DNA of 34,421 nt, taken from assembly GCA_026991605.1 (NCBI GenBank), contig JALXBG010000164.1, positions 1 to 34,421 of the forward strand, given 5' to 3'. The notes beneath the pieces were generated by a model. It was not told where the DNA came from, did not search any database, and saw only the letters and a program-made list of their open reading frames with translations. The stretch's first letter is position 1, and the number at the start of each line of letters is the position of its first letter. Shown piece by piece: positions 1-34,421 of the stretch. Source of the DNA: Sulfurovum sp. (GTDB taxonomy: Bacteria > Campylobacterota > Campylobacteria > Campylobacterales > Sulfurovaceae). A program made the translations under genes and the position numbers.

Positions 1-139
1 CTTGAACACTAAATTTACTACTCATAGCTTGTTCTATCAAAAATCTAGGATCTATTGCTTTTGCACTGTTCAAACTTTGTGGCAAAGCCCCCATTTTCTC
101 TATCATCATTGCTTCTACTTGTTCTGGTGTTGGTGTCAT
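1..139 (-). CDS. N-terminal fragment, possibly carboxymuconolactone decarboxylase/AhpD-like
   Basis: The first 46 codons of a leftward gene are visible and the rest lies beyond the left edge. The start is ATG at 139-137, preceded by an AAAGGA ribosome site. The visible peptide begins MTPTPEQVEAMM and continues with a GALPQSL segment and an AIDPRFLIEQ segment. This pattern (a short acidic helix, a G-x-x-P turn, then DP-x-F/L) is what I associate with the N-terminus of small carboxymuconolactone decarboxylase/AhpD-like proteins, which carry a CxxC peroxidase site further in. That site is not in the window, so the family call is tentative. The gene follows the efflux operon at a 76-base gap. A terminator-like hairpin lies between them, so it is probably transcribed separately. 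Confidence 0.5.
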   Translation of the reverse strand, partial: MTPTPEQVEAMMIEKMGALPQSLNSAKAIDPRFLIEQAMSSKFSVQ

Positions 140-181
140 TGGTATATCCTTTAAAATAATTTAGATGAAATATCATCTTCA

Positions 182-204
182 AAGCACTCTACAAAAGAGT
201 GCTT
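182..204 (-). terminator. Hairpin after the RND efflux operon
   Basis: A perfect 9-bp inverted repeat (AAGCACTCT / AGAGTGCTT) with a 5-base loop begins 12 bases after the stop codon of the RND pump gene. The usual run of T after the stem is missing, so it may work weakly as an intrinsic terminator or as a 3' end stabiliser. Confidence 0.55.
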
Positions 205-215
205 CAAAGATAGTA

Positions 216-3200
216 CTATGACAATACCTCATTGATTGGATTTGTCTTTTTATTGTCCTTGTCAAAAATATAGGCATACATCGGAATGTACACCAATGTC
301 AGCAATGTTCCTACCAATAATCCACCAATAGCTACATCTGCTAATGGTGAAAGACGTTCAAGCCCTACTGCTTGTTCTAATGCAATAGGTATCATCCCAG
401 CAATGGTACCAAAGGCAGTCATCATTACCGGACGGAAACGTACACGTACTGCCTCTTGGGCACTTTGGAAAGGTGTTTCTCCTTTACCTCTGTAGTCCTG
501 ATAAAAATCTATCAGCAAGACGGCATTCTTGATAATGATACCAAAAAGTAGCAAAATTCCTAAAAGACTTGGCATACAGCTAGGCTTGTCAAAGAGTAAC
601 ATACCCCATGCTGCCCCTATAAGCGAAAGTGGCAATACCATAATCATAATAAATGCCATTCTGACTGATTTGTAAATTGCAATCAGTGTCATAATGAGTA
701 CGATTACCCCTAAGCCTATGGCTTTTGCCATACGTTTGAAACTGTCATTGATTTGGGCAATGTCACCTGTCTGGTCTATCTGTATATCTGTCACATTTGC
801 ATCTTTTAATGCTGCTACGGTATCGTCTGTCAAGTGTGTCACTGGACGTTTTGCACGGTATCCGTTCACATCAACACTATAGAGCATCTTGTCACGCTCT
901 ATTTTGGCAAAGGTAAGATGCCGTTTGAGTGTAGCCACTTGACTTAGCGGTATCTCACCTTGTGGAGTAGAGATAGGCAAGAGTCTTAATGTCTCTATAT
1001 TTTTAGAGAACTTCCCTTTCAAGTAAAGTCTGACTACCTGCGTATTCATAGACTGGAAGTTGGCATTAAGCCCTACTACCTGTCCTTTGATAGGCAGTTG
1101 CATCGCTATTTGGTACGGTGTGAGTCCATAACTGAGTGCTTTGTTTTCATCGATATCCAGTGAAACTTCCATAAAGTCTTTGTCCCAACTCGTACTCACA
1201 GAAGTCAGTCCTTTTACATCTTTAATAGCATGCGCTACCTCATGAGAAGCATTGGCTAAGCCATCGACATAGGGAGAGCTAAGTCGTACATCCACTGTTG
1301 CTTTGATGGACGAGAGCGCAGTTGCCCCAAAGTCATACACATCATTACGTTTCAAGCCTTCCATGTGTGAGAGTTTGTCGCGAATGACATCTTCTAGTTG
1401 CCACATTGTCTGTTTTCTTTTAAAACGGTTCACCGCATTGATAGTAATGGTCGCTTCGGCAGGAAGATTTCCTGAACCAAGACTTAGTACACCAGGTTCT
1501 GTTCCAAATGCCACAGAGCTCATCTTAACCCATTTTTGTTTCTCAAGCCATGTGAGGAAAGGTTTGACTTTGTGTTCTGCACTGTCCACAGTTTCGTTAG
1601 AACTAAAAGCAATCTGCGCTTTGATGATACCGGTATCCATAGGTGGCATCGCGTCTTTACCGATGGTAGGCATAATATTTTTAAGACTCAATACCAAAAT
1701 AGCAATCACACCCATGGTGAGCATCATACGTCTGACAAACCAAAACTTACCGTTAGAAAACTTGATAATCCCCACATAAGGCGCTACAAGTCGTCCAATG
1801 GTATTTTGGTAAAACCACTCAAAGGCATTTTCCACTTTAGTTTTACCTATACCGTTTTTGTACAGCCACTTGGAAAGCAGTGGGATAAACGTAATCGACA
1901 AAAACCATGACACAAGCAATGCAATGATAAGCGTTTCAATCAGTGGTTTAAAAATCTTCTCAGGGAAGCCTCCCACATACATGAGCGGGAACAAGATAGC
2001 AATGGTTGCTATGGTACCTGCGAAGACTGGATTTAGAACTTCTTTAGTTCCACTCTTTATGGCCTCTTCAAGACTCTCATGTCCTTCAGTCAGGTGTCGT
2101 TCTATGTTCTCCAGTACCACCACGGCATCATCGGTCAACATACCTAAAGCCAAGATGATGGCAGTGTAGATAACAATGTTCAACTCCCCACCCGTAAGCC
2201 AGATAATCGCCATCGTAGAGAAGAACACCATAGGGATAGAAAGCCCCGCTGCCACGATGGCTCTAAAGTTACCCAAAAAGAGCATAATCACTAAAAGTGT
2301 ATAAATCACTGCATCTCTTAGTGCTTCGAGCATATTGTCATTGGCCTGTTCTATCAAATCTCTTTGTGTATCGGCAATCTCAAACTTGATGTTAGGGTAC
2401 TTCACTTCCAACTTCTTCATCTCAGCGCGCGCAGCTTTACTTACGTCAAGTACACTACCCCCTGGGGCACGTTGTACTGCTAGAGCAATGGCATCTTTTC
2501 CATTACCAATGTAGCCACTGGTACGTTTTTTATAACTCCACTGAATATCGGCAATATCACCCAAGCGTACATTAGGCATGATTTGTAGTTGTTTAAGACG
2601 CTCTACATTGTCCTTTTCTCCATAAAATGTCACCGTATAAAAGTCATTCTCACCTTTGATGAAGCCAATAGGCATATCACGATTGAGTGTACCTATGGCT
2701 TTAGCAATGGTTTCAAAGTTGACATGGTAGGTCTTTGCTTTAAATGGGTCAACTTCTATGTTAATCGCACTTTCAAACCCACCAAAGACTTCCACATTCC
2801 CTATGGCTTTGTTACTCAAAAGGTGTGGCTTTATGAAACTGTCTGATATCTTACGAATATCTGCCAAGGTCACATTTTTATTTTTAGGACTTAACGCTAT
2901 TACATCTACAGGAAGTGTAAAGTCTCCTGCGGTATATATGGCAGGGTTAGTACCCTTGGGTAGTTTCGCTTTTGCGATACTCAAAGCATTCGCCACATCT
3001 ACTGCCGCTGCATTGAGTCCTTTTTTATAATCGAACTCTGCTTTTACAATGGAGTAGTTTGCCACATTCACAGAGCTCACATCTGTCACAAGCCCCAAAC
3101 GAGAAATCTCTTGCTCGATAGGCTTGGAAACAGTCGAGGCTGCCACCTGTGCAGTAGCTCCTGGCACATTCGTAATCACGATAACCTGTGGTGGGTTTGC

Positions 3201-3311
3201 ATCTGGAAACAAGTTTTTAGGCAAAGTAATCAGTGCAATAATCCCCATGATGAAAAAGGCTGCTATGAGCGAATAAAGCACATAGGGTCTCTTGTAAAAA
3301 AATTCAAACAT
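216..3311 (-). CDS. RND-family efflux pump, inner membrane permease
   Basis: A 1031-residue protein of the AcrB/MexF/CzcA superfamily, which exchanges protons for drugs, metals or other toxic compounds and passes them through a tripartite envelope channel. It has the family layout: a first membrane helix at about residues 11-30, a large periplasmic loop, helices 2-6 at about 335-480, a second periplasmic loop, and a last helix cluster at about 865-1015. The proton-relay pair DD at residues 394-395 sits in the membrane segment GMLTDDAVVVLENIER. Length matches the family. It is the last gene of the tetR-tolC-mfp-rnd operon, starting 4 bases after the adaptor's stop. The sequence gives no firm substrate. 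A drug/organic (HAE-type) rather than heavy-metal role is a guess from the presence of a TetR regulator. Confidence 0.93.
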   Translation of the reverse strand: MFEFFYKRPYVLYSLIAAFFIMGIIALITLPKNLFPDANPPQVIVITNVPGATAQVAASTVSKPIEQEISRLGLVTDVSSVNVANYSIVKAEFDYKKGLNAAAVDVANALSIAKAKLPKGTNPAIYTAGDFTLPVDVIALSPKNKNVTLADIRKISDSFIKPHLLSNKAIGNVEVFGGFESAINIEVDPFKAKTYHVNFETIAKAIGTLNRDMPIGFIKGENDFYTVTFYGEKDNVERLKQLQIMPNVRLGDIADIQWSYKKRTSGYIGNGKDAIALAVQRAPGGSVLDVSKAARAEMKKLEVKYPNIKFEIADTQRDLIEQANDNMLEALRDAVIYTLLVIMLFLGNFRAIVAAGLSIPMVFFSTMAIIWLTGGELNIVIYTAIILALGMLTDDAVVVLENIERHLTEGHESLEEAIKSGTKEVLNPVFAGTIATIAILFPLMYVGGFPEKIFKPLIETLIIALLVSWFLSITFIPLLSKWLYKNGIGKTKVENAFEWFYQNTIGRLVAPYVGIIKFSNGKFWFVRRMMLTMGVIAILVLSLKNIMPTIGKDAMPPMDTGIIKAQIAFSSNETVDSAEHKVKPFLTWLEKQKWVKMSSVAFGTEPGVLSLGSGNLPAEATITINAVNRFKRKQTMWQLEDVIRDKLSHMEGLKRNDVYDFGATALSSIKATVDVRLSSPYVDGLANASHEVAHAIKDVKGLTSVSTSWDKDFMEVSLDIDENKALSYGLTPYQIAMQLPIKGQVVGLNANFQSMNTQVVRLYLKGKFSKNIETLRLLPISTPQGEIPLSQVATLKRHLTFAKIERDKMLYSVDVNGYRAKRPVTHLTDDTVAALKDANVTDIQIDQTGDIAQINDSFKRMAKAIGLGVIVLIMTLIAIYKSVRMAFIMIMVLPLSLIGAAWGMLLFDKPSCMPSLLGILLLFGIIIKNAVLLIDFYQDYRGKGETPFQSAQEAVRVRFRPVMMTAFGTIAGMIPIALEQAVGLERLSPLADVAIGGLLVGTLLTLVYIPMYAYIFDKDNKKTNPINEVLS

Positions 3312-3315
3312 CTTT

Positions 3316-4326
3316 TTACTCCTTTACTTTAAGTGCATAACCACTGGTAAGTTTGAGCAAAATATCTGGCTTTGCAAGCACAATCTTCTGATCTGATAAA
3401 TCATCTGCTACGACTACACCCTGCTCTGCACTTTGTAGTACCGTGACTTTTCTAGGTATGGCATGTGTACCGTTCACCTCTAACACTTCACTGTTTCCTT
3501 CACGATTCAAAATAGCATCAAAAGGCAGTAACACACCTTGCCCTTCAAAGATAACCACTTCCACCTCTACACGCTCACCAGAAGTAACTCCTTTGGCTTC
3601 ATTGACATAGGCTTTAAACTCATTCAGTCCATTATAGGTACTGTTTAGTGCATGTAAGTCATACTCTTTCCCTCCATACATTACAGCTTTAGGTGTGATG
3701 TTCTCTGGAGTACGTACAAGCAGACTAAAACCTTTTTGTGCACTTATCTGCACCATAGGTTTCCCTGGCATCGTCACATCGCCTACAGCTGAAAATGTCT
3801 TGGTTACCACACCATCTATAGGTGCAATAAGTGTCGCATAACTGAGTTGGTTTTCTAAAGATTTAAGTTTGGCATGTAACCCTGCCATTTCACTCTCTTC
3901 TTTTTGCAATTGTTCTATGGAAGCACCTTTAACTTTGTAGAGTGCCTGTGTACGTTTATGACTCCTTTCAAGATTAAGTAATGAAACCTTTAATGCATCA
4001 ATATTCGCAAAGATATCTGTAGTATCAAGCTTGGCGAGTATGTCTCCTTTTTTCACATGTATCCCACTTTGTGTCATTTGTTCTACACGTGAAGCAATAC
4101 GTGATGAAAGTGTCACGTCAGACTCATTTTCCCCCTGTGCCAAGTAAGGGAGTGTGAGTTTCACTTCAGAGTTTGTTACTTGCATTGTTTTAACGACAAT
4201 AGGGTATATCTTTGCTATAGGAGCAGAAGCCTCCTTTTCTTTTTTTGCTTTTAATGTTTTTACACCAAATATTACCAATCCTGCTACTACAAGCAGTGCT
4301 ATGATTATTTTTATACTTTTTTTCAT
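3316..4326 (-). CDS. RND efflux periplasmic adaptor (membrane fusion protein)
   Basis: A 336-residue HlyD/AcrA-type adaptor that links the inner membrane pump to the outer membrane channel. It has a short basic N-terminus and one hydrophobic segment (about residues 7-24) that could be a signal peptide or anchor. A lipoyl half-domain follows (VKKGDILAKLDT). A predicted alpha-helical hairpin spans about 110-165, rich in Leu, Lys and Glu. The second lipoyl half is at about 168-195 (ATLIAPIDGVVTKTFSAVGD), and then come beta-barrel regions. The ATG overlaps the TGA stop of the tolC gene as ATGA, so translation is probably coupled. No Cys lipobox is seen at the N-terminus. Confidence in the family is high; substrate is unknown. 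Confidence 0.92.
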   Translation of the reverse strand: MKKSIKIIIALLVVAGLVIFGVKTLKAKKEKEASAPIAKIYPIVVKTMQVTNSEVKLTLPYLAQGENESDVTLSSRIASRVEQMTQSGIHVKKGDILAKLDTTDIFANIDALKVSLLNLERSHKRTQALYKVKGASIEQLQKEESEMAGLHAKLKSLENQLSYATLIAPIDGVVTKTFSAVGDVTMPGKPMVQISAQKGFSLLVRTPENITPKAVMYGGKEYDLHALNSTYNGLNEFKAYVNEAKGVTSGERVEVEVVIFEGQGVLLPFDAILNREGNSEVLEVNGTHAIPRKVTVLQSAEQGVVVADDLSDQKIVLAKPDILLKLTSGYALKVKE

Positions 4327-5609
4327 TTGACTATTCCTTTTAAATCATTTCCATAAATTACAGCTAACTGAGCAATATCTTGCCACTCTTTTGCACGAAA
4401 ACGGTATAGATTTGCTTTGGCATTTGCCAGAGCATCTTCATAACGCAGATACTCTTCTTGGGTACTCTCTTCATTTGCTAAAGAAACTTTGGCAATTTTA
4501 AGCAGCTTTTCCTGGTCATGTACACTTTTTTGAGACAATACAATCGAATGTTTCAAGAGTTGTATTTCTCTACTTAGCTGTTTGGCCTGTACAGTTAAAT
4601 TATGTTTTGTTTGTTCATAGGCTGTTTGGTCTTGCAAATATGCCAATTGTGCTTCTTCTGAAGCAGTACCTTTACTACTGTCAAAAAGAGGCATAGTGAC
4701 AAAAATACCTGCACTTCCAAAATGCTCATTGACACGTTTGTCATTATTGTAAGCATCAGCCTGTGAATACGTATAGCTTCCTTTTGTAACCACGCTTGGA
4801 TAGTAAGCATCAGAAGCAGCATCAATACCTTTTTTACTTGCTTCCACTTTTTCATGTAGCGGTTTAAGTGCGAAAATCTCATCCTTCTGCACCGTTCTTT
4901 GCAAGTGTAAGGCTACAGACTTTTTCAGTGCTATATTGGTAAGAGATTCTATTTTAGAGAGTAATATGTTGATATTTTGGTCAATGTCATTCATGGATAT
5001 ATCTAATTCATTGATATGACTGTTTAAAACAAACAATGCACTCTGTGGTGCACGTCCCTCTTTTACTTTGAGCTTAGTACTCACTTCTGTTTGTAAAATA
5101 GAATGTTTTTTTGTTTGAAGTGCAGACTTTAATGCTTCCAGATAACGCAACTGTGCAACAGACCCAACCACGACCGCCTGACGCTGATAAATACCTAGCT
5201 TTCGCTTTTCTTTGGCAGCAAGATGCAGCAACTGTGCCTTCTGCTTTAAAGTATAGATAGACTTTATAAATAGTGGCCAAGTAAAACTCGCACCCTCATG
5301 CATAATATTCTTACTAAAAGGCTGACCTATACTTTGGTCTTTTACCATTCCTGTGAGTTTATTTGGTGCCACAGGTAAAAGCCCATTAGGACTGTTATAC
5401 ATCTCATATCCAGCATACAAGTCCACTTTTGGCATAAGCTTATCATTCAGTACCTGTTCTGCCAAATAACTTTTATTTACAGCAATAAGATCTAGTTTAT
5501 TTTCAGGTCTATGCTCCAATGCACTTAACAAAGTCTGAATAGTTGTAGCATGTGCTACATTCAGGGAAAGTAACACTGCAACGCCTATTGTATAAATGTT
5601 TAATTTCAT
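4323..5609 (-). CDS. TolC-family outer membrane efflux protein
   Basis: A 428-residue outer membrane channel subunit expected to form the exit duct of the pump encoded by the next two genes. Residues 1-21 are a clear Sec signal peptide ending VAHA. The rest is mainly long amphipathic helices, with two internal repeats typical of the family. One is in the first half, rich in Gln, Lys and Leu. The second is at about 240-420 (the ASDAYYPSVVTKGSY segment, then a long helix to the C-terminus). Length is normal for the family. Both ends overlap neighbours by four bases (ATGA), showing a tightly packed operon. Confidence 0.9.
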   Translation of the reverse strand: MKLNIYTIGVAVLLSLNVAHATTIQTLLSALEHRPENKLDLIAVNKSYLAEQVLNDKLMPKVDLYAGYEMYNSPNGLLPVAPNKLTGMVKDQSIGQPFSKNIMHEGASFTWPLFIKSIYTLKQKAQLLHLAAKEKRKLGIYQRQAVVVGSVAQLRYLEALKSALQTKKHSILQTEVSTKLKVKEGRAPQSALFVLNSHINELDISMNDIDQNINILLSKIESLTNIALKKSVALHLQRTVQKDEIFALKPLHEKVEASKKGIDAASDAYYPSVVTKGSYTYSQADAYNNDKRVNEHFGSAGIFVTMPLFDSSKGTASEEAQLAYLQDQTAYEQTKHNLTVQAKQLSREIQLLKHSIVLSQKSVHDQEKLLKIAKVSLANEESTQEEYLRYEDALANAKANLYRFRAKEWQDIAQLAVIYGNDLKGIVK

Positions 5610-6247
5610 TTTGGTTCCTTTAACATTTTCTTCATTTTATCGACGATATAATCTGCAATCTCAGTCATGTCACACGCTGCACAGGTATCAAGTACAATAT
5701 CTTCTTTTTGTGAGGCTGCCACTCTTAGCGGCTTGGTTGTCACCATAAGGTTAAGTGCTCCTAAGACCATAAAGTAAAGTACCATAGGGTTAGTATCATG
5801 AAAGCATCCTTTTTCTTCACCACGGTTCAAAATATCGCTAAAGAGTGCAAAAAGCTGTCTCATCGCACCAAAAAGCATTTCAGGTACCACCGCACCACTG
5901 TCACTCAATTCTTTTAACAGCAATGAGGGTAAATAGGGATGCGTACAAGCATACTTTGCATAGGTACGGATAAAACTTTCTAACTCTTCTATGGGTTTGG
6001 TGTATTTTACATTCTCTTCAAGAACTACCTGCTGTATCTCTTCAAGAACCTGTGTCATCACTGCTTCATAGAGTCCTTTTTTATTTTTAAAATAGTAAAA
6101 GACCATTGCCTTGTTTAAGCCACATAATTTTGCTAATTCGTCCATAGAGCTAGAAGCATAGCCCTTTTTTGAAAAAAGCTGTATGGCATTGCTGATAATC
6201 AATGCCTTCGAAGCTTCTGCATCTCTTTTTTGTATTTTTTTTGACAT
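5606..6247 (-). CDS. TetR/AcrR-family transcriptional repressor of the efflux operon
   Basis: A 213-residue regulator. Residues about 10-60 form the TetR DNA-binding domain: ASKALIISNAIQLFSKKGYASSSMDELAKLCGLNKAMVFYYFKNKKGLYEA contains the helix-turn-helix, with the typical YYFKNKKGLY at its end (quoted here in parts: SMDELAKLCGLNKAMVFYYF is the recognition region). The remaining helices form the ligand-binding and dimer domain. It is the first gene of the leftward efflux operon and its stop overlaps the tolC start. A palindrome lies between its likely -10 box and its ribosome site, so it most likely represses its own operon until a pump substrate binds. The ligand cannot be read from the sequence. 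Confidence 0.92.
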   Translation of the reverse strand: MSKKIQKRDAEASKALIISNAIQLFSKKGYASSSMDELAKLCGLNKAMVFYYFKNKKGLYEAVMTQVLEEIQQVVLEENVKYTKPIEELESFIRTYAKYACTHPYLPSLLLKELSDSGAVVPEMLFGAMRQLFALFSDILNRGEEKGCFHDTNPMVLYFMVLGALNLMVTTKPLRVAASQKEDIVLDTCAACDMTEIADYIVDKMKKMLKEPK

Positions 6248-6255
6248 AGTACTCC

Positions 6256-6277
6256 TAACTAATCAACTGGTTAGTTA
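6256..6277 (-). promoter_or_regulatory. Probable TetR operator at the efflux operon start
   Basis: A 22-base inverted repeat, TAACTAA / TTAGTTA with 8 bases between arms. Just upstream (in the transcribed direction) are two TATAAT-like -10 candidates at 6290-6285 and 6283-6278. The palindrome would therefore cover the transcription start and reach the AGGAG ribosome site at 6256-6252. This placement fits a repressor blocking initiation. No good -35 box was found. Confidence 0.65.
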
Positions 6278-6337
6278 ATTATATATTATACTTACTTAAA
6301 TGAAAATTAACTTATAGAAAGGAATGCAATAAATTTT

Positions 6338-7780
6338 TTAAAACTTCTTCCAAAAAGAACTGCTCAGCAACACAAACACGGTATAACATTCCAGTCTACC
6401 AATAATCATGGCGATAGAAAGAAAAAGTTTATCAAAATCATTAAAAAAAGAAAAATTATCAGATGGACCAAGCAGTGAGAAACCTGGACCCACATTACCA
6501 ACTATGGCAAAAGCACCTGAAATGGCACTCATAGCGTCAAACCCTCTTGCATAGATATAGATAGTGACGATTCCCACGGTCAACATAAAAAGTGCAAAAA
6601 AGCCAAAAGTAGAGGAGAGTATACGTTCTCTTTGTTTCACACCATCAACAAAAACTGAAATAATAGTATTGGGATGTAAAATACGTTTAAACTCTGAAAA
6701 AAGTGTTTTAAAAATAATGACATAACGTATGACTTTGATACCCCCAGCTGTTGAGCCAGTATTACCACCTATGAGCATAGCAATAAAAATCAAAGCAATC
6801 GCCAAGTGAGACCAAGTACCATAGTCAATCGTTGCAAACCCCGTCGTGGTCATGACAGATGCAATCGTAAAAAATGCATGTTTAGAGGCATCATAAAAAC
6901 TGTCACCACTGATATCTACATGCACAAATGTTAAAGCGATACTCAAAAGTACAAAAAGTGTAAAATACCATTTCACTTCTTCTGTTTGATAGCCAGAGGT
7001 ATCTTTATGATAGAGCTTTAAGTGTGCCAAAAAGTTGATACCCGCAAGCATCATGAAAAGTGTTGTCGTCCAGATAATCCCATCATTGGTAAAATAGCCC
7101 AAAGAATTGTTTTTTGTAGAAAATCCGCCTGTGGATATTGTAGAAAAAGCATGATTGATGGCATCAAACCACGTCATACCAAAAAATTTTAATAACAACA
7201 TATCTAAGAGCGTCAATACAAGATAAATACCCCATAAGCTCAATGCAGTATCTTTTATCTTTGGGGTAAGCTTTTCTAGCTCTATCCCTGTAGATTCTGC
7301 CTTAAATAAAGAAAGACTCCCTGTAGGGTTAATCATAGAAATAAGTCCGATACCCAACACAATCACTCCAAGTCCACCCATCCAATGCATCAAACTTCTA
7401 TGAAATAAAATAATATGGGGTAAAGACTCAATATCTGTATAAATCGTAGCACCTGTCGTGGTAAAACCACTAATTGCCTCAAAAAAGGCAGAAGCCAAAG
7501 AGATGTGGGTATAGATATACAGTGGTATAGCTCCTGCTATTCCCAGTAGTATCCACAGTAGATTCACTACCAATATACTTTCTTTTATTTTGAGAGATAA
7601 GTTATGCTTCCTAAGGATAAGCCACACTGAGAGATTTATCAAAAAGAAGAGTGTATCATAGGCTAAAAATTTAAGATAATTTTCTTGGTATATCACCCCA
7701 ATCAAAGCATCTAAGACAAAGATGGCAGACACTGTCATACCAATTACAGAGAGTATTTTAATGATATTTTTATAATTCAT
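6338..7780 (-). CDS. trkH: TrkH/KtrB-family potassium uptake channel subunit
   Basis: A 480-residue inner membrane K+ transporter. The four selectivity-filter loops of this family are visible at TTTGA (107-111), STGGF (216-220), TTTGF (311-315) and VGNVGPG (427-433), each with the key glycine. Between them lie paired membrane helices, about ten hydrophobic segments in all. Length matches TrkH (about 480). The gene overlaps the end of trkA by 11 bases in another frame, so the pair is translated together. The TrkA neighbour forms the cytosolic gating ring. A 90-base gap with the tetR promoter follows, with no clear terminator after this gene. Confidence 0.95.
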   Translation of the reverse strand: MNYKNIIKILSVIGMTVSAIFVLDALIGVIYQENYLKFLAYDTLFFLINLSVWLILRKHNLSLKIKESILVVNLLWILLGIAGAIPLYIYTHISLASAFFEAISGFTTTGATIYTDIESLPHIILFHRSLMHWMGGLGVIVLGIGLISMINPTGSLSLFKAESTGIELEKLTPKIKDTALSLWGIYLVLTLLDMLLLKFFGMTWFDAINHAFSTISTGGFSTKNNSLGYFTNDGIIWTTTLFMMLAGINFLAHLKLYHKDTSGYQTEEVKWYFTLFVLLSIALTFVHVDISGDSFYDASKHAFFTIASVMTTTGFATIDYGTWSHLAIALIFIAMLIGGNTGSTAGGIKVIRYVIIFKTLFSEFKRILHPNTIISVFVDGVKQRERILSSTFGFFALFMLTVGIVTIYIYARGFDAMSAISGAFAIVGNVGPGFSLLGPSDNFSFFNDFDKLFLSIAMIIGRLECYTVFVLLSSSFWKKF

Positions 7781-9086
7781 AAATCCACTGTTTCACTTTT
7801 TGATTTTCCTGCTCAATACAAAATGCAAGAATTAAATCATCTTCTTCAAGTGTTATTTTGTCTATAAAAGAATATATTTTCTCATCACGCAGATAATAGA
7901 TTGTAGAATTTTCCACATGAATAGACTTGATTATCTTATTGATAAGTTTTGATCTTGGAAATATTTTACGCATAAAGACTGTTGCCTTTGCACCACAAAA
8001 ACTTTTTTGTATCACAACACCAGTTGAGCCAATCTCTTCCATAATTTTATTATAGGCACTCATTTTAGGGCCACGCACAACAATAATGCCTAATGCATGC
8101 ATGAGATTATAATACTCCATTTCATTATTGATAGCAACAACTTTATGAATGCCCTTTTCTTTTGCTTCTAAACACTTAATAATATTATATTCATCATTGT
8201 TTGTTGCAGCAATAAAAATATCTGCCTGATCGAGACCTTCTTCTTCAAAAATATCATCCGTACTATACTTTGAGTTAATCACACTGGCTTTCCCTGCCAA
8301 CGCTTCATCTGCTTTTTCACATAAGGCAATATTTTTCTCAACCAATTTTACATCGTGTCCAATTTCCACAAGTTCTTTGGCAATAGCAATACCCAGTCCT
8401 TCTCCACCAAAAACCACACAACGCCGTATTTCTGATCTATTTTCTGGTTCAAGTTCTGTACAAACATCGCGGATGTCATCTTCTTTACCAAACAAATATA
8501 TAAGATCATTAGGTTCTATCTGTATATCATTTTGTGGAATAAAAAATCTCTTATCTCTTTCTATCCCTGCAATAGTAAAAGGACGCGAAGATGTCAATAT
8601 AAAGGGATTAATATCTTTTGATACACGTATCGAAATGAGTCGATTTTCCGTATATTTAAAAAATTTGACATTATTTGCTTTTGGATAATTTAATAAAGAA
8701 GCCACAGCAGATGAAGAAAGTTTTGTAGGGAAAATAATTTTATCAATATCAAGTTTGTCTCTGATAATTTCTTCTGCAAAAATATGTTTTTGTAGACGTA
8801 TAAATTTCCGTTGAATATGTAAAATAGCATCTGCCATAAGAGAAGCAATAAGATTGACATTATCAACATCTGCCACCGCAATAAAAAGATCAATTTCTTT
8901 CTCTATGAAATTTTGATAAATATTGGAATCTTCCAAATCCCCACAAATGGTTAATACATCTAAGTTTTCTTGAATACGATGCAATGCTTCACTATTTTTA
9001 TCAATCATCGTAATCTGATGCCCTATAGAGAGTGTTTTCGCAAGATTATATCCTACTTTCCCCGCACCAGCAATAATAATATTCAT
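7770..9086 (-). CDS. trkA: Trk potassium uptake regulator TrkA
   Basis: A 438-residue cytosolic protein with two RCK units, the usual TrkA layout. Each unit has an NAD-binding Rossmann domain (GAGKVG at residues 7-12, GGEGLG at 227-232) followed by a TrkA-C domain (about 140-215 and 360-435). It binds nucleotides and gates TrkH. The start is ATG at 9086, with AAGGG upstream at a suitable distance. It leads the trkA-trkH operon, and the pckA hairpin lies upstream. Slightly shorter than the E. coli protein, as expected for this group. Confidence 0.94.
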   Translation of the reverse strand: MNIIIAGAGKVGYNLAKTLSIGHQITMIDKNSEALHRIQENLDVLTICGDLEDSNIYQNFIEKEIDLFIAVADVDNVNLIASLMADAILHIQRKFIRLQKHIFAEEIIRDKLDIDKIIFPTKLSSSAVASLLNYPKANNVKFFKYTENRLISIRVSKDINPFILTSSRPFTIAGIERDKRFFIPQNDIQIEPNDLIYLFGKEDDIRDVCTELEPENRSEIRRCVVFGGEGLGIAIAKELVEIGHDVKLVEKNIALCEKADEALAGKASVINSKYSTDDIFEEEGLDQADIFIAATNNDEYNIIKCLEAKEKGIHKVVAINNEMEYYNLMHALGIIVVRGPKMSAYNKIMEEIGSTGVVIQKSFCGAKATVFMRKIFPRSKLINKIIKSIHVENSTIYYLRDEKIYSFIDKITLEEDDLILAFCIEQENQKVKQWIYEL

Positions 9087-9220
9087 TTATAATATCCCTT
9101 GTAAATAAGCTATTTGAACAAGAACTAATTTATTTTTGCATACAGATGATAAAAGGCTAATTAAATATAGGAAAGTTAAAACAAAATATGGAAAATATCA
9201 GAAGAAAGAGAGAAGTATTT

Positions 9221-9254
9221 GCTTCTATGATAAAGCGTATTTATCATAGAAAGC
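9221..9254 (-). terminator. Long AT-rich hairpin after pckA
   Basis: A perfect 12-bp stem (TTCTATGATAAA / TTTATCATAGAA) with loop GCGTA, closed by two further GC pairs after one bulged A. It starts 5 bases after the pckA stop codon. Only a weak T stretch follows in the transcribed direction, so termination is likely but not certain. It separates pckA from trkA. Confidence 0.65.
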
Positions 9255-9258
9255 TAGT

Positions 9259-10851
9259 TTAGAGTTGTGGACCAGCACTTGCGAAGTCAAACTCACCACC
9301 ATTATCATCATAACGGTGGAAATTTTCTTGGAACATACCTGCAAGTTTAGCTAGCATCGCATCATACTCCTCTTTGTTTTCCCACGTCTCTCTAGGATTA
9401 AGTACTTTATTGTCCTTCACACCTTCAAGGGTTTTAGGAATCTGTAGATTAAAGAGTGGGAGCGTATCAAACTCAGCATCATTGATAGAACCGTTAAGGA
9501 TACCATCAATACATGCTCTTGTATCTTTAATACTCATACGCTTACCTGTACCATATGGACCACCTGTCCAACCTGTATTGACAAGATAAACATTTACACC
9601 ATGTTCATCGATCTTCTTACCAAGAAGCTCTGCATATTTTGTAGGGTGCAATGGTAAAAATGCTTCACCAAAACATGCGGAGAATGTAGCCACTGGTTCA
9701 GTAATACCACGCTCTGTACCGGCAACTTTTGCAGTATATCCTGAGAGGAAGTAGTACATTGCCTGTTCTTTTGTAAGTTTAGAGACTGGAGGAAGTACAC
9801 CAAATGCATCTGCTGAGAGGAAAATGATGTTATTTGGGTGTCCTGCTTGTAAATCTTCTTTATGATTTTCGATATGTTCTATGGGGTAAGAGACACGCGT
9901 ATTTTCTGTCTTGCTTCCATCTGTATAGTCTACCTTACCTGTAGGATCAGCAACTACATTTTCTAGAAGTGCATCTTTTACAATAGCACCATAAATTTCT
10001 GGCTCAGATTTTGCATCAAGATTAATGACTTTCGCATAACATCCACCTTCAAAGTTAAAGACACCATGGTCATCCCAACCATGTTCGTCATCACCAATGA
10101 GTGCTCTTTTAGGGTCAGTTGAAAGAGTGGTTTTACCTGTTCCTGAAAGACCAAAGAAAAGACATACATCTTCATCTTCACCTACGTTTGCAGAACAGTG
10201 CATAGAAAGTTTACCCTCTAGTGGCAACCAGTAGTTCATCATAGAGAAAATACCTTTTTTCATCTCACCGCCATACCAAGTTCCACCGATGATAGAAACA
10301 TTGTCTTCTATATTAAAAACCACATAAACATCTGAGTTTAACCCATGTTCTTTGTATTTTTCATCTACCGTTTTACAAGCATTGTAAACAGTAAAATCAG
10401 GCTCAAATCTTTCAAGTTCAGACTCTGTAGGACGGATAAACATATTTTTTACAAAGTGTGCCTGCCATGCTACTTCAGAAATGAAACGTATGGAACGTTT
10501 AGATGCAGCACTTGCGCCAGTATATACATCTGTTACATAAATATTTTTTCCAGAAAGCTGTGTCAATGTTAAATCAAGAAGTTCATCATAAATTTCTTTT
10601 TTTATTTTTTTGTTTACATCACCCCAAGCAATATGCTGATTTGAAGGTGCTTGGTCTACAAAATATTTATCTTTAGGACTACGCCCTGTAAAGATCCCCG
10701 TATCACACATCGCTGTGCCTGATGTTGAGATTTTACACTCACCACTGTTTACTTCGTGCGCTTGCAACTCGTCATAACTTAAATTATAATATACATCACC
10801 GATGTCTTTTAATCCCAGTTTGTCAAGTCCGTTGGGCGTTTTGGTACTCAT
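9259..10851 (-). CDS. pckA: Phosphoenolpyruvate carboxykinase (ATP)
   Basis: A 530-residue enzyme converting oxaloacetate + ATP to PEP + CO2 + ADP (reversible), the gluconeogenic branch at the oxaloacetate node. Visible motifs: RSPKDKY (57-63, substrate site), the kinase P-loop [10 protein letters not shown] (234-243), and the metal-binding GDDEHGW (253-259). The start chosen is ATG at 10851-10849, giving [14 protein letters not shown], with GAGGA five to seven bases before it. The frame stays open 27 codons further upstream, but that stretch lacks a ribosome site and family similarity. It is read in the same direction as, and just after, the oxaloacetate decarboxylase genes but is separated from them by a strong terminator, so it has its own promoter. 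Confidence 0.96.
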
Positions 10852-10879
10852 AGTATCCTCTTTATAGATAATTAATTTT

Positions 10880-10948
10880 ATTTCTAAAAAATAGAAATTT
10901 GGTTTAATGCTAAAGCATAAATCAAAAAACAAATGTTTTCTGATTTAT
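10880..10948 (-). promoter_or_regulatory. Folded leader region of pckA (three hairpins)
   Basis: Three inverted repeats lie between the oadB terminator and the pckA start. The first is a 14-bp stem at 10917-10948 with one G-U pair. The second is ATGC-TAAA-GCAT at 10907-10918, which overlaps the first by two bases so the two compete. The third is ATTTCTA / TAGAAAT at 10880-10898. No known riboswitch was recognised. They could be an RNA control element, or the first could be a second terminator of the oad operon. Confidence 0.4.
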
Positions 10949-10962
10949 ACCCTAAAAGTCAT

Positions 10963-10994
10963 AAAAAAGGGAAATAAAAAATTCACTTCCCTTT
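10963..10994 (-). terminator. Rho-independent terminator of the oad operon
   Basis: Read leftward, AAAGGGAA and TTCCCTTT pair in an 8-bp stem, and the right arm runs on into a stretch of T (TTTTTTA). It lies 6 bases after the oadB stop codon. This is a classic intrinsic terminator, ending the oadG-oadA-oadB transcript. Confidence 0.85.
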
Positions 10995-11000
10995 GATATG

Positions 11001-12347
11001 CTATTTAAAGATAGAAAGTAACACACCTGCTGCAACAGCAGAACCGATAACACCAGCCACGTTAGGACCCATTGCATGCATAAGCAAGATGTTTCCAGGT
11101 TTCTCTTCAGAACCAACTTTAGACGCAACCCTAGCTGCCATAGGCACTGCAGAAACCCCTGCTGCGCCAATGAGTGGGTTAATAGGCTCTTTAGAAAACT
11201 TATTCATTAGTTTAGCCATAAGCACACCTGCAGCTGTTCCTGCAGAGAATGCAAGCAAACCAATAACCATAATTCCCAAACTCTCAGCCACAAGGAATTT
11301 GTCTGCCTGAAGTGTCATTCCTACACCAAAACCTAAGAAAATAGTCACAACATTAATTAATGAGTTTTGCATCTCATTTGAAAGTCTGTCAACCACACCT
11401 GACTCTTTGGCAAAGTTACCAAAAGCAAAGGCTCCCATAAGTGGAGAGGCATCAGGTAAAACAAGTGCAATCATCATAATGACCACCAAAGGAAAAATAA
11501 GTTTTTCAAGCTTATTGACTTTTCTTGTCGTTTTCATAACGATTTGACGCTCTTCTTTTGTTGTAAGTGCTCTCATTATCGGTGGTTGTATAACAGGTAC
11601 CAACGCCATATATGAATATGCAGCAACCGCAATAGCACCTAACATTTCAGGTGCAAGTGCAGAGGCAATAAAAATAGAAGTAGGACCATCGGCACCACCG
11701 ATAATACTAATCGCTGAACACTGTTTCATTGTAAAGTCAACCATACCAGTATACTGTGAAAGTGCCGCAGCACCTACCAATGAACCAAAGATACCAAACT
11801 GTGCTGCACCACCAAGTAGTGCAGTCTTAGGATTAGCAAGAAGTGGGCCAAAGTCTGTCATCGCACCTACACCCATAAAGATGAGCAGAGGGAAGAACTC
11901 ATTTTGAATACCCATACTATAAATGATACCCAACATACCATCTGGTCCAGACATATTGGCTACTGGTATATTGGCGAGCAACCCACCAAAGGCGATAGGT
12001 AAAAGAAGTAAAGGTTCAAAACCTTTTGCAATAGCCAAATAGAAAAGTACAAAGATAATAAGGAACATAATCACACGTCCCCAACTTTGTGCAAATAAAG
12101 AGATCTCTGCACCCTGTCCATTTTTTACACCCTCTTTAGGATTCACAATAGCATTTATACCTGTTGTTTCAAAAAAAGATTCTATTAGACCAACAACACT
12201 TTTTTCCTTGTAATTAGCCTGTTCTTCTGCAATGAGTTCTGCCTGAGTTTTAAATTCAGTCGCACCTGCATGTTCATTTGCTATTGCAGCATTAGTAAAC
12301 AATGCAAACATAAACAGCAGAGAAAGTAAAAGTTGTTTGAGCTTCAT
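11001..12347 (-). CDS. oadB: Na+-pumping oxaloacetate decarboxylase, beta subunit
   Basis: A 448-residue membrane carboxybiotin decarboxylase that couples CO2 release to sodium export. Family signatures are seen: [19 protein letters not shown] (110-128), [17 protein letters not shown] (157-173), [10 protein letters not shown] (217-226, containing the conserved ion-pathway Asp), and the C-terminal [18 protein letters not shown]. Unusually, the N-terminus begins with a signal-peptide-like stretch (residues 1-23, ending AAIANEH). About 70 residues of hydrophilic and amphipathic sequence follow before the usual family start. The gene starts 2 bases after the oadA stop. Its partners are the alpha (biotin) and gamma (anchor) subunits upstream. 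Related GcdB/MmdB subunits decarboxylate other acids, but the alpha subunit and pckA next door favour oxaloacetate. Confidence 0.92.
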
Positions 12348-12349
12348 GC

Positions 12350-14137
12350 TTACTCCATTGTGGCTAAAAGTTGAGCGTCTGCGACTGTGTCGTTTACATT
12401 TACATTGATAGAAGCAATTTTACCAGCTTGTGGCGCTGCAATGTCGATTTCCATTTTCATCGCTTCAAGAATCATAATAATATCACCCTCTGCTACCGTA
12501 TCACCTGGGTTTTTAAGAATTTTCCATACATTTCCTGGGGTTTGAGAAAGAATCTCAAGACTTCCTGTCCCACTTGGTCCTGCTGGAGCTGCCACTGCTG
12601 GAGCTGCCGCTGCAGTTGTTGGTGCTATTTGAATATCACCCTCACCCTCTGCTACTTGAACGCTGTATTGTTTACCATCTACTACTACTGTATAATTTCC
12701 TGCCATTTCACTATCTCCACTACAATTATTTTTACCTTTTCTTACCATGAGAGGGCCTTCACCCTTCAAGAACGCAATACCTTTTTGATCACAAGCTCCA
12801 GCAATAAAAATATTTTCATCACTCGCTTCCAAGCCTTCTTCTTCCAACACTTTAGTCCAGTGTGCAATAGATTTTGTTTCATCTCTATCTGCAAGGTCTA
12901 AAGGATTTTCCGTAGTAGGATCTAGTTTAAGCTTTTGAGCTGCAAGTTCCATGATTTCTTTGTCCGCTTCTACAGGCGTCTTACCAAAGTAACCAAGTAC
13001 CATACGACCATACCCTGGAGCAATTTGCTTCCATGGACCAAACATCACGTTTGCATACGCTTGTTGCCAGTAGAATTGACTGACTGGTGTTACAGATGTT
13101 CCATAACCCCCACGTTCAACCACTTCTTTCATCGCTGCAATAACTTCATCAAATTTCTCTAAATCTCCAGAGTCTCTCATCATCTGTGTGTTTGCTGTAA
13201 GTGCGCCACCAGGCATAGGAGAGAATGGAATAAGAGGAGAAACCTGTGTTGCTTCAGGTGGTATCATGTACTCACTCAGACACTCTTTGAGTCTCTCTTC
13301 ATACTTAAGTACTTTATCTAATTTCAAATCACCAAGGTTATAGTTAGTCCCTTTTGTTGCATGAAGCATAGTCAAGATATCTGGTTGTGATGTACCACCA
13401 GATACTGGTGATGCCGCCATATCGATACCATTTGCACCTGCTTCAAGTGCCGCAAGATATGCGGCTACAGATACACCTGCAGTTTCATGCGTGTGAAGTC
13501 TTAAGTGCACAGACTCACCAAGAAGCTTTCTTGCCATTGAAATCGTTTCATAGATTTTATGTGGGTTTGCTGTTCCTGATGCATCTTTGAAACAGATACT
13601 GTCAAATGCAATACCAGAATCTAAAATATTTCTTAATGTTTTTTCATAAAATGGCACATCGTGTGCACCCTTACATCCTGGAGGTAAATCCATCATTGTT
13701 ACTACTGCTTCATGACTCATACCATGCTTTTTAATAGCTTCTGCAGAAAATGCCAAGTTATTAATATCATTTAGAGCATCGAAGTTACGTACCGTTGTTG
13801 TACCATGTTTTGCAAACATTTTTGCAAAAAGGTCAATCATCTCACGGCTACCTGTGTCTAACATCACAGTATTGATACCACGTGAAAGTACTTGAAGGTT
13901 TGCTTCTTTTCCTACGATCTCTCTGAATCCATCCATCATATCAAATGCATTTTCCTGTAAATAGAAGAAAAGTGATTGGAATCTTGCTCCACCACCAAAT
14001 TCAAAGTGATTTATCCCTGCATTTTTTGCTGCTTCTACTGCAGGAAAAAAGTCATCCATAAGGACACGCCCACCAAAGACAGATTGGAATCCGTCTCTAA
14101 AGGTTGTGTCCATTACATCAATGTATTTTTTAGCCAT
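12350..14137 (-). CDS. oadA: Oxaloacetate decarboxylase alpha subunit (biotin carboxyltransferase)
   Basis: A 595-residue protein that moves the carboxyl group of oxaloacetate to its own biotin. Residues about 5-270 are the carboxyltransferase TIM barrel: [10 protein letters not shown] at the start, the FKDASG lysine segment, and the metal-binding HTH of [10 protein letters not shown]. The conserved PYC/OADA middle domain follows, then an Ala/Pro-rich hinge (about 500-520). The C-terminal biotinyl domain carries EAMKME, with the biotinylated lysine near residue 561. Beta and gamma subunits flank it, identifying a decarboxylase complex rather than a pyruvate carboxylase, since no biotin carboxylase subunit is nearby. 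Homologous alpha-type proteins work as pyruvate or 2-oxoglutarate carboxylase subunits in some autotrophs, so that remains an alternative. Confidence 0.93.
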
Positions 14138-14151
14138 TTACGATACCTTGT

Positions 14152-14385
14152 TTATTGATTTTTACGAAATTCACTCACTGCTGCGACGATAGCAGCGACG
14201 TGGTGTGCTTCTTGTGTAGTATTTGAAGCAGTTGGAGTTACTTCAGGTGCTTTCTCTGGAAAGAATTTATTGATAAGAAAAGCTTGCAGCTTCACTACCT
14301 GAACGAGTACCATGAGGAAGATAAAGACAATTGCCATCCCCAGTACCATAAACTTTAGGCCTTCACCTACTAAATCGATTTCCAT
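14152..14385 (-). CDS. oadG: Oxaloacetate decarboxylase gamma subunit
   Basis: A 77-residue small membrane subunit that anchors and stabilises the alpha-beta complex. It has one membrane helix (about residues 12-32, FMVLGMAIVFIFLMVLVQVV), a Pro/Thr-rich linker, and the typical end HHVAAIVAAVSEFRKNQ, which contacts the alpha subunit. The start chosen is ATG at 14385, spaced six bases from AAGGTGG. A GTG three codons upstream (14394) would sit inside that ribosome site. It is the first gene of oadG-oadA-oadB, and the 14-base gap to oadA supports co-transcription. Confidence 0.88.
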   Translation of the reverse strand: MEIDLVGEGLKFMVLGMAIVFIFLMVLVQVVKLQAFLINKFFPEKAPEVTPTASNTTQEAHHVAAIVAAVSEFRKNQ

Positions 14386-14471
14386 ATATCCCACCTTTGA
14401 ATAAAAGTTCTACTAGTTTTGTAACTCAAATATTAAAATAGTTTTGCTTGCTACTAGTTAAAAATAGAGAA

Positions 14472-15854
14472 TTATCTACGTTTTCTACGACGATTGTTAT
14501 TTCGCGTAGCTTTTTTCTCACCTACATAATTTTCCATCATCGTATCTACAGTCTCTTGGTCAAATCCAATTTGTGATCCAATATGTTGTTTCTCTTGCTC
14601 AATAAGTCGTGACATGAGCTTCTCTAAAAGTAACTCTTTCTCCATATTTGACATATACTCCAACATATCTACCGCATCATTGTGGATAGGTATACCACGA
14701 ATCTGCTCTGCAAGGTATTCACGCCCTGTATCATCTAACCCATCACCGCCTGGTAATGTAGCTAAACGCATCTCTGCCCCTACCTCTTTTTGAATACGCT
14801 GAAGTTCTCTAAATTCTTCAGTAGTGACAAGTGTAATCGCCTGTCCACTCTTACCTGCACGTCCTGTACGTCCTATGCGGTGTACGTAAGACTGAGGATC
14901 AAAAGGGATGTGAAAGTTAAAGACATGTGTGACATCTTTTACATCAAGTCCACGTGCAGCAACATCGGTTGCCACCATGATTTTGATTTCTGACCTTCTA
15001 TAAGACTTAATCATTATTTCTCTGTCTCTTTGTTCCAAGTCACCATGCAGACCTCCTGCACTAAAACCTAGTGCCTGTAAATGTTCAGTCAATCTGTCTA
15101 CTTCACGCTTCATACGACAGAAGACAATACACTTGTTTGTCTCTTCTGTTTCAAGTAGTTTAATGAGTGCTTCATCTCTTTGGCTTTCGTTAATCATGTA
15201 GTAGCGCTGGTCAATGATGTTATTCGTAGTCTCATCATCTCCTACAGCAGAAATAAATTGTGGTTGATATAAAATGTCATTAGCCAATTGTTTAATAGGT
15301 TCTGGCATAGTTGCTGAAAAAAGTAATGTCTGTCTGTTTTGAGGGATATACTCAAATATCTCTTTTATCTCATCCAAAAAGCCCATATCAAGCATCTCAT
15401 CTGCTTCATCAAGTACGACTATTTCAGGGTTAAAAACATCAATTTTACCTTTTTTGTAAAGGTCTTTGAGTCTTCCTGGTGTTGCCACAACAATTTGCAC
15501 ACCCTTATGGATAAGTGCAATTTGACGTCCATACCCTACACCACCATAAACAGTGAGCGTACGAATACCTGCAAAACGTCCTAAATGGTAAAGCTCATCG
15601 GCAACTTGAGTAGCCAGTTCACGTGTTGGGGTAATGACCAAGGCACGTTCTATTTCACCACTAGCAAGTTTATCCATCATCGGTAAACCAAAGGCTGCTG
15701 TTTTTCCTGTACCTGTGTGGGCTTGTCCCACGAGGTCTGAACCTGAAGCGATGATTGGTATCGCCTCTTCTTGTATAGGGCTTGGTTCTCTAAACCCTGC
15801 TATCTTCACCCCTTTAGCAATATCGCGGTGAAAATTAAACTCTGAAAATTTCAT
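14472..15854 (-). CDS. DEAD-box ATP-dependent RNA helicase
   Basis: A 460-residue helicase of the CsdA/RhlE/DeaD class, unwinding RNA in ribosome assembly, decay or cold adaptation. Motifs in order: Q motif with PSPIQ (about 24-28), motif I AHTGTGKT (45-52), PTREL, TPGR, DEAD (149-152), SAT (180-182), ARGLD, and HRIGRTGR (325-332). The C-terminus ends in a strongly basic tail (KKATRNNNRRRKRR) that likely binds RNA. The start chosen is ATG at 15854 (MKFSEFNFHRDI), with AAGG seven bases upstream. An in-frame upstream start would run into the REP hairpin at 15873. It is shorter than DeaD proteins, which carry an RNA-recognition domain, so the exact subfamily is left open. Confidence 0.93.
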   Translation of the reverse strand: MKFSEFNFHRDIAKGVKIAGFREPSPIQEEAIPIIASGSDLVGQAHTGTGKTAAFGLPMMDKLASGEIERALVITPTRELATQVADELYHLGRFAGIRTLTVYGGVGYGRQIALIHKGVQIVVATPGRLKDLYKKGKIDVFNPEIVVLDEADEMLDMGFLDEIKEIFEYIPQNRQTLLFSATMPEPIKQLANDILYQPQFISAVGDDETTNNIIDQRYYMINESQRDEALIKLLETEETNKCIVFCRMKREVDRLTEHLQALGFSAGGLHGDLEQRDREIMIKSYRRSEIKIMVATDVAARGLDVKDVTHVFNFHIPFDPQSYVHRIGRTGRAGKSGQAITLVTTEEFRELQRIQKEVGAEMRLATLPGGDGLDDTGREYLAEQIRGIPIHNDAVDMLEYMSNMEKELLLEKLMSRLIEQEKQHIGSQIGFDQETVDTMMENYVGEKKATRNNNRRRKRR

Positions 15855-15872
15855 ATTTTGCCTTTTGCAAAA

Positions 15873-15898
15873 GGGTAGACACACGGGTCTACCCCTAC
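15873..15898 (-). repeat. REP-like element A (GTAG head)
   Basis: An 8-bp perfect stem GGGTAGAC / GTCTACCC with a 6-base loop, and GTAG (minus strand) directly at its base. It lies 18 bases upstream of the helicase start codon, within that gene's leader or promoter region. Its head faces element B. Confidence 0.75.
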
Positions 15899-15933
15899 AT
15901 CATAAATTTGTCCAAAAATCTTTTGAACTTAAG

Positions 15934-15955
15934 AGAGTCTCTCGTGAGAGGCTCT
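15934..15955. repeat. Palindrome between REP elements A and B
   Basis: A 10-bp inverted repeat with one mismatch (AGAGTCTCTC / GAGAGGCTCT) and 2 bases between arms. It is enclosed by a further TTGAA...TTCAA pair at 15923 and 15965. It sits in the middle of the spacer between the facing REP elements A and B. Confidence 0.6.
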
Positions 15956-15969
15956 ATAAATTCAATATC

Positions 15970-15994
15970 GTAGGGGTACCCCTTGTGGGTACCC
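15970..15994 (+). repeat. REP-like element B (GTAG head)
   Basis: GTAG at 15970-15973 followed by an 8-bp stem made of two copies of the self-complementary GGGTACCC (15974-15981 and 15987-15994) around a 5-base loop. It is in opposite orientation to elements A and C. Confidence 0.75.
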
Positions 15995-16035
15995 TTGATA
16001 AAATGGTATCCACAATATATAATCCCCACATAAAA

Positions 16036-16061
16036 GGGCAACCACGAGGGATTGCCCCTAC
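16036..16061 (-). repeat. REP-like element C (GTAG head), abutting the uppP stop
   Basis: A stem GGGCAA / TTGCCC with further inner CC/GG pairing, and GTAG on the minus strand at 16061-16058. On the transcribed strand the uppP stop TAA (16065-16063) is followed by a single base and then the GTAG head. It may shape the 3' end of the uppP message. Confidence 0.7.
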
Positions 16062-16062
16062 G

Positions 16063-16827
16063 TTATAATATCATCAACAATAAAACTCCAAACAGTATCC
16101 TATATATTCCAAAAGGTACAAAAGTAAATTTTTGTATAAAAACCAAAAAGAGCTTTACTGTAATATACGCCACCACAAAGGCAACCACAAATCCTATGCC
16201 AAAGGCTACCCAATTGGCATCGGCAAACTCTTTATAGTGTTTGAGTAAATCATACGCACTCACGGCTCCCATGACAGGAATAGCAAGTAAGAAAGAGAAA
16301 TCTGAAGCAGTTTTTCTGTCAAGTCCAGAGAGCATACCCCCGATGATGGTTGCCCCTGCTCTGCTTGTCCCAGGGACTAATGAGAATATTTGAGCAAAAC
16401 CAACCCACCATGCTTGAGCATAAGTGACTTCTTCTACCTCTTTTACCGTATGTTCTTTGGGCTTGTAAAAATACTCAACAATCAAAAAGACAACCCCACC
16501 GATGATAAACATCCATGCCACAGTCTCTACGTTAAACAATGCTTTGATTTGGTCTTTAAAAATGAAGCCAACAATGGCAAGAGGAAGAAAAGCCAGAAGA
16601 AGTTTAAGCCATAAATCTATTTTTTTAAGTGTAATTTTTTCTCTGTAAATCAGCATCACAGCCAAGATAGCTGCGAACTGGATAATGACTTCATAGGCTT
16701 TGGTCACAGCATCTTGGTCTACACCCAAAAACTGTGAAGCCACTATCATATGACCCGTAGAAGAGATGGGTAAAAATTCTGTAAAACCTTCAATAATCCC
16801 TATGATTATCGCTTGAAAAATATCCAA
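16063..16827 (-). CDS. uppP: Undecaprenyl-diphosphatase UppP (BacA)
   Basis: A 254-residue integral membrane enzyme that removes a phosphate from undecaprenyl diphosphate, recycling the lipid carrier for peptidoglycan and surface sugars; it also gives bacitracin resistance. The family motifs are present: EGFTEFLPISSTGH (13-26) and PGTSRAGAT (152-160). The second motif has Ala where many members have Ser, but the catalytic Ser-Arg and Thr are kept. The start is TTG at 16827, well placed after AAAAGGG; no better ATG is available. It lies 10 bases after the ABC exporter gene and is probably in one operon with it. Confidence 0.95.
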   Translation of the reverse strand: MDIFQAIIIGIIEGFTEFLPISSTGHMIVASQFLGVDQDAVTKAYEVIIQFAAILAVMLIYREKITLKKIDLWLKLLLAFLPLAIVGFIFKDQIKALFNVETVAWMFIIGGVVFLIVEYFYKPKEHTVKEVEEVTYAQAWWVGFAQIFSLVPGTSRAGATIIGGMLSGLDRKTASDFSFLLAIPVMGAVSAYDLLKHYKEFADANWVAFGIGFVVAFVVAYITVKLFLVFIQKFTFVPFGIYRILFGVLLLMIL

Positions 16828-16837
16828 TGTTTCCCTT

Positions 16838-18604
16838 TTATATCATCGAGCTAAAATAGCTCTCATCTTTAGACAACAACTCTTGTGGTGAACCACTGTC
16901 TACTACTTCTCCATCTTCGAGTACATAGATAAACTCAGCACTTTTTATAGTGCTAAGCCTATGTGCGATGGTAATCACCGTTTTTTCAGACAAAAAGTCG
17001 TGTAATGCTTCAAAGAGTTTCACCTCTGTATGCACATCCAATGCTGACGTAGATTCATCGAAAATGACCACTTTAGGATCACTCAAAATCATACGGGCAA
17101 TAGCAACACGTTGTCTTTGTCCTCCACTGAGCTTGATACCGTCTTTTCCGACAAGTGTATCAAGTCCCAAATCCAACCCTGCTATGACATCATCAAGTTG
17201 TGCAATGTGCAGTGCTTCTTGCACCTTTTCATCGCTGTACTCTTTGCCTAGCGTGAGATTGAACAGCATTGTATCATTAAAGAGTTTAGGATGTTGCAAG
17301 ATTAGGTGAATGTTTTCACGAATGGTAGAAAGTTTTAATGCTTTGTTTGACACACCCCCATAGAATATCTCGCCACTATCGAGCGGATAAAAGCCTACAA
17401 GAATATTGGAAAGCGTTGTCTTTCCAGAGCCGCTTGCACCGACAATAGCAACTTTACACCCCTTCTCAATGTGTAAATTAATATTTGTTAATATGTTTTT
17501 ACCTTTTTGGTAGGCAAACGAAAGGTCCTTCACCTCTATACCGATAGCATGCTGTCCCTTAAAAGGATTACATTTTTCCTCTACCACTGGCTCTTGTTCC
17601 AAGGCATAGATGCTGTCTATACGCTTACACGCAGCCTTTGCTGTAGAGAGAACATACTGAAAGTTAATGATATCCTGTATCGGTGTCACCATCACCCAAA
17701 GGTAAGAAAAAACTGCCAACATTAGCCCTACAGAAAGGTCCGAATACGCCACAGCCAAGATGCTTACTGCTCTAAATATCTCATAGCCTGCCAAGAAGAC
17801 AAGATAAGAGTACTTCATCGCGCGGTCACTTTTGTAGCCGTAGTTTATAGCATGTGTACGTAAATCATCTGCCTTGATACGGCTCTGTTCAAAGAAATAC
17901 TCCTCTTTGTTTGCTGCACGTATCTGATGAAAAAGCTCCAAAGTTTCAGTTAAAGAGGCTTGAAACATTTCCACAGCTTTGTTCTCTTCTTTCTTCAATT
18001 CCCCTACATTTCTTGCAAGCTTCACGGTAAACAATACTACAACAGGGTTGGTAATAAGAATGAAAATAGCCAACTGCCAATTTATCCATAAAAGTATCAC
18101 CGCAGAAAAGACCAACATCAACACCGCTACAATGAGTTTAGAAATAGTAGAACTCACAAATCCATCGATGGTCTCTACATCTGTCACGAGCTTAGAAGTC
18201 ACTGCTCCCACCCGCATCATCTCATACTCTTTGAGTGAAACACGTTTGAGATGCCTAAGCAGAGACTCCCTCATTTTAAAAGTAATATTTTTTGATATGG
18301 AAACAAATACTTTACTCTGTAGTATCGATAATACCGTACTCAACACACGAAGCACGATAATAATAGCCAATACAAAAAGAACGTAGCCTTTCGTATCGGA
18401 GGTAAAGAGGTGTTGGCTTATCCAAGAGATAAACCCATGGTCTTTGCCCAAGAGTAATTCATCGACAAGTATAGGGATAAAAAGAGGGATGGCAACCACC
18501 AGAAGTGTAGAGGCAACAGCTATAATATTTCCTAATATTACTTCTTTTCTGTAGGTGAGGAGTTGTAAGAATATACCTTTTATCGTACACGTTTGTTTTG
18601 GCAT
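16838..18604 (-). CDS. ABC exporter, fused permease and ATPase (MsbA/LmrA type)
   Basis: A 588-residue half-transporter that would act as a homodimer. The N-terminal 320 residues hold six membrane helices of the type I exporter fold. The C-terminal ATPase (about 345-588) has Walker A GASGSGKTTLS, a Q-loop, signature LSGGQRQRVAIAR, Walker B VVIFDESTSALD, and the H-loop TIAHRL. The start ATG is preceded by AAGGGAG. It lies directly before uppP, so a role in exporting an envelope component (lipid A core, lipid-linked sugar) is possible. That is inference from position, since the family also includes drug and peptide exporters. The 166 bases upstream hold no gene. Confidence 0.9.
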   Translation of the reverse strand: MPKQTCTIKGIFLQLLTYRKEVILGNIIAVASTLLVVAIPLFIPILVDELLLGKDHGFISWISQHLFTSDTKGYVLFVLAIIIVLRVLSTVLSILQSKVFVSISKNITFKMRESLLRHLKRVSLKEYEMMRVGAVTSKLVTDVETIDGFVSSTISKLIVAVLMLVFSAVILLWINWQLAIFILITNPVVVLFTVKLARNVGELKKEENKAVEMFQASLTETLELFHQIRAANKEEYFFEQSRIKADDLRTHAINYGYKSDRAMKYSYLVFLAGYEIFRAVSILAVAYSDLSVGLMLAVFSYLWVMVTPIQDIINFQYVLSTAKAACKRIDSIYALEQEPVVEEKCNPFKGQHAIGIEVKDLSFAYQKGKNILTNINLHIEKGCKVAIVGASGSGKTTLSNILVGFYPLDSGEIFYGGVSNKALKLSTIRENIHLILQHPKLFNDTMLFNLTLGKEYSDEKVQEALHIAQLDDVIAGLDLGLDTLVGKDGIKLSGGQRQRVAIARMILSDPKVVIFDESTSALDVHTEVKLFEALHDFLSEKTVITIAHRLSTIKSAEFIYVLEDGEVVDSGSPQELLSKDESYFSSMI

Positions 18605-18770
18605 AGTTGCACTCCCTTGGTTTTATTTTCTGATTATATCAGGTTGAAATAAGTAATCAATCATCATTATAATTTAGAGGAACTAAATATTAAATATATC
18701 ATAAGAGCAAAGATTTTTCTCTTTACCAATATTTGGTGCGTTAGCAAACGATACCTTACAATTCTACAAA

Positions 18771-19097
18771 CTACAACTGCTTCAACAGAATGGTATCTAA
18801 CTCTTTTTCGCTTATATTTTCTAGGCTGCTTTTGTCATAAATATAGATAAGATGTATTTCGCTATCAACAAGTTTAACATAAGATATCAGTCTATACCCT
18901 GCACTTTTACCTTTGTTTTTATTACTATTGGCTATGCGTACCTTATAGACATTATTTTTTAGTTCGATACCCAAGTCATCAAGTGAGGTCATGTTTAGTA
19001 AGAAGTTTTCTATGTCATCTTCAATATGTTTGTATTTTTTGGAAAGTTTTTTAAGCGCCTTTAGGTAAAGGTCTTGTTCTATGATAGTGTATGACAT
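18771..19097 (-). CDS. RelE/ParE-superfamily toxin of a type II toxin-antitoxin pair
   Basis: A 108-residue small basic protein. The pattern of an N-terminal lysine-rich helix pair (LKALKKLSKKYKHIEDDI), then a beta strand YKVRIANS, then a KGKSAGYR turn, then LISYV and the strand IHLIYIYDKSS is that of RelE-fold mRNA interferases. The conserved Arg and Lys/Tyr of the central sheet are present. Its ATG overlaps the antitoxin stop by one base (TAATG), so translation is coupled and the toxin is made only with its antidote. Toxin in second position is the usual relBE order. Activity cannot be read from the sequence; RelE-type mRNA cleavage is the family expectation. Confidence 0.82.
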   Translation of the reverse strand: MSYTIIEQDLYLKALKKLSKKYKHIEDDIENFLLNMTSLDDLGIELKNNVYKVRIANSNKNKGKSAGYRLISYVKLVDSEIHLIYIYDKSSLENISEKELDTILLKQL

Positions 19098-19324
19098 TAA
19101 AAATTAAGTGTCATCTCTTTTTTTCTACCTTGCCCACTGTTTGCACTCTGAAGGGTTGCAGAGATTTGTTCTATGTCTTGCAATAACTCTTTCTCGTAAC
19201 TGGAGAGTTTATTTGTAGTTTCTACAATTTTAAAATCATTAATCATATTATCTTCTTTAAGTACATTGAGTAAATCTAAAAAAAGATTTGATTTGTGCGT
19301 GTCAATATCTATATTTAAATGCAT
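19097..19324 (-). CDS. Probable cognate antitoxin
   Basis: A 75-residue acidic protein directly upstream of and coupled to the RelE-like toxin. It has an N-terminal beta strand and helix (LNIDIDTHKSNLFLDLLNVL), a central helix (LSSYEKELLQDIEQI), and an unstructured end finishing KKEMTLNF that could cap the toxin. I do not recognise a standard DNA-binding domain such as HTH or ribbon-helix-helix, so the function rests on position and size. The start ATG has a near-ideal AAGGAG seven bases upstream. A strong promoter with an overlapping palindrome precedes it. Confidence 0.75.
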   Translation of the reverse strand: MHLNIDIDTHKSNLFLDLLNVLKEDNMINDFKIVETTNKLSSYEKELLQDIEQISATLQSANSGQGRKKEMTLNF

Positions 19325-19352
19325 ATAAAAACTCCTTCGCTAATGTTATTAA

Positions 19353-19393
19353 ATTATAACACAATCAACAATAAATGTAAATAGTAATTTACA
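19353..19393 (-). promoter_or_regulatory. Strong promoter with overlapping palindrome for the toxin-antitoxin pair
   Basis: Read leftward: TTTACA (19381-19376), 17 bases, then TATAAT (19358-19353) with a TGT extended -10 directly before it. An 18-base inverted repeat, TGTAAAT / ATTTACA with a 4-base centre (19376-19393), covers the -35 box. It also contains the stop codon of the upstream aminopeptidase gene. Self-repression by the antitoxin or antitoxin-toxin complex is the likely use. Confidence 0.72.
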
Positions 19394-20423
19394 CTACCCA
19401 CACTTCCTCTTCAAAAACCACTTCATCATCTAACACCACAGTTGTAGTATCTACAAATATATCTACATGAAACTTCCCATCTCCACGTTTAAATCCTGGC
19501 TTAGCATACATACCATGTTTACGACCTAAAGAGAGATGCACACCACACATACGTTCGTAACTGCCTATGTCAGAGACTATCTTGGTTTTAGTCAAGCCAC
19601 GGTTGAGTCCAAAGCCTAGTTCTCTTACCCAGACTACTTCTTCTCCCTCACGTATGATAGACAGCACTTCATCAAACTCAGGCGTGCTGTTCTCGCAGTC
19701 CACCAAGATGCCATCTTCTATGATGATGGTGATAGGTTGTTTAGGTTTGTTGACTCTGTAGCTAGTGTCGGCAAAGGCAAAGACTGTTGCCCTACCGTTA
19801 ACGGCTGTAAGTTCTGTAGACTCAGTAAACACTTCGCCTATGGGAAACTGCCCTCCTACATTTGGCATAGTAGAGTAGTCTCCAATGTTTAGTTTTATAG
19901 GTTCAAAACCTACGGGGAAATGTAACTGCTCGCCACTACACTGCTCTTTTCCACTATGTACGACACATGTCTCTGTGACATCCATCTTGGCTTTGAGGTT
20001 TAGTCCTGTTTCTTTGATGTTCTTAGTATCATACTCCAAAGCGTTTATGTAATGTGCTACTTCCTCTTCTTTCATGCGACTTAGGTGTGGGTGTTCAAGT
20101 ACCTTTATCTTACGTTTAAAGAGCTCTACACGTATCCTAAATGCATCTAAACGAAAGTTGGTAGACTGAATGAGTATCACCATATCTAAAGCATCTAAAG
20201 TATCAAAGAGTGCACGTATTTCTTCAGGTGTTTTGCTATGAAAATTGATAAAAATGGCATCGGGTAAATTGGCATGATACGCTTGTGAGAGAATCTGGGA
20301 GAGCGTACAGTCTGTATCATAAACAATGACTGCTTTATGTGTGTCATCATGGAAAAACACTTGACTCAAAAGCGTTTGGGTGTATGTCTGTGCTTTTGCT
20401 GTAAGTGCTTGTATATTCATCAT
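19389..20423 (-). CDS. Aminopeptidase-like protein (M29 family relative)
   Basis: A 344-residue protein. The C-terminal half carries a pattern like M29 metallo-aminopeptidases (aminopeptidase T): GQFPIGEVFTEST (Glu ligand), then the NGRATVFAFADTS strand, GVHLSLGRKHG, and a final FHVDIFVDTT with the His-x-Asp pair. The N-terminal half is an alpha/beta domain (AVIVYDTDCTLSQIL). In M29 enzymes two metal ions are held by Glu, His, Tyr and Asp residues in these segments; I can see candidates but cannot align them fully. The start chosen is ATG at 20423, overlapping the serB stop as ATGA; an earlier in-frame start would overlap serB by about 80 bases. It shares an operon with serB. Confidence 0.7.
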   Translation of the reverse strand: MMNIQALTAKAQTYTQTLLSQVFFHDDTHKAVIVYDTDCTLSQILSQAYHANLPDAIFINFHSKTPEEIRALFDTLDALDMVILIQSTNFRLDAFRIRVELFKRKIKVLEHPHLSRMKEEEVAHYINALEYDTKNIKETGLNLKAKMDVTETCVVHSGKEQCSGEQLHFPVGFEPIKLNIGDYSTMPNVGGQFPIGEVFTESTELTAVNGRATVFAFADTSYRVNKPKQPITIIIEDGILVDCENSTPEFDEVLSIIREGEEVVWVRELGFGLNRGLTKTKIVSDIGSYERMCGVHLSLGRKHGMYAKPGFKRGDGKFHVDIFVDTTTVVLDDEVVFEEEVWVV

Positions 20424-21046
20424 ACTATCTTCAAAATCTCTGTTAAGTCCTTGACATCTACGCAATGTGTAGCTGCCTCTTTTAATATAGGTTTCCCACA
20501 AAATGCCACACGTGTGTCTGCATAGGCAAACATACTTAGGTCGTTGGCTCCATCACCCACAACAAGGGTATCTTTACGGTCAACGCCAAGTAAAGCTTGC
20601 AGGCGTACTATCATGTCACCTTTGGCTTGTGAGTACATCATCTCTCCACCTACTGCACCGGTCAGTATACCCTCATCATCTGCGTGAAGAAAGTTTGAGA
20701 AGTCTGCATCTATGCCCAGTTTCTCACATGCTGGCTTGGTGGCATCTCTAAAGCCTCCAGAGAAACAGACCACTGTGTAGCCTCGTTCTTTCAGTCCTGA
20801 GACCACTTCTTGTGCACCTGGCATCATAGGGAGGTTTTTACATATCTCTTCTATTTTGCTTTGAGGTAAGCCCTTAAGTAGTGCCACACGTTCTACAAGT
20901 GAAGCGTAAAAGTCCAACTCACCTTCCATAGCACGTTCGGTAATAGCTACCACTTCCTCTTTAAACCCAAGGACATCAGCGAAAAAGTCGATGGTCTCAC
21001 CATCCATAAGTGTGGAGTCAAAGTCAAAGACTGCTAGTTTAGACAT
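20420..21046 (-). CDS. serB: Phosphoserine phosphatase
   Basis: A 208-residue HAD-superfamily enzyme releasing serine from O-phosphoserine, the last step of serine synthesis. Motif I is FDFDSTLMDGET (nucleophile and acid Asp near the N-terminus), motif II CFSGGF, the motif III lysine in AKGDMI, and motif IV GDGANDLSMF. The substrate-binding Glu follows motif I. Size fits the short SerB without a regulatory ACT domain. AAAGG lies before the ATG. It heads an operon with the aminopeptidase-like gene, and the REP pair D-E lies just upstream, between it and divergent metF. Confidence 0.94.
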   Translation of the reverse strand: MSKLAVFDFDSTLMDGETIDFFADVLGFKEEVVAITERAMEGELDFYASLVERVALLKGLPQSKIEEICKNLPMMPGAQEVVSGLKERGYTVVCFSGGFRDATKPACEKLGIDADFSNFLHADDEGILTGAVGGEMMYSQAKGDMIVRLQALLGVDRKDTLVVGDGANDLSMFAYADTRVAFCGKPILKEAATHCVDVKDLTEILKIV

Positions 21047-21062
21047 GTGCGTACCTTTATAT

Positions 21063-21086
21063 GTAGGGTGGGTTTTCTAACCCACC
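21063..21086 (+). repeat. REP-like element D (GTAG head)
   Basis: GTAG at 21063-21066, then a perfect 8-bp stem GGTGGGTT / AACCCACC with loop TTCT. It forms a head-out pair with element E across a 38-base spacer, which itself holds the small palindrome AATCAT-aaat-ATGATT (21089-21104). Confidence 0.8.
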
Positions 21087-21124
21087 ACAATCATAAATAT
21101 GATTGATATTTGAACTTCGTTCAC

Positions 21125-21148
21125 GGTGGGTTGGAAAACCCACCCTAC
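21125..21148 (-). repeat. REP-like element E (GTAG head)
   Basis: The same stem as element D (GGTGGGTT / AACCCACC) with loop GGAA and GTAG on the minus strand at 21148-21145. Together D and E form an 86-base BIME-like unit that takes up most of the serB-metF divergent region. Confidence 0.8.
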
Positions 21149-21157
21149 AGTATTATT

Positions 21158-21187
21158 TTGATAGAATTATATCAATAAATCTATAAT
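21158..21187 (+). promoter_or_regulatory. Candidate promoter of metF
   Basis: TTGATA (21158-21163), 18 bases, TATAAT (21182-21187). The start of transcription would fall about 8 bases before the metF ATG, giving a very short leader, which makes the assignment less sure. The promoter begins just after REP element E. Confidence 0.5.
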
Positions 21188-21201
21188 ATAACGAGAAATC
21201 T

Positions 21202-22119
21202 ATGTTTGAAAAATTTTGTGACGTCCTTTGCCTTGAAAAAGAGTTTATTACGGTTGAGATTAACCCACCCCATGGTGCATCTATAGATACTATCATCGCT
21301 GACATTAAAAAGCACAACCTGCAAGACAAAGTCACAGGCTTCTCCTGTACAGACAACCCCTTGGCAAAACTCAAAATGTCTGGGGTACTTTCAGCCATAA
21401 AAGTACAACAAACCTTTGGCAAGCCAGTCATCGCTACCATGAGTATGAGAGACAAAAACAAGCTCTCTCTACAGTCTACCCTGCTTGGGGCTAATGACTT
21501 TGACCTGCGCTGTATCTTGGCACTCACAGGTGACCCTGCAAAGTTTTCTGACCAGCCAGATGTCAAAGGTGTACTAGAGCGTGACTCTACCCTACTTCTA
21601 AGTATCATCCACCATCTAAACAAAGGGGTAGACTACAGCAACAAACTACTCAAACCTGCACCAAAACCCATCTACCCGTTTGCAGTGACGAACTCTTATG
21701 CCAAAAACATGGACTCTCTCAAAAAGCGTATGGTGAAAAAGCTCAACTACGGGGCACGTGCCATCATCACACAGCCTGTGTATGATTTAGACAATGCCAA
21801 AGAACTCTTAGCACTGTTGGAGGAAGCCAAAGAAGAGAGCATCAGAGAGACAGCAAAAGAGGCACATCTTGTCCTAGGACAGTTCCCTATCGTAGCAGCA
21901 AGAACTGCTAACTTCATAGACGATAAAGTGCCAGGTATCAACGTACCCAAAGAGATCATAGATGAGATGAACCTTGCAGCTATGGACGGTGCAGACAAAG
22001 AACGTGAAGTTGGATTTGCACTCTCTAAACGTATCTTTGATGGGGTAATGAAAGAGCACGGAAAAGTGCATTTGATGACACATAATAGGTTTGACTTGTG
22101 TGCGGAGTTGATAGGGTAA
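21202..22119 (+). CDS. metF: Methylenetetrahydrofolate reductase family protein
   Basis: A 305-residue TIM-barrel flavoprotein of the MetF family, which reduces 5,10-methylene-THF to 5-methyl-THF for methionine synthesis. The N-terminal strand FITVEINPPHGAS (about 14-26) holds the catalytic Glu. GFSCTDNPLAK, ILALTGDPAKFSD (FAD-contacting) and the ARAIITQPVYD strand near 190 are typical. Several positions differ from the common FxFEFFPPK form, so it may be the MetF variant seen in autotrophs or a paralogue with another C1 partner. The ribosome site (GAG) is weak. It is the only gene on this transcript; small hairpins follow. Confidence 0.85.
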   Translation: MFEKFCDVLCLEKEFITVEINPPHGASIDTIIADIKKHNLQDKVTGFSCTDNPLAKLKMSGVLSAIKVQQTFGKPVIATMSMRDKNKLSLQSTLLGANDFDLRCILALTGDPAKFSDQPDVKGVLERDSTLLLSIIHHLNKGVDYSNKLLKPAPKPIYPFAVTNSYAKNMDSLKKRMVKKLNYGARAIITQPVYDLDNAKELLALLEEAKEESIRETAKEAHLVLGQFPIVAARTANFIDDKVPGINVPKEIIDEMNLAAMDGADKEREVGFALSKRIFDGVMKEHGKVHLMTHNRFDLCAELIG

Positions 22120-22125
22120 GTAAAC

Positions 22126-22197
22126 GACAGTAGTCTGTCATTTATAATTTTAGACCAAAATGGTCACAACAGCTAGCCCATACCATAGTGGCTAGCT
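22126..22197. terminator. Hairpin cluster between metF and a convergent membrane protein gene
   Basis: Three inverted repeats in 72 bases. The first is GACAG-tagt-CTGTC (22126-22139), followed by an AT-rich run ATTTATAATTTT. The second is GACCA-aaa-TGGTC (22153-22165). The third is an 8-bp perfect AGCTAGCC / GGCTAGCT with an 11-base loop (22171-22197), 9 bases from the end of the leftward gene. The first can end metF and the last the opposite gene. Confidence 0.6.
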
Positions 22198-22206
22198 AGC
22201 TATATC

Positions 22207-22863
22207 TTATACTTCACCCTCAAACATCACAGGATACGCCAATCCATATAGAGTGACAAACATGAGTGGTATAGTCCACACAAGTCCAATACCTAGAGGT
22301 ATGGCACTGATGAATACAATGATACTAAGCAACCCCATAAGCCCTGCTACTTTAAACCAGTGCTTTGTGACTGTTTTTCTTGAAAGCTCCATCGCTTCCC
22401 ATACATCCATGTTTTTATCGATAATAAGTGGAATAGTAAAAGCATACGCTACAGAAACATAAATACCAGGTATGATAAACAATAAAAATCCAATAACAGT
22501 CAATACATAAATAATCACTCCAGCCAATGCCAATTTACCTGTCATATAAAAATAATTGAATACAGATTTGAAATCAACAGTTTCTCCACGATACTGTTGG
22601 ATAGCCATCATTATGATACCTGCCATAATTGGCATAAGTACAGGGTAACTCAATATGCCTACTATTTGTTGATTCAGAAAATTTGGTGCTTCTGTTGTTC
22701 CTTGAGGAAAAACCAAACCAAGTGTCAATTGTACGATAATTGCCGCAGCTATGTAGATGGCAAACCCTGCAATGAACTGTGTTTTTACACCATTAATACG
22801 TTCCCAACCCGCCTTTACCATCTCAATAATGTCAAAATCATAATCACGTATTTCATATTTCAT
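22207..22863 (-). CDS. Multi-pass membrane protein of unknown function (DUF975/YciC-like)
   Basis: A 218-residue protein with about five to six hydrophobic segments (about 29-50, 70-90, 113-145, 170-215). The most characteristic stretch is PGIYVSVAYAFTIPLIIDKN followed by DVWEAMELSRKTV. This amphipathic turn, a Pro-Gly loop then a 'W-A-x-x-x-S' helix, recurs in a large group of uncharacterised integral membrane proteins. The N-terminal 25 residues are charged and cytosolic-looking. No catalytic residue is recognised. The gene stands alone, divergent from the DUF3817 gene with 99 bases between starts. The function is not known. Confidence 0.75.
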   Translation of the reverse strand: MKYEIRDYDFDIIEMVKAGWERINGVKTQFIAGFAIYIAAAIIVQLTLGLVFPQGTTEAPNFLNQQIVGILSYPVLMPIMAGIIMMAIQQYRGETVDFKSVFNYFYMTGKLALAGVIIYVLTVIGFLLFIIPGIYVSVAYAFTIPLIIDKNMDVWEAMELSRKTVTKHWFKVAGLMGLLSIIVFISAIPLGIGLVWTIPLMFVTLYGLAYPVMFEGEV

Positions 22864-22962
22864 ATTCGTTCCTTTGTAATAAATTAAAATGATTATAGCC
22901 TAAAAATAGTTTTTATTAAACATCTTTGGTTATACTTCTTTAAAAATTATCTAGGAGAAAAT

Positions 22963-23256
22963 ATGTCCGAATTACTAAAGTTTAAACTTATCAATAAAAT
23001 AGAGGGGATATCATACATACTTTTACTTTTTGTAGCTATGCCGTTGAAGTATAGTTTTGGTTACCCTATAGCCACTAAAATCATGGGTTCTATCCATGGT
23101 GTGCTTGTTTTTGTATTCATCTACCAAATCATCGAAGCCAAAAAAGAAGCTGGGTTTACACTTAAAGAAACTGCATTCTACGCTATTTTGTCACTCATAC
23201 CATTTGGAAGTTTCTATACAGACAAACTACTTGCTAAGAGAATGATGACTGCATAA
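22963..23256 (+). CDS. DUF3817-family small membrane protein
   Basis: A 97-residue protein with three membrane helices. It matches the DUF3817 (YdzA-like) pattern: an N-terminal KLINKIEGISYILLLFVAMPLKY, a central GSIHGVLVFVFIYQ, and a C-terminal ILSLIPFGSFYTDKLL. The Glu in the first helix, the HG pair in the second, and PFG-x-F in the third are the conserved marks. The start has AGGAG six bases upstream. The role is unknown; relatives are sometimes linked to membrane transporters. Its last 43 bases overlap the 3' end of yqaA on the other strand. Confidence 0.85.
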   Translation: MSELLKFKLINKIEGISYILLLFVAMPLKYSFGYPIATKIMGSIHGVLVFVFIYQIIEAKKEAGFTLKETAFYAILSLIPFGSFYTDKLLAKRMMTA

Positions 23257-23636
23257 CGCAGACCTTTAGCTACAAAGACTATAAGTGTAAAGTACTTAAA
23301 GTTGTAGCGCAATACCCCTGCAATAAATGTTAAAGGGTCTCCGATAATGGGAGCCCATGACAAAAGCAGTGTCCACCCTCCATATTTGGAGAAAAATCCT
23401 CTTGCTTTATGCATCTTTTCTTTTGAGAGATGCCCTTTACTTTCAAGATACACTTCACCCTTTAGCCCTAACCAATAATTTAGCATAGAACCTAAAGTAT
23501 TCCCCACCGTAGCGACAGACCAAAGTAAAAGTAGAGAATCGTTTTGCGAGATATCGTACAGCAGTAAGCCCTCAGAACCTAAGGGCAATAAAGTAGCCGC
23601 TAAAAAAGAGACTGTAAAGAGCGTAATATAGACCAT
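23214..23636 (-). CDS. yqaA: YqaA-family (DedA/SNARE-associated) membrane protein
   Basis: A 140-residue protein close to the length of E. coli YqaA. It opens with the family segment AATLLPLGSEGLLL, then GNTLGSMLNYWLG, a charged amphipathic stretch (KEKMHKARGFFSKYG), and the membrane-dipping WAPIIGDPLTFIAGVL. DedA/VTT-domain proteins are thought to move lipids between membrane leaflets; YqaA itself has no proven substrate. Its ATG overlaps the stop of the LpxH-like gene by one base (TAATG), so the two are co-translated. Its C-terminal codons overlap the convergent DUF3817 gene. Confidence 0.86.
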   Translation of the reverse strand: MVYITLFTVSFLAATLLPLGSEGLLLYDISQNDSLLLLWSVATVGNTLGSMLNYWLGLKGEVYLESKGHLSKEKMHKARGFFSKYGGWTLLLSWAPIIGDPLTFIAGVLRYNFKYFTLIVFVAKGLRYAVIILLASSLSV

Positions 23637-24319
23637 TAGAGGCTTTTAAACACCACTTCACCCTCTTCTAGCTGTGCTACCATGCCTTGACATGCCTGAG
23701 AGGGTAAAGAGATATATTTGCCCACTACACGAGACTGATGAAAATGCCCTTCTATAACAAGGTCTGCCTCTTTATAATTTTCAAGTATCGCTTCCACACG
23801 TTTTTCAAAGCCATGAAAGGTGTGACATATATGTTTCTGTGAGAGTTTTTTCATACGATGATTGATGATAGCTTCTTCAAATGGCTTGAGTAATGTCAGT
23901 GTACTTTTGTTTCGTAACACTTTACAATACAGGTCATACCCGAAGCCAGTAACATACTTATCACCATGAGAAATAGCGACCTTTTTATCATTTAAAGAAA
24001 AGACTACTGGCTGTTCATCCCTTGTATAGACATTCATATTTGTAAATATATCTTTTAGACAGAAGTCATGATTCCCCTCAAAATAGTGTATCTCTATAGT
24101 TTTTGAGAGTTTCTGAAGTAAAGCTATGGCTTCCTCTACAAAAGTTTGAATGTACTCATTATGTCCAAAAAGTAAATCGAAGTTGTCACCCATCAAAAAG
24201 ATTTGAGAGGTTTTTATCTCTCCATTCTCTAACTTTTGTAATGTTTTTAAGAAGGCATTACTATGATGTGGGTAGTGGGAGTCTGCTATAAAGATGGCAT
24301 TTTCTTTGATTGTAAGCAT
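23636..24319 (-). CDS. lpxH: Metallophosphoesterase, probable UDP-2,3-diacylglucosamine diphosphatase
   Basis: A 227-residue calcineurin-like phosphoesterase with all five metal-site blocks: ADSHYP (with Asp and His), MGDNFD, EGNHDF, SHGDKY and GHFHQS. The total length and the order of motifs fit LpxH, which cleaves UDP-2,3-diacylglucosamine to lipid X in lipid A synthesis at the inner membrane. The weaker point is that the substrate-lid residues of LpxH cannot be checked by eye, so another small phosphodiesterase remains possible. The ATG is preceded by AAGGGG. It is the first gene of a two-gene operon with yqaA, a membrane-lipid themed pair. Confidence 0.72.
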   Translation of the reverse strand: MLTIKENAIFIADSHYPHHSNAFLKTLQKLENGEIKTSQIFLMGDNFDLLFGHNEYIQTFVEEAIALLQKLSKTIEIHYFEGNHDFCLKDIFTNMNVYTRDEQPVVFSLNDKKVAISHGDKYVTGFGYDLYCKVLRNKSTLTLLKPFEEAIINHRMKKLSQKHICHTFHGFEKRVEAILENYKEADLVIEGHFHQSRVVGKYISLPSQACQGMVAQLEEGEVVFKSL

Positions 24320-24603
24320 TATACCCCTTTTTTAACTATTATTCTCACCCATATACTACTCTAAGTAAGAATACTTTTACTATTATTATCTTTATCAATA
24401 ATTACATATTGTATCATTTATCTCTTTCACTGTTCGTAATTTAAAAATTAGTATAAAATAGTCCTTGTATTTGTCTTTAAGTATATATTGTGTCTAGATT
24501 TAAACTAGAAGAAGAGTTTAAACATGTTTTTACTATACTGAAAAATATACAAAATCTAAAAGAAAAATTAAACTTTGAAAATATTACTAAGGATGCAATA
24601 AAT
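24320..24603. other. 284-base divergent intergenic region, the longest in the window
   Basis: It lies between the LpxH-like gene and the propeller protein. It is very AT-rich, with several TATAAA/TATAAT-like boxes (for example at 24452-24457) but no convincing -35/-10 pair. There is a small inverted repeat AAGTA-agaa-TACTT (24363-24376) and TCTAG...CTAGA (24493-24509). A frame open from a GTG at 24490 runs into the propeller gene but encodes a lysine-rich helix with no ribosome site, so I treat it as non-coding. No RNA gene was recognised. Confidence 0.5.
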
Positions 24604-25866
24604 ATGAAAAAATTACTGTATATACTAAGCATATTACTTATATTTAAAACTAATATACTTATGTCAGATAACACTTTTAAGTCAAACAATATAGTAGAAA
24701 AGCCTGCTCCTATTACATTTATATCTAGATGTGATACTGATGGTCTTTCACATGGTGTGAGTATAAAAGGAAAGTATGCATATGTTGCAGATGGTTTTGC
24801 TGGACTAAAGATTATAGATATTTCAAATCATAAAGCACCTATAATTGTAGGTTCATATTATGGAGGTGAATCTGATCTACCGATAATAAACTCTGCTAAG
24901 AAAGTTGTAATCAGAGGTAAATACGCTTATATCGCAACTAGCTTTACAGGATTACAAATTATAGACATTACTAATCCCATTCACCCTACATTTGTAGGTA
25001 AAGTTTTTAATGAAGTAAACTCAGGTGATTTAGCTTTGAAAGGAAACTATGCATATGTTGTAGATGATGGTATAGGGGAAATACAAATTATTAATATTTC
25101 AAATCCAGCATCTCCTATAGTTGTGAATACATATAAGACACATGTTTCTGGTGTTAGTATAGACATCTCAAAAAACTATGCTTATATAGCTGGTTTCAAT
25201 GGATTAGAAATTATAGATATTTCAAACCCAGCTTCTCCTATATATATAAGTAAATATGATACAGGAGTTAGTTTTGGTGTGCAAATCAAAGGCAAATATG
25301 CTTATGTATCAGGTTCTTACGCAGAAAGGTTACATATTTTAGACATTTCAAATCCTGCTTCACCTAAAAGTGTAAGTACAAGCCCAAAAGGATTTGCTGG
25401 AAGTGGAATAAGTATTTCAAATAATTATGCTTATCTTTCTCATGTAGTCGGTGAGTTGAATATAATAGATATTTCAAATCCAACTTCTCCTAAATATGTA
25501 GGTACATATGATACTCCGTCTTCTTCTGGAGATGCTGTAACTTCTATAGGAAATTATATTTATATAGGAAATGGAAGCAATGGTTTAACCATCATAAAAT
25601 TGAATATAAAAGATACAGATAACGATGGTATAGCAGATAACATAGACCTAGATGATGATAATGATGGTATTAGTGATAGTGATGAAATAACATTAGGTTT
25701 TAACCCGCTCAATGAAAAAGATGGATTAGCTGATTATGATAGAGATGGATTTTGTAATGCTATGGAGTTTAATATAGGTACAAAAATGAATAATTTTAAT
25801 GACAAGCCAATTTGGACCCCTATCCAAATAGATACTGTTGTAACATTTATCCCTACAAAGCCTTAA
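24604..25866 (+). CDS. Secreted LVIVD-repeat beta-propeller protein with calcium-binding repeats
   Basis: A 420-residue protein. Residues 1-21 (MKKLLYILSILLIF...) are a signal peptide without a lipobox Cys. From residue 51 to about 335 seven similar units follow, each with a 'G-K/N-Y-A-Y-V/I' strand and an 'L-x-I-I-D-I-S-N-P' strand. This is the LVIVD pattern, suggesting a seven-bladed propeller. After it come Asp-rich loops of thrombospondin type 3 style: DTDNDGIADNID (337-348), DDDNDGISDSDE (350-361), DYDRDGF (377-383). These should bind calcium. The start is ATG at 24604 with AAGGA ten bases before it. It is more AT-rich than its neighbours, which may mean transfer or relaxed codon choice. 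No sorting signal is seen at the C-terminus. A cell-surface or periplasmic binding role is likely; the ligand is unknown. Confidence 0.85.
   Translation: MKKLLYILSILLIFKTNILMSDNTFKSNNIVEKPAPITFISRCDTDGLSHGVSIKGKYAYVADGFAGLKIIDISNHKAPIIVGSYYGGESDLPIINSAKKVVIRGKYAYIATSFTGLQIIDITNPIHPTFVGKVFNEVNSGDLALKGNYAYVVDDGIGEIQIINISNPASPIVVNTYKTHVSGVSIDISKNYAYIAGFNGLEIIDISNPASPIYISKYDTGVSFGVQIKGKYAYVSGSYAERLHILDISNPASPKSVSTSPKGFAGSGISISNNYAYLSHVVGELNIIDISNPTSPKYVGTYDTPSSSGDAVTSIGNYIYIGNGSNGLTIIKLNIKDTDNDGIADNIDLDDDNDGISDSDEITLGFNPLNEKDGLADYDRDGFCNAMEFNIGTKMNNFNDKPIWTPIQIDTVVTFIPTKP
24754..25608 (+). repeat. Seven tandem propeller-blade repeats in the coding sequence
   Basis: Seven units of about 40 codons. 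The most alike are units 3-6, which share ISNPASP or ISNPTSP before a 3-6 residue linker. At DNA level the phrase ATTTCAAATCCAGC recurs with small changes, so recent internal duplication is plausible. Confidence 0.8.
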
Positions 25867-25992
25867 GATAAATGTTTGACTCTTAAAGTTTACTTGACCT
25901 TTTATTATTTATGTAGGGAAGTATAATAAAATACAATCACCTTACCTGCAACAGGGTATTCATTATATAGTGCTTTAATTAAAGTTATATAT

Positions 25993-27000
25993 TTACGGCA
26001 TATAAGGAATCACTGGCAATCCCATCCCCTCTTCATACCCACACATCAAATTTGCAGCTGCCAATGCTTGTGATGATGCTCCACGCAGTAGGTTATCTAT
26101 AGCAGAGCTTACAAAAAGTGCATTGCCATTTTTAGCTGCAAAAATATCACAAAAATGCGTACCAGCAGTACTTTTAATGTCTACTGGTGTTTCACGTATA
26201 CGTATGAATGGGTCATTTTTGTAGTGCTCTTTAAGTATGGCAAGTGGGTCGATGTCCTCTTTAAGTACACCATAGACTGATACCAATTCACCACGTGTTG
26301 CAGGGATGAGATGTGGTACAAAGTTTACATTCATCTTTACACCATGTACCTTCTCTATCTTCTCTGCAATCTCTGGTGCATGACGGTGTTTGAGTGGGGT
26401 GTAGGCAAAGATATTTTCATTGACATTTACAAAGGTATTGAGCTCAGTAAGTTTTTTACCTGCACCACTTACCCCAGATTTTGCATCTACAAAAAGTGGG
26501 CTGTTCTCATCAAGGTAAGGGATGAAAGGCAATATACCTAGAAGTGTTGCTGTTGGGTAACACCCTGGTCCTGCTGCCAAGTTTGTCTTTTTCAGCTCCT
26601 CACGATAGTACTCTATAAGTGCATACACTGAATCGTCTAAATGCTCTTTATCTTCATGTGGACAGTAGTTTGCTTCGTAGGCATCTAGGTCTAAACGGTA
26701 GTCAGCCGAAAGGTCAACCACTTTTACACCTTTTTCTAAAAGTTTTTTTGCAAAGCCCATAGAAGCTTTATGTGGCAATGCCAAAAAGACAAGGTCACAT
26801 CGTTCTACTACTGCCTCAACATCAGCTTTTTCTACAGGTAGAGAAATAACATCTACAAGTGACGGGTGTAACTCCTCTACCTTGATGCCTCCTTGCGTAG
26901 TAGCCAAGTAGGTCAGTTCAAAGCCACTATGTGTCACCAACATTTTTACCAGTTCTAAGCCAGTGTACCCACTTGCACCTACAATTCCTACTTTTATCAT
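25993..27000 (-). CDS. argC: N-acetyl-gamma-glutamyl-phosphate reductase
   Basis: A 335-residue NADPH-dependent enzyme making N-acetylglutamate semialdehyde, the third step of arginine synthesis. The N-terminal Rossmann motif is GASGYTGLEL (8-17). The catalytic cysteine is C147 in AAGPGCYPTATLLG. HRHAPEI and the C-terminal half are typical of the dehydrogenase dimer domain. ATG at 27000 follows GGGAG by seven bases. It is downstream of greA in the same direction with REP element F between them. The 126 bases after the stop, up to the convergent propeller gene, hold only weak hairpins (CCTG-caa-CAGG at 25945-25955). Confidence 0.96.
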   Translation of the reverse strand: MIKVGIVGASGYTGLELVKMLVTHSGFELTYLATTQGGIKVEELHPSLVDVISLPVEKADVEAVVERCDLVFLALPHKASMGFAKKLLEKGVKVVDLSADYRLDLDAYEANYCPHEDKEHLDDSVYALIEYYREELKKTNLAAGPGCYPTATLLGILPFIPYLDENSPLFVDAKSGVSGAGKKLTELNTFVNVNENIFAYTPLKHRHAPEIAEKIEKVHGVKMNVNFVPHLIPATRGELVSVYGVLKEDIDPLAILKEHYKNDPFIRIRETPVDIKSTAGTHFCDIFAAKNGNALFVSSAIDNLLRGASSQALAAANLMCGYEEGMGLPVIPYMP

Positions 27001-27015
27001 ATCATATCTCCCATT

Positions 27016-27039
27016 GGTGGGTTAGAAAACCCACCCTAC
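27016..27039 (-). repeat. REP-like element F (GTAG head), between greA and argC
   Basis: A perfect 8-bp stem GGTGGGTT / AACCCACC with loop AGAA and GTAG on the minus strand at 27039-27036. The stem is identical to elements D and E. On the transcribed strand the greA stop (27043-27041) is followed by one base and then the GTAG. The hairpin ends four bases before the argC ribosome site. Confidence 0.8.
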
Positions 27040-27040
27040 A

Positions 27041-27529
27041 TTAATCCAATACTATCTCTACATACGACACTTCTTCAATATCATACGTTTTTTTACCCGA
27101 TGGCAAGGTGATACTTACTTCATCACCCTCTTCTTTTCCTAAAAGTACTTTAGCCAAAGGTGACTGAAAAGAGATGAACCCTTTACTTGGGTTTGATTCT
27201 TGTCCACCAACTATTGTGTAAATCAATTCCTCATCTGTCTCCTGGTCTACAAGTTCAACTGTAGAGCCAAAACTCACACGATCGTGTGCAAGCGTGGAAG
27301 GGTCAACTACCTGTGCACGTCCTACCACATCAGTCAATTCAGCAATACGTGCTTCCATAAGTCCTTGCTGATCTTTTGCAGCATGATACTCAGCATTTTC
27401 TTTCAAATCCCCTTGCGCTCTTGCCTCATCTATAATGGCAGCTATATTGCCACGCTCATGCGTTTTAAGTTGTTCTAATTCTTCTGATAATTTTTTGTAC
27501 GTTACTTCTAACATCGGCTCTTTTTGCAC
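27041..27529 (-). CDS. greA: Transcription elongation factor GreA
   Basis: A 162-residue factor that inserts its coiled coil into the RNA polymerase secondary channel and stimulates cleavage of backtracked RNA. The N-terminal coiled coil (about 7-75) has its tip GDLKENAEYHAAKDQQG with acidic D41 and E44, and the C-terminal FKBP-like domain is present. The start chosen is GTG at 27529 (MQKEPML...), six bases after AAGGA; this matches the usual GreA N-terminus in this phylum. An ATG at residue 6 lacks a suitable ribosome site. It is divergent from surE. Confidence 0.95.
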   Translation of the reverse strand: MQKEPMLEVTYKKLSEELEQLKTHERGNIAAIIDEARAQGDLKENAEYHAAKDQQGLMEARIAELTDVVGRAQVVDPSTLAHDRVSFGSTVELVDQETDEELIYTIVGGQESNPSKGFISFQSPLAKVLLGKEEGDEVSITLPSGKKTYDIEEVSYVEIVLD

Positions 27530-27614
27530 GATTTATCCTTGTTTATTGATTGATTATAAGTATTATAGCAAATAAGTTATAATAGTGCTCAAATTAATCA
27601 TAAAGTATACACTA

Positions 27615-28394
27615 ATGAAGCATATCTTAATCACCAATGACGATGGCTACGACTCTAAGGGTCTCTTGGCTTTAGTAGAAGCACTCAAACCCTTAGGAAA
27701 AGTAACTGTTGTTGCTCCCAGTACAGAAAAGTCTGCCTGTGGACACTCCCTCACCCTTACTAGACCACTACACTTCATAGAGATACAAAAACACTTCTAT
27801 AAACTAGATGATGGCACACCCTCTGACTGTATATTTTTAGCACTCAACAAACTTTTTAGCAAAGAGAACAGACCTGACATTGTCATCTCCGGTATTAACA
27901 TCGGTTCCAATATGGGTGAGGATATCACCTACTCCGGTACGGCTTCAGCTGCCATGGAAGCCGTACTGCAAGGCATTCCTGCCATTGCCATAAGTCAAGT
28001 CTATGCAGAGCATGGCAAGAGCATCGTTGAGTTTGGGTATGGTTTAGCGCAAGAGAGTATTGTCTTTTTGGTAAACAAAATATTTGAGGGGAACTTCCCT
28101 CTTCCTGAGCGTAAGTTTTTAAATGTGAATATCCCTCCCATTCCTTCTGCACAGTGCAAAGGATTTAAAGTTACACGCGCAGGGAACAGACTCTATGCGC
28201 ACAATGCCGAAGTACACTACAACCCACGAGGCAAAGAGTACTACTGGATAGGATTGCCAGAGCTTGGTTGGATGGAGACCAAAGGGCATACCACAGACTT
28301 TGAAGCTGTCAATAACGACTATATTTCTGTAACACCTGTAAAATTAGATATGACAGATTATAATGAAATAGAAAATTTAAAAAAATGGATATAA
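27615..28394 (+). CDS. surE: 5'/3'-nucleotidase (survival protein SurE)
   Basis: A 259-residue metal-dependent phosphatase acting on nucleoside monophosphates (and exopolyphosphate in some species). The metal-binding pair D9-D10 sits in ILITNDDGYDSKG. SGINIGSNMGEDITYSGTASAAMEA holds the other ligand residues, and KFLNVNIPP is conserved near 175. The start chosen is ATG at 27615; an in-frame start 10 codons earlier would add a non-family MLKLIIKYTL extension. The ribosome site is weak. Its TAA is directly followed by the ATG of the next gene, so the two form an operon. Confidence 0.93.
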   Translation: MKHILITNDDGYDSKGLLALVEALKPLGKVTVVAPSTEKSACGHSLTLTRPLHFIEIQKHFYKLDDGTPSDCIFLALNKLFSKENRPDIVISGINIGSNMGEDITYSGTASAAMEAVLQGIPAIAISQVYAEHGKSIVEFGYGLAQESIVFLVNKIFEGNFPLPERKFLNVNIPPIPSAQCKGFKVTRAGNRLYAHNAEVHYNPRGKEYYWIGLPELGWMETKGHTTDFEAVNNDYISVTPVKLDMTDYNEIENLKKWI

Positions 28395-29030
28395 ATGAGA
28401 TTTGAACGTTGTCGTATATTATTTGGGGAAGAAAACTTCCAAAAGATACAAAAATCAAAAATACTCATACTTGGTATAGGTGGTGTTGGCTCCTATGCCT
28501 TAGACTGTCTTTACCGTTCAGGAGTGAGTGACATTACAATACTCGATTATGATATTTACGATGAGACAAACCAAAATAGACAGATAGGCTCCGAAGCAGT
28601 AGGAGAAAGTAAGATAGCCACTTTAGCCAAGCTCTACCCTGGCATACAAACAATACATCAACAAATGACTATGGTCTGGGTAGAGAGTTTTGACTTTGAT
28701 CCTTATGACATCATCATAGACGCAGCAGACACTACCAAGGTCAAGATAGAAGTCGCAAAGAAGTGTTATAAAAAACTCATCATGTCCGTAGGCTCTGCCA
28801 AACGTTTTGAGACCAATAAAATAGAAGTCGCCTCCATATGGAAAACCCATGGTGATGCACTTGCACGTAAAATACGTAATGAACTCAAAAAAGCAAAGTT
28901 CGATAGAAATTTTACAGTGGTGTTTTCACCAGAAGAAGACAAATGTAAAGAGAAAGGTTCTTTTGTAGGCGTAACAGGTGCTTTTGGACTGACTATTTGT
29001 TCTGAAGTGATAAAGAGGATCGTGAAGTGA
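28395..29030 (+). CDS. ThiF/E1-like adenylating enzyme, probable TcdA (t6A dehydratase)
   Basis: A 211-residue protein with the E1 Rossmann motif LILGIGGVGSYALDCLYRSG (G at 27-33 region), the DxD at 51-53, and the NRQIGSE arginine segment at about 61-67. The FSPEEDKC segment near 175 is like TcdA/CsdL. TcdA activates threonylcarbamoyladenosine-37 in tRNA to form the cyclic ct6A. It is shorter than E. coli TcdA (about 268), as usual in this group, and lacks the Cys-rich zinc pairs of MoeB/ThiF. The start immediately follows the surE stop. A strong bidirectional terminator follows. TcdA is the likeliest subfamily; an unknown E1 role is possible. Confidence 0.78.
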   Translation: MRFERCRILFGEENFQKIQKSKILILGIGGVGSYALDCLYRSGVSDITILDYDIYDETNQNRQIGSEAVGESKIATLAKLYPGIQTIHQQMTMVWVESFDFDPYDIIIDAADTTKVKIEVAKKCYKKLIMSVGSAKRFETNKIEVASIWKTHGDALARKIRNELKKAKFDRNFTVVFSPEEDKCKEKGSFVGVTGAFGLTICSEVIKRIVK

Positions 29031-29060
29031 AAAACAAGGCTTTATTTAAAGCCTTGTTTT
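29031..29060. terminator. Bidirectional terminator between the TcdA-like gene and mscL
   Basis: A perfect 13-bp stem AAAACAAGGCTTT / AAAGCCTTGTTTT with a 4-base loop. The A-rich foot on one side and T-rich foot on the other serve both strands. It begins directly after the stop of the rightward gene and lies 13 bases from the end of leftward mscL. Confidence 0.9.
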
Positions 29061-29073
29061 AAGTGTGATATAT

Positions 29074-29505
29074 CTATACGTTTGTACTTCCACAGTGACC
29101 ACATTTTTTTGCAGCTACTGGTATTTCCATTGCACACTCACCACATACTTTTGTTGTTGGTGCTGTTTCAGTTTCTGGTTCTTTCATTTTGTTATATGCT
29201 TTGATAAACATAAACACAACAAATCCTAAAATAATAAATGAAATAATATCATTAATTGTCGCACCATATTTAATAACTGGTGCACCTACTTTTTCAGCTG
29301 CTGCCAATGTGGCATACGAATTACCATCTAATGGAATAAATAATTGAGAAAAATCTACTTTTCCCATTAACAAACCTACTGGAGGCATAATTACATTTGC
29401 TACTAATGACTTTACTACTGTAGCAAAAGCACCACCAAAGATAAAACCTACTGCCATATCTACCATATTTCCCGAGATGAGAAACTTTTTAAACTCTTCT
29501 AACAT
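29074..29505 (-). CDS. mscL: Large-conductance mechanosensitive channel MscL with C-terminal zinc ribbon
   Basis: A 143-residue safety valve that opens under membrane tension during osmotic downshock. The N-terminal helix (MLEEFKKFLI), first membrane helix VDMAVGFIFGGAFATVVKSLVANVIMPP, periplasmic loop, and second membrane helix at about 80-105 are standard. Instead of a plain charged C-terminal helix, the end carries C121-x2-C124 and C135-x2-C138, a small zinc-ribbon pattern (CGECAMEIPVAAKKCGHCG). AGGG precedes the ATG by six bases. The upstream region holds an inverted repeat at 29528-29547. Confidence 0.93.
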   Translation of the reverse strand: MLEEFKKFLISGNMVDMAVGFIFGGAFATVVKSLVANVIMPPVGLLMGKVDFSQLFIPLDGNSYATLAAAEKVGAPVIKYGATINDIISFIILGFVVFMFIKAYNKMKEPETETAPTTKVCGECAMEIPVAAKKCGHCGSTNV

Positions 29506-29527
29506 TCTATTCCCTAATATTGTTATT

Positions 29528-29547
29528 TATACCTATAGATTGGTATA
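29528..29547. promoter_or_regulatory. Inverted repeat upstream of mscL
   Basis: TATACC / GGTATA arms with an 8-base centre, about 22 bases before the mscL start. A tandem TATTATAATA-TATTATAATG (29551-29570), which reads as repeated TATAAT on the minus strand, lies just further upstream. It may be an operator next to an AT-rich promoter; no -35 box was assigned. Confidence 0.35.
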
Positions 29548-29582
29548 GTGTATTATAATATATTATAATGATTAAAAAGCTT

Positions 29583-29616
29583 AGAAAGGAAAGACTACCT
29601 CACCAAAGTGAGATAG
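29583..29616 (-). terminator. Terminator of ccsBA
   Basis: Read leftward, CTATCTCAC pairs with GTGAGGTAG (9 bp with one U-G pair) around loop TTTG, followed by a pyrimidine/T-rich TCTTTCCTTTCT. It starts 10 bases after the ccsBA stop. Confidence 0.75.
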
Positions 29617-29625
29617 TAAAGAAGA

Positions 29626-32600
29626 TTATTTTAACTTACGGTTTCTTGATGCAAGTACCGTAATCACAAAGAGTCCTGCTACACCATAGTAAACCCACAT
29701 AGGGATAGGTACTGGATCTCCTGCAGCATAAGAATGTAGCCCTGAGAGGTAATAGTTTACACCGAAGTATGTCATAAGTACAGAGAAATATGCCCATGTT
29801 GATGCTACATTAAAGATGAAGTTAGACTTCAATGCAGGAATGAACCGTAGGTGAAGTACCGTTGCATAAATGAGGATAGTCACTGCGGCCCATGTCTCTT
29901 TACTATCCCAACCCCAGTAACGTCCCCAAGATTCATTTGCCCACACTCCACCAAGGAAGTTACCAATAGTCAGCAACATAAGCCCGATAATAAGTCCCAT
30001 TTCAGAAAGGTTCGTAAGTTCTTTGATAGAACGGTCTATGTTTTCATTACCCTCTTTACCTCTCATAATGTACAATATAAGCACAAGAAGTGATAAGATT
30101 GATCCAAGTCCAAAGAAACCATCTCCAGAAATAATAGTTGCCACGTGTACCATCAGCCAGTAAGACTTGAGTACTGGTACAAGATTGGTAATCTCTGGGT
30201 TAATAAAATTCATATGTGCAACACCCATAGTAATCCCTGCAAGTATCGCTGCACCTGCCAAGGCAAATGGTGAATTACGTGCCACAATAACCCCTGCTAT
30301 CATCGTCGCTGCTGCGATGGTGACAATGGACTCATAGGCATTAGACCAAGGTGCGTGTCCTGCAATGTACCAACGGATACCTAGCCCAGTAAGATGGATA
30401 ATGAGTCCGATAACAAAAAAAGTCCATGCAATACGCATAATCCACTTCATAGAGAAACTTGGCTTAATCACATTAATAAATGCAAAAATCAACAGTAGCA
30501 GTCCTAGTACAAGATAGAGAGGAACCAGTTTACTAAAAAGTCCAAGTTTATTATATGCAATCTCCATATCGATATGTTTTTTACTAGGAATTACCGCTGA
30601 ACCATATTTCTCTTGGAATGCACGTATGCCTTTAAGTGCTAAGTCTGCATTTTCCCAATTGTCTGTTTTGAGTCCCTGTGCTACCATTTGGAAATAGGCT
30701 GAGATACTCATCTTGACCATATCTGCTTGCTTTTTAGGAAATGTTTTTATCGCATCAAGAGGTGCTAACCATTTATTGTTTGCATCATTAGGCTTAGGGT
30801 AGATACGCATGAGTGAACCTTGGTATGCCATGAATGCCACATTCACTCTCTCATCTATTTTGATAAGCTCTTTGTCATATTGTGTTTTTTCCAGTGGCTT
30901 TTTCTGACTTGCCTCTGTAACAGCATTAAAGATTTTGTATGCACCATCTTTTTTTGAAAAGAAATCTGAAAATTTTGCATATTTAGTATCTTCAGGTAAT
31001 CCAATATCCACGGCAATTTTCTTATGCCCTATTTTTATCATTGGAACATTCTGATACAACTCTGGTTGCATAATCATACCAAGAAGCATTTGTGTTGGTT
31101 CCAAATCATACAGCGATGAACGGCTTGTAATCTTTGCTACAACATCATGTGCTACAGTATCCATAGGCTTCATACGTCCTTGGTAATCTTGTACTGCAAG
31201 TTTACCAAAATTCAGTGTATGTTGCAGATTATAAGACTGCATTGTTTTCAACATACCCTCATCAATCTTTGGTGATGCCGCATGTATATTTTGTGGAGCA
31301 AAAGCCAGTAAAGCTACTAAAGCTAAACCTGCTGCAGAGGACTGTAACTTTCTAGCACCCTTTAAGAGCTTTTGAAAACGTCCATTTGGATGAAACAAAG
31401 ACCATATCATTCCAATAGCAAGGAGTAAGTATCCTATGTATGTTATTAGTGTTCCTGGGTCATGATTAACAGATAAAACTGTACCCTTTTCATCTGGGTC
31501 ATAAGAAGATTGGAAAAGACGATAATTTTTATAATCTAAGATATGGTTCATATAGATGTGATAAGGCATCGTTACATTTGCATCTTTGTCTGTAAGCACA
31601 ACTTGACTCGAATAAGATGCTGGTGTCATAGAACCGGGGTAACGCTCTAGCTCAAAATCTTTCAGTGTAATACTAAATGGCACATCAATAAGTCTTGCCC
31701 CTACTCTCATGTCAACATGTACACCATCTAAATCCATACGATGTATCTCACCCACTTTACCTTTATGTGGCATTGTTGTAACTACCTTTGATTTATCACC
31801 AACAGAGACTTTCCACTGAATATACTCTGGCTCTCCACGTTGCGTTTTAATATCATTAGAATCAACCTTTACAATGGCTTTTTCATGAATATCTTTGAGT
31901 ACTACTGCATTGCCACCAAAACGGTAAAGCATTCTTTGTGTAAAGCTGTTTTCACCACCATTTACCTCAGCTGGCGTTTTAGTATCCATGTTAAGTGTTT
32001 TCATAGAAAATGGAAAATCAACCGCATATCCCTCACCTTTATCTTTTATAAGAAACGTCGGTTTGTCTGTACTTGGTGTGATGTCATACCCGACATAGAA
32101 TCCACCAAAGTCTATCTTCTCACCTTTAGCAAGGAAATGGATTTTCCCTTTTCCCCCGGCTGAAATTTTGAGTTCTAAGAGTTTTTTACCATTGGCATCA
32201 GCTACAGCATGTTCATTGGCAGTTGGAAGGTACTTTAAAAGTTCTATGTTTACTTTTTTATCTCCAACACTAAGACTTTCACTTAAGCTATTATCCGTCA
32301 TTGTAGAAAAAAAGAGTTCTTTTTCCAAAGTGGCACTTTTGTCTCCAAGTGTTGCATGTACCTGTAAGTTCTTCACATCAGAAACCATCATATGGCTTGT
32401 AGCACCTTCACGAATGCTCATAATACCTTCATAGCCTACATAACGTGTAAGCAACGCACCAATGGCAATAATAAGAAATGACATATGAAAAATAAACACA
32501 GGAAGTTTTGTTTTATAGGTTTTGTATTTAACGATGTTATAGACTAAAATGGCTATAAAATAGGCTAAAAAGACCTCAAACCATTTGGCCTTATAAATGA

Positions 32601-32715
32601 GTGCTCTTGCCGTCTGGGTACCATAATCATTTTCAATAAATGTTCCCGTACCAATAATCACACCAAATAAAAACAGCATAAGCACTGCCATTTTCATAGA
32701 GAAGAGTTGTTTCAT
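29626..32715 (-). CDS. ccsBA: Fused cytochrome c synthetase CcsBA (ResB-ResC)
   Basis: A 1029-residue membrane protein that exports haem and attaches it to apocytochromes c in the periplasm (System II), a fused form typical of Campylobacterota. The N-terminal part is ResB-like: helices at about 10-25, 45-60 and 70-90, then a long periplasmic domain to about 425. A hydrophobic anchor follows, then another periplasmic section, then the C-terminal CcsA part with about eight helices. The haem-binding WWD segment is at about 925-942 (WANESWGRYWGWDSKETWAA). Conserved His residues occur nearby (HVATIISGDG before it, HLR after it). The start chosen is ATG at 32715, with AAGGA seven bases before. It indicates a respiratory chain rich in c-type cytochromes. 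Confidence 0.95.
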   Translation of the reverse strand: MKQLFSMKMAVLMLFLFGVIIGTGTFIENDYGTQTARALIYKAKWFEVFLAYFIAILVYNIVKYKTYKTKLPVFIFHMSFLIIAIGALLTRYVGYEGIMSIREGATSHMMVSDVKNLQVHATLGDKSATLEKELFFSTMTDNSLSESLSVGDKKVNIELLKYLPTANEHAVADANGKKLLELKISAGGKGKIHFLAKGEKIDFGGFYVGYDITPSTDKPTFLIKDKGEGYAVDFPFSMKTLNMDTKTPAEVNGGENSFTQRMLYRFGGNAVVLKDIHEKAIVKVDSNDIKTQRGEPEYIQWKVSVGDKSKVVTTMPHKGKVGEIHRMDLDGVHVDMRVGARLIDVPFSITLKDFELERYPGSMTPASYSSQVVLTDKDANVTMPYHIYMNHILDYKNYRLFQSSYDPDEKGTVLSVNHDPGTLITYIGYLLLAIGMIWSLFHPNGRFQKLLKGARKLQSSAAGLALVALLAFAPQNIHAASPKIDEGMLKTMQSYNLQHTLNFGKLAVQDYQGRMKPMDTVAHDVVAKITSRSSLYDLEPTQMLLGMIMQPELYQNVPMIKIGHKKIAVDIGLPEDTKYAKFSDFFSKKDGAYKIFNAVTEASQKKPLEKTQYDKELIKIDERVNVAFMAYQGSLMRIYPKPNDANNKWLAPLDAIKTFPKKQADMVKMSISAYFQMVAQGLKTDNWENADLALKGIRAFQEKYGSAVIPSKKHIDMEIAYNKLGLFSKLVPLYLVLGLLLLIFAFINVIKPSFSMKWIMRIAWTFFVIGLIIHLTGLGIRWYIAGHAPWSNAYESIVTIAAATMIAGVIVARNSPFALAGAAILAGITMGVAHMNFINPEITNLVPVLKSYWLMVHVATIISGDGFFGLGSILSLLVLILYIMRGKEGNENIDRSIKELTNLSEMGLIIGLMLLTIGNFLGGVWANESWGRYWGWDSKETWAAVTILIYATVLHLRFIPALKSNFIFNVASTWAYFSVLMTYFGVNYYLSGLHSYAAGDPVPIPMWVYYGVAGLFVITVLASRNRKLK

Positions 32716-32815
32716 GTAGAATCCTTGGACAAAATATAACAAGGATTATAGCGTGTGTTCATTAACCACCTGTTAATTCAGAGTCAATTCCTCTTACTTT
32801 CAACTCATTCGTTAC

Positions 32816-33508
32816 CTAGATTTCCACAACCAATCTAAATCCAATAAAATAGTTCTTTCCACCAGAGCCAAGATTGATTCGCGATGTACAGCTACATTTG
32901 TCTGCATCGGCATTATAAGAGCCTCCACGAAGTACCCTACCCTTTTCGCTTGGTACGCCATACGCTGAGCCATCTCTAGGTGTTTCACTGTAGTCATCTG
33001 CATATCTGTCGAGACACCACTCCCAGACATTGCCATGCATATCGTACAATCCCCATGCGTTAGGCTTTTTTGTGCCTACATCATGGGTTACTTTTTCTGC
33101 ATTATCAGCATACCAGGCATACTCTCCAAGCAAAGCTTCATCGTCACCAAAACAAAACTTTCCCTCAGAGCCAGCACGACAGGCATACTCCCACTCAGCT
33201 TCTGTTGGCAATCTATACTTCTTCCCCTCACGCTCACTCTTCCACTGAGCATACGCCACAGCATCCGTCCACTTCAGCCGACGCACAGGCACATCAAAAC
33301 CAAGATGTTCATGGCGCTCTTCAGGTACCATCGCACCTGTAGCCTGAGCGTACAACATATAGTCTTCTACAGTTACCAAATATTTTGCCATTGCGATATC
33401 ATAATCTATAGTCACTTCATGACGTGGCCTTTCTCTGTCTCTTGCACTTACATCATCTGTCCCCATAAAAAAAGTGCCTCGTGGGAGTTTTATGTAATTA
33501 TCACTCAT
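32816..33508 (-). CDS. SUMF1/formylglycine-generating-enzyme-domain protein
   Basis: A 230-residue protein, nearly all one SUMF1 (FGE-sulfatase) domain. Signatures: FFMGTDD at the start (13-19), YRLPTEAEWEYACRAG (98-113), NAWGLYDMHGNVWEWC (150-165), RVLRGGSY (191-198), and FIGFRLV at the end (221-227). True formylglycine-generating enzymes use a Cys pair after the RGGSY block. Here only the second position seems kept (C205; a nearby C207 also exists), while the first is Ala/Asp. It is therefore more likely a SUMF1 protein with another or unknown job (for example protein binding or a non-haem iron enzyme type) than a sulfatase activator. No signal peptide. Its ATG overlaps the polA stop (TAATG), so translation is coupled. 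Confidence 0.88.
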   Translation of the reverse strand: MSDNYIKLPRGTFFMGTDDVSARDRERPRHEVTIDYDIAMAKYLVTVEDYMLYAQATGAMVPEERHEHLGFDVPVRRLKWTDAVAYAQWKSEREGKKYRLPTEAEWEYACRAGSEGKFCFGDDEALLGEYAWYADNAEKVTHDVGTKKPNAWGLYDMHGNVWEWCLDRYADDYSETPRDGSAYGVPSEKGRVLRGGSYNADADKCSCTSRINLGSGGKNYFIGFRLVVEI

Positions 33509-34421
33509 TACTTCAACTCACCCCAAGAGTCTCCAACACTCACAGAACACTCCAACGGTACATCAAGCTCCAATACATTTTCCATCGTATGCACAAAGCG
33601 TTTACTTATCTCCTCTACTTTCTCCTCTTTCACTTCAAAGATAAGTTCATCGTGGATTTGCAAAAGCATAAAGGCATCTAATTCTTCTTCTCGTATCATC
33701 AAATCTATTTGGTTCATAGAGAGTTTTATGAGGTCAGCTGCAGAGCCTTGAAAAACGGTATTGACTGACTCACGCATGAAAGCAGCTTTTTGCATACCAT
33801 TGGCAGATTCATAGTCAAAGATACGTCTACGTTTTAAGATGGTCTCTACATAGCCATCTATCTTCACACGTTCCTGTATGCCTTCTAAGAAATTTTTAAC
33901 AGTCGGAAAAGAGGCAAAATAGTTGGTGATAATCTCTTTTGCTTCACCAGATGATATACCCAACTCATCCGAGAGTTTTTTAGGTCCCATCCCATAAAGG
34001 AGTCCAAAGTTTACAGACTTAGCAAAGTTTCTTTTCTCTTTTGCCTGTTCTTCTCCAAAGAGTATGGTGGAAGTAGCCAAGTGAATATCCACTCCATTTT
34101 TAAAAGCGTCTAGAAGTGCAGCATCTTGTGAAAAGTGTGCAAGCAGTCGTAACTCTATTTGAGAGTAGTCAATACTTACCAGCTTATAGCCCTCTTTTGC
34201 CACAAATGCTTCACGTACAGAACGCCCAAGCTTTGAGCGTACAGGAATGTTTTGCAAGTTCGGGTCACGAGAACTTAGACGCCCAGTAGCAGTGCCAGTC
34301 TGTCCAAAACTTGTGTAGATACGAGAGTTCTCATCAGCCTGTGCTAACTTTAACAGTGGGGTCACATAAGTAGAAAGTATCTTCTGATATTCACGGTATT
34401 CGAGTATCTTAGGGATAATCT
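33508..34421 (-). CDS. polA: DNA polymerase I, C-terminal part (cut by the window edge)
   Basis: The last 304 codons of the Klenow polymerase domain. The frame is open to the right edge (…EYREYQKILSTYVTPLL), so the gene begins outside; the GTG at 34365 is internal. Motifs: TGTATGRLSS-RDPNLQNIPV-type template segment, motif A DYSQIELR (metal Asp), the O-helix RNFAKSVNFGLLYGMG (with Lys, Phe and Tyr of the dNTP site), and motif C IHDELIFEV (metal Asp). The finger/palm order is standard. PolA fills gaps in repair and removes RNA primers in replication. The stop overlaps the start of the SUMF1 gene. No sequence defect is seen. Confidence 0.96.
   Translation of the reverse strand, partial: IIPKILEYREYQKILSTYVTPLLKLAQADENSRIYTSFGQTGTATGRLSSRDPNLQNIPVRSKLGRSVREAFVAKEGYKLVSIDYSQIELRLLAHFSQDAALLDAFKNGVDIHLATSTILFGEEQAKEKRNFAKSVNFGLLYGMGPKKLSDELGISSGEAKEIITNYFASFPTVKNFLEGIQERVKIDGYVETILKRRRIFDYESANGMQKAAFMRESVNTVFQGSAADLIKLSMNQIDLMIREEELDAFMLLQIHDELIFEVKEEKVEEISKRFVHTMENVLELDVPLECSVSVGDSWGELK

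Follow-up and report, generated by a model that had tools for sequence, protein, structure and literature searches.

The C-terminal domain of the T9SS is an Ig-like targeting module of about 80 residues found on many secreted enzymes, while dockerins and cargo-loading peptides are short modules which may occupy either end of the cargo. Bacteria of the Sulfurovum type are usually described as chemolithoautotrophs. The GlyGly-CTERM, PEP-CTERM and LPXTG signals are described as a motif followed by a membrane helix and a basic tail at the C-terminus, and in the same account genomes with GlyGly-CTERM and rhombosortase generally also carry a type II secretion system, T2SS (PMC3237569). A portable PDZ-dependent signal has been published for one T2SS substrate, and according to its authors there is no linear universal signal (PMC12369372). 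The LVIVD repeat was described in 2004 in cell-surface proteins (PMC2447325).

The locus analysed here encodes an LVIVD protein ending in a short tag, which is compared with these systems as follows. Like GlyGly-CTERM, as well as PEP-CTERM, LPXTG and MYXO-CTERM, it is a short C-terminal region on unrelated signal-peptide proteins, and its cargo overlaps with that of GlyGly-CTERM in the trypsin-like, metalloprotease and nuclease classes given in that account (PMC3237569). It differs in having neither a transmembrane helix nor a basic cluster, in being a predicted hairpin of about 14 residues and in occurring also near the signal peptide. The signature of PEP-CTERM, GlyGly-CTERM and LPXTG was not found in the aligned rows, where few residues follow the core, at most two of them basic, and a hairpin instead of a helix is predicted. 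The C-terminal domain of the T9SS is similar as a C-terminal targeting module, but the tag has only 14 residues, is predicted as a hairpin and also occurs at N-termini. Dockerins and cargo-loading peptides are alike in being short modules used at either end; the cargo of the tag differs in having signal-peptide-like starts. With respect to LVIVD and choice-of-anchor B proteins, the propeller part belongs to PF08309 and the terminal module is the hairpin tag.

The features of the gene are summarized in Table 1, with positions in the window, that is, the whole stretch of 34,421 nucleotides that was analysed. The gene has a GC content of 0.307, whereas the 28 other window genes average 0.389 (sd 0.035), in accordance with the AT-richness claimed by the sequence-only reading, and its GC3 of 0.150 was the lowest among the 29 genes (mean of the others 0.333). 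Low GC3 was also observed at 29074-29505 (0.188; MscL-like channel) and 7770-9086 (0.214; TrkA-like), both named by eye; hence, tagged genes are not marked by low GC3 alone. The gap before the gene had been called the longest in the window, but with 284 bp it ranks third behind gaps of 334 bp and 291 bp. A small gene resembling RelE/ParE-type toxins by eye lies at 18771-19097 on the minus strand, and the 291-bp gap beside it could hold a short partner gene. No RNA or tRNA features were found within the window.

Table 1. Features of the LVIVD propeller gene and its start region
Feature	Position	Strand	Basis or remark
LVIVD propeller gene, secreted type, with TSP3-like stalk and C-terminal tag (predicted hairpin)	24604..25866	+	420 aa
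AAGGA, probable ribosome-binding site	24589..24593	+	read from sequence upstream of ATG
Signal-peptide-like N-terminus (MKK, then hydrophobic stretch)	24604..24666	+	hydrophobicity; helix 2-18 in AlphaFold2 model
Seven-bladed beta-propeller, LVIVD repeats, aa ~37-333	24712..25602	+	Pfam, AlphaFold2, Foldseek, blade motif
TSP3-like Asp-rich loops, aa ~334-400, probable calcium-binding stalk	25603..25803	+	sub-cut-off Pfam; thrombospondin structural match
Terminal tag, predicted hairpin, KPIWTPIQIDTVVTFIPTKP, core W-x-P...P at 25813-25854	25804..25863	+	profile searches; AlphaFold2

The seven LVIVD units that had been read from the sequence were recovered by PF08309 (E=2.1e-65 in 7 stretches; 216.3 bits against a cut-off of 20.2) as tandem repeats of ~42 aa, and a motif search located seven blade anchors. 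The full-length AlphaFold2 model, based on a six-sequence alignment with a mean pLDDT of 77.4, also gave a beta-propeller, and its many Foldseek matches to solved propellers included WD40 chains (target TM <=0.78) and BamB. No solved structure matched the entire protein by sequence at E<=0.1. The thrombospondin type 3-like Asp loops were present as claimed, but the bacterial Pfam model TSP3_bac (PF18884) scored 22.1, below its cut-off of 25, which several tagged relatives pass, unlike the window protein. The choice-of-anchor B model of NCBIfam (TIGR04312) scored 55.9, below its cut-off of 100. The near-identical blades of the sequence-only reading were not found, as the pairwise protein identity among blades was 10-43%, and a recent blade duplication in the window gene is thereby contradicted. 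The five other copies of a 53-nt repeat family were 64-87% identical to the reference copy. By eye, the LVIVD relative in genome G018 (L026:2403-4313) has about twelve blade phrases, some of which are nearly the same; its blades, unlike those of the window gene, may therefore have been duplicated recently.

Among 60 relatives, 20 matched some part of the window protein at E<=1e-3, many of them only its C-terminal part, which supports a variable presence. This LVIVD relative of G018 (on C38; 637 aa) adjoins genes that look ABC-transporter-like by eye, and not the neighbours of the window gene. From these patchy matches and different neighbours, no conserved syntenic orthologue was seen among the loci read. 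The set of 27 propeller-related frames (E<=1e-4) revealed different terminal modules: the tag ends three (window, G018 and G095), a lipoprotein-like cysteine lies near the N-terminus of five (two by regular expression, three by eye), one (L344) ends with a hydrophobic stretch and a basic tail, and eight end in another repeated terminal domain, presumably DUF4214. In the remaining ten the tag, lipoprotein cysteine, basic tail and repeated domain were all unrecognised. Thus, the tag occupies a site where other members often carry another module. The signal-peptide-like N-terminus, the TSP3-like loops and these LVIVD relatives with other terminal modules support the secreted or surface-like part of the architecture proposed earlier; its adhesin part and a ligand found no support.

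The tag comprises the last ~20 residues of the window protein, a module overlooked by the sequence-only reading, with a 14-residue core W-x-P-[IV]-x-M-[GD]-D-I-x-[TI]-F-V-P. In the search of the 60 relatives, the C-terminal stretch of ~85 residues recurred at 68% identity in the LVIVD protein of G018 and at 45-52% identity in non-LVIVD proteins, including those on C147 and C62 of the window's genome, and it sits at the extreme C-terminus of the matched proteins. A trypsin fragment of the window's genome (L148), which surfaced first as a weak match (E=0.49), carries only the last ~20 residues, TKTWAPIMMDEIITFVPTQQ, soon after the catalytic domain and without TSP3. The module is therefore the terminal peptide, and TSP3 is a common but separate spacer. 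The tag copy of the window is divergent, with the turn D-T-V-V, and could be decaying.

Profile A2, trained on 18 C-terminal tails only and no N-terminal example, was searched against 78 genomes of the genus. At E<=1e-3 it matched 35 places, of which 18 were its own seeds. The 17 non-seed matches comprised 5 C-terminal, 12 N-terminal and 0 internal ones, the N-terminal matches having a signal-peptide-like stretch no more than about 35 residues away; the C-terminal match in G076 is a 29-aa frame and probably a remnant. The profile became noisy when loosened: at E<=0.5, 40 of the 78 genomes gave matches, many in short, unlikely frames. Weak tail-profile matches, for example NLSPIIVGDIS, which recurs in short frames across many genomes, were discarded as spurious. 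The wider profile A4, to which N-terminal and gammaproteobacterial tags were added, gave 28 matches at E<=1e-3 in 9 of the 78 genomes, 22 from its own rows and 6 not. Several C-terminal tags scored worse with A4 than with A2, and the window tag, which is not an A4 row, had E=0.0025. The reversed control A5 (A4 reversed) gave 7 matches at E<=0.5, the best at 0.0204, and none at 1e-3.

The joint table of 40 tagged frames from 39 stretches contained 26 C-terminal, 14 N-terminal and 0 internal tags, with 0-11 residues after the profile match in the C-terminal ones; the tag is thus not confined to the C-terminus. Among 34 tags, the same codon was used at identical degenerate residues in 1612 of 3359 comparisons, 48% compared to 41% expected from window codon usage. 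This near-expected agreement indicates that the similarity is kept at the protein level and is not that of recently copied DNA. A variant N-terminal form, CPKWFPMPSNDGLVVVLPIYD, was observed on the C54 protein of the window's genome, with similar forms on C35 and G018:C186. These probable sub-threshold variants and the forms in L092, L146 and L147 were left out of the tag count. Frames with the variant C-[PA]-[KQ]-W-F-P-M-P-S...DGLVVV[LI]PIYD lie at L140:263-2212 and L149:6670-7662, both of the window's genome, and at L151:1400-4432, and in each the order is a signal-peptide-like start, the variant tag and then TSP3 repeats.

In the tagged proteins scanned, none of the best Pfam stretches listed extended over the tag, and NCBIfam gave no match above cut-off over it in eleven proteins scanned; a sub-threshold 'choice-of-anchor H' match in L032 (13.7 bits against 53) extends into the tag. 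Literature searches on C-terminal sorting in Sulfurovum or Epsilonproteobacteria, on PEP-CTERM with Sulfurovum and on the motif strings returned nothing relevant among the matches listed.

The structure of the tag was predicted with AlphaFold2. In the model of the 92-residue C-terminal module, built from 18 sequences with a mean pLDDT of 91.6, the tag forms one strand at residues 75-81 and a second at 84-90, and the blocks containing them average a pLDDT of 97. The same two strands were present in the full-length model at low confidence (pLDDT ~52). The tag is accordingly predicted as a two-strand beta-hairpin. Foldseek with the C-terminal module gave no match at E<=1e-3, the best being thrombospondin type 3 repeats, and the tag profile had no match at E<=10 among PDB sequences.

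The tag is carried by many unrelated proteins that have signal-peptide-like starts, as judged by hydrophobicity and by eye. Several such unrelated proteins share the tag within one genome, as is expected of a sorting signal in general. By Pfam, the enzymes among them are trypsin, subtilase (a fragment), M12B reprolysin-like, M35, DNA/RNA non-specific endonuclease, multicopper oxidase, GH8 and PETase-like proteins; the others are CAP, NHL, LVIVD, DUF1800, Ig-like Big_9 and a right-handed beta-helix with an alpha/beta-hydrolase match. By eye, the L149 (C35) frame is SGNH-like and the C54 protein pectate-lyase-like, Pfam having found only TSP3_bac there. The tag is C-terminal in the CAP proteins of L021 and L057 and N-terminal in that of L082; L192 has a CAP-similar domain by weak NCBIfam matches. 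Among the trypsins and the copper oxidases, the core is kept while the linkers diverge. A subtilase with a C-terminal tag at L189:2582-4013 is split into two overlapping frames, perhaps by a frameshift or an assembly error.

Clear tags were found in about 9 of the 78 genomes of the genus. When 398 evenly drawn genomes from the order were searched (profile A3, E<=1e-3), three matched, namely two of the genus, both seeds, and G436 of another family. The core DNA pattern was searched against 84,980 species genomes, for which about four chance matches are expected by our own estimate with uniform bases, and it gave 25 stretches: 12 in Sulfurovum MAGs, 2 in other Campylobacterota, 9 in Gammaproteobacteria, one in Flavobacteriaceae and one in Chloroflexi. 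The Chloroflexi match was judged to be chance. The Flavobacteriaceae bin has a tagged C-terminal end at a contig edge (L170:6208-6363), a possible assembly join or transfer.

The gammaproteobacterial stretches belong to Colwellia (3), Algicola (2), Vibrio penaeicida (2), an Alteromonadaceae and the unclassified genome 42_54_T18. Most of the tagged proteins in these genomes are very large, and as a rule the tag comes after a signal-peptide-like start; four of five carriers scanned had a Pfam match (SpvB/RHS, RHS, Big_7 and DUF637). The near-identical motif WIPIxVGDITTFIP occurs near the start of secreted-looking proteins in L163, L165 and L172 (Colwellia) and in L184 and L186 (Vibrio penaeicida), some of which match SpvB/RHS or DUF637. 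In V. penaeicida and 42_54_T18 the tag lies internally or well away from the end, the motif being ~110 or ~190 residues into the V. penaeicida frames, and these non-terminal tags weaken a strict terminal rule. Within the Colwellia family, 7 of 295 genomes had the tag at E<=1e-4, three of them being seed sources. Viral contigs gave 7 stretches with the DNA pattern. Viral carriage was rejected for six of these, since five are by translation copies of one non-tag peptide and L331 resembles, by eye, a structural protein of a phage. In the seventh, at L336:924-964, a tag-like motif, WSPVRVGDIYVLVP, stands at the cut-off start of a frame.

On a quick single-gene rho tree of 71 genomes, the nine tagged genomes need 7 changes, compared to a mean of 8.6 after shuffling, and 26 of 500 shuffles were as low. 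Six genomes without a rho match and G064, with rho in two pieces, are absent from this tree, and the G076 remnant was counted as untagged. A single clade of tagged genomes is thus rejected and the trait is patchy. In four of the nine tagged genomes, tagged genes adjoin rho at a variable site (L148, L192, L191 and L311): a trypsin in the window's genome, where the contig ends within the gene, a CAP-like protein and a trypsin in G018, an M12 protein and a trypsin in G085, and a CAP protein in G098. Neither the five other tagged genomes nor the nine untagged ones that were read at this site had a tagged gene beside rho. In the window's genome, GC3 was 0.208-0.251 in six further tagged genes, compared to 0.335-0.371 in three control genes and an average of 0.333 in the remaining window genes. 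Taking together the patchy tree, the variation at rho and the low GC3, the tagged genes look like an accessory, exchanged set, some of which incomplete assemblies may hide. Gene lists around tagged genes revealed no recurrent neighbour except orthologous loci in the stretches read.

On balance, we favour the interpretation, drawn from sequence, that the tag is a portable hairpin which would keep exported proteins at the cell surface after export. A localising role is suggested by the position of the tag, the argument from anchors and the analogy with sorting signals. The propeller is probably exported by the Sec route, and the hairpin, in many cases set apart from the folded domain by a TSP3 or Ig-like spacer, would dock to a conserved partner of the cell envelope or to the outer membrane, so keeping the protein at the surface. 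As the tag is used at either end, the hairpin itself is probably recognised, and not a free terminus or a cleavage site.

The range of cargo is suggestive of type II secretion as the export route. Of the 78 genomes in the genus, 72 have GspG, with a score above the cut-off in 66; all 40 good genomes and all nine clearly tagged ones are among the 72. A near-universal GspG means that the T2SS could export the cargo while the choice of tagged genomes is left unexplained; as an explanation of the tag distribution it is unsupported, and no machinery yet co-varies with the tag. The same presence of GspG in every clearly tagged genome favours a different role, which we consider rather unlikely, in which the hairpin is an export signal recruiting folded periplasmic cargo to the T2SS, for instance as an extra strand on the secretin or on the PDZ-type domain of GspC, the proteins then being released. 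A patchy tag without a co-located partner is what is expected if the partner is a housekeeping machine, and a portable PDZ-dependent signal has a precedent, as far as described in PMC12369372. Clear tags are nevertheless absent from most genomes with GspG, so that a T2SS signal would have to be optional. In its classes, namely proteases, a nuclease, GH8 and esterase-like proteins, the tagged cargo resembles T2SS substrates. More doubtful still is the extended proposal that the hairpin acts as a linear, end-independent signal recruiting folded Sec-exported cargo to the T2SS and moves along with accessory genes between marine Gammaproteobacteria and Campylobacterota, which would be possible because the receptor is already there.

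The tag could also act like a dockerin, the tagged enzymes docking on a common scaffold to form a multi-enzyme surface complex. Many hydrolases do share this one module, often beside Asp-rich calcium-type repeats, but some genomes have a single tag only (G067 and G083), and we regard such an assembly module as improbable. Slightly less credence is given to a structural cap or solubility element of each carrier without a role in localisation: its predicted local folding as a hairpin would suit this, whereas the unrelated folds of the carriers, the opposite ends used in CAP proteins and the core kept while linkers diverge argue against it. Chance similarity or a recent DNA repeat can practically be dismissed, for although the motif is short and the DNA pattern gave chance-like matches in 7 viral stretches, the best match of the reversed profile was 0.0204, none of the 40 tagged frames had an internal tag and the codons are nearly randomised.

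Surface retention by the hairpin thus remains the preferred reading. If the tag is a true localisation tag, it defines a previously unlisted secretome whose members are recognisable from their sequence without further data. Having no helix and serving at both ends, such a hairpin would solve the task in another way than the LPXTG, PEP-CTERM and GlyGly-CTERM signals. If it acts in type II secretion, a marker of T2SS substrates would become testable with a 20-residue peptide.
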